Below, in pieces: positions 1 through 50,715 of a stretch of 50,715 bases of DNA. The stretch covers positions 1-50,715 of the forward strand of contig JAAXWL010000007.1 of the NCBI GenBank assembly GCA_013334975.1, given 5' to 3'. Source of the stretch: Chlorobiaceae bacterium. GTDB taxonomy: Bacteria; Bacteroidota; Chlorobiia; Chlorobiales; Chlorobiaceae. Each line of letters opens with the position of its first letter. The first letter of the stretch is position 1. The position numbers were made by a program, and so were the translations under genes. The notes under the pieces are model-generated. The model saw only the letters and a program-made list of their open reading frames with translations. It ran no database searches and had not been told where the DNA came from.

Positions 1-187
1 CATCACGGTATCCAAAGGGGCCTATATCCGTGTGATTGCCCACGAACTGGGTGAAGCGCTTGGCGTCGGTGGTTATCTCGATTCATTGAAACGGGTTTCC
101 ATAGGTCAGTACCAGCTCTCCGGAGCCATGAGCGTCAGCGCGATTGTGGATGAAATAGCTCATACAGCCTCGACAACAGCAGGGTAA
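1..187 (+). CDS. truB: tRNA pseudouridine(55) synthase, C-terminal end (partial)
   Basis: Reading from base 2 there is an open frame of 61 codons ending at TAA 185-187. It contains VSKGAYIRVIAHELGEALG followed by GYLDSLKRVSIGQY, the conserved C-terminal part of the TruB catalytic domain. TruB converts U55 in the T-loop of tRNAs to pseudouridine. The start and the catalytic Asp lie outside the window. ribF begins 7 bp downstream and rpsO follows, the common truB-ribF-rpsO order, so these are probably co-transcribed. The identification rests on the tail motif plus context. Confidence 0.88.
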   Translation, partial: ITVSKGAYIRVIAHELGEALGVGGYLDSLKRVSIGQYQLSGAMSVSAIVDEIAHTASTTAG

Positions 188-194
188 ACGCCAA

Positions 195-1166
195 ATGGGT
201 ATGCGCGTCGTTGTATTACAGGGGGATACGGTCAGTGATCCTGAAACCGGCAGTCCGTCAGTGGTGGCGCCGGAGCCTTCGGCGGTGACCATCGGGTCGT
301 TTGACGGGCTTCATGTCGGTCATCGAAAAATCATTGGAACCATGATCGGGGATGCCCGGCTCAAAGGACTGAGAAGTGTTGTTGTTACCTTTGAGCCACA
401 CCCGCGACTGGTGCTCGACGGTGGTTCCGAATGCCCGGTAAGGCTGCTGACGACCTTCGAAGAGAAGGTGGCCCAGTTTGGCTCCATGCCGATCGACCTG
501 CTTTTCGTCATCCGTTTCGACCGGCAATTTTCCCGGATCAGTTCCGATTCGTTCATAAGGGAGGTTCTTTCCGGGCTTCTGGGAGCCAGACTGGTGGTTG
601 TCGGATATGACCACGGTTTTGGCAGCAACCGGCGCGGCAGTGGTCAGACCCTGCATACGCTTGGTGCTGAGTGCGGTTTCGATGTCGATGTGGTCGGCGA
701 AGTGATTATCGATCAGGCTCCGGTGTCGAGCACCAGGATCAGGCATTTGCTTGCCGATGGCCGGATAAGGGAGGCGAACGAATGTCTTGGTGCACCCTAT
801 ATGATCAGTGGCACGGTGGTGGAGGGCAGTAAACTGGGGCGTGAAATAGGTTTTCCGACGGCAAATCTCGACCTTCCTGAACGCTGTAAACTGCTTCCTG
901 CCAATGGCGTCTATGCGGCAGGAGTCACCATTGACGGTATTGATTATCCCGTCATGATGAACATCGGAAGCCGACCGACCGTATCCCGTGATGGTACGGT
1001 GAGGGTTGAAGCTCATATCATCGGCTTTTCGGGGGATCTGTACGGGAGGTTTCTGGTGTTTCGCATTTTTGACTTTATCAGGCAGGAGCAGTGCTTTGGT
1101 TCGATCGAAGCTCTCCAGGCTCAGTTACTGCTCGATAAAAAAGAGGTGAGTTTATATAAAAAATAA
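195..1166 (+). CDS. ribF: Bifunctional riboflavin kinase / FAD synthetase
   Basis: A 323-residue protein of normal family length that phosphorylates riboflavin to FMN and adenylylates FMN to FAD. The N-terminal FAD synthetase domain shows the nucleotidyltransferase motif GSFDGLHVGH (residues 34-43) and SSTRIR (178-183). The C-terminal riboflavin kinase domain shows GREIGFPTANL (215-225). The start at ATG 195 lies 7 bp after the truB stop; a second in-frame ATG at 201 is possible. It sits between truB and rpsO, a frequent bacterial arrangement that links cofactor synthesis with translation genes. No FMN riboswitch is seen upstream, where there is no room for one. Confidence 0.96.
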   Translation: MGMRVVVLQGDTVSDPETGSPSVVAPEPSAVTIGSFDGLHVGHRKIIGTMIGDARLKGLRSVVVTFEPHPRLVLDGGSECPVRLLTTFEEKVAQFGSMPIDLLFVIRFDRQFSRISSDSFIREVLSGLLGARLVVVGYDHGFGSNRRGSGQTLHTLGAECGFDVDVVGEVIIDQAPVSSTRIRHLLADGRIREANECLGAPYMISGTVVEGSKLGREIGFPTANLDLPERCKLLPANGVYAAGVTIDGIDYPVMMNIGSRPTVSRDGTVRVEAHIIGFSGDLYGRFLVFRIFDFIRQEQCFGSIEALQAQLLLDKKEVSLYKK

Positions 1167-1213
1167 TAGTAAATTAAAGGCCGTCTTTTTTAATAACGTA
1201 TTCATTTACCATC

Positions 1214-1483
1214 ATGAGTCTGACAAAAGAACACAAAGCTGAAATTATTTCCAGGTTTGGTGATTCTGCGACGGATACCGGAAAAGCGGAGGTTCAGGTT
1301 GCCCTGTTCAGCCGCAGGATCACTGATCTTACCGGTCATCTTCAGCTGCATCCCAAAGACAAGCACTCCCGCCGCGGACTGATGATGCTGGTCGGTAAGC
1401 GCAAGAGTGTGTTGAATTACCTGAAGAATGTCGATATCGAACGTTATCGCAAGGTGCTTGCCGAACTCGACCTTCGCAAGTAA
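1214..1483 (+). CDS. rpsO: 30S ribosomal protein S15
   Basis: An 89-residue protein, exactly the usual S15 length. It carries the family pattern MSLTKEHKAEII near the N-terminus, then DTGKAEVQVALFSRRI and HSRRGLMMLVGKRKSVLNYL. S15 binds 16S rRNA and nucleates assembly of the platform of the small subunit. It is the last gene of the truB-ribF-rpsO group, with a 47 bp AT-rich gap from ribF. A stem-loop lies 24 bp past its stop. Confidence 0.98.
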   Translation: MSLTKEHKAEIISRFGDSATDTGKAEVQVALFSRRITDLTGHLQLHPKDKHSRRGLMMLVGKRKSVLNYLKNVDIERYRKVLAELDLRK

Positions 1484-1507
1484 TCTGCCGGGTAATCGTT
1501 GTATGGA

Positions 1508-1533
1508 GCCTGCGATGCCATTGCTTCGCAGGC
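1508..1533 (+). terminator. Stem-loop downstream of rpsO
   Basis: An 8-bp perfect inverted repeat, GCCTGCGA and TCGCAGGC, separated by 10 bases, lies between the rpsO stop and yicC. It is followed by ATCTTTC, only a weak T-run. It could be a weak terminator or an mRNA-stabilising hairpin at the rpsO 3' end. Confidence 0.5.
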
Positions 1534-1562
1534 ATCTTTCATGAAAATAACGGGGTGAGTGT

Positions 1563-2450
1563 ATGTTGGAAAGCATGACCGGCTACGGAAGCGCAGAGCG
1601 CTCGGAGAAGGGTATGAAAGTGCTTGTCGAGTTGCGTTCGGTCAACAATCGTTTTGCTGAAATCGGTGTCAAGCTGCCAAGACAGCTCCTTTCATGGGAA
1701 CTGGAGGTCAGGGAGCTGATCCGCGCCAATTTTCAGCGAGGCAAGATATCTGCTTTCGTTCAGCTCCAGCTCGAAGAGGCTGAACAGTTGCCAGTGACCG
1801 TCAACCCGTCGAAAGTAAGAGGCTACAAGGCGCTGCTTGATACGGTACGGCGTGAGGCCGGTATCGAAGCGCCGGTGACCCTTGATCATGTCCTCCGGTT
1901 TTCAGAGGTTTTCGAATCCGATCATACCATTCTGGAACGCCCGGAAGAGATATGGCCTATTGCCCATTCAGCCGTCGAAGAGGCGATAGGCCATCTCAAA
2001 GAGATGCGCCGGAGAGAGGGGGAGGAGCTTGCCGGTGACTTCAGGGCAAGAATCGCCGAAATCGAGCAGACCCTGAAGGATATCAGGGAGATTGCTTCCG
2101 ATAACCTCGAAACGATTCGCAAACGCCTCTCCTCCAGGATCAGCGCCATTGCCGGACGGGATATAGAGTACAGCAGGGACAGACTTGAAATGGAGATCAT
2201 CATGGCTGCCGAACGACTCGATATTACCGAAGAGTGCATCAGGTTCAACAGTCACAACAAGTTTTTCATCGAGGAACTCAACAATATGTCGAGCGGTTCA
2301 GGACGGAAGCTCAACTTTCTTCTCCAGGAGCAGCTCCGTGAGGCCAACACTATTGCCTCCAAATCCCAGAATGCCGATATTTCCCAGAAAGTGGTGCATA
2401 TCAAGGAAGAGCTCGAAAAGGTCCGGGAGCAATTGCAAAATATCGAATAA
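1563..2450 (+). CDS. YicC/YloC family endoribonuclease
   Basis: A 295-residue protein starting MLESMTGYGSAE, the hallmark N-terminus of the YicC/YloC family, with VNNRF (about 28-32) and the C-terminal block GRKLNFLLQEQLREANTI. Characterised members are endoribonucleases or RNA-decay adaptors in the cytoplasm. The middle region, from about residue 140 to 215, is rich in charged helices. It lies 2 bp before gmk, and this pairing (yicC-gmk-rpoZ) is widely conserved, so the three are very probably one operon. Confidence 0.93.
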   Translation: MLESMTGYGSAERSEKGMKVLVELRSVNNRFAEIGVKLPRQLLSWELEVRELIRANFQRGKISAFVQLQLEEAEQLPVTVNPSKVRGYKALLDTVRREAGIEAPVTLDHVLRFSEVFESDHTILERPEEIWPIAHSAVEEAIGHLKEMRRREGEELAGDFRARIAEIEQTLKDIREIASDNLETIRKRLSSRISAIAGRDIEYSRDRLEMEIIMAAERLDITEECIRFNSHNKFFIEELNNMSSGSGRKLNFLLQEQLREANTIASKSQNADISQKVVHIKEELEKVREQLQNIE

Positions 2451-2452
2451 CG

Positions 2453-3043
2453 ATGATGATGGTCGGAGAGGTTACGAAACAGGGCAGGCTGATCGTGTTT
2501 TCAGCTCCCTCAGGTACCGGCAAGTCCACAGTTGCCAGGCTGGTAATGGAGCGACTCGGCATCCTGGAATTTTCAGTTTCGGCGACCACCCGTTCGAAAA
2601 GGCCAGGTGAGCAGGATGGTATTGACTACCATTTTCTCAGCCGTGAGCTCTTCGAAAAGAAAATCAGCGAAGGCGGTTTCATCGAACACGAGTTTTTTTT
2701 CGGTAACTTTTACGGTACGCTTTTCGACAAGACCGTTGAGGCCATCGATGATGGCAGGAATCTGCTCTTCGATCTTGATGTGAAGGGAGCGCTGAATCTG
2801 AAGAAAAGGTTTGGTGAACGTGCTTTACTGGTTTTTCTCAAACCTCCGGGCTTGGAGGTTCTTGCCCGTCGTTTGCAGTCTCGTGACAGTGAGGGGCCTG
2901 AGGCTTTGAAAATGCGTCTTGAAAGGGCAGCAATGGAGCTTTCCCATGCTGATAAGTTCGATTTTGTCGTGGTCAATGATGATCTTGATCAAACCGTCGA
3001 TGCGGTTGCCTCGCGGATATCCCGTTTTCTTTTACAATCATAA
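2453..3043 (+). CDS. gmk: Guanylate kinase
   Basis: A 196-residue P-loop kinase that converts GMP to GDP with ATP. The Walker A motif SAPSGTGKST is at about residues 17-26, and the GMP-binding segment SVSATTRSKRPGE follows. The lid region shows RLQSRDSEGPEALKMRL. Three consecutive ATG codons (2453, 2456, 2459) make the exact start uncertain by two residues. It is tightly packed with yicC (2 bp gap) and rpoZ (12 bp gap). Confidence 0.97.
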   Translation: MMMVGEVTKQGRLIVFSAPSGTGKSTVARLVMERLGILEFSVSATTRSKRPGEQDGIDYHFLSRELFEKKISEGGFIEHEFFFGNFYGTLFDKTVEAIDDGRNLLFDLDVKGALNLKKRFGERALLVFLKPPGLEVLARRLQSRDSEGPEALKMRLERAAMELSHADKFDFVVVNDDLDQTVDAVASRISRFLLQS

Positions 3044-3055
3044 CGCAATGTTGCC

Positions 3056-3409
3056 ATGTCGGTGAAACCTGTTGATCTGAACAAGCTCAGAAGTACGCAT
3101 GATAATCTCTATGAAACCGTTGTGGCTATTTCAAAGAAAGCCAGGGAGATTCACGAGGAAGAGCGTTCCGAACTTGAGGAGCGGTTGCTTCCTTACAAGG
3201 AGATGATCAGGAACCCTACTTCGGAGTCGGAGTCTGAAAAGGTGTTTCCTGAACAGATTGCCATCAGTGTCGAGTTCGAGTGCCGTCAAAAACCGGCCCT
3301 TCAGGCTGTGGCACAATATTTCGATCAGAAGTTCGATTATATTATGGAAAAAACGTCCGAAACAAGGGCGGCAGATGCAGAAGAAGATGATGAGGCTGAC
3401 GGGGATTAA
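3056..3409 (+). CDS. rpoZ: RNA polymerase omega subunit (Bacteroidota/Chlorobiota type)
   Basis: A 117-residue protein starting MSVKPVDLNKLRSTHDNLYE, matching the omega-like (Rpb6-fold) proteins encoded after gmk in Bacteroidota and Chlorobiota. These help assemble and stabilise the beta-prime subunit. The C-terminus is strongly acidic (AEEDDEADGD). The yicC-gmk-rpoZ position supports the call. The last 23 bases overlap the start of the VOC gene in another frame. Assignment is by motif and context; sequence similarity to proteobacterial omega is low. Confidence 0.85.
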   Translation: MSVKPVDLNKLRSTHDNLYETVVAISKKAREIHEEERSELEERLLPYKEMIRNPTSESESEKVFPEQIAISVEFECRQKPALQAVAQYFDQKFDYIMEKTSETRAADAEEDDEADGD

Positions 3410-3887
3410 CCAGATCACCCTTCGGGTCAACGATGTACGGTTGTCCGAGGAGTTTTATGCCGGTATACTCGGTTTTCGGGTGGATCACCGAGTCGGCGCC
3501 AATATCTGCTACCTTCGCATCAATTCCGATCTTCTCGTGCTGGTCAAGTCTGAAACACCAGGCACGGCTGATGCGAGAGATATCAGGGTGGATCATTTCG
3601 GTTTCAGGCTTTCATCGGATGTGGAGGTTGATGAGGCTGCCATATACCTTGAAGATCGCGGCGTTCATTTTGTCACCCGGCCTGCACATCGTCGTGAAGG
3701 ACGGGCTTTTTTCGTGATGGACCCCGACGGTAACCTGATCGAATTTTATTCCATGAGATCCGACGGGCTGCTCTCTCTTCCCGACAATGTTGATACCCGC
3801 TCGTCGAGCGATATCTCATCTGATTCCCGCAAAAGGGAGCTATCTATTGACGAGGAGCCCAGGAAGCCAAGGCGTTCGAGGAAATAA
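3387..3887 (+). CDS. VOC (glyoxalase/bleomycin-resistance) fold protein
   Basis: From ATG 3387 this encodes 166 residues; ATG 3375 and 3390 are alternatives. INQITLRVNDVRLSEEFYAG begins the first beta-alpha-beta-beta-beta module. VDHFGFRL and DPDGNLIEFYS give the second module, with the His and Glu typical of VOC metal ligands. The C-terminal 35 residues are Ser/Arg/Lys-rich and lie outside the fold. VOC proteins include glyoxalase I, ring-cleavage dioxygenases and FosA-like enzymes; nothing here fixes the substrate. The start lies inside the rpoZ tail (23-base overlap), implying translational coupling. The open frame continues upstream to 3258, but that stretch has no VOC similarity. Confidence 0.8.
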   Translation: MMRLTGINQITLRVNDVRLSEEFYAGILGFRVDHRVGANICYLRINSDLLVLVKSETPGTADARDIRVDHFGFRLSSDVEVDEAAIYLEDRGVHFVTRPAHRREGRAFFVMDPDGNLIEFYSMRSDGLLSLPDNVDTRSSSDISSDSRKRELSIDEEPRKPRRSRK

Positions 3888-3934
3888 GGCAGATTGTTTC
3901 CGCCATCTTCTCAACTTTGCTATCGGTACTATCC

Positions 3935-5107
3935 ATGCACATCGGTATTCTGACCGGAGGCGGTGATGCGCCTGGAATCAATGCCTGCATCAAGACCATC
4001 GTCACGATCAGCGCCGAAAAGGGATTCAGGGTTACCGGTATCCGCAGGGGCTGGAATGGCTTGCTGGCTTTTGATCCCGATAATGAGTCCAGTCGCGGGG
4101 AGCATATTCTCGAACTCGATGCTGATATGGTACGGCGAATCGACCGTACTGGCGGAACGTTGCTTCATACGAGCCGGATCAATCCCGGCAATCTTAAAAA
4201 AAAAGAGATTCCGTTATTCCTTCGTAACTCTCCCCAGTTGATGCGTACGGGTCTTTTTCATTCAGGTAATTTTGATCTGAGTGCTCATGTTCTCAGGTGT
4301 ATCGACATCCTCGGTCTTGATGTCATCATTGTGATCGGAGGTGACGACACGATCAGATACGCCGAACATCTCTCCAGAAAAGGCATCAGGGTGATCGCTG
4401 TACCCAAAACGATGGACAACGATGTCTATGGTTCCGATTATTGTATTGGTTTCGGTACGGCGGTGACCAGAAGCGTCCAATACATCCATCAGCTGCGCAC
4501 CAGTTCCGGTTCGCATGAGCGCATTACCATCGTTGAGCTTTTTGGTCGCAGTACCGGGGAAACCTGCCTGATCAGCGCGTATCTTGCCGGTGTTGATCGT
4601 GCACTCATTCCGGAAGTGCCGTTTGATCCGGAAATTCTTGCCGATTATCTCATTGAAGACAAGTCATCAAACACAAGCCGGTACGCCATGATCGCCATCA
4701 GTGAAGGCGCCAGGATGATTGGGAGCAAGATGATTGAATATTGCGGACGCCGCTATGATGACGAAGGCCGCGAATTTGCCGGAATCGGTCAACTGACCCG
4801 TGAAACCATCTCCATGCTGACCGGTCAGGAGGTTATCTGCCAGCCGCTCGGCTACCTGATGCGATCTGGTATTCCCGACGCGCTTGACCTGATGGTTGGT
4901 TTCAATTTCGCACAGCTTGCTGTGGAGCTGGTTTGCCTCGAAAGATATGGAGTTATGGTTGCGCTGCAGAACGGTATTTATACTTGTCTGCCACTCGAAG
5001 AGGTGACGGCCAATACCAAGCAGGTCGATATAGCCGAATTATATGACCTGCGTTATTATCGGCCAAAAATGAGAAGCGTTATGGGCAAGCCCATGTTTTT
5101 GTATTAG
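3935..5107 (+). CDS. 6-phosphofructokinase, pyrophosphate-type active site
   Basis: From ATG 3935 (MHIGILTGGGDAPGINA) this is a 390-residue PfkA-superfamily enzyme. A start at 3917 would add six residues but leaves the conserved first strand non-terminal. The nucleotide loop reads GGDDT (135-139) and the catalytic loop PKTMDND (157-163). ATP-dependent enzymes usually have GGDGS/T and PGTIDND. Asp in the first motif and Lys in the second are the recognised marks of PPi-dependent PFKs, so a reversible PPi:fructose-6-phosphate phosphotransferase is likely. ELFGRSTGE (202-210) is the substrate-binding loop. It is the last gene of the left (+) block, and a repeat element lies beyond it. Confidence 0.88.
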   Translation: MHIGILTGGGDAPGINACIKTIVTISAEKGFRVTGIRRGWNGLLAFDPDNESSRGEHILELDADMVRRIDRTGGTLLHTSRINPGNLKKKEIPLFLRNSPQLMRTGLFHSGNFDLSAHVLRCIDILGLDVIIVIGGDDTIRYAEHLSRKGIRVIAVPKTMDNDVYGSDYCIGFGTAVTRSVQYIHQLRTSSGSHERITIVELFGRSTGETCLISAYLAGVDRALIPEVPFDPEILADYLIEDKSSNTSRYAMIAISEGARMIGSKMIEYCGRRYDDEGREFAGIGQLTRETISMLTGQEVICQPLGYLMRSGIPDALDLMVGFNFAQLAVELVCLERYGVMVALQNGIYTCLPLEEVTANTKQVDIAELYDLRYYRPKMRSVMGKPMFLY

Positions 5108-5141
5108 CAACAGGTAAACTGGGGGAAGAGGAAAAGGGTTT

Positions 5142-5166
5142 ATAGGTCTCATAGGTCTCATAGGTC
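5142..5166 (+). repeat. 9-bp tandem repeat (ATAGGTCTC)
   Basis: Nearly three consecutive copies of ATAGGTCTC follow the pfk stop. The same ATAGGTC word recurs near 12700 beside another 9-bp tandem. It is non-coding. Confidence 0.8.
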
Positions 5167-5210
5167 GAAGAGGGAGAACTGTTTCCTCTTCACTCTCTTG
5201 ACCACTGTTG

Positions 5211-5483
5211 TGTCGTGTCAACGGTAAATAGTCAGAATATCATTTATCATCAAAATCGGTATCCAAATCGGTATCGGTATCGAGTTCAACTTGAAAGAGA
5301 ATAAAGAAAAACTCACCGAGCATGATGGATTATTGTGATAATCATTATATAATTAAACAGATACAGATATACATATAGATACAGATACAGATCAGTTTTC
5401 TGTTTCTACATAAATAATCGATTTCGATCCCGATCCCGATTTCGATTTGGATAAATCAATGGATTAAAAAATAATACGACAGT
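5211..5483 (+). repeat. Dispersed intergenic element, copy A (MITE-like)
   Basis: A 273 bp element. The left end TGTCGTGTCAACGGTAAATA matches copies B and C. The right end, read on the other strand, is TGTCGTATTAT. Inside are an ATCGGT-rich arm (5253-5284), a conserved core AGAAAAACTCACCGAGCAT, an expanded AGATAC-rich spacer, and a complementary arm (5417-5455) ending TTGGATAAATCAATGG. The arms can pair into a long stem. I see no ORF and no clear target-site duplication. Confidence 0.75.
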
Positions 5484-5546
5484 TTACGCCTGACAAGACA
5501 GAAGTCCTTTCAGTCCCTTTTCTTTTCTCCCAGCTCACCTGCCTTT

Positions 5547-6290
5547 TCACTCGTACTTCCCGCTTTTCAGGAGCTCTTCGGCTTCACTGAGTTGCTCGGG
5601 GGTGTTGATGCCGCGGATTTCGTCAGGGTCTCTGACCTTGAAGGCGCAGACTTTTTTGCCTTTATTGAAACAGATGCCGAAAACGTCAGTCAGATAATAC
5701 TCCTGCTGGGCATTATCGTTGGTGATGGAGTGCAGGGCGGAAAAGAGATCGACGGAGTCGAAAACGTAAACACCAGAATTGATCTCCTTAATGGCACGCT
5801 CACTCAGGGTGGCATCTTTCTGTTCGACAATTTTGAGTACCTCTTCGCCATTCTTGCTTCTGATAATCCGCCCGTAACCTGTAGGGTTTTCAAGTTCGGC
5901 GGTCAGGACGGTTGCAACGGCTCGTGTCGAGCGGTGGAATGCGACAAGCTCCCTGAGGGTACGGGTGGTGAAAAGCGGCGCGTCTCCGGAGAGAATGACG
6001 ATGTCGCCGACGAAATCGTGCAGGAACGGCTCTGCCTGCATGATGGCATGGCCGGTACCGAGCTGGGGCTCCTGTACTGCAAGGGAAACCGGAAAGCCGG
6101 CGGTTGCTTCGCGCACTTTGTCGGCCTGGTGGCCGATGATCAGCACGATTTTATCCGGATCGAGCTTCCGTGCTTTTTGGATGACATACGCTACCAGCGC
6201 TTTTCCGTTTGCCTGGTGGAGCACCTTCGGGAGATCCGAATTCATCCTTGTGCCTTTTCCTGCAGCCATGATGACGATCGAGAGGCTCAT
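5547..6290 (-). CDS. Nucleotidyltransferase, GlmU N-terminal-domain type
   Basis: A 247-residue sugar-1-phosphate nucleotidyltransferase starting MSLSIVIMAAGKGTRMNSDLPKV, the GlmU pyrophosphorylase signature (GxGTRM and a conserved Lys). LGTGHAIMQA, LSGDAPLF, NPTGYGRI and EINSGVYVFD are all GlmU-like. It therefore likely makes UDP-GlcNAc from GlcNAc-1-phosphate and UTP for peptidoglycan and lipid A. Bifunctional GlmU is about 450 residues. Here the protein stops after the uridylyltransferase domain and lacks the left-handed beta-helix acetyltransferase half. It is the last gene of a skp-lptC-panD-glmU-like run. The exact sugar substrate is inferred. Confidence 0.85.
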   Translation of the reverse strand: MSLSIVIMAAGKGTRMNSDLPKVLHQANGKALVAYVIQKARKLDPDKIVLIIGHQADKVREATAGFPVSLAVQEPQLGTGHAIMQAEPFLHDFVGDIVILSGDAPLFTTRTLRELVAFHRSTRAVATVLTAELENPTGYGRIIRSKNGEEVLKIVEQKDATLSERAIKEINSGVYVFDSVDLFSALHSITNDNAQQEYYLTDVFGICFNKGKKVCAFKVRDPDEIRGINTPEQLSEAEELLKSGKYE

Positions 6291-6325
6291 GATTGGGGTT
6301 CCTGTAACGAGTGATTGAACGATGC

Positions 6326-6712
6326 TCAGCCGAGATATTCGTTTTCCGTTCCTACACGATGGCGCCGTTTCGGGTTGTTCATCCTGTCAACGATCAGTAC
6401 CATGGGTTTCCACTGCCGTGCCTCTTCCGGCTCCATTTCTGCAAAGGTCATGATGATGATCTCATCTCCCGGCAAAGCGCAACGCGCTGCGGCGCCGTTG
6501 AGCTGGATTTCCCGCAGGCCCCTGGTGCCTTCGATGATGTAGGTCTCGAACCGTTCGCCGTTATTGTTGTTGACGACCAGCACTTTTTCATTGGCAAGCA
6601 TATCGGCCATATCGAGCAACTCCTTGTCGATGGTGATGCTTCCTTCGTATTCAAGATCTCCACTGGTGACGATTGCGTTGTGGATTTTTGATTTGAGCAT
6701 GTGTAATTTCAT
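6326..6712 (-). CDS. panD: Aspartate 1-decarboxylase
   Basis: A 128-residue pyruvoyl enzyme that makes beta-alanine from aspartate for pantothenate and CoA. The self-cleavage pair is Gly24-Ser25 in YEGS, exactly the classical numbering when translation starts at ATG 6712 ([16 protein letters not shown]). An upstream in-frame ATG at 6754 would add 14 unrelated residues, so I prefer 6712. The conserved NGAAAR and [10 protein letters not shown] blocks are present. It lies between lptC and the glmU-like gene with short gaps, so it is probably co-transcribed. Confidence 0.96.
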
Positions 6713-6734
6713 ACTGATGCAGAGAGTGTCATGA

Positions 6735-7280
6735 TTATTTTGCCAAGGCTTCACCGCTGGCGTGAAAAATTCTGTATTGCTTCATCGCGTCATCGCTTTC
6801 AAAGCCATAGCCCCGGATGATTCTTGATGGGCTGGTGATGGTAACATAGCGGTCGGATCGTATCATACGTTCTTTATTGCTGCGGGTGATATGCTCTGAC
6901 CGAAGAAGAGTACCATCTTCGGTCAGAATGATGACCTGGTCAAACGCTTCGATATCCTGATTGCCGTGCACGACGCATTTTCCGGCGGTGATGAGGGTAG
7001 AGGTTCCATCCGGATTGACCAACCTGACGCGGATGCCGCCATCGAGCCGAATCTCCTGCTGTTCTCCCTGGCGATAGCGGGCCGCATGATTGGCCTCAAG
7101 CACGGTTTTCAGCTTGCCGGAATCGGAAATCACCAGCCTGGGATTCCAGCTTTCCTGATCGGGTTGCTCTTCCGGGGATATAACCGTTGCTCTGCCGTGA
7201 TGCTCCTGTCGGGGAGCACCACAGCTGACGGTACCGAAAAGGATGGCCAGAAGGAAAAACGTTGTCCGGTGAGCGTACAC
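6735..7280 (-). CDS. lptC: LPS export periplasmic protein LptC-like
   Basis: A 181-residue protein with a hydrophobic N-terminus (residues 5-18) ending in a probable lipobox GTVSC (Cys20), so likely a lipoprotein. The rest resembles the LptC/OstA fold: a run of beta-strands including [20 protein letters not shown] and [20 protein letters not shown]. LptC links the LptBFG transporter to LptA during lipopolysaccharide export. It lies 20 bp after skp and overlaps no gene if panD starts at 6712. The family call is from pattern and envelope context; sequence conservation of LptC is low. Confidence 0.78.
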
Positions 7281-7300
7281 AAGGGACTTCCGGGAGCGCG

Positions 7301-7825
7301 TTACTTGATGTTCAGTTGGTCGAGCACCTTGTAGGTGATGTCTGACTGCTCATCACCATAGACACGGATGTTTTTGTCGAAAATCATGCTGTAGCCATCT
7401 TTTGTGGAGATCGAAGCAACAGTGGCTTCGATTTTCTGGCGGATCGGCGCGACCAGTTCCTGTTCCTTTCTGGCCAGCAGGTTCTGTTTCTCCATGGCGC
7501 TTTTCTGCAGGTTCTCCTGCTGGGCGCGAAGATCTTTTTCTTTGGCCGCGTTCTGCTTTCCTGTTTTCTGATAAGCCTGAACAGCCTGCTGGAATGCGGC
7601 CTGCTGTTTGGAGAGTTCAGCGCTGCTCTGGTTTTTCATCGTCTGGAGGGTCTGGTCGGCGGCTTTGGTTTCAGGCATCATCTGGAAAATCCGGCCAAAA
7701 TCAACCACGCCTATTTTCTGGACATTCTCGGCGGCAACGGTTCGGGGTGCGGAAAAGAACATGCCCAGCGACAGAGCTATGAAAAGAGAGCGCAGCATGA
7801 ATTGGTTCGCTTTGTAAGCTGACAT
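7301..7825 (-). CDS. skp: OmpH/Skp family periplasmic chaperone
   Basis: A 174-residue protein with a cleavable signal peptide (hydrophobic about 10-30, ending APRTVAA). KIGVVDFGRIFQMMPE is the typical Skp/OmpH opening. It is followed by a long Gln/Lys/Ala-rich coiled coil (about 60-130) and a C-terminal strand segment YSMIFDKN. Skp-type trimers hold unfolded outer-membrane proteins for BamA, which is encoded at 22-24.6 kb. It is the first gene of a (-) operon with lptC, panD and the glmU-like gene. Confidence 0.92.
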   Translation of the reverse strand: MSAYKANQFMLRSLFIALSLGMFFSAPRTVAAENVQKIGVVDFGRIFQMMPETKAADQTLQTMKNQSSAELSKQQAAFQQAVQAYQKTGKQNAAKEKDLRAQQENLQKSAMEKQNLLARKEQELVAPIRQKIEATVASISTKDGYSMIFDKNIRVYGDEQSDITYKVLDQLNIK

Positions 7826-7985
7826 TATCGGTTTGTTTTGGTTTTCATGGAAACAGGTGTTCTTTGTCAGGTCATATCATCGAAACGACACCTACAAAAG
7901 TAACATTTCCGGTTATAAAATGCTATTTCCGTCAAGAAAATCGGGGTGTTTCCGATCGGTGTGTTCAAAGAGCTTCGATAGCCGG

Positions 7986-9143
7986 TCAATGTGAGCCGGA
8001 TATTCGTTTTCTGAAGAGCTGCCCGGGTTCCTGGGTGATAATGCGTTTCATTTCGAGTTCGAAAAGATGCACCATGAGAGACTCGATCGACAGACCTGTT
8101 GTTTCAGCAATCAGGTCGATATGCAGGGACTCTTCTCCAATGGCTCCGATGATGCTTGTTTCTTCAGGATTCAGGGAGGGCACGGAGCTGGAGGGCACGG
8201 CGGAAGGTCGTTTCAGCAGGGCGCTGCCTTGCGGAAGCAGTTCGGTGAGCATATCTTCGACCGAAAGCACCGGTTTTGCCCGGGATTGCTGGATCAGCTG
8301 GTTGGTCCCTCGTGATGTTCTGGCAAAGATGCTTCCTGGAACGGCGAAGACTTCCCTGTTCTGTTCCAAAGCACAGGCTGCCGTGATCATCGATCCACCT
8401 TTGATGTCGGACTCCACAACCAGCGTGCCGAGCGTAATCCCGGAAATCAGCCGATTTCTTCTCGGAAAATTGCCCGGTGAGGGTTCAGTGCCGATCCACT
8501 CTTCCGAGATGATGGCGCCATGTTCGATGATGTGTGGCCAGAGACGCCCGACCGGGTCGGTGTAGATGGTATCGACGCCGCATCCCAGTACGGCAATGGT
8601 TGTGCCGCCGTGATCAAGTGCTGTGCGGTGAGCCGTCATATCGATACCATAAGCCAGGCCGCTGAGAATGGAGAAACCACAACTGACCAGGTCACGGCAG
8701 AAAAGCTCGGTGGCCTGTTTGCCGTATGAGGTGGCTTTGCGTGTGCCAACGACCGCAAGAGATGCCCCCAGGAGAGCTTCCGGGTTGCCTCTTACAAAGA
8801 GCAGTGGAGGCGGGTCACAAATCTCTTTGAGCAGCGGAGGATATGCGGCATCGAAGAGCGTGACGATCCAGGCCCGCAAGCGTCCGGCGCGATCGATCTG
8901 TTCCAGTGCCTTCTGCCGGGCATTATCCATCCATGTCCGGCTTGAGAGTCTGGAGGCAGTTTCGCGTGCGAGGGTTTCGCCGAAGCCAGGAACCTGCATG
9001 AGGGCTTCGGCAGTGGAGCTGAGCAGCACCTGCTCAGGCCCGAAACGGGTGAGCAGGTTGTTGGTTCTCGACGGTCCGATACCGGGCAGTTGTGCTAGTA
9101 CGAGCAACAACTGTGCGATATCCGGTTCAGCGGTGGTGATCAT
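7986..9143 (-). CDS. dprA: DNA-processing protein DprA
   Basis: A 385-residue protein, a usual length for DprA with all three regions. An N-terminal helix-hairpin-helix part includes LPGIGPSRTNNLL. The Rossmann-like DprA core shows VVGTRKA (131-137), SGLAYGID (161-168) and FPRRNRLISG (226-235). The C-terminal winged-helix-like segment spans about 315-385. DprA loads RecA on incoming single-stranded DNA during transformation. It is the last gene of fni-prenyl synthase-dprA, with a 43 bp gap. Confidence 0.96.
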   Translation of the reverse strand: MITTAEPDIAQLLLVLAQLPGIGPSRTNNLLTRFGPEQVLLSSTAEALMQVPGFGETLARETASRLSSRTWMDNARQKALEQIDRAGRLRAWIVTLFDAAYPPLLKEICDPPPLLFVRGNPEALLGASLAVVGTRKATSYGKQATELFCRDLVSCGFSILSGLAYGIDMTAHRTALDHGGTTIAVLGCGVDTIYTDPVGRLWPHIIEHGAIISEEWIGTEPSPGNFPRRNRLISGITLGTLVVESDIKGGSMITAACALEQNREVFAVPGSIFARTSRGTNQLIQQSRAKPVLSVEDMLTELLPQGSALLKRPSAVPSSSVPSLNPEETSIIGAIGEESLHIDLIAETTGLSIESLMVHLFELEMKRIITQEPGQLFRKRISGSH

Positions 9144-9186
9144 GATCGTTCACCATTGGCTTGATCGCACCGGTTCCGGTACGGTT

Positions 9187-10185
9187 TCAGAAATCCCGTT
9201 TCATAAGGATATTTGCATATCCCCGGAGATATTCGCGCCCTTCCCTGTGCGGCAGGACATCCAGAGCTGCAAGTGCATCCTCGGTATCCCTGTTGATCCG
9301 CGCCTGGGTCTCTTCGAGCACACCACAGCGCTCATAGATGGTCTTTACTGCATGCACCTTGTCGGGTGTGGTCCCCTTGTTGTCGATGATCGACTGCAAA
9401 AGCTCATGATCGCTGCCTGTGGCCAGTTCCAGGGAGCGAAGAAGAAGCCATGTTTTTTTGCCGTTGATGACATCGCCACCCGGCACCTTGCCCGATTTTC
9501 CATCTCCTGCCATGATGTCGAGATAATCGTCCTGTATCTGGAACGCCCGCCCTATTTTTTCACCGAAAGTGACCAGCGCGACAATCTCTTGTGCCGCTCC
9601 GTTGCCGGCGACTCCGCCTGCCTCGAGAGCTGCCGAAATGAGGCGTCCCGTTTTCTTGGAGATCATGTCGAGATAGTCGCTGATCGAGACCTCTTTGCGC
9701 TGTTCGAGTTCCATATCGAGCGCCTGGCCTTCACAGATGGTGATATTGGCATCGTTGAAGATGTGGATCACCTCTGCATGACGAGCTTTCAGGGCTTTGA
9801 GCGCAAGTTCGTAAGCATAGGCGATCATCATGTCGCCCGAGAGGATGGCGGCATTGACATCCCACTGCTTGTGTACGGTGGGACGGCCATGCCGCAGGTC
9901 TGCCTGGTCCATGATATCGTCATGCATCAGGGTGAAGTTGTGCAGAACCTCAATGCCGAGCGCCACGCCAAGTAGCTCCTCCGATGAACCGGAGACCGCT
10001 TCGGCGGCAAGAAGCGTAAGAAACGGGCGGATTCTTTTGCCTTTTCCTTCAAGGATGTAGCGCGCCGGCCCGTAAAGGGTTCCGGGACTCTCCTTCGGAA
10101 AGCATACAGCAAGCGCGTCATTGATTTTTGCGTGGTATTGACGGTACCTGGTTACGACCTGTTCCTGGGTTATCGGTGAAGACAT
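9187..10185 (-). CDS. Polyprenyl (geranylgeranyl/farnesyl-type) diphosphate synthase
   Basis: A 332-residue trans-isoprenyl diphosphate synthase. The first Asp-rich motif DDIMDQADLRHGRPT starts at residue 89, and the second, DDYLD, is at 219-223. GKGKRIRPFL (47-56) binds the allylic substrate. It condenses IPP with allylic diphosphates to make precursors for (bacterio)chlorophyll tails, carotenoids or quinones. Product length cannot be set from the sequence alone. It follows fni with a 10 bp gap, so IPP/DMAPP balance and prenyl chain synthesis are coupled in one operon. Confidence 0.93.
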   Translation of the reverse strand: MSSPITQEQVVTRYRQYHAKINDALAVCFPKESPGTLYGPARYILEGKGKRIRPFLTLLAAEAVSGSSEELLGVALGIEVLHNFTLMHDDIMDQADLRHGRPTVHKQWDVNAAILSGDMMIAYAYELALKALKARHAEVIHIFNDANITICEGQALDMELEQRKEVSISDYLDMISKKTGRLISAALEAGGVAGNGAAQEIVALVTFGEKIGRAFQIQDDYLDIMAGDGKSGKVPGGDVINGKKTWLLLRSLELATGSDHELLQSIIDNKGTTPDKVHAVKTIYERCGVLEETQARINRDTEDALAALDVLPHREGREYLRGYANILMKRDF

Positions 10186-10195
10186 GACTCGGGGT

Positions 10196-11269
10196 TCATG
10201 GTTTATGGTTGATGGGTGCTTTTTTCAGCGCTTCTATGGTGGCCGATCCGGTGAGGAACATCGCTGCCCTGAGGTCATTTGCCCATGTTCGGAGCGTCGG
10301 TTCGAGCGTTCCTGAATGCAGGGCCTTGAGCAGTTCCTGAGCGGATGCCGCCAGATCAGCTCCCAGAGCGATGGATTTGGCTATGTGCAGACCGTGACGG
10401 ATTCCTCCGGAAGAGATGACGCTGACCTTCCGGTATTCGGGGTTCTCTTCTTTGAGACTCATGATCCCGGTCAGGCACTCAGGGGTCGGGATGCCCCAGT
10501 TCAGGAATTCGTCGAGGGCTGAAGCGCTGAAGCGCTCCTCCTTGCCGAACCGATCGAGATAACGGAACTCCTCGACTTTCTGCCAACTGATGCCGCCAGC
10601 TCCAGCGATATCGATCGCCCTGACACCGGCATCGGCAAGTTTTCGTGCGACCGCAGCCGATATGCCGCAGCCAACTTCCTTGGCGATGACGGGAACGGAT
10701 ATGGTTTGGGTTATGGTATGCAGCTGGTCGAGAAATCCCTTGAATGCGGTGTTTCCTTCCGGCTGAAACAGCTCCTGGGCAGGATTGAGATGCACGATCA
10801 GCGCATCGGCTTCGACAAGATCAAGGATCGAGGCGAGCTCGGCACGGCTGAGACCAGCGGCCACCTCAGGGGCGCCGATGTTGGCGTATACCGGTATCGA
10901 GGGCGCCGACTTCCGGACGATGGAGAAGCTGTCACGATGTGAAGAGCTTTCGAGAGCCTGTCTCATGCTGCCGATGCCAAGCGGGATGCTGAACCGTTCA
11001 GCAGTTTCGGCAAGGGTGCGATTGAGCTCAAGGGCATCACGGTATCCGCCGGTCATCGAGGAGATCATCAGCGGCAGGCCGATTTTTCGTCCGAGAAACT
11101 CCGTGGTCAGGTCGATTTCAGAAGCATTGACTTCCGGTGTGGCATTGTGTTCAAATATCCAGGCATCAAGGCCTCTGTCCTGACGGTCAAAACAGACCTT
11201 CCGGTTAAGGCAGATATCGACGTGGCTGTGCTTGCGTTCAGCGGTTATGTTGGTACTGGTCTCTTGCAT
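10196..11269 (-). CDS. fni: Type 2 isopentenyl-diphosphate delta-isomerase
   Basis: From ATG 11269 ([20 protein letters not shown]) this is a 357-residue FMN- and NAD(P)H-dependent isomerase interconverting IPP and [47 protein letters not shown] and [11 protein letters not shown] are type 2 signatures. The open frame runs upstream to 11425, but those 52 residues are low quality and lie over the divergent promoter region, so they are rejected. It is the first gene of the (-) operon with the prenyl synthase and dprA. Confidence 0.95.
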
Positions 11270-11326
11270 TGACAGAGAGTAATTCGCTCCTGATTCGGGA
11301 CGATTTTCAAAGGTGCCATTGAAAGT

Positions 11327-11350
11327 ATAAGTTATGAAAGTATAACTTAT
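11327..11350. promoter_or_regulatory. Perfect inverted repeat in a divergent promoter region
   Basis: A 9-bp perfect dyad, ATAAGTTAT and ATAACTTAT with 6 bp between, lies in the 118 bp between the divergent fni and permease genes. GAAAGTATAA also occurs twice as a direct repeat (11321 and 11336). The spacing suits a dimeric regulator, but no binding protein can be named. Confidence 0.45.
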
Positions 11351-11387
11351 GCATAATATACAATAACTTTTTTCAGGCTTGTCCCGA

Positions 11388-12659
11388 ATGATCAGAACCT
11401 TGTTCGATATAGCCATCAGACACATTACAGGGAGGAGACGTCAGTCGTTTACCACTATGGCTGCGGTTGCGGTCAGCACCATGGTGCTGGTCACCACCAT
11501 TTCGATGACGAGGGGATTGCTCGATTCGTTCACCGAAACCATCATTGATGCCGCTCCCCATATCAGGATCAGGGGGCTGAAGATCGAACCGATACCGACC
11601 AATCTTTTTGGTGTCGCCCTCCTCTCGAAGCAGGTTGCTTTCGTCGAAGATCACTCTGGCAGAGATGAGCCGGAAGCAGTTCGTAACTATGGAAGAGTTC
11701 TCGATATCGTTTCTTCAGCAGCTTTTTCCGGAAAGGTTCTTGCGGCATCACCTTTCGTCGAATCCCAGATCATGGCGGTCAGGGGAAATCGAAACCAGCC
11801 GGTGTTGCTCAAGGGGGTCGATATCGATCGTGAGGACAGAATCAGCCATATCGGGCGCTGTCTCACGTCAGGTGATCTCGTTCTCTTCAGAAAAACTCCG
11901 GAGGCATTGCTGGTTGGGCGTACCGTAGCCAAAGATCTCGATGTGGCGCTCAATGACCAGATAACCATCATATCACCAGACGGAAAAACCCGGCAGGGCA
12001 AGGTGGCCGGCATTTTTTTCACCGGTGTCAATGCGGCAGATAACACGATTCTTGCCTCCCTCAAGATGGGTCAGATCGTCGAGGGCTTTCCGCCCAACAA
12101 GGTAACTGGTATTGCCCTGAAAGTACGTGATCCGATTGACGATGCTCCGTTGTCGCGCGATATAGAACGGATGACCGGGTACCGTTGTCTGACCTGGCAG
12201 GAAGAGAATGCCAGTGTGCTGATGCTGTTCAACAGAATCGGCTCTATTATCCTGTCGCTGGTGGGTTTTGTTGGTGTGGTCTCGGGATTTGGGGTAGCCA
12301 ATATACTGGTTACCACGGTTTTCGAAAAAAGCCGGGATATTGCCATCATGAAATCGTTTGGGTTTTCTTCGTCTCAGATGGTGGGATTGTTCATTTTTGA
12401 AGGTTTTCTTGTCGGACTCGGCGGTGCGCTTGCCGGAGGGGTGTTGGCGACCGGTTCCATTGGATTTCTTGCCAGTCTGCATATTGAGAGTTCGCAAGGA
12501 CCGCTGACTAAAAGCGGATTCAGCATGTCCTGGAATCCATGGTATTTCTTTTTTGTCATTGCCGTGACGGTCATCATCAGTACAATAGCAGCAGCCCTTC
12601 CCGCCATGAGAGCCGCCAGACTCGAACCGGTCAAAGTGCTTCGCGAGAGCAACGTTTAA
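11388..12659 (+). CDS. ABC transporter permease, LolC/LolE-MacB type
   Basis: A 423-residue integral membrane protein from ATG 11388; a TTG at 11379 is an alternative start. One N-terminal transmembrane segment (about 20-45) is followed by a large periplasmic domain (about 45-280). Three C-terminal segments of the FtsX-like domain follow, with [20 protein letters not shown] between them. The ending [16 protein letters not shown] is typical of this family. Relatives extract lipoproteins to the outer membrane (LolCE) or export substrates (MacB). No cognate ATPase gene is adjacent. The gene is divergent from fni. Confidence 0.87.
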
Positions 12660-12671
12660 AGGCAGGGGGGA

Positions 12672-12698
12672 GATCGGTCGGATCAGTCGGATCAGTCG
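12672..12698 (+). repeat. 9-bp tandem repeat (GATCAGTCG)
   Basis: Three consecutive 9-mers, GATCGGTCG, GATCAGTCG and GATCAGTCG, are followed by AATAGGTCTTATAGG. It lies just after the permease stop in a low-complexity gap and resembles the tandem at 5142. Confidence 0.75.
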
Positions 12699-12826
12699 AA
12701 TAGGTCTTATAGGAAGAAGACATCATGTTTCGGGGGTAGGCTCTTTTATTACATTGTCCACTACGTCCACAAAGTCCACTTCATCTTCTCTTCTCCGCCC
12801 AGTCTCTATTCCCCATTCCCCATCGT

Positions 12827-12847
12827 TCATTGCTCATTGCTCATTGC
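12827..12847. repeat. Heptamer TCATTGC x3 forming the 3' end of the ABC exporter gene
   Basis: Three exact copies of TCATTGC. Read on the (-) strand, these 21 bases are the last seven codons of the exporter (A M S N E Q stop). Confidence 0.9.
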
Positions 12848-14659
12848 TTTTCCTCTTTCCGGGTGTTGCAGGAGGTAGAGTTTGTAGTAGAGTCCTTTTT
12901 GGGCCAGAAGCTCCTGGTGTGTGCCTGTTTCCCTTATGGTGCCTTTGTGAAGGACGATGATTCTGTCGGCATGCTGGATGGTTGAAAGCCTGTGGGCGAT
13001 GATGATCGAGGTGCGATGTTTCATGAGCTTGTCGGTGGCCTCTTCGATGAGGGACTCTGTTTCTGTATCGACCGAACTGGTTGCTTCGTCGAGTACAAGG
13101 ATGTCAGGGTTGTAGAGCAGTGCCCTGACAAAAGCGAGGAGTTGTTTCTGGCCAGCCGAGAGCCCTGAACCGTTTTCACGAATACGATAGTCGTATTTTC
13201 CCGGCAGCTTTTCGATGAACCGGTCTGCTCCGACAATGCGTGCCGCCTCTACAATTTTATTTTCAGGAATGGATGGGTCGCCGAAACAGAGGTTTTCGCG
13301 TATGGAGCCGGCAAAAAGCACGACATCCTGCATGACGACACCGACCAGTTTGCGCAGTTCCCGACCGGTGATGTTTTTCAACTCTATGCCGTCGATCGTC
13401 ACCGATCCTTTTGTATAGGGATAGAATCGGGAGAGGATGTTGATGAGCGTGGTTTTCCCACTTCCGGTTGCGCCGACGATGGCGACGGTTTCACCCGCCC
13501 GGATTTCAAGGGAGATATCGCGCAGCACCCAGTTGTTTTCGTCATAGGCGAACCAGACCTTATCGAAAATGATGTTTTTCCGTAACGACGTGAGGTGTCG
13601 GGCATTTTCGCCGGGTTCCGGATCAAGAGGCTCTTCGAGCAGGCGGAAAATGCGGTCAGAGCTGGTGACCGCAGTTTGCATGATGTTGAACCTGTCGGAA
13701 AGGTGCTGCAACGGGCGGAAGAAAAGCCAGACGTACTGGACGAAAGAGACGATGATGCCAACCGACAGATCTGCATTCAGAATTCGCGTTGCACTGAACC
13801 AGACCACCAGACCGGCAGCTGCCGAGCTCATGAATTCGATCAGGGGGAAATAGATGGAGAAATAGAAGACCGATTTGATGTTGGCGTCGCGGTGATCGGC
13901 ATTGATGCGCGAATACTTCAGGAATTCGGCATCCTCGCGTGCAAAAAGCTGGACGATTTTCATGCCGGTGATGTGTTCCTGAAAAAACGAGTTCAGCCTT
14001 GCCAGGTGTGTTCTGACATCAAGGAATGCCTGGCGTACCCGGTTTTTGAAAAAAAGAGTGGCGTAGATCATCGCCGGCAGGATGCTCAGCACCACGAATG
14101 TCAGTCGCCAGTCGGTCAGAAGCATCATCGCGACGATGAAGATGAGTTGCAGAATGTCGCCAATAATGGTGATCAGTCCACTGGAGAGCATTTCGTCGAG
14201 CGCCTCGACGTCGTTGGTTGTCCGGGTGATGATCCGTCCAACCGGATTGCGATCAAAATAGCGGACAGGAAGGTGCTGCAGGTGTCTGAAAATGTCCATG
14301 CGGAGATTGAAGACCGCTTTCTGACCGATCAGCTGGGTCAGCCATGTGGCGGCATATTGCTTGACTCCGTCAAGGACGATGACGCCAAGCATGAGCAAGC
14401 TGATCATGGCCAGACCCTTATGGTCGCCCCTGACGATATGGTCATCGATGGCGATCCTGGTCAGCCAGGGTCTCAGAGGGGTCAGTACGGCGCCACCTGC
14501 GGTCAGTAGCACCGCACCTGCGATCAGCCCTTTGAAGGGTTTGATGTAATCGAACAGACGGGCGATGATATAGAGGTCAATGGAGCCTTTTTTCTGTCCA
14601 CCAAGGGTTTCGTCCTGTTGTGTGCGGAATCCCGATGCCGATTTGACAGCGTTACTCAT
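12827..14659 (-). CDS. ABC exporter, MsbA-like fused permease/ATPase
   Basis: A 610-residue half-transporter. A six-helix exporter domain (about 30-330) has the coupling segment [20 protein letters not shown]. The ATPase domain has Walker [10 protein letters not shown] (about 391-399), the signature SGLSAGQKQ (about 497), Walker [11 protein letters not shown] (about 515) and the H-loop IIIAHRLST. Homologues flip lipid A, peptides or drugs. It starts within the phosphohexomutase stop (4-bp ATGA overlap), so the two are translationally coupled. The final codons come from a heptamer repeat, suggesting the natural C-terminus is near LQHPER. Confidence 0.92.
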
Positions 14660-16107
14660 GCGGTTCGGGAAGCAGAGGTATCATCCGTTTTTTCGCGGAC
14701 TGAGGCATTTTTGATCCTTTCGATGAAGGTGTCTGCCAGGCTGTCGGCACGCTCTTTCGAACTTGCTTCAGTATAGATACGGATAATCGGTTCGGTATTG
14801 GAGGGGCGAAGATGCACCCAGCCGTAAGAGAAATCGAGTTTGAGGCCGTCAAGCCGGTTGCACTCGGCTTCCGGGAAGCTTGAGGCGATAGCGTCGAAAA
14901 TATGGTTGAGTGTCTCTTTCGAGAGGTTTTCGAGTTGTACCTTCTTTTTAGACATGCAATAGGAAGGAAAGGTATCCCGAAAGGCGGACAGCGTTCCGCC
15001 CGTAGCAGTTTTCCATTCAGCGAAGGCCTGAATGAAGAGTGCGATGCCCGCAAGTGCATCGCGCCCGTAATGCAGTTCCGGCAGGATGACGCCACCATTG
15101 CCTTCTCCTCCGATAACCGCACCGCACGCTTTCATGACTTCTGTCACATTGGCCTCTCCGACTTTGGCGCTGAAACATTCAACCTCGTGGTTTCGGGCGA
15201 TATCCCTCAGGGCTCGGCTGCTTGAAAGGTTGTTGACAACAGGTCCCTGGTGATGCTTCAGATAGAAATCGGCGCAGGCCACCAGTGTGTACTCTTCACC
15301 GAACAGGGAGCCATCTTCACACACCAGTGCCAAGCGGTCGGCGTCCGGATCGACGATGATGCCCAGATCGCAGTTTTCCCTGGCCAGAATATCCATGGTT
15401 TGCCGGAGGTTCTCTTCAACAGGCTCGGGATGACGGGGAAAAATGCCTGTACCCTGACAGGAGAGGGTTTTGATCGTGCTGATGCCGAGCTTGCGGCACA
15501 GATCAGGCACAATAAAAGAGCCCGCACCTTCAACGGCATCGATGAGTATACGGAAATTCATACCGGCAACCAGTTCCCGATCGATGCAGGAGAGTTTCAG
15601 AATTTTGTCGATGTGAACGCCATCCCATAAGACATTGGATGTTATCGCCCCGATATGTTCCCAGTCGGATGGCTCGAAAGCGTTCTGGCGGATGATGTCG
15701 AGAAGCTCTTCGACATCACTTGCATCAAGGAATTCGCCCTTTTCATTGAGCATTTTCAGGGCGTTCCATTCAACGGGATTGTGGGAGGCAGTCACGATCA
15801 GTCCGCCATCAGCATCTTCTCCTGCGGTAGCAATTTCAACCGTTGGCGTTGTGGTCATGCCGATATCGACCACGTTGCAGCCGCAAAGAGCCAGGGTACT
15901 TGAAACCAGTCCGGAGATGGTCTGGCCGGTTGGTCGGGTATCCCTGCCGATGACGATTTTCGGTTTTGACGAAGCATCGGGATTCAAGGCTTGTTTTCGC
16001 CGCTTCACCCAGGTGGCGAAAGCCATGGTGAATGCAGTAAGGTTTTCCGGAGTAAGGCTTTTTCCGACAATGCCGCGGATGCCGGAGACGCTGATCATCA
16101 GGCTCAT
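14656..16107 (-). CDS. Alpha-D-phosphohexomutase (GlmM/phosphomannomutase-like)
   Basis: From ATG 16107 ([15 protein letters not shown]) this is 483 residues; the frame upstream to 16200 lacks family similarity. The phosphoserine loop is TASHNPVEW (106-114, Ser108). The metal loop is DPDADR, the sugar loop GEGNGG and the phosphate loop RPSNTEP. The start and length resemble phosphoglucosamine mutase, which makes GlcN-1-P for UDP-GlcNAc. The sugar and phosphate loops differ from classical bacterial GlmM and resemble archaeal or mixed-specificity enzymes. A second family member lies at 36.8-38.2 kb. Substrate specificity is therefore unresolved. It is coupled to the downstream ABC exporter by overlap. 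Confidence 0.87.
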
Positions 16108-16313
16108 ATGGGCAGGGTTGAATAATTGAAATGGTGTTGTGATGTGTGAATATACATAAAAAGCACCCAGGCTGGAGGACAATAGAGGGCTGAGCTTCAC
16201 TATTTTTCAGTCGAAAGTTTTTAAAATGCTCTCTTCTTCATATATTACAAGCCTTTTGTTGCGGATTCCGCACAAGTTTATCTCACTTCACAAGATATTA
16301 ACAGCACAAGGTT

Positions 16314-16589
16314 ATGCCTTTACACAAATCAGCCGAAAAAAGACTCAGACAGGCATCGCGCAGGAATGAAAGGAACCGGGCCCGGAAAAAAGAACTCAAA
16401 GGCCTTTTGAAGAACATGCAGAAGCTGATCGATACCAAAGCAGAGAAAACTGAAGTTGAAGCGGCATACAAGGCGGCAGTGCAGAAACTGGACAGGCTCG
16501 GCGTCAAGCGTTACATTCATGCCAACAAGGCGTCACGCAAGAAGGCTCAGTTGACCAGAATTCTCACGAACTACACGCAGGCCGTCTGA
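16314..16589 (+). CDS. rpsT: 30S ribosomal protein S20
   Basis: A 91-residue, very basic helical protein starting [20 protein letters not shown] and containing [19 protein letters not shown], both S20 hallmarks. It binds 16S rRNA near the base of the small subunit. The gene is divergent from the phosphohexomutase, with about 200 bp between the two starts. That gap has AT-rich stretches but no promoter I can fix with confidence. Confidence 0.97.
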
Positions 16590-16716
16590 CAGCCCTCTTT
16601 GCCGTCAGCTTATGACGGGAAGTGAATTTTCTTTTCAGCCGTACCCGGTCAGCGCTACAGGCACTGGAAAACGGTGTCTGTTGATTGCAGAGCGGGTATC
16701 GTCCATTCAATCCTTC

Positions 16717-17322
16717 ATGTTTGCATTCCTGAAAGGTGAACTGGTGACGGCCACAAATGAGGAGGCTGTCATCGAAGTGTCCGGTGTCGGTTATCGCCTG
16801 CATATCTCGTCGGCTACGAGCCGTCGGCTGCCGGTTCCGGGCTCACGGCTTTTCCTTTTCACGCACTATTATGTTCGTGAGGATGCCCAGCAGCTTTTCG
16901 GGTTTCTGGACGAAGAGGAGCTTCAATTGTTCAGGTTGCTGCTCTCCATCAGCGGGGTGGGGCCCAAGCTGGCCATGGCGGTACTCTCGGGGCTCAGCGT
17001 CGGCGAAATCCAGGAGGCGATAGTTGCCAACCGCCCCGAAACCCTTTTCGGCATCACCGGTGTTGGACGAAAAACCGCAGCACGCATTATTCTCGAACTC
17101 AGGGACAAGATTCTCAGGATCCAGCCACCAGCCGCCGGACGCAGTGCTGTCGACGCTCATTCCGTTCAGCTGAACGAGGATGCTGCAGCGGCCCTCATGA
17201 CGCTCGGGTTTTCGAGAGGTTCGGCCCAGAAAGCCGTCTCATCAGTCCTTGAGGCAACACCCGGATTGTCAGTCGAAGAGGTCGTCAGGGCGGCGCTGAC
17301 AGCCCTTCATAACAACCCTTGA
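16717..17322 (+). CDS. ruvA: Holliday junction branch migration protein RuvA
   Basis: From ATG 16717 (MFAFLKGELV) this is 201 residues, the standard RuvA length. The frame extends to 16612 but the added 35 residues are unrelated. The OB-fold domain (VIEVSGVGYRLHIS) is followed by two helix-hairpin-helix motifs (ISGVGPKLAMAVLSGL and ITGVGRKTAARIILEL). The C-terminal domain III, about 150-200, regulates RuvB. It binds four-way junctions with RuvB; ruvB is not in the window. folC follows after 7 bp. Confidence 0.96.
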   Translation: MFAFLKGELVTATNEEAVIEVSGVGYRLHISSATSRRLPVPGSRLFLFTHYYVREDAQQLFGFLDEEELQLFRLLLSISGVGPKLAMAVLSGLSVGEIQEAIVANRPETLFGITGVGRKTAARIILELRDKILRIQPPAAGRSAVDAHSVQLNEDAAAALMTLGFSRGSAQKAVSSVLEATPGLSVEEVVRAALTALHNNP

Positions 17323-17329
17323 GGTCGCT

Positions 17330-18631
17330 GTGGACTACCAGGAATCGATCGATTTTCTTTTTCCCCTTCACCGGTTTGGTATAAAACCCGGACTTGACCG
17401 CATCGAGAGGCTTCTCGATGTGCTCGGTCATCCGGAACACTCGCTTGGCACGATAGTCCATATTGCCGGGACCAATGGCAAAGGCACGGTTGCGTCGTGC
17501 ATGGCATCAATATTCAGGGCATCAGGGCGGAAAACAGCTTTGTTTACTTCACCCCATCTCGTCGATTTCACCGAAAGAATCCGAATAGATGGAAAGCGGA
17601 TTTCAGAAAGCATGGTCGCCGCATACTGCACAAAGTTACGACCAGCCGTACTGGAGCTTGGTGCGACCTTTTTCGAGACGACGACCGCCATGGCGTTTGC
17701 TTTTTTCGCTGAAGAGGGGGTCGAGGCATCGGTCATCGAAACCGGTATGGGCGGACGTCTCGATGCGACCAATGTCGTCAAGGCGGAAATGGTCATCATT
17801 CCGAGCATCGGACTGGATCATACGGCATGGCTTGGCGCCACGCTGCGCGAAATAGCCGCTGAAAAGGCGGCGATCATCAAGCAGGGATCACGGGTCTATA
17901 CGGCGGTCAACGAAGAGGAGTCACTTGATGCGATAAGAGAGGCGGCCGCTCGGCAAGGCGCCCTGTTGCATCGCTCCTGCGATGAGGCGCACTGCGAGGT
18001 CATCGCGGTGCAGCCAGGATTGCTCGATTTTCGGATAGCCCTTTGCGATGGAGAATGGCACCGATTCAGCGTGCCGCTGAGCGGTTCGTATCATGCAGCA
18101 AACGTTGCACTTGCAGTTATGGCATCCCGATCTGAAGGGATCAGCTGGCAGCATATCGGAGCGGGACTTTCGGAGATCCGCTCAACCGGATACCGGGCAA
18201 GGCTGGAGTGTATCGGCACGCAACCGCTGGTGATGCTCGACGTCTCCCACAATCCTGAAGGTATGCAAAGGACGGTACAGGCACTGGTCGAGATGAGGGG
18301 TTTTTTTCGTTCACTCTATGTGCTTCTCGGTGTTGCCGCAGACAAGGATGCTGCCGGGATTGCTCGCCAGATTTCCTCTATTGCCGCGGAGGTTGTTGCC
18401 GTGAATCTCTCATCAGAACGGAGTCTTCCGTCTGGCGAACTTGGGCAGCTGTGCGTACAGGCCGGAATCAGGCGAGTGAGCTGTTTCGATTCGGCTGAAG
18501 AGGGCCTTGATCTTCTTTTCACTCATGCTGGTGCAGAAGATATGATTCTGGTAACCGGATCGTTCTATCTTGCAGGAGAGGTTGCGGCCATGCATCGTTT
18601 TAGTCCGCCTGAGTCATCCTCTTCGAGATAA
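17330..18631 (+). CDS. folC: Folylpolyglutamate synthase / dihydrofolate synthase
   Basis: A 433-residue Mur-ligase-family enzyme that adds Glu to dihydropteroate and folates. It starts at GTG 17330 (MDYQESIDFLFPLHRFGIKPGL), 7 bp after ruvA. The P-loop IAGTNGKGTVAS is at about residues 44-55, LFTSPHLVDFTERI follows, and ETGMGGRLDATN and DHTAWLG are conserved. LDVSHNPEGM begins the C-terminal domain. All expected motifs are present. Confidence 0.95.
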   Translation: MDYQESIDFLFPLHRFGIKPGLDRIERLLDVLGHPEHSLGTIVHIAGTNGKGTVASCMASIFRASGRKTALFTSPHLVDFTERIRIDGKRISESMVAAYCTKLRPAVLELGATFFETTTAMAFAFFAEEGVEASVIETGMGGRLDATNVVKAEMVIIPSIGLDHTAWLGATLREIAAEKAAIIKQGSRVYTAVNEEESLDAIREAAARQGALLHRSCDEAHCEVIAVQPGLLDFRIALCDGEWHRFSVPLSGSYHAANVALAVMASRSEGISWQHIGAGLSEIRSTGYRARLECIGTQPLVMLDVSHNPEGMQRTVQALVEMRGFFRSLYVLLGVAADKDAAGIARQISSIAAEVVAVNLSSERSLPSGELGQLCVQAGIRRVSCFDSAEEGLDLLFTHAGAEDMILVTGSFYLAGEVAAMHRFSPPESSSSR

Positions 18632-18654
18632 GCGTATGTTTTTTACATAAAAAA

Positions 18655-18663
18655 TGGTATACT
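18655..18663 (+). promoter_or_regulatory. rho: Possible extended -10 promoter for rho
   Basis: TGGTATACT fits an extended -10 (TGnTATACT); no good -35 lies upstream. If used, it gives a 5' leader of about 255 bases before the rho ATG. Confidence 0.4.
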
Positions 18664-18780
18664 CTCTCTTGCTTCCGAGATTCTCCAGTCAGGATCATAA
18701 CCTGCCGACGGAGGTTCCCCTGGTAAAAACCGGTTTCAGTACTATCCATCTTTCCTCATACGGCTTCTTGTCTGGCATTC

Positions 18781-18915
18781 ATGTCAATCTCTTTAGATAT
18801 CAAGGATATATTTAAGCCATACCAGGTGTGGTCTTCGACCATGATCCCGTATCTTCTCCACAGCGATTACGCACGCGGCAGTTCTTTTACTGCATATTTA
18901 ACCTTTAAGCGTTGA
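18781..18915 (+). CDS. Small ORF in the rho leader (possible leader peptide)
   Basis: A 44-codon frame opens at ATG 18781 ([17 protein letters not shown]) and ends at TGA 18913-18915, 10 bp before the rho ATG. An in-frame ATG at 18841 would give 24 residues. It has no recognised family. A leader peptide (rhoL) precedes rho in Escherichia coli, so one here is plausible, but there is no strong Shine-Dalgarno sequence and it could be chance. The leader otherwise contains no gene. Confidence 0.3.
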
Positions 18916-18925
18916 ACAATCAACA

Positions 18926-20215
18926 ATGTCGAACAATTCGGTATCAAAAGGCCTGGACATCAATGTACTCCAGAAGAAAAAGGTTTATGAACTGAATGCC
19001 ATAGCCAAAGAACTTGGTGTCACCACAGCTGGCTTCAGAAAAGAGGAGTTGATCTACAAGATCATCGAGGCTCAGTCGCTCAAAAACCCGGATTCCGAAA
19101 GTGGTCAGGTGATGGTCAATACCGGCGTTCTGCAAGTCATTCCCGAGGGATACGGTTTTCTGAGGTCATCGAATTACAACTACCTCTCCTCTCCGGACGA
19201 TATTTACGTTTCGCCTTCCCAGATCAAACGCTTTAACATGCGAACCGGTGATTCAGTCTCCGGACAGGTCAGGGCGCCCAAAGAGGGTGAGCGCTTTTTT
19301 GCCCTTCTGAAAATCAATACCATCAACGGCAAGGATCCTGAGGTTACCAGGGAGCGCCCTTTCTTCGAAAATCTCACGCCGCTGTTTCCGCATGAGCGTC
19401 TGAAGCTCGAAACCCGGCAGAATGAGTACTCCGGTCGCATCATGGATATTTTCACACCGATAGGAAAAGGACAACGTGGCCTGATCGTCGCCCAGCCGAA
19501 AACCGGTAAAACCATTCTTCTGCAGATGATCGCCAATGCCATCATCAAGAACCATCCCGAAATCTACCTGATCGTGCTCCTTATCGACGAACGACCCGAA
19601 GAGGTGACCGACATGGCTCGCAGCGTTGAGGCCGAAGTGGTCAGTTCCACTTTCGACGAAGATCCTGAACGTCATGTTCAGGTGGCCGACATGGTCCTTG
19701 AAAAAGCCAAGAGGCTGGTCGAGGTGGGCCATGATGTCGTGATTCTGCTCGATTCCATAACAAGGCTTGCCCGTGCTCACAACACGATCATTCCGCATTC
19801 CGGCAAGATACTCTCCGGCGGTATCGATGCCAACGCGCTGACCAAGCCAAAGCGTTTCTTCGGTGCGGCTCGCAACATCGAGGAGGGCGGCAGCCTGACC
19901 ATCATAGCCACGGCTCTCGTTGATACTGGCTCACGTATGGATGATGTCATTTTCGAGGAGTTCAAGGGTACCGGCAACATGGAGCTTCTGCTCGACAGGA
20001 GACTATCGGAGCGCAGGATATTTCCGGCAATTGATATTCTCCGTTCCGGAACCCGTAAGGAAGAGCTTCTTTTCAGTCAGGAGGAGCTTTCGAGAACCTG
20101 GCTGCTCAGGAAATATCTTGCCGACAAGAACCCGATTGAATGCATGGAGTTTATGCGCGAAAAGATCGTCGAGACCAAAGACAACAGGGAGTTTTTCAAG
20201 TACATGAACGCCTGA
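18926..20215 (+). CDS. rho: Transcription termination factor Rho
   Basis: A 429-residue hexameric RNA helicase. The N-terminal SAP-like segment [20 protein letters not shown] (about 29-48) is followed by the cold-shock-like RNA-binding domain with [14 protein letters not shown]. Walker A is AQPKTGKT (about 191-198). [15 protein letters not shown] (about 272-286) and [20 protein letters not shown] are Rho signatures. It loads on C-rich RNA and terminates transcription. The unusually long upstream leader would fit autoregulation, as known for rho elsewhere. Confidence 0.98.
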
Positions 20216-20239
20216 GAACCGGTCTCAAGGGCCAGGGAA

Positions 20240-20266
20240 CAGGTAAGAGTGGGGTGTTCTTGCCTG
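20240..20266 (+). terminator. Hairpin after rho
   Basis: AGGTAAGA and TCTTGCCT pair with one wobble across a 9-base loop, extended by a flanking C-G pair. No T-run follows, so it is at best a weak terminator or a 3' stabilising hairpin. Confidence 0.35.
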
Positions 20267-20394
20267 GTTATGTGTTCAGAACGTTTGCTTTGTTCATCAT
20301 GGCCACTTTCTGAAAAAAATCATTTTTTAGTTGGTAGAATGGTGTTGACTCCCTATATTACTTGCCTTCAAAAACAGAGGAAAGATATAATTTC

Positions 20395-20502
20395 ATGCCC
20401 TGCGGAAAAAAAAGAAAGCGCCATAAAATGGCCGTACACAAACGCAAGAAAATGCGCCGTAAGAACAGGCACAAGAAGCGTTTGAGGTACCAGAACAAGT
20501 AG
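20395..20502 (+). CDS. Small basic AURKAIP1/Cox24-domain ribosomal-type protein
   Basis: A 35-residue frame, MPCGKKRKRHKMAVHKRKK at its start, with no acidic residues and 19 Lys/Arg. KMAVHKRKKMRRKNRHKKR matches the AURKAIP1/Cox24 (DUF1713) domain found in tiny bacterial proteins and in mitochondrial ribosomal protein mS38. A GAGG-type ribosome site lies about 15 bp upstream. Such proteins are thought to sit in the ribosome near the decoding region. It lies between rho and two tRNA genes and is easily missed because of its size. Confidence 0.85.
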   Translation: MPCGKKRKRHKMAVHKRKKMRRKNRHKKRLRYQNK

Positions 20503-20528
20503 GCACGTATGGAGCCTGGATCTTGGTT

Positions 20529-20601
20529 GAGAATATAGCTCAGTCGGTAGAGCATCTGCCTTTTAAGCAGAGGGTCGAAGGTTCGAGTCCTTCTATTCTC
20601 A
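20529..20601 (+). tRNA. tRNA-Lys (anticodon TTT)
   Basis: Acceptor stem GAGAATA pairs with TATTCTC. The D-arm is GCTC-AGTCGGTA-GAGC. The anticodon arm is TCTGC-CTTTTAA-GCAGA with TTT at 34-36, and the T-arm is GAAGG-TTCGAGT-CCTTC. The discriminator is A, and CCA is not encoded. It is 73 nt long. Confidence 0.96.
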
Positions 20602-20639
20602 CTGGGTACGGAACCTGTTCCCTTGTTTTCAGAGACAAT

Positions 20640-20721
20640 GCCCGAGTGGTGAAATTGGTAGACACACTATCTTGAGGGGGTAGCGCCGCAAGGTGTAGGA
20701 GTTCGAATCTCCTCTCGGGCA
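20640..20721 (+). tRNA. tRNA-Leu (anticodon GAG)
   Basis: Acceptor stem GCCCGAG pairs with CTCGGGC. The anticodon stem CTATC/GGTAG encloses TTGAGGG, giving GAG. A long variable arm (GCGCCGCAAGGTGT region) marks it as class II. The T-stem is AGGAG/CTCCT and the discriminator is A. It is 82 nt with no encoded CCA. Confidence 0.95.
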
Positions 20722-20734
20722 CAATGTTTAAGAT

Positions 20735-20761
20735 AAAAAGCCGCAACATGCGGCTTTTTTT
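20735..20761 (+). terminator. Rho-independent terminator after tRNA-Leu
   Basis: AGCCGC and GCGGCT around the loop AACAT, preceded by an A-run and followed by seven T: a canonical intrinsic terminator ending the tRNA transcript. Confidence 0.9.
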
Positions 20762-20923
20762 GTCTTGTTCCCGTCAAGAGAGCAGCTTTTCGGTGTAACG
20801 CTCGATGGCTTGCTGATTCTGTCTCTCTTTTTTGAACAAGAAATGTTTAACAGTACTTTACCGTTAGGATTAGTTCTGATGGTGGAGAACTGCTCCCGTT
20901 GAAAAGAAAAATGTTTCCTGATC

Positions 20924-21532
20924 ATGCAGAAACTTCAGGTGGATATTCTCGGACTTTCGACCAGTCCACATACCAATGGCGCCTATGCCCTTATACTTTA
21001 TGAAGTTGAAGGCAAGCGAAAACTTCCGATCATCATAGGCGGATTCGAGGCCCAGGCCATAGCACTGAAGCTCGAAAACATCAAGCCGCCCCGTCCCTTT
21101 ACGCATGATCTCTTCAAGCAGATTGCCGATGCATTCAGTCTGCATGTCAATGAGGTTTTCATCGACGAACTGCACAATGAAACCTTCTATGCAAAAATTA
21201 TCTGCGAAATGAGAGGTGTGGTTCATGAAATCGATGCGCGTCCGAGTGATGCCATCGCCATAGCCGTGCGTTTCAATGCCCCTATTTTTGTATCGGAAGA
21301 GATCATGAATGAGGCCGGTATTCTCGAAGAGCAACAGAAGGAAGAGGAGGAGCCGCTCATTGCGGCTGAGGAGTATCCCGAAAAACCGGAAGAGCGGCCA
21401 TCCACCAGCGTCGAATCCCTTCGGGCAGAACTCAGCCGAAAGCTTGAAGATGCCATCAACAGGGAAGATTACGAAGAGGCTGCCCGCATCCGTGATGAGC
21501 TCTCTCGTCTGCGTGATGACTCCCGTGGGTAA
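20924..21532 (+). CDS. DUF151 bifunctional nuclease-family protein with C-terminal UVR motif
   Basis: A 202-residue protein. The DUF151 domain (about 1-130) starts MQKLQVDILGLSTSPHTNG and includes LPIIIGGFEAQAIAL and DARPSDAIAIAVRFNAPIFV. Some relatives have DNase/RNase activity. An acidic linker (QQKEEEEPL) leads to a UVR motif (about 165-198: RKLEDAINREDYEEAARIRD), the UvrB/UvrC-interaction helix pair. It may contribute to nucleic-acid processing or repair, which is inferred. It is a single gene, convergent with bamA. Confidence 0.9.
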   Translation: MQKLQVDILGLSTSPHTNGAYALILYEVEGKRKLPIIIGGFEAQAIALKLENIKPPRPFTHDLFKQIADAFSLHVNEVFIDELHNETFYAKIICEMRGVVHEIDARPSDAIAIAVRFNAPIFVSEEIMNEAGILEEQQKEEEEPLIAAEEYPEKPEERPSTSVESLRAELSRKLEDAINREDYEEAARIRDELSRLRDDSRG

Positions 21533-21551
21533 CGAGGAGTGTGAACAGCGA

Positions 21552-21593
21552 CTGAAACCAGGGGCGGCTTTACAGCCGCCCTCTCTGTTTCAG
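21552..21593 (+). terminator. Nested two-part stem-loop after the DUF151 gene
   Basis: An inner perfect 8-bp GC-rich stem, GGGCGGCT / AGCCGCCC with loop TTAC, lies inside an outer 7-bp stem CTGAAAC / GTTTCAG. There is no T-run after the outer stem, though CTCTCTGTTT follows the inner one. It is likely a 3'-end structure or terminator. Confidence 0.6.
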
Positions 21594-21701
21594 GCGAAAA
21601 ATGGCAGGGAAAGCGGTAATGCTTTGCTGTAGTGTTTGTATGAACTCCTGAGAAACTCGTATACTGTTAGTTTACCATGATCTCCCCATTTCTGGTGGAA
21701 G

Positions 21702-22012
21702 TGTCGTGTCAACAGTAAATAGTCGGAATTTCTTTTATCATCGAAATCGGTATCGGTATCGAGTTCCACTTGAACAAGCCAAAGAAAAACTCACCGAGCA
21801 TTATGGCTTATTGTTATATCCATTTGATAACAGGCAAAGAACTCCGTTCTTCTCAGTGAAACAGAAACTCGATGAGTAAGCCAGTCAGCGACGACAGAAA
21901 TTGAGGTCGGTATAGCATTGAATCGAGATTCCAACTCAAATCCGATACCGATTTCGATCCGGATAATTCAATGGCTCAGAAAAATACGTCAGATTAAGAT
22001 TGATACGACAGT
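21702..22012 (+). repeat. Dispersed intergenic element, copy B (subtype 2 core)
   Basis: A 311 bp element. The left end TGTCGTGTCAACAGTAAATA and the right end (other strand) TGTCGTATCAATCTTAATC form about 11-bp terminal inverted repeats with one mismatch. The core AGAAAAACTCACCGAGCATT is shared with A and C. The middle (about 21828-21940) differs from A and C but matches the partial copies at 43.0-43.6 kb. The right arm contains CCGATACCGATTTCGATCC. Confidence 0.75.
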
Positions 22013-22069
22013 AGTCTTGTGCCATCGGGGTATCCGCTTTGTCCGGTATGTTCGAAGTAACGGGTCTCA

Positions 22070-24598
22070 TCAGTCGCCAGATTGTCCGAAGGTAAATGTG
22101 AAGTTCCATCCCTGGGACTTTTCGTTTGGTTTTGAAGGCACCGCATCAAAGCCATAACCATAGTCAATACCAATCTGGCCGATAATGGGCAGATAGAGTC
22201 TCAAACCGAGGCCTGCCGATTTTTTAAGGTCGGTAAGGTCAACTGAAGAAGAGCTTGCCCAGAGATTACCCGCTTCGAAGAAGGCGAGTGCATAGATACT
22301 TGCAGACGGATTCAGCGACAGCGGGTAGCGAAGCTCAGAGGTGATTTTCGAATAAATCTTGCCGCCGTACAGGTCGGTTTCACCCTGGAACATCTCGCCG
22401 ATACTCTGGTCGGGATAGCCACGCAGCGGTATGGTCGGCAGAGAGGACATGCCACTGCCACCCATGTAGAAATAGTTGGTATAGGGGATATAGTCTCCCT
22501 TGCTGAAGGTGTCCAGGAAGCCGTGTTGCGCCGAAATGTTGAAGACCATATTTCGTGAGATCGGGAAGTACCAGCTTGTTGACCCAACCAGTTTGAAGAA
22601 ATCGATCGTACCGGGAAGGACGCCTCCCGAAATCTGTGCACTGAAGACATTTTTGCTTCCATGCCTGGGATAAATCGGATTGTCGATGCTGTTTCTGCTG
22701 ATCGTCTGGGTGATCGAAAACTCTTCGGCTTTTTCAGGGATGTCCGTTTCGTTCAGGAAGCTGACGAATCCACCCTCGTTATGAAGGTAGCCGATGCGCC
22801 AGTTCACGGCGAAATAGTCGTCGGGCCAGCTCAGTCTTCGTCCAATGGCCAGATTGGCGCCATACTGCTGGATGGTTTTGGTTGAGGTCAGATCAGTGCT
22901 GCTTGAGGTCAGGTCGTAGGACTGACGGGTCTTGAAGGCATTGAATCCAACGGAGGTATGGCTGCCGAACGCCCAGGGATCAGTGACCGACAGAGAGAGC
23001 GTTCTGTAGTTGTTGGTGCCGAACTGCCACTGAAACGCTACTCGCTGACCGTCCCCATGAGGCAGTGGTTGATATGCCGAGCCATTGAACAGGTCGCCGA
23101 GCGAGAAATTGTTGAACGTCAGGCCCAGCGAACCGGTGCCCCCGCTCGAAGCACTGTATCCTATGGCGGCGTTGAAGGTATCGGTCTGTCTTTCCGTGAC
23201 GAAGTAGGTCAGATCGACCGTATTGTTCTGGGGATTTGGCTGGATGTCCGGCGAGAGGGTTTCTGGGTCGAAATAGTTCAGCATGGAGATCTCCCGGATG
23301 CTTCTGACCACATTTTTCCGGCTGAACGTCTCTCCCGGAACCGTATAGAGTTCACGCCGTATGACGTGATCCTTCGTTTTCGTGTTTCCCCTGATGTTGA
23401 TGAGGTTGAGCGTGAATGGATCGCCTTCGGTAAGGGTGATGACAAGGTCTACCTGATCAGGCTTTACGACCTGTTCATTGAGATTGGCCCTGAACGACAG
23501 ATACCCTTTGTCGAGGTAAAGCGAACTGACATCGGTGTGATCCTGGGAAAAATTCAGACGTTCGTTGATTTTTTTGGCGCTGTAGATATCCCCTTTTCTG
23601 AGTCCGAACGTTTCATCGAGAATCGCGGTCGTTGCGAAATCCTTGGTGTTGCCGATCCAGGTGATGGCGCCGATCTGGTATTTCTGCCCTTCTTCGACAA
23701 AGATATCGATCATCAGGCTCTTTTTATCGGCAGAGTACGATATCTCATCCTTGAGTATGCGTGCGTCTCGGTATCCGTTGTCGCGATAGAATTCAACGAG
23801 CAGGTTCTTGTCCTCTTCGAACTTGTCCTTGTCGAGTTTTGGCTGACCGAAGATCTTTCGCCACCATGAGTTTTGCGAGGTCTCCTGGAGGACGCCCCGG
23901 AGCTTCTTTTCCCTGAACGCGTGGTTTCCGTGGAACCTGATTTTATCGATATAGATCTTTTCGCCCTCATGAATGGTAAAAAGGGCCCTGACCTTGTTGT
24001 CTCCGGTGTTCTGGAGACGTGATTCAGCTCCCGCCGTCAGATACCCGTTTGAGGTGTACTCATTCTCAATTCGGTTTGTGGCATTCAGAATATCCTGGGG
24101 GGTAATCCTTCGGTTGGTGCTCAGTCCGGCCGTTTTTCGCAGCTCCTTCGACTTTATTTTCTGATTTCCTTCGAAAGCGATCTCTTCCAGGATCGGGTAT
24201 TCGGTGACGATAAAGGTCAGTCTGATGGTTCCGTTACCGAGATCATTCTCTTCGACCTTGATGGTGCTGAAATACTGAAGATTCCAGAGGTACTGCAGAA
24301 CTCCGGCAATGTCCGGACCGGGGATGCTGATGGTTTCGTTGACCTTTACCGGAAGGCTTTTAAGGAGTTCCTGCTCCTGAATGGATTGCAGGCCCTTGAA
24401 CGAGAGTTCACTGACGACCAGTCTGCGGATTTCCGGAGATTCCGTTGCCGGGGGAGTTGCTGTCGCCTCTGCCCTGGCTGGCTGGGCGCTTGAGGGTGGC
24501 TGTGTTTTTGCGGAGGCGTCAGAGATCGGACTGTGGAAGAGAGCCGTTACGATCAGAAGTGCTGATAACCTGTCTGTTGAAAAGGGTGTCGTTTTCAT
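22070..24598 (-). CDS. bamA: Outer membrane protein assembly factor BamA
   Basis: An 842-residue Omp85 protein with a signal peptide (about 12-30). Several POTRA domains (about 55-430) include SELSFKGLQSIQEQELLKSL and IAFEGNQKIKSKELRKTAGL. The C-terminal beta-barrel (about 460-842) contains the lid-loop-like segment RGYPDQSIGE. BamA inserts outer-membrane proteins; its chaperone partner Skp is encoded at 7.3-7.8 kb. The protein ends WNFTFTFGQSGD, so the usual terminal aromatic is not the last residue. It is directly downstream of uppS (41 bp) and probably co-transcribed. Confidence 0.96.
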   Translation of the reverse strand: MKTTPFSTDRLSALLIVTALFHSPISDASAKTQPPSSAQPARAEATATPPATESPEIRRLVVSELSFKGLQSIQEQELLKSLPVKVNETISIPGPDIAGVLQYLWNLQYFSTIKVEENDLGNGTIRLTFIVTEYPILEEIAFEGNQKIKSKELRKTAGLSTNRRITPQDILNATNRIENEYTSNGYLTAGAESRLQNTGDNKVRALFTIHEGEKIYIDKIRFHGNHAFREKKLRGVLQETSQNSWWRKIFGQPKLDKDKFEEDKNLLVEFYRDNGYRDARILKDEISYSADKKSLMIDIFVEEGQKYQIGAITWIGNTKDFATTAILDETFGLRKGDIYSAKKINERLNFSQDHTDVSSLYLDKGYLSFRANLNEQVVKPDQVDLVITLTEGDPFTLNLINIRGNTKTKDHVIRRELYTVPGETFSRKNVVRSIREISMLNYFDPETLSPDIQPNPQNNTVDLTYFVTERQTDTFNAAIGYSASSGGTGSLGLTFNNFSLGDLFNGSAYQPLPHGDGQRVAFQWQFGTNNYRTLSLSVTDPWAFGSHTSVGFNAFKTRQSYDLTSSSTDLTSTKTIQQYGANLAIGRRLSWPDDYFAVNWRIGYLHNEGGFVSFLNETDIPEKAEEFSITQTISRNSIDNPIYPRHGSKNVFSAQISGGVLPGTIDFFKLVGSTSWYFPISRNMVFNISAQHGFLDTFSKGDYIPYTNYFYMGGSGMSSLPTIPLRGYPDQSIGEMFQGETDLYGGKIYSKITSELRYPLSLNPSASIYALAFFEAGNLWASSSSVDLTDLKKSAGLGLRLYLPIIGQIGIDYGYGFDAVPSKPNEKSQGWNFTFTFGQSGD

Positions 24599-24639
24599 GA
24601 AAAGTCTGGTGGTTCGGTGATTCAGGCCGGATTTACAGA

Positions 24640-25428
24640 TTAATGGGCCTGGAGCTGCTCGCTGGTCTGGCCAAATCGTCGTTCACGATGCTGATACTCC
24701 ATAATAGCATCATAGAGCTGTGAGCGACGGAAATCGGGCCAGTAGGCCTTAGAGAAAAAGATTTCAGAATAGGCGCTTTGCCAGAGCATGAAATTGCTGA
24801 TACGAAACTCACCGCTTGTTCGTACAAGGAGTTCCGGATCGGGGAAGGATGCCGTTGAAAGAAACGAGGCAAACAGTTTTTCGTCAATTGCCTTCGGATC
24901 GAGCGTTCCGGCTGCCGCTTGCTGTGCAATACGCTGGCATGCCTGGGTAATATCCCACTTGCCGCTGTAACTGAGGGCAATGGTCATGGTCATGAGACTG
25001 TTGGCGCTGGTGAACTCAATGGTCTGCTCCAGTGTTTTCCGGACATCAGGCGGAATCATGTGCAGGTCACCGATAATTTTCAGGCGCACGTTGTTGTCCC
25101 GGAGCTGGGAGCTCTCCTTTCTGAGCACATTGATGAGCAGTTTCATCAGTGCCGACACTTCAAGCTTTGGTCTTCTCCAGTTTTCGATAGAAAAGGTGAA
25201 AAGGGTCAGATAGCTGACGCCGAGCTGGGCGCATGCCTCAACAATATCCCTTACGGATTCCACGCCGGCAATATGCCCTTCGATGCGCGATTTGCCTTTT
25301 TGTTTCGCCCACCGGCCGTTTCCATCCATAATAATGCCAATGTGCTGTGGAATCACGCAGGTGGATTTCAGCTGCTCCTGGATAAAGGTGTCGTCAGGAT
25401 CGATTTTAGATTTGAACCACTGGGGCAT
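24640..25428 (-). CDS. uppS: Isoprenyl transferase (undecaprenyl diphosphate synthase)
   Basis: A 262-residue cis-prenyltransferase. IGIIMDGNGRWAKQKG (about 31-46) holds the catalytic Asp and the phosphate-binding region; TLFTFSIENWRRP and RTSGEFRISNFMLWQSAY are also signatures. It makes the C55 lipid carrier for peptidoglycan and O-antigen. Its substrate supply would come from fni, ispH and the prenyl synthase in this window. It is followed by bamA and is divergent from gatA. Confidence 0.96.
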   Translation of the reverse strand: MPQWFKSKIDPDDTFIQEQLKSTCVIPQHIGIIMDGNGRWAKQKGKSRIEGHIAGVESVRDIVEACAQLGVSYLTLFTFSIENWRRPKLEVSALMKLLINVLRKESSQLRDNNVRLKIIGDLHMIPPDVRKTLEQTIEFTSANSLMTMTIALSYSGKWDITQACQRIAQQAAAGTLDPKAIDEKLFASFLSTASFPDPELLVRTSGEFRISNFMLWQSAYSEIFFSKAYWPDFRRSQLYDAIMEYQHRERRFGQTSEQLQAH

Positions 25429-25526
25429 TTAAGGGTAGAAAAACGAAGGTTTAACTCAGTGCATCGGAACTTGCGGCTGTCAGCATGAACATTTCATGAT
25501 CAGCGAGGCGAGCAATATCCATCAAA

Positions 25527-25555
25527 TTGAATTATAGACAGTAATTTATTATTAT
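25527..25555 (+). promoter_or_regulatory. gatA: Candidate sigma-70 promoter for gatA
   Basis: TTGAAT, a 17 bp spacer, then TATTAT, in the AT-rich stretch between divergent uppS and gatA. It matches the -35/-10 consensus at 4/6 and 5/6. Confidence 0.4.
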
Positions 25556-25642
25556 ACAAACCTTATGGCGGGAGCGCCTGATGCTCTTTCGGATGGCAGC
25601 GCTCTGGAGCCGCAGCGTGTCCTGTTTCGCCGCATCATACTG

Positions 25643-27127
25643 ATGAATGATCTTCAAATTAATAATCCAGCCCGAAAATACGTGCAATTTTTTGGATATC
25701 AGGACCTGAGGTCCAGACTGCTCTCCCGTGAGCTTACCTGTGAACAGGTTATTACTGGTTTTTTGCATCGAATTGATGCACATAAAGACGATAATATTTT
25801 CACGGTCGTCTTTCACGAAACGGCGCTGGTTCGCGCCAGGGAGCTCGATGGCAAACTGGATCGCGGCGAAACTCCCGGGGCACTTTTTGGTATGCCAATC
25901 GCCATTAAGGACAACATCGCCATGAAGGGCGCTCCTCTGAGCTGCGCTTCTAAAATTTTGCAGGGCTATGAAAGCGTGTACGATGCTACGGTCATCGACA
26001 GAATGATGGCCGAAGATGCCATTTTTGTCGGTCGTACCAATATGGACGAATTTGCCATGGGAAGCTCGAACGAAAATTCCGCACTCGGCCCGGTTCCCAA
26101 TCCCTATGACAAAACCCGTGTGCCCGGCGGTAGTTCTGGTGGTTCCGCAGCAGCGGTGGCCAACGATCTGGCCCTGGTGGCACTTGGTTCCGATACAGGG
26201 GGCTCGGTTCGCCAACCTGCGGGTTTCTGCAATATCGTCGGTCTCAAACCGACTTACGGTCGTATTTCCCGATATGGCCTGGTCGCCTTCGCCTCGTCAT
26301 TCGACCAGATCGGTCTGTTGGCCTCGAACTGTGACGATGCCGCGCTGGTGCTTGGTGTCATTGCCGGGCGTGACGAGCGCGATGCAACCTCATCGCACCA
26401 CCAGGTTTCAGACTATTCGGTATCGATGGATCGCCTTTCACTGGAGGGCTTGCGTGTGGGTGTGCCGTCGGCCTTTTTTCCGGACAGCCTTAATGCCGAT
26501 GTTGCCGGAGTGGTCAGGGCCGGTTTGAAAAAGCTTGAAGATGCCGGAGCCGAGCTGGTCGGCATCGATCTTCCTGAGAGTGATTATGCCATTGCAGCAT
26601 ACTATATTCTGGTTACCGCCGAAGCCTCATCGAACCTTGCCCGGTTTGATGGCGCCCGATACGGCTACCGTTCACCCGATTCTCCGGATCTCATGAGCAT
26701 GTATGTCAACTCGCGTACCGAAGGTTTCGGTGCTGAGGTCAAAAGGCGCATCATGCTGGGCACCTACGTGCTTTCTGCCGGATATTACGATACCTATTAC
26801 AAGAAAGCGCAGCAGGTGCGCCGTGTGTTTCAGGATCGTTACCGGGAGGCGCTCGAAAAGGTCGATGTCATCGCAGGGCCCACCTCGCCATTTCCGCCCT
26901 TCGGGATCGGTGACAAGATGGACAACCCACTTGAGATGTATCTGGCTGACGTGTTCACCGTTCCGGCAAGTATTGTCGGTATGCCAGCCATCAGCGTGCC
27001 TGTTGGAATGGACAGCCTCGGTCTGCCTGTCGGCATCCATCTGATCTGCAACTTTTTCGAAGAGGGCAGGATGCTTGGTATTGCGCGCCAACTCCAGAAC
27101 TTCTGTCAGTCAGCACCGTCGAACTGA
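25643..27127 (+). CDS. gatA: Asp-tRNA(Asn)/Glu-tRNA(Gln) amidotransferase subunit A
   Basis: From ATG 25643 ([13 protein letters not shown]) this is 494 residues; ATG 25565 would add 26 unrelated residues. It is an amidase-signature protein with the Ser-cisSer-Lys triad: Lys in [10 protein letters not shown] (about 89), [12 protein letters not shown], and nucleophile Ser in [13 protein letters not shown] (about 188). It releases ammonia from Gln, which GatB uses to amidate mischarged tRNAs. gatB and gatC are not in the window. sucD follows after 36 bp. Confidence 0.96.
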
Positions 27128-27163
27128 CGGCTTTTTTTCATCACAATAAAAAGATATGGGCTT

Positions 27164-28066
27164 ATGAGCGTACTGGTCAATAAGGATACCCGTCTGGTTG
27201 TGCAGGGAATCACCGGAGGTGAGGGTACCTTCCACACCTCCCAGATTCTCGAATACGGTACCAACGTTGTCGCCGGTGTTACCCCCGGAAAGGGCGGGAT
27301 ACTCTATAACGGAAACGAAAAAGACCAATTCTGCCGACCGGTACCGGTTTTCGATACCGTCAGGGAGGCTGTCGAGAAGGCCGAAGCCAACGCAACGGTT
27401 ATTTTTGTTCCGGCTCCCTTCGCCGCCGATGCCATCATGGAGGCTGCCGCAGCCGGGTTGAAGGTGATCATCTGCATAACCGAGGGTATACCGGTTAACG
27501 ACATGATGAAAGCCTACAGCTTCGTCAAGGAAAAAGGGGCGGTGCTGGTTGGCCCCAACTGTCCCGGAGTCATTACCCCCGGAGAGGCCAAGATCGGCAT
27601 CATGCCGGGCTTTATCCACAAGAAGGGCTCAATCGGCGTTGTGTCGAGAAGTGGTACCCTCACCTACGAAGCGGTTCACCAGCTTACTGAAGTTGGTCTT
27701 GGCCAGTCAACCTGTATTGGCATCGGCGGCGACCCGATCATTGGTACCCGTTTTATCGATGCCGTCAAGATGTTTGCCAAAGATGATGAAACCGAAGGTC
27801 TGGTGATGATTGGCGAGATCGGAGGAAGCGCCGAAGAGGAGGCCGCCGAGTATATCCGAAAATATTTCAAGAAGCCGGTTGTCGGCTTTATTGCCGGTCG
27901 CACCGCCCCTCCCGGTCGCCGTATGGGCCACGCAGGCGCTATTGTCTCCGGAGGTAAAGGCACCGCTGAAGAGAAGATCAGGGCTATGGAAGCAGCCGGT
28001 ATCCACATGGTTGAAAACCCCGCCGACCTCGGCATCACCATGCTCAAAGCCCTCGGCAGAGCCTGA
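27164..28066 (+). CDS. sucD: Succinyl-CoA synthetase (ADP-forming) alpha subunit
   Basis: A 300-residue protein. The CoA-binding Rossmann N-terminus has [37 protein letters not shown] is conserved. The phosphohistidine is His256 in [10 protein letters not shown]. It interconverts succinyl-CoA and succinate with nucleotide; in a green sulfur bacterium it would run in the reverse TCA cycle (inference). sucC is not adjacent. A strong terminator follows. Confidence 0.97.
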
Positions 28067-28090
28067 GAGAAGACGAGCAGGATTCAGCAC

Positions 28091-28130
28091 AAAAAGGCTG
28101 CTCCGGAAGGCCAACCGGAGCAGCCTTTTT
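28091..28130. terminator. Strong intrinsic terminator after sucD
   Basis: A perfect 16-bp stem, AAAAAGGCTGCTCCGG and CCGGAGCAGCCTTTTT, with an 8-base loop. Terminal A- and T-runs allow termination on both strands. Confidence 0.95.
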
Positions 28131-28181
28131 GTGTGTTGTGAAGCTTGTGTTGCCTGGGAGCGCCATACTCCAGCTTGGCAT

Positions 28182-28200
28182 TTGAAGCCGCAGGCTTCAA
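28182..28200. repeat. Short palindromic hairpin
   Basis: TTGAAGCC-GCA-GGCTTCAA is a perfect 8-bp stem, just after a weaker dyad (CTGG...CCAG, 28155-28174). It lies in the non-coding stretch after sucD and looks like a REP-type repeat unit, though no second copy is in the window. Confidence 0.5.
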
Positions 28201-28288
28201 CGTCTTCCTGTGATAGTGTGATTTGCTGGCGGCGTAGCTATATTGAGGTCGTTGACATGCTGGTGATTTCACTCACGAGCCGGAGATA

Positions 28289-28510
28289 TTGAGCATAAAG
28301 ACCATTACAGCGACAGATATTGCCAGGATGCTGGTACAGCAACGCATTCAGCTTGTTGAGGATATTTAGGATTCAATCTCGGAAATCCCGGAGGCTGTGC
28401 AGATTCCTGAATGGCATAAAAAGGAACTGGAAAAGCGCCTTGAGGCATATCATGCCAACTCGCATGAGGGTTCACCCTGGGAAGAGGTCAGGAAAAGAAT
28501 TTTTGGTTGA
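28289..28510 (+). pseudogene. Addiction-module antitoxin (TIGR02574-like) interrupted by a TAG
   Basis: From TTG 28289 the frame reads SIKTITATDIARMLVQQ, then IQLVEDI, TAG (28367-28369), and continues DSISEIPEAVQIPEWHKKEL ... GSPWEEVRKRIFG to TGA 28508. The intact family (addiction-module component TIGR02574) has RIQLVEDLWDSI here, so TGG has become TAG at the conserved Trp. The rest of the frame is preserved, which suggests a recent nonsense change. Its usual partner, a RelE/ParE toxin, is not nearby. It could be a dead remnant, or the downstream part may be expressed from an internal start. Confidence 0.7.
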
Positions 28511-28535
28511 TAAATTATGTATATCGGAGATAACA

Positions 28536-28826
28536 ATGACTCGTTCAGAAATTCTTGAGATTTTAAGACGGTATAAAATGGAGAATTCTGGGAAATATGG
28601 CATTGATACTATGGGTATCTTTGGTTCATACGCAAGAGATGCTGCCAATGAGGAGAGTGATATTGATATTGTTATTGAAATGAGAAAGCCTGATCTGTAT
28701 GCGCTGGTTCATATCAAGCAAGAGTTGGAAAAACGATTGAACAGGCCGGTTGATATTGTGCGTAAAAGAGAAAAGATGAATCCATATTTGAGAAAACGAA
28801 TTGAGCGGGATGCTCAGTATGTATGA
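28536..28826 (+). CDS. mntA: MntA-type nucleotidyltransferase antitoxin
   Basis: From ATG 28536, preceded by GGAG, this is 96 residues. It has a minimal nucleotidyltransferase fold with the motif GSX10DXD: Gly30-Ser31 and Asp42/Asp44 in SDIDIVIE. The third catalytic acid is probably in NRPVDIVRK. In characterised MntA/HepT pairs MntA AMPylates the HepT tyrosine and so silences the toxin. The frame extends upstream to 28320 but overlaps the antitoxin pseudogene there. It overlaps hepT by 8 bases. The sequence is clearly more AT-rich than its surroundings, consistent with transfer. Confidence 0.9.
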   Translation: MTRSEILEILRRYKMENSGKYGIDTMGIFGSYARDAANEESDIDIVIEMRKPDLYALVHIKQELEKRLNRPVDIVRKREKMNPYLRKRIERDAQYV

Positions 28827-29190
28827 TAAAGAGCTGGTACTGGATATTCTGTATCAGATACAGGAAGCATCTTGTAAAGTGATTCAGCGTTTTGAACGAA
28901 TCAAGAGGGTGACCGATTTTACAGATTCGCCAGAAGGTATGGAAAAACCGGATTCTATCTGCATGTTGCTGATTGAGATAGGTGAAAGTTTGAAGAGTAT
29001 TGATAAGATCACAAAAAATAATCTGTTAGGGCAATATTCTGAAGTTGACTGGAAAGGTGTCAAGGGTCTGAGGGATATTATTACACATCATTATTTCGAT
29101 ATTGATGCAGAAGTGATTTTTCTGGTTTGTGAAAAGCATATTCCAGTTCTTTCATGCACAGTTGAGAAAATGATAGCTGATATGGTTTGA
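28819..29190 (+). CDS. hepT: HepT-type HEPN ribonuclease toxin
   Basis: From ATG 28819 (MYDKELVLDILYQI) this is 123 residues; ATG 28810 and TTG 28801 are in-frame alternatives. The HEPN active-site motif RX4HXY is intact: Arg85, His90 and Tyr92 in RDIITHHYFDID. HEPN toxins of this type cleave RNA. Tyr92 is the residue position AMPylated by MntA in studied pairs. The start overlaps the mntA stop (ATGTATGA), giving the usual coupled operon. Confidence 0.9.
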   Translation: MYDKELVLDILYQIQEASCKVIQRFERIKRVTDFTDSPEGMEKPDSICMLLIEIGESLKSIDKITKNNLLGQYSEVDWKGVKGLRDIITHHYFDIDAEVIFLVCEKHIPVLSCTVEKMIADMV

Positions 29191-29205
29191 GAGATATGTT
29201 ATAAT
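29177..29205 (+). promoter_or_regulatory. Candidate promoter before the DUF2442 gene
   Basis: CTGATA, a 17 bp spacer, then a perfect TATAAT just after the hepT stop. A GGTGATCACC palindrome lies about 20 bp downstream. Weak -35, good -10. Confidence 0.4.
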
Positions 29206-29302
29206 GAGGATTCTGTCATGGAGGTGAAGGTGATCACCATTAAAAAAAAACGAACGTGATGTGTGGTGATTTTACCAGCATGGATCGAACCGTTAAAATG
29301 AT

Positions 29303-29557
29303 GTGGATTATAAGATGTATTTTTCAATTATTCAGGTAAAGCCGCTTGATGATTATCAGTTGCTTCTGAAATTTGAAAATGATGAGAATCGTATCTTTGA
29401 TGTGCGGTCATTTTTAGAGGTCGGAAAGTACTCGGAGTTGAAAAATGTTTCATTGTTCAGTTCGGTAAGAACCTCTTTTGATTCAATCCAGTGGGCCAAT
29501 GAGCTGGATTTCGATCCCGGGTTTTTCTATGTGAAAAGTACTTTGCTGGAAGAGTGA
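29303..29557 (+). CDS. DUF2442 family protein
   Basis: An 84-residue frame from GTG 29303; ATG 29315 would give 80 residues. VKPLDDYQLLLKFENDENRI, FDVRSFLEVGKYSEL and ANELDFDPGFFYVKS match the DUF2442 pattern. DUF2442 genes commonly sit next to DUF4160 genes in toxin-antitoxin-like accessory loci; no intact DUF4160 gene is present here. The biochemical role is unknown. The AT-rich composition resembles the neighbouring mntA/hepT pair. Confidence 0.78.
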   Translation: MDYKMYFSIIQVKPLDDYQLLLKFENDENRIFDVRSFLEVGKYSELKNVSLFSSVRTSFDSIQWANELDFDPGFFYVKSTLLEE

Positions 29558-29710
29558 ACGGCATTTTCAAGGACAAAAAGGACAGCAGGGACTTCAGGGT
29601 TGAAGAGGGATTGAAGCGCTTCGATGGATTGAAGAACTTCGATTGCGCAGAAGAGTTCTCTTTCTCCGTGCCCGTCCGTGTCCTCCCGCCAGTCCGTGAC
29701 TCTTTTTTCC

Positions 29711-30685
29711 TCACAGTCCCAGGCTCACCAGGTCGTGGATGTGCACTATTCCCACCGGACACTGCTCTGTATCACACACCATGAGTTGGGTGATGCGCCA
29801 GGTTTCGAGGATTTCGAGGCACTCTTTGGCGAGCAGATCGGGTGAGACGGTTTTCGGGTTGGCGGTCATGACCTCCCGGGCTTTCCGGTCGAGGTGATTG
29901 CTGCCGCTTTGCACCAGCCGCCGCAGGTCGCCGTCGGTGAAGATTCCGGTGAGGCGCCCCTCACGGTCCACAACGCCACTGACGCCGTAGCGTTTCGAGG
30001 TCATTTCGAGAATGAGGTCGGAGACTGTGGCCTCTTGAGGAACCAGCGGGATATGCTCTCCCGTTGCCATGACATCTCCGACTTTCATGGTCAGTTGCCG
30101 GCCAAGTGTGCCTTTGGGGTGGGTGAGGGCGAATTCCTGATCGGTGAAGTTTTTTTTCTTCATCAAGCAGACCGCAAGGGCATCTCCCATGGCGAGCATC
30201 GCTGTGGTCGAGGTTGTCGGGGCGAGATCAAAGGGGCAGGCCTCCTGATCGACGCCAGTGTCGAGCACCACGTCGGCGTTCATGGCCAGGTAGGATCGCT
30301 GATTGCCGGTAAAAGCGATAATGGTCGCATGACGCTCCCTGAGGGCAGGGAGAATGAAGTTCAACTCATCGGTCATGCCGCTTTTCGACAGGCAGAGCAC
30401 TGTATCGTTTTTCGAGACTACACCGAGATCGCCATGAGCAGCATCTGCCGGATGGAGGAAGAAGGCCATGGTGCCGGTCGAGGAGAGGGTTGCGGCGATC
30501 TTCTGGGCGATGATACCCGATTTGCCCATTCCTGAAATAATGATCTTGCCCGTGCATGAATACATGAGATCGACCGCTTTGGAAAAGTTTTCGTCAAGCC
30601 GCAGGCTCATTTTGGTGAGCGCGTCGGCTTCCTGCAAAAGGATCGCTTTTCCTTGCTGTACTGTTTTTGCAACTTCGCTTGTCAT
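29711..30685 (-). CDS. kdsD: Arabinose-5-phosphate isomerase (KdsD/KpsF)
   Basis: A 324-residue protein. The N-terminal SIS sugar-isomerase domain (about 35-190) has ISGMGKSGIIAQKIAATLSS, HGDLGVV and LSKSGMTDEL. Two C-terminal CBS domains (about 205-324) contain VSGVVDREGRLTGIFTDGDL. It converts ribulose-5-phosphate to arabinose-5-phosphate, the first step to Kdo for LPS. PTTSTTAMLAMGDALA is also typical. It is convergent with the DUF2442 gene and divergent from the membrane-protein gene at 30.9 kb. Confidence 0.94.
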   Translation of the reverse strand: MTSEVAKTVQQGKAILLQEADALTKMSLRLDENFSKAVDLMYSCTGKIIISGMGKSGIIAQKIAATLSSTGTMAFFLHPADAAHGDLGVVSKNDTVLCLSKSGMTDELNFILPALRERHATIIAFTGNQRSYLAMNADVVLDTGVDQEACPFDLAPTTSTTAMLAMGDALAVCLMKKKNFTDQEFALTHPKGTLGRQLTMKVGDVMATGEHIPLVPQEATVSDLILEMTSKRYGVSGVVDREGRLTGIFTDGDLRRLVQSGSNHLDRKAREVMTANPKTVSPDLLAKECLEILETWRITQLMVCDTEQCPVGIVHIHDLVSLGL

Positions 30686-30712
30686 GGTTCTTTTCGGTTA
30701 GGGCTCTCAATG

Positions 30713-30767
30713 AGCGCTGACGGGTAAAAGCAGGAAATATTCATTATTTAATCCGATATTCAGCGCT
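30713..30767. promoter_or_regulatory. Spaced inverted repeat between divergent genes
   Basis: AGCGCTGA (30713-30720) and TCAGCGCT (30760-30767) form a perfect 8-bp dyad 39 bp apart, upstream of kdsD. It could be an operator pair or chance. Confidence 0.25.
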
Positions 30768-30899
30768 ATAATCAGGAAAATTCATGTTATTTTCAAGGGC
30801 ATGGTACACTGCAAAGGAGAGGTATGGGCTGAGCTGCATGGAGGCGCGCCGGTCAAACCCCTCCACTTCAACTGTTCACGTTAATCACAAGGTGATGTT

Positions 30900-31238
30900 A
30901 TGAGCTGGATATTCATTCTTGGTTTTGCCTTGTCAGTTTTTTTTCTGCTCATGTTTTTTCTCAGCCGCTTCGTCCAGCACATGAAGCAAGAGCAGAATCT
31001 GCAGATTGAATCGCTCAGGGATACGCTCATTGATAAGGATAACCCCGTTGGCCTTTCGGGTGAAGAACTTGAAAAGCTGAAACAGCAGCAGGCCGAGGCC
31101 CAGGCGCACCTGCGCGAGGTTATCTCCAAAATACCCGTTATTCAGAAAGACGGCAAGTTCCAGGTTGATTACGAAGCGGTCAGAAAGCAGAAAGAGAGCG
31201 CTGCCATGCCCAACGGATCGTCAATAAAGAACGATTAG
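30900..31238 (+). CDS. Small single-span membrane protein of unknown function
   Basis: A 112-residue protein I do not recognise. It has one N-terminal transmembrane segment (about 3-24, FILGFALSVFFLLMFFLSRF). A charged, Gln/Glu-rich, probably coiled-coil stretch (about 28-85) follows, then a polar tail. The ATG lies about 5 bp after AGGTG. It is followed within 24 bp by the flippase gene and may belong to the same envelope-polysaccharide unit. No catalytic motif is visible. Confidence 0.7.
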   Translation: MSWIFILGFALSVFFLLMFFLSRFVQHMKQEQNLQIESLRDTLIDKDNPVGLSGEELEKLKQQQAEAQAHLREVISKIPVIQKDGKFQVDYEAVRKQKESAAMPNGSSIKND

Positions 31239-31262
31239 GCTGTTCATCAGGACACACTGCGG

Positions 31263-32810
31263 ATGTTCTCAAAACTCAAGCTTCTTGCAAAGGATACGGT
31301 CATCTATGGGGCGAGCACCATTCTGGCCCGCAGTCTGAACTATCTCCTTGTACCGCTTTACGCCAACAAACTCACGACATTCGACAACGGTATCCAGGCC
31401 GTTGTCTATGCCAATATTGCCCTGGCGAACGTCATTTTTTCCTACGGCCTTGAGACCTCCTGCCTCAAGCTTGCTTCCGATGCGATCAAACAGAACAGGG
31501 ATGAACGACCCTGGTTATCGACGGCGTTGATCAGTATCGTTGTGACTTCAACCATTTTTGCCCTGCTGATGGCGCTGTTCGCCCCCTCCCTGGCAATGGC
31601 CATCGGTCTGGATGCTGAATCGGGGCGCTTCATACGGTTTGCCGCCGTGATTCTGTGGCTTGATGCCATGCTGGTGGTTCCTTTTGCCGAACTTCGCCTG
31701 AAACGCAAGGCCTTGTCGTTCGCCCTGGCCAAGATCATGGGAGTGGTTGGCGGGGTGGTGAGCACCTTCGTCCTTATTCTCGGATTCAAGACGGGCCTTT
31801 CCGGTGTGTTCATCGGTGAGGCTCTCGGTTCCCTGGTCAGCCTTGTTTTTGTTCTGCCCGTGCTGAAGAGTCTCAGACCGCTCTTCTCGGCTGATTGTTA
31901 CCGGCAACTGTTGCGTATCGGTTTGCCCTATGTGCCGACCGGTATCGCCGGACTTCTTATCCATCTGATTGACCGCAACCTGCTGATCCGGATTCCGCAG
32001 CACGATATTGAACGCCTCTATGGATCGGGATTCCACGCTTCGGATATTACCGGTATCTATGGGAGGGTGGCGGCGTTTGGTGTAGCGCTCCAGATGTTTA
32101 TCCAGATATTCAGGTTTGCCTGGCAACCCTTTTTTCTGCAACACGCCGACGATCCTGAGGCCAAACCGCTTTTCAGGCAGGTCATGAATCTTTCGACGAT
32201 CGCCGTTATCGTGCTTGCCGTGGCCTGTACTTTTTTTGTGCCGGATATAGTGCGTCATCACTGGGGAGATCGTCTCTATCTTCTGCCGCCCAGATACTGG
32301 ATGGGCATCTCCATTCTGCCCTGGATTTTTTTCAGCTATGTGTTCGACATGATGTCAACCAACCTGTCGGCGGGTTTGCTGATCACTGGAAACACCCGTT
32401 ATCTTCCCGTAGTGACCTTTGCCGGGGCGGTGGTAACGACCCTTGCCTGCTGGATACTTATTCCGCTTAGCGGTATGAATGGAGCTGCGTTAGCCATTCT
32501 TGCAGGCACGGCGGTCATGTGCCTCTGCATGGGCTGGTACTCGGTCAGATTTTTTCCGGTCAGCTATGACTGGGGACGACTTTCGATGCTGCTTGGCGCC
32601 GGACTGGCGTTTGCTGTGTGGTCAGACGATCTGCTCGCAGGGCTCGCAGCATTCGGTGTTCATGGCAGGCTCGCCCTGATTGCAAAACTTCTTGTCGTTT
32701 TACTCTATCTTCTGCTGGGAACGCTTGTTTTCAGAACCGAGGCAATGGTTGTGGTCAGCAAGCTCCAGAACAAAATCCGTCCGGCAGGAGGAGGTTCCGG
32801 CAACCGATGA
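31263..32810 (+). CDS. Polysaccharide (oligosaccharide) flippase, MOP/Wzx type
   Basis: A 515-residue integral membrane protein with about 12-14 hydrophobic segments. The start [20 protein letters not shown] followed by [13 protein letters not shown] is typical of the RfbX/Wzx and MviN-like MOP superfamily. Such proteins flip lipid-linked sugar units across the inner membrane. The middle segment [20 protein letters not shown] is a conserved flippase motif region. Its stop overlaps the next gene's ATG (ATGA), so the two are coupled. Substrate unknown. Confidence 0.88.
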
Positions 32811-33619
32811 TTCGCCTTGCAACAGTCCAGTTCACTCCAGTTCACGGAGATCGCCACGCCAATATCGAGGCGATCGGTCGAATCCTCGAGCCGGTCAGCG
32901 CCGATCTCATCATTCTGCCGGAGCTGTGTACCAGCGGCTATTTTTTCCTTACAAAAGAGGAGCTTGCCCCACTGGCAGAAGAGGCCGGAAGTCTGGCCTG
33001 TTGCTTTTTCAGCCATCTGGCTTCAGCGAAGCAGGCTATTATTGTGGCTGGTATGCCCGAAGCTTCTGGTGGGCGTTTCTTCAATTCGGTGTTTGTGTTT
33101 TTGCCCGATGGCACCGTGCCGGTCATCTACCGCAAGTCTCATCTCTTTTACAAGGAGGGGATGGTCTTTGACAAAGGGGATAGCGGATTTCCGGTCATCC
33201 GGGACGAGCGACTCGACCTGTCGATCGGCATCATGCTCTGTTATGACTGGCGCTTTCCGGAGGTATCCAGAGTGCTGGCGCTTGAGGGTGCCGATCTTAT
33301 CGCCTGTCCTTCGAATCTGGTCACCGATGCCTGGCGCAAGGTCATGCCGGCTCGAGCCATTGAAAACAAGGTTTTCGTGGCGGTGGCCAATCGTGCCGGC
33401 AGTGAAACGAAAGAGGGGGAGAGGCTCGATTTCAAGGGATGTTCAGCACTCTACGATCCCTTTGGTGAGCCGGTGGCAGAGGCAGGCCCGTCTGAAGATG
33501 GTGTGCTGTTAGCGGTGATCGATCCCCGGATCTGCCGTGACAAGCGTTTCAACGCGGTCAACGATATTTTAACCGACAGACGCCCGGAGCTCTACGGCGC
33601 CATCTGCCAGCCCAGGTGA
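32807..33619 (+). CDS. Carbon-nitrogen hydrolase (nitrilase superfamily)
   Basis: From ATG 32807 ([20 protein letters not shown]) this is 270 residues; the upstream open frame belongs to the flippase region. The catalytic triad is visible: Glu39 in LPELCTSGY, Lys110 in YRKSHLF and Cys145 in [10 protein letters not shown]. The fold and length suit amidases, omega-amidase-like or N-carbamoyl hydrolases; the substrate is not determinable. It overlaps the flippase stop by 4 bp. Confidence 0.92.
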
Positions 33620-33966
33620 GCCGGACGGACGATGGCGTTTCTGCTGACGTATGTATCCCGAGCCTTCGGGTCGTATCAAGCTTAAAATGACGTATTTTTC
33701 AGCCATTGGTTTATCCAAATCGGTATCGGTATCGAAATCGATTATTTATGGAAAAGCAGAAAACAGTTCTATGGTCGTATCTGTCTAAATTTTATGTGGT
33801 TATCACAATAATCCATAATGCTCGGTGAGTTTTTCTTTAGTCTCTTCAAGTGGAACTCGATACCGATGTCGATGATAAAAGAAATTCTGACTATTTACCG
33901 TTGACACAGCATTAGGTCGATGATCAGGAGCATGACGACCTTAGACTTTATGCCTTTACGGCGGCA
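33620..33966. other. Gene-free convergent intergenic region
   Basis: This is the 347 bp between the nitrilase-fold gene and the DUF4405 gene. It holds a small CCCGA/TCGGG hairpin (33657-33670) and copy C of the dispersed element (33670-33911). No protein gene is seen. Confidence 0.8.
33670..33911 (-). repeat. Dispersed intergenic element, copy C (subtype 1 core, reversed)
   Basis: A 242 bp element in the opposite orientation to A and B. Reverse-complemented, it begins TGCTGTGTCAACGGTAAATA and keeps the core AGAAAAACTCACCGAGCATT. It then has TAAATAATCGATTTCGATA, TTGGATAAACCAATGG and a right end TTGATACGAC. Order and arms match copy A, with a shorter AGATAC-type spacer. Confidence 0.75.
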
Positions 33967-34809
33967 CTACCTTTTTTCGGTTATCGTTTCGATTTTCCTC
34001 AAAAGCCCGGAGGCTCTTATGCCATGCCTTTGGGCGATGTCACGCAGCAGCTCATCCGGAGTTGCTTCGATGCCCTGCTGTTTGAGCGCCTGTTGCAGGG
34101 CCAGCGGAGTCACACCAGCCGAGTCCGCAGCTTCACGGAGCGTTTTGTTGGCCCATCCCGTTTTTTCTGAAAACCTTGCAGAAGATCGTTCAGTGACGAT
34201 CAGGCGGTAAAGCCGCTGTACCTCCATACCGTTATCCGAAGCGATCTGCTGAAGGGTCTGCCTGCTATCACGAACCTTCACACCAGCCGCCTGAAATTTT
34301 TTCACGAGTTCAGCACCAGTTGAGGCCACTTGCGGCAGGCCCCCAAGCTCTTCGAGCGTCAGGGTTTCAGCATGAGGTACCGGAGGAGAGCTTGATCTTG
34401 CGGTCTCCCATGAGCCGGAGAGCCGTTCACCCAGTACGATGAGCTGTTCGAACGGTGCGACATGGAAGAGGGTGCCGGTGGCCAGCACGACAAAAAGAGT
34501 GATGGCCGTGATGATTTCGGTCGGGTGGCTCAATCCCCGGGATGCTTTGGCTATCAGATAAGAGAGAAAGGCTTTCCAGTTGATGACGAAAAGATGGAAA
34601 ATTGAGAGGATCATGAACGCAAATCCGAAAACGATATGCTGATTCTGCCAGGCTCTTTTGGTCAGGCCGAGCATTTGCCAGCCACTCCAGTTGGCCACTC
34701 TTCCAGGAGGAGAGACAAAAAGCACCAGCCCGGAGAGCATCATGACAAAAAAAGAGAGAGTGAGCGCGGTACTGATAAAGGCTCTCCACGTGAAAGAATT
34801 TCGGGACAT
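33967..34809 (-). CDS. DUF4405 membrane protein with C-terminal helical repeats
   Basis: A 280-residue protein. The N-terminal half (about 10-120) has three to four transmembrane segments of the DUF4405/cytochrome b561-like type, with histidines in QNQHIVFGF and SIFHLFVIN and another in TLFHVAPF that could bind haem or metal. The C-terminal half (about 150-280) is soluble and carries repeated helix-turn-helix-like units such as TLQQIASDNGMEVQRLYRLI and TLREAADSAGVTPLALQQAL. It is the last gene of the sigma factor-sensor operon, 19 bp after the CpxP-like gene. Function is not established. Confidence 0.75.
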   Translation of the reverse strand: MSRNSFTWRAFISTALTLSFFVMMLSGLVLFVSPPGRVANWSGWQMLGLTKRAWQNQHIVFGFAFMILSIFHLFVINWKAFLSYLIAKASRGLSHPTEIITAITLFVVLATGTLFHVAPFEQLIVLGERLSGSWETARSSSPPVPHAETLTLEELGGLPQVASTGAELVKKFQAAGVKVRDSRQTLQQIASDNGMEVQRLYRLIVTERSSARFSEKTGWANKTLREAADSAGVTPLALQQALKQQGIEATPDELLRDIAQRHGIRASGLLRKIETITEKR

Positions 34810-34828
34810 GGCGATGTTGATTACTGCG

Positions 34829-35386
34829 TCAGTGGTTAGGAGGCGGAGGCGGTGATGGAGGGAAGTGCTTCAGCTCATGGTGGATTTTGTGGGGCTGGTT
34901 TCTCCACGAAGACATCTTCTGATAGCGAACGGTGTAGATATTGCCAAGCATTTTTTCCAGTGATTCACGTTGGGCTGGTGTGCAGTGTTCAGAGAGTTCA
35001 TGGAAATGGGTGGCCAGATCGTTTTCAAGCCAAGCCTGTCGCTTGCCTATACTGTCGGCTATGGCCGAAATTTTCTTCTTGTCAGGGAGCGGCTTGACCG
35101 ATTCGGCAATCAACTCCTTTTTCAGGGCTATGATTCTTTTGATCGAGGGCTTCGACTTCTGGAAATGTTCGTCTCGAAGTTTGTTGAATACTGTTTTCTG
35201 TTTTTCGGTCAGGACGAGATCGGATCCACCGGCCCCACTACCGTTGTAATATCGGGTCATCTCTACCGATTGGTAGCTGCCGGTAACGTAACTTTTCCAC
35301 CACAATACGCCCATAAGGGTGATGTTGAGCAGAACCAGTACGATGAGCGTTGCCGTGATGAAACGTCTTGAAGAAAGAAAATCCAT
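34829..35386 (-). CDS. CpxP/CnrX-like periplasmic (metal) sensor
   Basis: A 185-residue protein anchored by an N-terminal transmembrane segment (about 9-30). The periplasmic part is helical and carries LTEKQ (59-63), the LTxxQ motif of the CpxP/Spy/ZraP/CnrX group, and a second CTPAQ (135-139). The tail (about 166-185) is His- and Pro-rich (HKIHH, ELKH, six Pro in a row), a plausible metal-binding extension. It lies 103 bp downstream of the short membrane protein in the sigma-factor operon. Metal sensing is inferred from the family. Confidence 0.82.
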   Translation of the reverse strand: MDFLSSRRFITATLIVLVLLNITLMGVLWWKSYVTGSYQSVEMTRYYNGSGAGGSDLVLTEKQKTVFNKLRDEHFQKSKPSIKRIIALKKELIAESVKPLPDKKKISAIADSIGKRQAWLENDLATHFHELSEHCTPAQRESLEKMLGNIYTVRYQKMSSWRNQPHKIHHELKHFPPSPPPPPNH

Positions 35387-35489
35387 TGGTAGCCGTTAAT
35401 ATTGTGGAAACAGATGCTTCCATTTCAGTGAAAAATGGGCTTCACCGGAATGCCCTCAGCGTGCCATTCGGTTCAACACTGGTGACGGT

Positions 35490-35882
35490 TCATTGACCGG
35501 TAGCCGACTGGTCATCATAATAGGAGAGCGCCGGGCCGCCGTACTCATCATTCACCGATTCGGCGATACCAACGGTGGCTGCACTGGCCACAGGTGATTC
35601 TGTTTTATCATGGTTGAACAACAGCAGGGCAGAGGCAAGGTTCAGGATCAGCAGAAGGCTGAAAAAAGCTACCCTCGGACTGAAAGAGGCTGAAACGGAG
35701 AATCCGCTCCGCTTTTTCTGTTCCATCGACGCAATACGCTGCAAAAGCTGCGTTCTGAAACGGGGAGAGACCTCAATTCGCGCCAATTCGTCGAGTAGTC
35801 CCAGCGTTCTGGCGATGTCAGTGTCTCGTTGTTCTTCTCTTCTGTTCATGGTTCTGCTTTGTTTCATCCTGTTTGACGTCAT
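35490..35882 (-). CDS. Probable anti-sigma factor, single-span membrane protein
   Basis: From ATG 35882 this is 130 residues; ATG 35867 and 35849 are also possible and none has a strong ribosome site. A cytoplasmic N-terminal part (about 1-75, with RTLGLLDELARIEVSPRFRT) precedes one transmembrane segment (VAFFSLLLILNLASALLLF) and a short periplasmic tail rich in Tyr and Asp. Its place right after an ECF sigma gene, and its topology, suggest an anti-sigma factor. There is no zinc-finger (HxxxCxxC) motif. Function is by context only. Confidence 0.65.
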   Translation of the reverse strand: MTSNRMKQSRTMNRREEQRDTDIARTLGLLDELARIEVSPRFRTQLLQRIASMEQKKRSGFSVSASFSPRVAFFSLLLILNLASALLLFNHDKTESPVASAATVGIAESVNDEYGGPALSYYDDQSATGQ

Positions 35883-35911
35883 CGCTTGCAAAAACTTGTA
35901 TCGGATAATCT

Positions 35912-36526
35912 TCAATTATCCGAACGGTAGTAACGAGCCAGGCGTGACTGGAGATTTTTTTTCGCTCTGTGGATCAGTGATTCGACCGCAGGTATGGTGG
36001 TCTGAAGAATGTCGGCGATCTCCTGGTTACTGTAGCCGTCATGTTTGCTCAGGAGAAATGCTGTTTTCTGATTGTCCGGCAGTGAGTCCAGAGCCTCCTG
36101 CAGTATTGCTATCCGCTCTTTGACGACGAGTACATCGGCCGGATTGTCAAGGTCAGGAGCCGCTATTGAATCCGCCGGATCGTCGATACCGATGATTCTT
36201 TTGAGTGAACTGAACCTTTTCTTTCTTTTCTGCCGACGCAAGTGATCCAGCGATTTGCTGACGGCGATTCTGTAGATCCATGTTGAGAGTTTCGACTCCT
36301 CCCGGAATTTATCAAGCGATCGATGGACTTCGACAAAGACTTCCTGAGCCAGGTCTTCGGCATCTTCACGATTGAAAACGAAACGGTAACAGGTATTGAC
36401 GACCATGTCCTGATGTTCGGTGACAAGATCGCTGAACAAGCGTTCTGAAGATGTTCTACCCTTTTTCTCCAATGGAAAACAGTTAAGGCAACTGAAAAAA
36501 ACTCCAGGGTGATTCTTCCTGCCCAT
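35912..36526 (-). CDS. ECF-type RNA polymerase sigma factor
   Basis: A 204-residue sigma-70-family protein. Region 2 (about 33-100) has [20 protein letters not shown] and [20 protein letters not shown]. Region 4 (about 145-197) has [20 protein letters not shown] and [14 protein letters not shown]. The linker [20 protein letters not shown] is unconserved. The first 25 residues are poorly conserved, so a later start is possible. It heads a (-) operon with the probable anti-sigma factor, the CpxP-like sensor and the DUF4405 gene. This suggests an extracytoplasmic stress or metal response. Confidence 0.92.
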
Positions 36527-36690
36527 GACGGGAAAGCAGAATCACCTGGTTATGGTCATAAATCCTCATAACCGGTGAACGGTACCGGAGTGAAGAGGAA
36601 AAACAAAGAACGGGCCGACCTCAAAACAGCCGGCTGAACCCTTTTTTCTTTTCTCTGTTCCATTTTTCGGCGCCTCTCGTGCTGTTTTCT

Positions 36691-36715
36691 GGTAAAAAAG
36701 CCAGTTTTTTTTACC
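36691..36715. repeat. AT-rich stem-loop upstream of the sigma operon
   Basis: GGTAAAAAA and TTTTTTACC pair around GCCAGTT, in the 252 bp gap between the sigma gene and the phosphohexomutase. It could be a terminator for the (-) strand mutase transcript, but the stem is mostly A-T. Confidence 0.4.
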
Positions 36716-36778
36716 GGAGCGCGGTTTTCGTACCGGATGCATGGATCAGACGACATCGCGGTGGCATTCTTGCACGTT

Positions 36779-38161
36779 TTAACCGAGCTTCGAAGCGAAA
36801 GCAAGCACTTTTTCAACTTTATCGACAGTATCAGCCTCACAATAGACCCTGAGCACCGGTTCAGTGCCTGAAGGTCTGATTAAAAGCCAGCCTCCCTCAA
36901 AATGGTACTTGTAACCATCGAGATCACTGAATCCTGTAACCGGATATCCTGCGATGCTCTTCAGGGCGCCTCCTGAGGCGGCTGCGATGATCGCGTTTTT
37001 TTTCGATTCGGCAACATGCATGTCAAGGCGGTTATAACAGAAAAAACCATACTCATCGAAAAGCTCCTGAACAAGACCGGAGAGTGTTTTCTGGCGCCGG
37101 GCCATGATTTCGAGCATCAGCAGGCCAATATAGATACCATCCCGCTCGGGCAGGAAAGAGGTGATCCCGATACCACCAGACTCCTCACCGCCAATAAGGA
37201 TATCGTTGGTCGTCATCAGGCGACTGACATGCTTGAATCCTACCGGGAGCAGGTGCATTTTCAGGTCATGATGGCTGCATATCCGGTCGATCACATCGGT
37301 AAGGGCAAACGTTTTGGCAACCTCTCCACGCTGACCTTTTTGTTCGACCAGATATTTCAGGATGATGGCGAACATCTTGTGCGAGTCTACAAAAGCACCC
37401 CTTTCGTCGAGCATCCCGATGCGGTCGGCATCACCGTCGGTGATGACGGCAACATCGGTTTCAACCTCCCGGAAGAACTCCACGAACTCTCCGATGTACT
37501 GGGGGATCGGTTCAGGATTGATACCTTCGAATCCGGGATTGAGCGTGCAGTGGTAGCAGTTGACCATCGATTCATCAAGAAGGCGGGTAATGATATCCTG
37601 ACCGGCGCCGTACATGGCATTATAGGCGATTTTCAGCCCCGACTCTCTGATCAGCTTCAGGTCGAGTTTCGATTCGAGCCAGGCCACATATGGTGACTTG
37701 ATGTCGGCCATGGTGATCAGGTTCGGTAACGGCGTGACCGGTCTGGCCTGATCCAGGGTCAGCAGGTTCTTTTCGATCTCGTCGATCACTTCCGGGTGCG
37801 CCGGGCCGCCGTAGGAGGCTTTGACTTTGAAGCCGTTGTAGATTGGCGGGTTGTGAGACGCAGTGATCATGACGCCTCCAGCCAGACGCTGCTCTCTGGT
37901 ATAGAGCGAAACTGCAGGAGTGGAAACGAAGCTGTCGGAAAGGAAAACCATAAGCCCCATCGATGAAAGAACCTCGGCAGTATAACGGGCAAACTCCTTT
38001 GACATGAAGCGGGTGTCGTAACCCACACAGACTCCGTTGGCCTTGTTGGGGTGCGAAAGGAAGTACTTGCCTGAGGCGAGTGCAGCCAGTTTGAGATTAT
38101 CGTAAGTGTATTCTTTGGCTATAATTGCCCTCCAGCCATCAGTTCCGAATTTGACTTGCAT
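36779..38161 (-). CDS. Phosphoglucomutase/phosphomannomutase family protein
   Basis: A 460-residue alpha-D-phosphohexomutase starting MQVKFGTDGWRAIIAKEYTY. The phosphoserine loop is TASHNPPIYNGFK (about residues 100-112), the metal loop DGDADR, the sugar loop GGEESGG and the phosphate loop RPSGTEP. GEESGG is the pattern of phosphoglucomutase/phosphomannomutase. It interconverts hexose 1- and 6-phosphates for glycogen or envelope sugars. It is a paralogue of the gene at 14.7-16.1 kb. Confidence 0.93.
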   Translation of the reverse strand: MQVKFGTDGWRAIIAKEYTYDNLKLAALASGKYFLSHPNKANGVCVGYDTRFMSKEFARYTAEVLSSMGLMVFLSDSFVSTPAVSLYTREQRLAGGVMITASHNPPIYNGFKVKASYGGPAHPEVIDEIEKNLLTLDQARPVTPLPNLITMADIKSPYVAWLESKLDLKLIRESGLKIAYNAMYGAGQDIITRLLDESMVNCYHCTLNPGFEGINPEPIPQYIGEFVEFFREVETDVAVITDGDADRIGMLDERGAFVDSHKMFAIILKYLVEQKGQRGEVAKTFALTDVIDRICSHHDLKMHLLPVGFKHVSRLMTTNDILIGGEESGGIGITSFLPERDGIYIGLLMLEIMARRQKTLSGLVQELFDEYGFFCYNRLDMHVAESKKNAIIAAASGGALKSIAGYPVTGFSDLDGYKYHFEGGWLLIRPSGTEPVLRVYCEADTVDKVEKVLAFASKLG

Positions 38162-38281
38162 TCTTTTATATATTTAATATAATGGTGTTGAATGGTCTTC
38201 GACACGTTCCGCGAAGTCCTCGTGCTCACTTGAGGCGCGCGCTCATGCGGTACATCTTTTTAAAATACGTTTTCCTGTCCG

Positions 38282-39448
38282 ATGATGCAATTACAGCTGA
38301 CGACAAGCCCCAGGAAGCTGTTCGTACTTGCCGGAGAGGTGTCAGGAGACCTGCATGCCGCAGCTCCTGTCAGGGAACTTCTGTCCGCCTGTCCGGATAC
38401 AAAAGTTTTCGGTGTGGGTGGTCAGCAGCTCGCAGCGCTTGGTGCGGAGTTACTCTACACCACCGACCAGATGAGCATCATGGGCTTTGTTGAGGTGCTC
38501 CGTCATGCATCTTTTCTGCGCCGGGTGATCCGGGAGCTCAAGGATGCGGTGTTGCGTGAAAAGCCTGATGTGGCTCTTCTGGTTGACTATCCCGGTATGA
38601 ACCTGCACATGGCCGCTTTTCTGCACAAGCTTGGCATTCCGGTGGTTTACTATATCTCCCCGCAGGTGTGGGCCTGGAAAGAGAAGCGGGTCGAGAAGAT
38701 TCGCGCCACCGTTGACCGTTTGCTCGTCATTTTCGATTTTGAGGTTGAATTTTACCATCGTCACTACATAACGGCCGAGTTTGTGGGCAATCCGGTCGTC
38801 GAGGAGCTGGCGGAACTTAAGTTCGCGCCCAAGCCGGAGTTTCTGGAAAGGATGGGTATCGATCCTGGAGCCCCGCTTGTAGGGCTTCTTCCCGGCAGCC
38901 GTCGTCAGGAGATCGAAAAGATATTTCCGGAAATGCTCGGAGCGGCCCGACTGATCGGTGAAAACAGAAAGTGCACTTTTCTTCTCGGCAGGGCGCCACA
39001 GATCGAGGATCAGCTGTATGACAGGTATATTGCCGAAGCCGGAGTTCCGGTGTCCTTGTGCAGTTCCCACGAACTGATGCAGTATGGTGACCTGGTACTG
39101 GTGACCTCAGGAACGGCAACCCTTGAATCGCTCTGTTTCGGTATACCCATGGTGGTGCTCTATAAGACATCGCCCTTGAACTATTTCATTGGCAAGCGGC
39201 TGGTAAGGCTTAAAAATATTGCACTGGCAAACATTGTCGCCTGTGGTCTGCATGCGCAGCATAACGTGGTGCCAGAGCTGATTCAGCACGATGCCTCCGC
39301 CACTGCAATAGCGCGAACCGCCCTTGAGATACTTGGTGACGAAGCGGTCGCTTCAACCATGAGAAGGGAGCTTGAACAGGCAAAGGCGCGACTTTCCAGT
39401 GATTCTCCTTCCCGGCATGTGGCCGCGGTACTCCGTGAATATCTCTGA
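38282..39448 (+). CDS. lpxB: Lipid-A-disaccharide synthase
   Basis: A 388-residue GT19 enzyme joining UDP-2,3-diacylglucosamine and lipid X to make the lipid A disaccharide. KLFVLAGEVSGDLHAA, LVDYPGMNLHMA, YYISPQVWAWKEKR, FVGNPVVEEL and LLPGSRRQEIEKIFP are LpxB signatures. ATG 38285 is an equally possible start. It is followed after 11 bp by a small membrane-protein gene. Confidence 0.96.
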   Translation: MMQLQLTTSPRKLFVLAGEVSGDLHAAAPVRELLSACPDTKVFGVGGQQLAALGAELLYTTDQMSIMGFVEVLRHASFLRRVIRELKDAVLREKPDVALLVDYPGMNLHMAAFLHKLGIPVVYYISPQVWAWKEKRVEKIRATVDRLLVIFDFEVEFYHRHYITAEFVGNPVVEELAELKFAPKPEFLERMGIDPGAPLVGLLPGSRRQEIEKIFPEMLGAARLIGENRKCTFLLGRAPQIEDQLYDRYIAEAGVPVSLCSSHELMQYGDLVLVTSGTATLESLCFGIPMVVLYKTSPLNYFIGKRLVRLKNIALANIVACGLHAQHNVVPELIQHDASATAIARTALEILGDEAVASTMRRELEQAKARLSSDSPSRHVAAVLREYL

Positions 39449-39459
39449 CCGATACCACC

Positions 39460-39765
39460 ATGACAGCATTGATCGATTACCTGACTGGCCATCCACTTAT
39501 TCTCGGCATAGCCGTTGTCATCTCTTTGATGATTGTGCTCTCTTTCGCCAGGAAGATTATCCACTTTCTTATGGTACTGGCTGCGCTCGGCATTCTGTAT
39601 GTCGCCTGGGTAAGCTGGCACGGAGGGGATCCCAAAGACAAAGCCCACAAGGCAGGCCAGAAGGCGCAACAGGCCCTGCACCAGAGCGGGGGAGTGATCA
39701 AGGCGATCGACGGTTTTTTCAGGCACGACGATCGCCCACAGGTTGATGAGACCAAAAGGAAGTGA
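39460..39765 (+). CDS. Small membrane protein of unknown function
   Basis: A 101-residue protein with two hydrophobic segments (about 13-30 and 35-52) and a basic Ala/Gln/Lys-rich tail (GQKAQQALHQSGG). I do not recognise a family. It follows lpxB by 11 bp and is probably co-transcribed. Its TGA stop lies exactly in the loop of a perfect hairpin. Confidence 0.7.
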   Translation: MTALIDYLTGHPLILGIAVVISLMIVLSFARKIIHFLMVLAALGILYVAWVSWHGGDPKDKAHKAGQKAQQALHQSGGVIKAIDGFFRHDDRPQVDETKRK

Positions 39766-39776
39766 CTTCCTTTTGG
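39752..39776. terminator. Perfect hairpin overlapping a stop codon, between convergent genes
   Basis: CCAAAAGGAAG-TGA-CTTCCTTTTGG is a perfect 11-bp stem with a 3-base loop. The loop TGA (39763-39765) is the stop of the upstream gene. TTTT within the 3' arm allows some terminator function on the (+) strand; the structure is symmetric for the convergent gene. Confidence 0.7.
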
Positions 39777-39786
39777 CGAAGCCCGG

Positions 39787-41760
39787 TCAGCGACCTTTTC
39801 TGCTGATTGCTCCTGTCGGGCAGTTTTCTGTCAGGAGCGCCTTTATTTCGTCAGGATCCATGCCAGAGAACAGATCGAGTGTCCGGATGCAGATGCCGCA
39901 ATCGACGCATTTTTCGCGTTCAAACCTGATTGAGCCGTTACTGTCGATGCTGAAATAGCCGTCGCTCTTTTCACCAGGATTCGAAGTGATGCCAGCCTCG
40001 GTCGCCAGGTTCCGCAGGGTGCACCCTTCGGCTGCCTGGCAGCGGCACTGAAGGCAGCGAAGCGCCTCCGCGCGGGCCTCATGTTCCCCATAACCCGTAA
40101 CGGCTTCGCTGAAGCTTCGTTGCCGCAATTCTGCAGGAAGTTCCGGTACCGGTACTCTTGACGCCCGCCGGGCCCGTTGGTAAAACTTTTGCGGAGCCTG
40201 GTCCCGTTGACCGTATGAAGAGTTGAATGCCATCCATTCTGCTGGTGCCGCGTCGATTCCCCTCAGATAACGGTCGATAGCTTCGGCCGCCAGGCGACCC
40301 TGACGCACAGCCTGAATCGCAAGGTCGGGGCCGCTCACGCAGTCGCCAGCCGCAAACACACCGGGGGCGGTCGTTTGCATTGATCCGGTCTCGATGCGGA
40401 TTGCTCCGTCACGCTCGAAAGCGATACCCGGCACGGTATCTGACGGAAGATCGACAGACTGACCAGAGGCGGTGATGATCGTATCGGCACGCAAGGAGAA
40501 CTCTGAGCCTTCTATCGGCAACGGGCGTCGGCGTCCGCTGGAATCAGGTTCACCGAGTTGCATGGAGACAGCCCGAATCAGAAGAGCATCATCCGTTTTT
40601 TCGATGGCAACCGGGGCGGCAAGCAGGCGGAACGTAACCCCTTCGGCAGCGGCCTCCTCAATTTCAACCCTGTTGGCCGGCATTTCTTCACGACCTCTCC
40701 GGTACATGACGGTCACCGACGAAGCACCGAGTCTCAGGGCGCTTCTGGCCGCGTCGATCGCCGTGTTCCCTCCACCGATTACCACGACCGACTGGCCCGG
40801 GTGGAGCGAAGTTCCCGTCGAAAGATCACGCAGAAAAGCGATGCCGCTTTTTACTCCAGCCAGGTTTTCACCCGGAATATCGAGGCGAGTGGCCTTCGAT
40901 GCACCGATGCCAAGCAGCAGCGCGTCATGCTCACGCTTCAGCTCACTCCATCCGGTATCCATGCCGAAAATGGTCGAAAACCTGAATTTCACTCCCAGAC
41001 GGATGAGCGGTTCGATGTCGGCATCGATGACCTGCTCCGGCAAGCGGAACCCGGGAATGCCATAACGCATCATTCCTCCCGCTTTTTCTGCGGCATCGAT
41101 GACCGTAACTCCGTGACCTGCAAGAAGCAGGAACCAGGCAGCGGTAAGGCCAGCCGGTCCGGCTCCGACAATGGCCACACTTTTACCGGATGGTTCCAGC
41201 GGTTCGGGCAGCCATGCCTCGTGAGCCATCTGTCGGTCTGCGGCGAAACGTTTGAGCGCACAGATTGATACCGGCTCATCGACTCCGTGGCGCCGGCAGG
41301 CCTCCTCGCATGGCGCCGGACATACTCTGCCGAGGATACCCGGCAAGGGAATGGTGCGCAGGATGATGCTTATGGCATCCCGGTCGTTGCCTGAAGCGAT
41401 TGCCGAGATGAATCCGGCAATATCGCATTCTGCCGGGCATGAGCGTTCACAGGGCGCAAGGCAGTCACCGCAATGCATCGCGATGATGCGTTCAAGGCTT
41501 TGGCGGCGCATCGAGTTCAGTTCAGCATTGCTGGTTTCGATGACCATGCCTTCAGCCACCTTCGTGCTGCAAGAGGGGATGAAGCGATTTTTGCCCTTGA
41601 TCTCCACGATGCATATCCAGCAGGAGCCTCTGGAAGGCAGTGTTTCATTGAAGCAGAGCGTCGGAATATGGATGCCGTGCTGGCGAGCGGCTTCGAGGAT
41701 CGTCAGTTCCGGTGCAACCGACAGGCTTCGGCCATTGATGGTAATGGTAACGGGATTCAT
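39787..41760 (-). CDS. Multidomain Fe-S/FAD oxidoreductase (NuoG-like + GltD-like + ferredoxin)
   Basis: A 657-residue protein. The N-terminal 2Fe-2S domain has Cys36, 47, 50 and 64, the Cx10Cx2Cx13C spacing of complex I 75-kDa and hydrogenase subunits. A Cys-rich GltD-type region (97-112 and 147-167: CGDCLAPCERSC, CPAPCEEAC) follows. The FAD site is VGAGPAGLTAAW (about 198) and the NAD(P)H site IGGGNTAIDAARSAL (about 330). APGVFAAGDCVSGPDLAI is the flavoprotein tail motif. The C-terminus adds CLQCRCQ and a CVDCGIC...CP ferredoxin-like cluster (about 615-650). It likely passes electrons between NAD(P)H and ferredoxin-like partners; the partner is unknown. It lies 35 bp downstream of ispH. Confidence 0.85.
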   Translation of the reverse strand: MNPVTITINGRSLSVAPELTILEAARQHGIHIPTLCFNETLPSRGSCWICIVEIKGKNRFIPSCSTKVAEGMVIETSNAELNSMRRQSLERIIAMHCGDCLAPCERSCPAECDIAGFISAIASGNDRDAISIILRTIPLPGILGRVCPAPCEEACRRHGVDEPVSICALKRFAADRQMAHEAWLPEPLEPSGKSVAIVGAGPAGLTAAWFLLLAGHGVTVIDAAEKAGGMMRYGIPGFRLPEQVIDADIEPLIRLGVKFRFSTIFGMDTGWSELKREHDALLLGIGASKATRLDIPGENLAGVKSGIAFLRDLSTGTSLHPGQSVVVIGGGNTAIDAARSALRLGASSVTVMYRRGREEMPANRVEIEEAAAEGVTFRLLAAPVAIEKTDDALLIRAVSMQLGEPDSSGRRRPLPIEGSEFSLRADTIITASGQSVDLPSDTVPGIAFERDGAIRIETGSMQTTAPGVFAAGDCVSGPDLAIQAVRQGRLAAEAIDRYLRGIDAAPAEWMAFNSSYGQRDQAPQKFYQRARRASRVPVPELPAELRQRSFSEAVTGYGEHEARAEALRCLQCRCQAAEGCTLRNLATEAGITSNPGEKSDGYFSIDSNGSIRFEREKCVDCGICIRTLDLFSGMDPDEIKALLTENCPTGAISRKGR

Positions 41761-41795
41761 GGTCTGTGTCGTTTCTTGATAGCCTTCCTGTTTGC

Positions 41796-42800
41796 TTATT
41801 GCCTGGTGACCGGTGCCGAAGGATCGTGGCCGTATGTCCGTTCAATATGAGCGGCCACCTTTTCGAGCAGCCACATGGGGGTCGAAGTCGCTCCGCAGAT
41901 GCCAACACTCTTGATCGGGGTTCCGTCGGGTCGAGAGAACCACTCCGGCTTGACCTCATCGACATCTTCGATAAAATGGCTTTGTGGATTGGCCTCCCGG
42001 CATATCAGGTAAAGCACCTGGCCATTCGAACTTTTTCTGCCAGCAACAAAGACAATGCACTCGTTTGCATGGGCAAAATCGTGCAGTTTGTCGTTGCGGC
42101 TTGAAACCTGTCGGCAAATGGTATCCTTGTAAACCAGAGGCGGCAGGGGGCGGATACCCATAATCTCTTCAGTAATGTCGATATCCCTGATTGCCATCCA
42201 GTGAGCGGCTTCATCGTCTTGATGCAGAGCAGCGCTTGAGGAAAAAAGGCGTTCGAGGCTTTTTTTCAGTTCGTAAAAGCCCGGCATGTCCATGGTCGTC
42301 TGGGAAATGAGCGCCGTTTTGTGGTTGAGGTCGAGCTTTTCAATTTCGGCGCCATCTGAAAGGTCAGCGTGCTTGATGATAACGGCACGGTTGTCACATT
42401 GACCGTTGATACCGATCACCTCAGGATGAGCGCTTTTACCGTAAATGACCACCTGGTAGCCGAGATGGTGAAGCATTTGGGCGGTCTTCTGCAGTTTCGA
42501 AACAACCGGGCAAGTGGTGTCTGTGATCGTAAGGTTGTTTTTCCTGGCGGTTTCATAGGTTGCCGGAGGTTCGCCGTGTGCGCGAATCAGTACTTCGGCA
42601 TTGCCGAGCTGCTCGTAAGTGGTGGTGTCGATGGTTTTGAGGCCAAGCTGTTCTAGCCGATGCACCTCGACTTCGTTATGCACCACATCTCCCAGGGAGT
42701 AAAGAGTGCCGGATTCCCTGAGTTTTTCTTCTGCGACATGGATTGTGCCCTGCACGCCGATGCAGAATCCGGATGATGTACGGTCAAGGTTTACTTTCAC
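41796..42800 (-). CDS. ispH: 4-hydroxy-3-methylbut-2-enyl diphosphate reductase
   Basis: A 334-residue 4Fe-4S enzyme making IPP and DMAPP in the last step of the MEP pathway. The three cluster cysteines are Cys13 (GFCIGV), Cys97 (DTTCPVV) and about Cys304 ([10 protein letters not shown]). IRAHGEPP is the substrate-binding His motif and STPMWL is at the C-terminal end. It needs two electrons from a ferredoxin-like donor; the adjacent oxidoreductase gene is a candidate link. A long repeat-bearing gap lies upstream of its start. Confidence 0.96.
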
Positions 42801-43012
42801 GGTAGTCAGGATCGCTATAACTGAAGAGGAACCCCCGTCGTTTTCGGGTTTGCGGATGGAAAGATACGAAAAGAGATCGGAGAATGCAGAGGATCAATGC
42901 AAGAAGTGGCCGATGAGGAGGATGTGGAAAAGACGCTGAAGCTTACTGCCCTGTTTTTTTATTCCCCGGTTCCCGGCGTCTGAGAATGTGAAGCTTATTT
43001 GGTGTATTAAGG

Positions 43013-43259
43013 AGTTTGATTTTCGATACCGATACCGATTTGGACAATTCGCGTGCCAGCACCTTTTTTTTATCGGTATCCAAATCGGTATCGGTATCGG
43101 TATCGGAATCGGTATCCAAATCGGATTTCAGTTGGAATCTCGATTCAATGCTACACCGACCACAATTTCTGTCGTCGCTGACCGGCTCACTCGATCAATG
43201 AGTTTCTGGTTCACTGAGAAGAACGCCGTTTTTTGCCTGTTATCCACTATCCACTTTCC
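43013..43259 (-). repeat. Dispersed element, partial copy D (subtype 2)
   Basis: Reverse-complemented, it matches the middle of copy B: CAGCGACGACAGAAATTG, GCATTGAATCGAGATTCC and TTCTTCTCAGTGAA. It then runs into an enlarged ATCGGT/CCGATA array (43070-43118) with interspersed TATCCAAATCGG, and a second short array at 43021-43042. It lacks the conserved CTCACCGAG core and the left terminal repeat. Confidence 0.7.
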
Positions 43260-43302
43260 ATGAACATGCACGATCTATCAAGTAATTAGCCTTATTTGGC
43301 CT

Positions 43303-43394
43303 GTCATACTGAATGAAATGAAGCATCCAGTCGAAACGCCTCGGTGCTACTCGAAAGAACTGGATTCTTCGTCGGCAAGCCTCCTCAGAATGAC
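43303..43394. repeat. Second-type inverted repeat (GTCATNCTGA family)
   Basis: The left arm GTCATACTGAATGAAATGAA with GCATCCAGT pairs imperfectly with ACTGGATTCTTCGTCGGCAA and CTCAGAATGAC. The arms are about 30 bp around a loop of about 27 bp. It resembles the widespread CATTCTGAGCGAAGCGAAG-type repeats of bacterial genomes, which I recall but cannot check here. Confidence 0.6.
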
Positions 43395-43486
43395 ACACAA
43401 AAACAAGTCTCACATTATCCTGTCATCGCGATGGAGCACATTGTTCAAGGTCTGTGTGCGGTAGCCGACCGGATACCGGAGGCTAT

Positions 43487-43549
43487 CAAAGAGTTTCTGA
43501 TTCACTGAGAAGAACGGCGTTCTTTGCTTGTTATTAATTATCCATTAGT
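43487..43549 (-). repeat. Dispersed element, partial copy E (subtype 2 middle only)
   Basis: GAGTTTCTGATTCACTGAGA followed by AGAACGGCGTTCTTTGC duplicates 43201-43257 with about six changes. It also matches copy B in reverse. No arms or ends are present. Confidence 0.65.
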
Positions 43550-43558
43550 CCATTTACC

Positions 43559-44377
43559 TTACACTTCAACAAGCTCGACATCCGGCAGATCGGATCCCAT
43601 GAACAGGCGGTAGAGTTCGCGGAACTTCTGGGGGAGGTCGCTGACCATCAGGTGCGGAATCGCTGTTTCCTTACCAGGGTTGCGCAGGTTGCGGGCTGAG
43701 AGCAGATCACCAGCCATGGAGGCTACCGCTTCAGCCGAATCGATGATCGTGATGTCGGGTCCGGTGATTTTTTCGATCATACGCCGAAGGATCGGGTAGT
43801 GAGTGCACCCGAGTACGAGGGTGTCGATCTCTTTTCCGGTAAAAGCTGAAAGGTACTCCTGAGCCACAAGCAAGGTGGCCGGGTGGTCGATGAACCCCTC
43901 TTCGGCAAGAGGAACGAACAGGGGGCAGGCCTTCGGAATCACTTCAAGCGATTCGTTCTCTTTCAGTATGGCACACGTGTAAGCATTTGATCCTATGGTA
44001 GCCTGGGTACCGATAACGCCAATTCTGCCTGTCCTCGTTTTCTCTGCGGCAAGCACCGCCCCGGCTTTCAGCACACCGATAACCGGAATGTCACCGGCGC
44101 ATTGTTCGACGACGTCGAGCGCCAGTGCAGAGACGGTGTTGCAGGCGACAATGATGAGTTTCGGTTGATGTTTCAAAAGAATTTCAGTGTCCTCACGGGC
44201 ATATTTCCTGATGGTAACCTGCGATTTCGGGCCATAGGGGACACGGGCCGTATCACCGAAATAAATAATGCGTTCCGAAGGCAGGCCTGCCTGAACCGCC
44301 TTGACGACGGTCAGGCCTCCGATACCGGAATCAAAGATGCCGATGGGGCTGTCAGGCGAAATCTTGTGCTGCGGCAT
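43559..44377 (-). CDS. murI: Glutamate racemase
   Basis: A 272-residue cofactor-independent racemase supplying D-Glu for peptidoglycan. [10 protein letters not shown] (14-23) holds the first acidic residue. The catalytic cysteines are Cys79 (VACNTVSA) and Cys191 (LGCTHYP). [11 protein letters not shown] is conserved. It lies 41 bp after ychF on the same strand. Confidence 0.96.
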
Positions 44378-44418
44378 AGTTTTTTCTTGCTTTCAATCAG
44401 TCGGTTCTGTCTGATCTC

Positions 44419-45510
44419 TTAAACATTGAACCGGAAAGTAATTACATCACCGTCTTTGACGATATATTCCTTTCCTTCAGAGCGCATTTTCCCAGCTTCC
44501 CGTACCTTCTGTTCCGAGCCGAGAGCGATCAGGTCGCCATAGTGCATGACCTCGGCTCTGATAAACCCTTTTTCGAAGTCGGAATGGATCGCAGCGGCAG
44601 CTTCGGGAGCGGCAGCACCCTTGTGGATCGTCCACGCATGAACCTCCTTGACGCCTGCCGTGAAATAGTTGTGCAGTCCGAGCAGGTCGTAAGCGCTCCT
44701 GATGAGTCGATCGAGGCCAGACATTTCAAGGCCGAGGCTCTCGAGGAAGTCGGGGCGCTCCTCTTCGGGAAGCTCTGCGATGTCGGCTTCGGCTTTGGCG
44801 CTGATGATCAGCATTTTCGATCCGGACAGAGCCGCGATTTCAGCGACCTTCGCGGTGTAGTCGTTTCCGTTCGGCAGATCATCTTCAGCTACATTGGCTG
44901 CATAAAGCTCTGGCTTGGCGGTCAAGAGGAAGAAAGATCTGGCCATTTCGCGCTCTTCGTCACTATTGAGTATCCTGCGTACCGGAATGCCTTCAGCCAG
45001 CCCGGTCACGATCTTTTCGCCCAGATCGACCAGCAACTGCTGCTCCTTCTCCTTGCGGGCACCTTTACGGAGCTTCTCCATCTTTTTCTCCATGCTGTCG
45101 AGGTCAGCAAGCATGAGTTCGGTTTCGATGATTGCGATGTCACCGGCAGGATCGATCTTGCCTTCGACATGGATGATGTTCGGGTCGTCGAAACAGCGGA
45201 CAACATGGATGATCGCATCGACCTCACGGATATGAGAAAGGAACTGGTTGCCGAGCCCTTCCCCCTTGCTTGCTCCTTTGACCAGGCCGGCGATATCGAC
45301 GATTTCAAGTACGGCAGGGACGATAACCGGGGTTTTGACGACACGCGCCAACTCGTTGAGGCGGTAGTCAGGAACCAGCACCGTGCCGACATTGGGTTCA
45401 ATGGTGCAGAACGGGTAGTTGGCGGCTTCGGCTTGTTTGGCAGTGATGGCATTGAACAGCGTCGATTTGCCGACATTGGGCAAACCGACAATGCCGCAAC
45501 GAAGTGACAT
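44419..45510 (-). CDS. ychF: Redox-regulated/ribosome-binding GTPase (ATPase) YchF
   Basis: From ATG 45510 ([20 protein letters not shown]) this is 363 residues, the usual Obg/YchF length. The frame upstream to 45564 is not conserved. G1 is GLPNVGKST, the G3 region is [19 protein letters not shown], and the C-terminal TGS domain ends [19 protein letters not shown]. YchF proteins prefer ATP over GTP and bind ribosomes. It is divergent from cmk. Confidence 0.95.
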
Positions 45511-45639
45511 GGGCGGGGATATCTGTATTGATGAACGAGACCGTTTTGCTGACGGTTTTATCATGTAACCAATATGTTTGGAAAAAGCAAATATTTTTTA
45601 TAAAATTGCAGGCTAAGTCAAAATGCAGAGGAGTGCCCT

Positions 45640-46326
45640 ATTAAAAAGAACCCGATCATTATTGCCATCGACGGTCCCGCCGCTTCCGGTAAAAGTACGA
45701 CAGCTCGGATACTTGCCGGCAGACTGGGTTACACCTATATCGATACCGGTGCCATGTACCGTTCGGTAACGCTCAGGGTGCTCAGGTCGGGAATGCTTGA
45801 GGCGTTGCACAGAGATGATACCAGGGTTTCAGAACTTCTGCAGACAATGGAGATAGGTTTTTGCGGTGATCGCGTCATGCTTGACGGAGAGGATGTCTCC
45901 GAAGCGATCAGAGAGAATGCCGTCAGTCGTGAAGTCAGTTTCATCAGTTCCCTCAAACCGGTCAGGGACCGGTTGCGTCATCTCCAGCAGCAGTTGGGCC
46001 AGTCCAGAGGAGTGGTCATGGATGGCCGGGATATCGGCACGGTTGTTTTTCCAGACGCTGAGCTGAAAATATTTCTTGTAGCAGATCCCCACGAACGTGC
46101 CCGCCGACGTCATGCGGAGCTTTCACTCAAATCTGCCGGTGAATCGGTGCCTTCGGTCGAGGAACTCGAAGAGGAGATCAGGAAGCGGGATCGTGACGAC
46201 GAAGAGCGCACTCATGCGCCCTTGCGGCGCCATCCGGAAGCCGTCATCGTCGATACGTCGAAGACGACCATTGAAGAGCAGGTCAGCCTGGTGTACGATC
46301 TGGCCAGGCAGATTGTCGAAGCGTGA
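45640..46326 (+). CDS. cmk: Cytidylate kinase with apparent ATT start
   Basis: The conserved N-terminus reads [20 protein letters not shown], then [16 protein letters not shown], and it is encoded upstream of the first in-frame ATG (45754). From the in-frame TAA at about 45598 to that ATG there is no ATG, GTG or TTG. A strong ribosome site AGAGGAG (45627-45633) sits 6 bp before ATT 45640, giving 228 residues, a normal Cmk length. [20 protein letters not shown] and [14 protein letters not shown] are also Cmk motifs. It phosphorylates CMP and dCMP. rpsA follows, a classical cmk-rpsA pair. A sequencing error near the start is the alternative. Confidence 0.9.
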
Positions 46327-46453
46327 GGTAAGAGAGCGATACCGTCACCTTTGTCAGATTTTGTCATACAGTCGATTTATCCATAACCATAAAACCGGCA
46401 GCTGAAATCTCTCGCGGCTGACGGCAAATCACCAGAGAGGAAGGAAAACTTTA

Positions 46454-48205
46454 ATGTCAGAAACAAAAACGCTGGAAAAGCCGCAGCCGAAAGTGCCGGG
46501 CAGAAAAAAAATCAAGATTTTCGCTCATTACGAGCCCTCCGAACTTGAACAGATGGAGTTGCTCTACACGAGCACACTCTCCGAGATCACCGAAGAAGAG
46601 ATCGTCAAGGGACGTATCGTCTCGATCTCCAACAAGGACGTCACCATCGATGTCGGTTTCAAATCGGAAGGTATTGTTTCGCTTCTTGAGTTTCGTGATG
46701 ATGATGAGGTCAACGTCGGCGACGAAGTCGAGGTCTATCTCGAGAATATCGAAGACAAGATGGGTCAGCTTATCCTTTCGAAAAGGAAAGCCGACGTGCT
46801 CAGAATCTGGGACAAGATCTACGATTCAATCGAGAACGACACCATTATCAACGGCAAGATCATCAACCGCGTCAAAGGCGGCATGACGGTCTCCCTGTCG
46901 GGCGTGGAGGCCTTTCTTCCCGGTTCGCAGATCGATGTCAAGCCGGTACGTGACTTCGATGCCCTGGTCGGCAAGACCATGGACTTCAGGGTCGTCAAGA
47001 TCAACCCTGTTACCCAGAACATCGTCGTCAGCCACAAAGTCATCCTCGAAGAGGAGTATGCGGCCAAGCGTGAGGAGATGCTCGCCAATATCAAGGTTGG
47101 CATGGTTCTCGAAGGAACCGTCAAGAACATCACCGATTTCGGTATCTTTGTCGATCTCGGCGGTCTGGACGGCCTGGTTCACATCACCGATATCACCTGG
47201 GGCCGGATCAACCATCCTTCCGAAGTGGTTGAGCTCGACCAGCCGATCAAGGTTGTGGTCGTCGGCTTCGACGAGAACACCAAGCGTGTGTCACTCGGCA
47301 TGAAGCAGCTCGAACCCCATCCCTGGGAAAATATTGAAATCAAATATCCGGTCAGCATCAAGGCCAGGGGGCGCGTGGTCTCCATCACCGATTATGGCGC
47401 ATTTGTCGAAATCGAGAAAGGCATTGAAGGTCTCGTGCACATTTCCGAGATGAGCTGGACCCAGCATATCAAGCACCCCAGCCAGTTTGTTTCACTGGAT
47501 CAGGAGGTCGAGTGCGTTATTCTCAACATCGACAAAGAGCACACCAAGCTCTCTCTTTCGATGAAGCGCGTCTCGGAAGATCCGTGGATCGCTCTTTCCG
47601 AAAAATATGTTGAGGGTACCATACACAGGGGAACGGTCAGCAATATTACCGATTTCGGCGTTTTTGTGGAACTTGAGCCGGGAGTTGACGGTCTGGTGCA
47701 CATTTCCGACCTTTCCTGGACAAAGAAGATTCGCCATCCCAGCGAGCTGGTCAAGAAAAACCAGGAACTCGAAGTCAAGGTGCTGAAATTCGATGTCAAT
47801 GCCCGCCGTATTGCGCTTGGCCACAAGCAGATCAACAAGGATCCCTGGGGCGAGTTCGAGCAGAGGTATGCTGTCGGAGCCGAAACACCCGCCCAGATAT
47901 CGCAGATCATCGAGAAAGGTGTTATCGTGATCCTGCCTGGTGAAGTGGATGGTTTCGTACCGGTTTCGCATCTGTTGCAGGGAGGGGTAAAGGATATTCA
48001 CTCTTCATTCAAAACAGGTGACGAATTGCCTCTCCGGGTTATCGAGTTTGACAAGGAGAACAAGCGCATCATTCTCTCGGCGCTCGAATACTTCAAGGAC
48101 AAGAGCAAAGAGGAGATCGAGGCTTACCTTCAGGCTCATCCCAACGAGAAGAAAGAGATCGAAGCTGCCAGCGCAGAGCTGGAGCCCCAGCCGAAAGGCC
48201 GCTGA
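46454..48205 (+). CDS. rpsA: 30S ribosomal protein S1
   Basis: A 583-residue protein with six S1 RNA-binding domains. Domain openings include [100 protein letters not shown] and a divergent sixth, [20 protein letters not shown]. It recruits mRNA to the small subunit. A strong AGAGGAAGGA ribosome site precedes the ATG. It is coupled by context to cmk, and a strong terminator follows. Confidence 0.97.
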
Positions 48206-48230
48206 TTTCTCGCCGCCTTGTTACAGCCAA

Positions 48231-48270
48231 AACAGAAAAACCCCTTCCATTGCGGAGGGGTTTTTCTGTT
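48231..48270. terminator. Bidirectional terminator between rpsA and era
   Basis: AACAGAAAAACCCCTTCC and GGAGGGGTTTTTCTGTT pair nearly perfectly around ATTGC, with A- and T-runs at the outer ends. It serves the convergent genes rpsA and era. Confidence 0.93.
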
Positions 48271-48305
48271 TTCTCAAAGCGGGAAAACGTCCGTTTTCTT
48301 CAGCT

Positions 48306-49223
48306 TCAGTACCCGTAACTCTTCAGGAGGTTTTTTTTCTTTCTCCAGTCGGGTCTTATTTTTACGAAGATTTCAAGGAAAACCGGCCGCCCGAGAAGCT
48401 CTTCGATCTCTTTGCGTGCCGCCTGTCCGAGCTTTTTGAGGGCAGCGCCTCCGGCACCGACCATGATTTGCTTCTGGCTGTTGCGTTCGACGATGATTGA
48501 ACAGCGGATCAGCTCTTTTCTTCGGGGATCGTCCTCATGCTGTTCCCGGAACTCGTCGACGACCACTTCGGTCGAGTAAGGGATTTCGCGACCGTAGAGC
48601 AGGAATATTTTTTCACGAATGATCTCTCCTACAAAGAACCGCTCAGGTTCGGTACTCAGGATGTCGTCGGGGTAGAGCGGTTCATCGAGGGGGAGTAATG
48701 GTCGGATGATTTCGACAAGTTTCTGGATATTGTTGCCTGTGAGTGCAGAAAGGGCGGTAATGGCGACAGGCTTGCAGGTTTCGGAAAGTTCAAGCTGCAC
48801 CTCACTGATGACAGGCCCGGTTACCAGATCTGATTTGTTCAGGGCGATCAGGAGAGGTTTTCCCGCAGGGCGCACCCACTGATTGATCAGTTCTTCGACA
48901 AACTTCCTGTCGTAAGGCTCGGTTCCTTTCTGGAAAGGAATGAGGGCGACGATGACATCTGATTCCCGAAGCGATCGCCTGGTTATTTCAAGCATGGATT
49001 CGTGCAACGCCTGTTTTGGATCCATGATGCCGGGCGTGTCGAGAATGATGATCTGACTCCGGTCATCATGGAAAATGCCGGTAATTTTTTTTCTTGTTGT
49101 TTGCGGTTTTGGTGTGACAATCGATAGTTTATGATCCAGCAGCCGGTTCAGCAGGGTGGATTTTCCGGCGTTCGGGGCGCCGACGAAGGCCACATGGCCG
49201 CAGGAGAATGATGATGGCTGCAC
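48306..49223 (-). CDS. era: GTPase Era
   Basis: A 305-residue Ras-like GTPase that checks 16S rRNA 3'-end maturation. G1 is GAPNAGKS (15-22), the effector segment is [14 protein letters not shown]3 is DTPGI and G4 is NKSD. The C-terminal KH domain (about 215-305) has [13 protein letters not shown] and [20 protein letters not shown]. It is convergent with rpsA and divergent from rodA, with 94 bp between their starts. Confidence 0.97.
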
Positions 49224-49317
49224 TGAGAGAGATCGGGTTTTGAGCGATAAAGGTTTTGCCCGGCGTAGCGGGTTTTTGACAAGATAACATGATCCCTATC
49301 CAATTTTTTAACCAGTG

Positions 49318-50547
49318 ATGGAAAAGAATAACAGACTCGATCTTTTATGGCTGCTGGCGCCTCTGACAGGGCTGGTCATTATGGGACTGCTGGCGGTTTA
49401 CAGTGCGACCAACGGATCTGCTGAACCACTGGCCCTGTTTTATCGTCAGCTTTCCTGGGCAATGGTTGGTCTCCTCGTGGTGATCGTTTTTTACTATATG
49501 GATTACCGTATCGTCAGGGACAACGCTTATTTCATGTATGCTGCCGGAATCATTCTTCTGCTTGCCGTGCTTGTTTTTGGCAAAAAGGTGGCTGGGGCGA
49601 CGAGTTGGGTTCGTATCGGTATGTTCAGTTTTCAGCCCTCAGAACTTACCAAAATGATAACAATCGTCGCTATGGCGAGGTTTCTTTCGGATGACCAGAC
49701 TGACATCGGCAACATAACTGATCTGGGCAAGGTTCTCGGGATGGCTCTGGCGCCAGCCGGCCTCGTGTTGCTTCAGCCCGACACCGGTACGACGCTGACC
49801 TGTCTTTCATTTATCATTCCCATGATCGTGCTTGCCGGATTTGATCTCTATATTATCCTTCTTGCTATAGCGCCTGTTGCCCTGATGCTTGCCGGTTTTT
49901 TTAATCTTGTCGTGTTATCAGTTATCGCTCTTGTTTCCATGATCATGTTTATTTTGCTCCGCAAACAGTTCATGCTTCACCAGTTGATGGTTGTCGGCGG
50001 CGGCGCTTTAAGCGGATTACTGACCGGCAAGTTTACGGCTTCAATTCTCAAACCTCATCAGATCAAGCGGATACAGATATTTCTCGATCCCTCTTCTGAC
50101 CCTCAGGGAGCCGGATATAATGCATTTCAGGCACGAATAGCAATTGCTTCAGGAGGTTTTACCGGCAAGGGTTTTCTTCATGGAACCCAGACGCAGCTTC
50201 GTTATATACCGGCACAGTGGACTGATTTTATATTCTGCGTCATCGCCGAAGAGTTCGGATTTCTTGGTTCAACTCTGCTGCTTGTTTTGTTTCTGGTGCT
50301 TGTCCTCCGCCTGATATGGATGGTTGGAGCCATCAAGAACCGGTTTGTAGAGTTGATGCTTGCCGGGTATGCATCATTGCTTATAACCCATCTGGTCATC
50401 AATATAGGCATGACTATCGGAGTCATGCCGGTTATCGGCGTACCGCTTCCATTTATTTCATACGGCGGCTCATCTCTCGTGGCCAATATGATGATGGTTG
50501 GCCTCGCTATGAATTTTTCGAAAAATCGGCGGAATATCAGTTACTGA
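49318..50547 (+). CDS. rodA: Rod shape-determining SEDS glycosyltransferase RodA
   Basis: From ATG 49318 (GTG 49315 is an alternative) this is 409 residues with about 10 transmembrane segments. It is a SEDS peptidoglycan polymerase. [49 protein letters not shown] and [18 protein letters not shown] are RodA/FtsW signatures. It works with a class B PBP in cell elongation; no PBP2 gene is in the window. murI and the glmU-like gene elsewhere in the window supply the same pathway. Confidence 0.95.
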
Positions 50548-50600
50548 GAGCAGTTTCATAGTGTCACATCACGCATGAACTGACGCATGATACGGGGTTT

Positions 50601-50642
50601 GATTTATCCAAATCGAAATCGGTATCGGTATCCAAATCGATT
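50601..50642 (-). repeat. Dispersed element, solitary arm (copy F)
   Basis: GATTTATCCAAATCGAAATC, then GGTATCGGTATCCAAATCG. Reverse-complemented, this is the right arm of copies A and C. No core or left end follows before the window ends, so it is a fragment. Nothing else is seen in 50548-50715. Confidence 0.65.
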
Positions 50643-50715
50643 CATTCTATAAATAATAAACCCTGCCTTTTAGGTTATCTGTCATAATTTAAAGGCGTTA
50701 TTACACGCTATACAC

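Follow-up and report, generated by a model that had tools for sequence, protein, structure and literature searches.

The Correia elements, RUP and nemis insert at 2-bp TA targets, and insertion sequences of the IS5 group and of the IS701 type produce 4-bp target duplications of the form YTAR. Together with ERIC, the former three are counted among the bacterial MITEs, and the ERIC counts given in a review range from 30 to 711 per genome (PMC10969869). BrickBuilt of Porphyromonas gingivalis carries one array of 23-nt units and is present in 19 copies in strain ATCC 33277 (PMC4596501). Our literature search found no MITE described for green sulfur bacteria, and a text search for TGTCGTGTCAA, one form of the left end of the element considered here, returned unrelated subjects only.

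The stretch analysed (the window) comprises 50,715 bp of contig JAAXWL010000007.1, from a Chlorobiaceae bacterium that, going by the closest named records for one window protein, may be called a Chlorobaculum species. Dispersed across the window and the rest of the host genome is a gene-free repeat with defined ends, a 4-bp target duplication and empty orthologous sites in relatives. It is a new MITE family, a well-known kind of element that has been amplified in one species and is almost absent from its relatives. The family adds a well-defined MITE to the green sulfur bacteria and offers a case in which MITE amplification limited to one species can be measured. We consider it very probable that the family is defined by its ends, inserts at NTAN with duplication of 4 bp, was mobilised in trans and has later decayed.

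Copies in the window and in the host genome

Three full copies lie in the window, each between convergent genes (named by Pfam). Copy 1 (5211–5500, forward strand, 290 bp; nhmmer family model E-value 1.6e-75, end set by eye) separates a phosphofructokinase gene from a nucleotidyl-transferase gene and has the flanks GTTG/GAAG. Copy 2 (21702–22010, forward strand, 309 bp; 7.5e-54) is found between genes for a bifunctional nuclease and a BamA/Omp85 protein, with flanks GAAG/GTAG, and is longer than the others because it contains part of a second dispersed repeat, designated family B. Copy 3 (33669–33911, reverse strand, 243 bp; 1.3e-67) lies between genes for a carbon-nitrogen hydrolase and a DUF4405 protein, with flanks CTAA/CGAA. 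None of the three contains an ORF of 80 aa or more, in agreement with the preliminary description, which had reported these copies as a family sharing a left end and a core. That observation is real and far beyond chance by pattern counts in the window: with up to 3 mismatches allowed, the left end TGTCGTGTCAACGGTAAATAGTC has three sites (chance 0.00), and the core AAAAACTCACCGAGCAT has three perfect ones (chance 0.26). The coordinates first given for these copies hold apart from their ends, which shift to 5500 in copy 1, to 22010 in copy 2 and to a start at 33669 in copy 3. The right end of copy 1 had been wrongly placed at 5483, since the TACGACA at about 5476–5482 corresponds to the TACGTCA motif that family members carry internally; the true terminal ...CTGACAAGACA stops at 5500. 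A fourth copy was missing from the earlier count of three: it occupies 50562–50715 (reverse strand; 1.8e-22), where only the right half is present and the contig end cuts off the rest. Its terminal TGTCACATC is at 50562, with ATAG just before it.

The host assembly totals 2.79 Mb in 178 contigs. With copy 2 as the query it yielded at least 87 matching stretches (40 of 274 candidates scored), and at least 150 matches came from a model built on the left 129 positions. These sources supplied 163 distinct copies or pieces, 89 of them near-complete and 84 usable with both ends. Near-complete copies measure 219–309 bp (243–309 bp for the three full window copies), typically about 260 bp, so that 150 copies at 260 bp would make up about 1.4% of the genome. 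The terminal inverted repeats common to the copies are TGTCGTGTCAAC...TTGACACGACA, and fuller versions of these imperfect repeats read TGTCGTGTCAACGGTAAATAGTC on the left and ATACGTCAGTTTAAGCTTGACACGACA on the right. The GTCAA core of the left end is almost invariant (conservation 0.89–1.00), while the outermost bases vary, above all at the right end (0.50–0.81). Ends that failed to coincide across many copies had been named in the preliminary description as grounds for abandoning a mobile element; they agree in the 84 full copies. Copies share on average 76% identity in pairwise comparison, and the closest pair reaches 94%, indicating that amplification was not very recent. Convergent neighbours, the rule for the full window copies, are not preferred genome-wide, where a rough ORF count, in which at least copy 1 was misclassified, gave a near-random distribution of 18 convergent, 15 divergent and 43 tandem pairs.

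Insertion sites and orthologous regions in relatives

Copies are inserted at NTAN sites. Exact 4-bp direct repeats flank 18 of the 84 full copies, against 5.8 expected from shuffled left and right partners of the same copies, and none of 5,000 shuffles reached 18. The first position of the NTAN flanks agrees in 49 of 84 (28.8 expected) and the fourth in 52 of 84 (27.8 expected); no other duplication length tried on these copies gave a comparable signal. The commonest duplications are GTAG (8), CTAC (6) and ATAG (2). A 2-bp TA duplication of the IS630/Tc1 type was rejected, as agreement of the outer flank bases is accounted for by a 4-bp duplication only. Of the 35 copies with NTAN on both sides, 18 have flanks that are not identical, including ATAG...CTAT pairs; mutation and recombination between copies are possible causes of the inequality. 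No clear target-site duplication had been seen in the window, and there indeed the 4-bp flanking repeats are only imperfect (GTTG/GAAG, GAAG/GTAG and CTAA/CGAA), which explains why a signal that is clear genome-wide went unnoticed. Two features of the flanks of the 84 full copies are recorded here: the ATAG...CTAT flanks, seen in four, are mirror images and not direct repeats, and the base adjoining the element tends to be G at the left end and C at the right.

One insertion could be compared with unoccupied sites in the same genome. Copy L063 sits within another dispersed repeat (GGGGACTGGGTTTT...CCCTATTCCC), and when its flanks are joined with one 4-bp unit kept, they align without a gap across the junction to unoccupied paralogues. 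A further dispersed repeat, of the kind GGGGACTGGGTTTTCCCTATTCCC and present at L063, L203, L109 and L118, serves the MITE as an insertion site.

Comparison between species is at the level of the spacer, intergenic DNA being too diverged for base-exact empty alleles. The gene pairs flanking all three full window copies are kept in Chlorobaculum relatives, where the spacer is mostly short and holds no element. For the copy 1 pair the spacer is 57–471 bp in 14 relatives (169 bp or less in 12), compared with about 440 bp here. For copy 2 it is 104–127 bp in 13 of 20 relatives, 244–342 bp in two and about 0.9–1.1 kb in five, compared with 544 bp; for copy 3 it is approximately 26–213 bp in five named Chlorobaculum or Chlorobiales records, compared with about 350 bp. 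The comparison of occupied and empty orthologous sites proposed in the preliminary description thus finds the element absent from the orthologous regions of all three window sites. Across 395 genomes of the phylum, the family model found convincing copies only in the host genome and in one other member of the genus (G001). The G001 copy is flanked by GTAG/GTAC and is less secure, because it comes from a draft genome contaminated to about 5%. Two weak matches to the family model in a further member, G019, are to hexamer arrays, and the remaining genus genomes gave nothing. The exact left end has no match in 84,980 species genomes, a set from which the host's own genome may be missing, and is absent from the viral contigs searched. 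Coinciding ends, empty orthologous sites and the 4-bp duplication all support the original reading as a non-autonomous transposable element.

Hexamer arrays and family B

Each copy carries a left array of 1–7 hexamers and a right, inverted array of 0–7, consisting mainly of ATCGGT, ATCGAA and ATCCAA. In copy 1 the left array spans 5250–5282 (forward strand; ATCGGT, ATCCAA, ATCGGT, ATCGGT) and the right array, by pattern reading, 5419–5453 (reverse strand). Further tandem units of the three types occur in the window at 21740–21762, 33713–33741, 43021–43122 and 50605–50640. Pattern matches number 265 in the host genome, 13 in G019, 5 in G017 and 0–7 in other members of the genus, and in G019 and G017 inverted hexamer pairs stand alone between genes.

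The arrays are also present in family B, a second dispersed family of about 190–260 bp (AACARGCAAAGAACGSCGTTCTTCTCAGTGAACCAGAAACTC ... TACGTCAACAGTACATGATTTTCTTAGGAA) found on the reverse strand at 43023–43247 and 43485–43540 of the window and also at L009, L015 and L256. It has candidate 5-bp flanking repeats (e.g. TGGGT/TGGGT), and several copies are nested in the MITE, inserted at GATAA in the cases read. In copy 2 a family B piece extends from the GATAACAGGCAAAGAAC motif at about 21826 to about 21940 and is fused to the right hexamer array. Another repeat, CCTGTCATACTGAATGAAATGAAGCATCC...CAGAATGACACAC, occurs near family B at 43291–43400 and is also nested in one MITE copy (L003).

The plain explanation of the arrays is a turnover of units by slippage and by recombination between arrays. 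Their presence in two mobile families is a tractable puzzle, and one conceivable though unlikely solution is that they form a functional platform, for example a putative host-protein binding site, which exists in several members of the genus and was adopted by two unrelated mobile families. If true, this would explain why units rarely mutate despite their freely varying number.

Another proposal, which we regard as very improbable, is that the inverted arrays are the real unit, an intergenic satellite that spreads through recombination or gene conversion of its own and carries the flanks along. The arrays of family B, and the inverted pairs that stand alone in other members of the genus, would suit such a satellite, as would the resemblance of copy 2 to a fusion of one array with another. 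With gaps left out of account, array columns also show higher conservation (0.95) than the other columns (0.81), but the difference vanishes when missing units are scored as mismatches (0.83 vs. 0.79, p 0.12), and the fixed outer ends with their target duplications show that the ends account for movement.

Mobilisation, RNA folding and likeness to known elements

Under the MITE reading, an element would insert into NTAN and duplicate 4 bp, a step backed by the flank statistics. We infer mobilisation in trans by a DDE-type transposase, which would move copies by cut-and-paste or by copying, the likely source being an insertion sequence that has been lost, has diverged or is absent from the assembly. 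The copies would then decay as point mutations accumulate, as the two arrays gain and lose hexamer units and as other elements insert into the copies, changes that can be read in the sequences themselves. Weighing against this reading are the failure to find a partner in the assembly, the unequal NTAN flanks, the variable outermost bases of the right end and the lack of a very recent pair of copies.

Candidate partners were sought in the draft assembly. Neither the DDE_5 (IS701) transposase nor the rve-type (IS3/IS21/IS30/IS481) transposase had any match in the host genome, and DDE_5 had none in the rest of the genus either. DDE_Tnp_1 (IS5/IS4/IS1634) is represented by only two genes, on contigs C42 and C49, whose sequences resemble those of IS1634 types; these contigs have no TGTCGTGTCAAC site at up to 1 mismatch and no TGTCGTGTCAA end. 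None of the three groups is supported as a partner, there being no such gene with matching ends in the draft assembly, consistent with the earlier remark that the window holds no transposase. A multicopy insertion sequence may hide at contig ends, since the draft is broken into 178 contigs, and the autonomous element may have been lost, have collapsed at contig breaks or have more diverged ends. As in the IS5-group and IS701-type insertion sequences, the duplication is of 4 bp with a central TA, but given a host genome without DDE_5 and DDE_Tnp_1 contigs without the TGTCGTGTCAA end, the family is not assigned to either.

Longer copies were considered as autonomous or gene-bearing versions and rejected. 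In a 1,024-bp copy (C5:22069-23092) the insert proved to be the remnant of a group II intron (Rfam RF02012, RF00029), located at 1605–2357 of L064 (C5:22173-22925). Copies of 475–625 bp contain nested family B or other repeats and, by eye, no gene.

The failure to find a transposase partner in the assembly, and the lack of any copy pair above 94% identity, could also be expected if the family were a degenerate full insertion sequence, all of whose copies are internal-deletion derivatives, dead relics with no further mobility in trans. We give this little credence, because 84 copies of similar length share the same interior and have independent target duplications, which requires amplification after the internal deletion, the defining property of a MITE.

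The preliminary description had also allowed for a mobile structured repeat, and in the RNA sense this is not supported. Individual copies fold somewhat more stably than shuffled sequences (z −3.1 and −2.6), as a result of the inverted arrays and ends, but the consensus structure of 36 aligned copies reaches only −3.6 kcal/mol, its covariation term is −0.06, and 2 of its 13 predicted pairs have any double change. A vertically inherited regulatory or structured RNA (riboswitch, terminator-like or sRNA repeat) is thus extremely unlikely despite that folding and the convergent genes around all three full window copies, since the element is absent at the orthologous sites, the consensus fold lacks covariation, the unit numbers of the left and right arms are uncorrelated (r −0.04), Rfam detects two tRNAs and no other family in the window (copy 1 giving a chance-level match only), and neighbour orientation is near random genome-wide.

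As a MITE family, the Chlorobaculum element agrees with ERIC, the Correia elements, RUP and nemis (PMC10969869) in being short and gene-free, with terminal inverted repeats, a target duplication and a high copy number. It differs from them in its 4-bp NTAN duplication, and no sequence match was obtained in the searches made. With BrickBuilt (PMC4596501) it has in common an intergenic location, restriction to a species and an internal tandem array whose unit number varies, but its units are of 6 nt, in two inverted arrays, and its copies number at least 150. In build, it is most alike to the high-copy bacterial MITEs (PMC10969869) and to the minisatellite-bearing BrickBuilt (PMC4596501).
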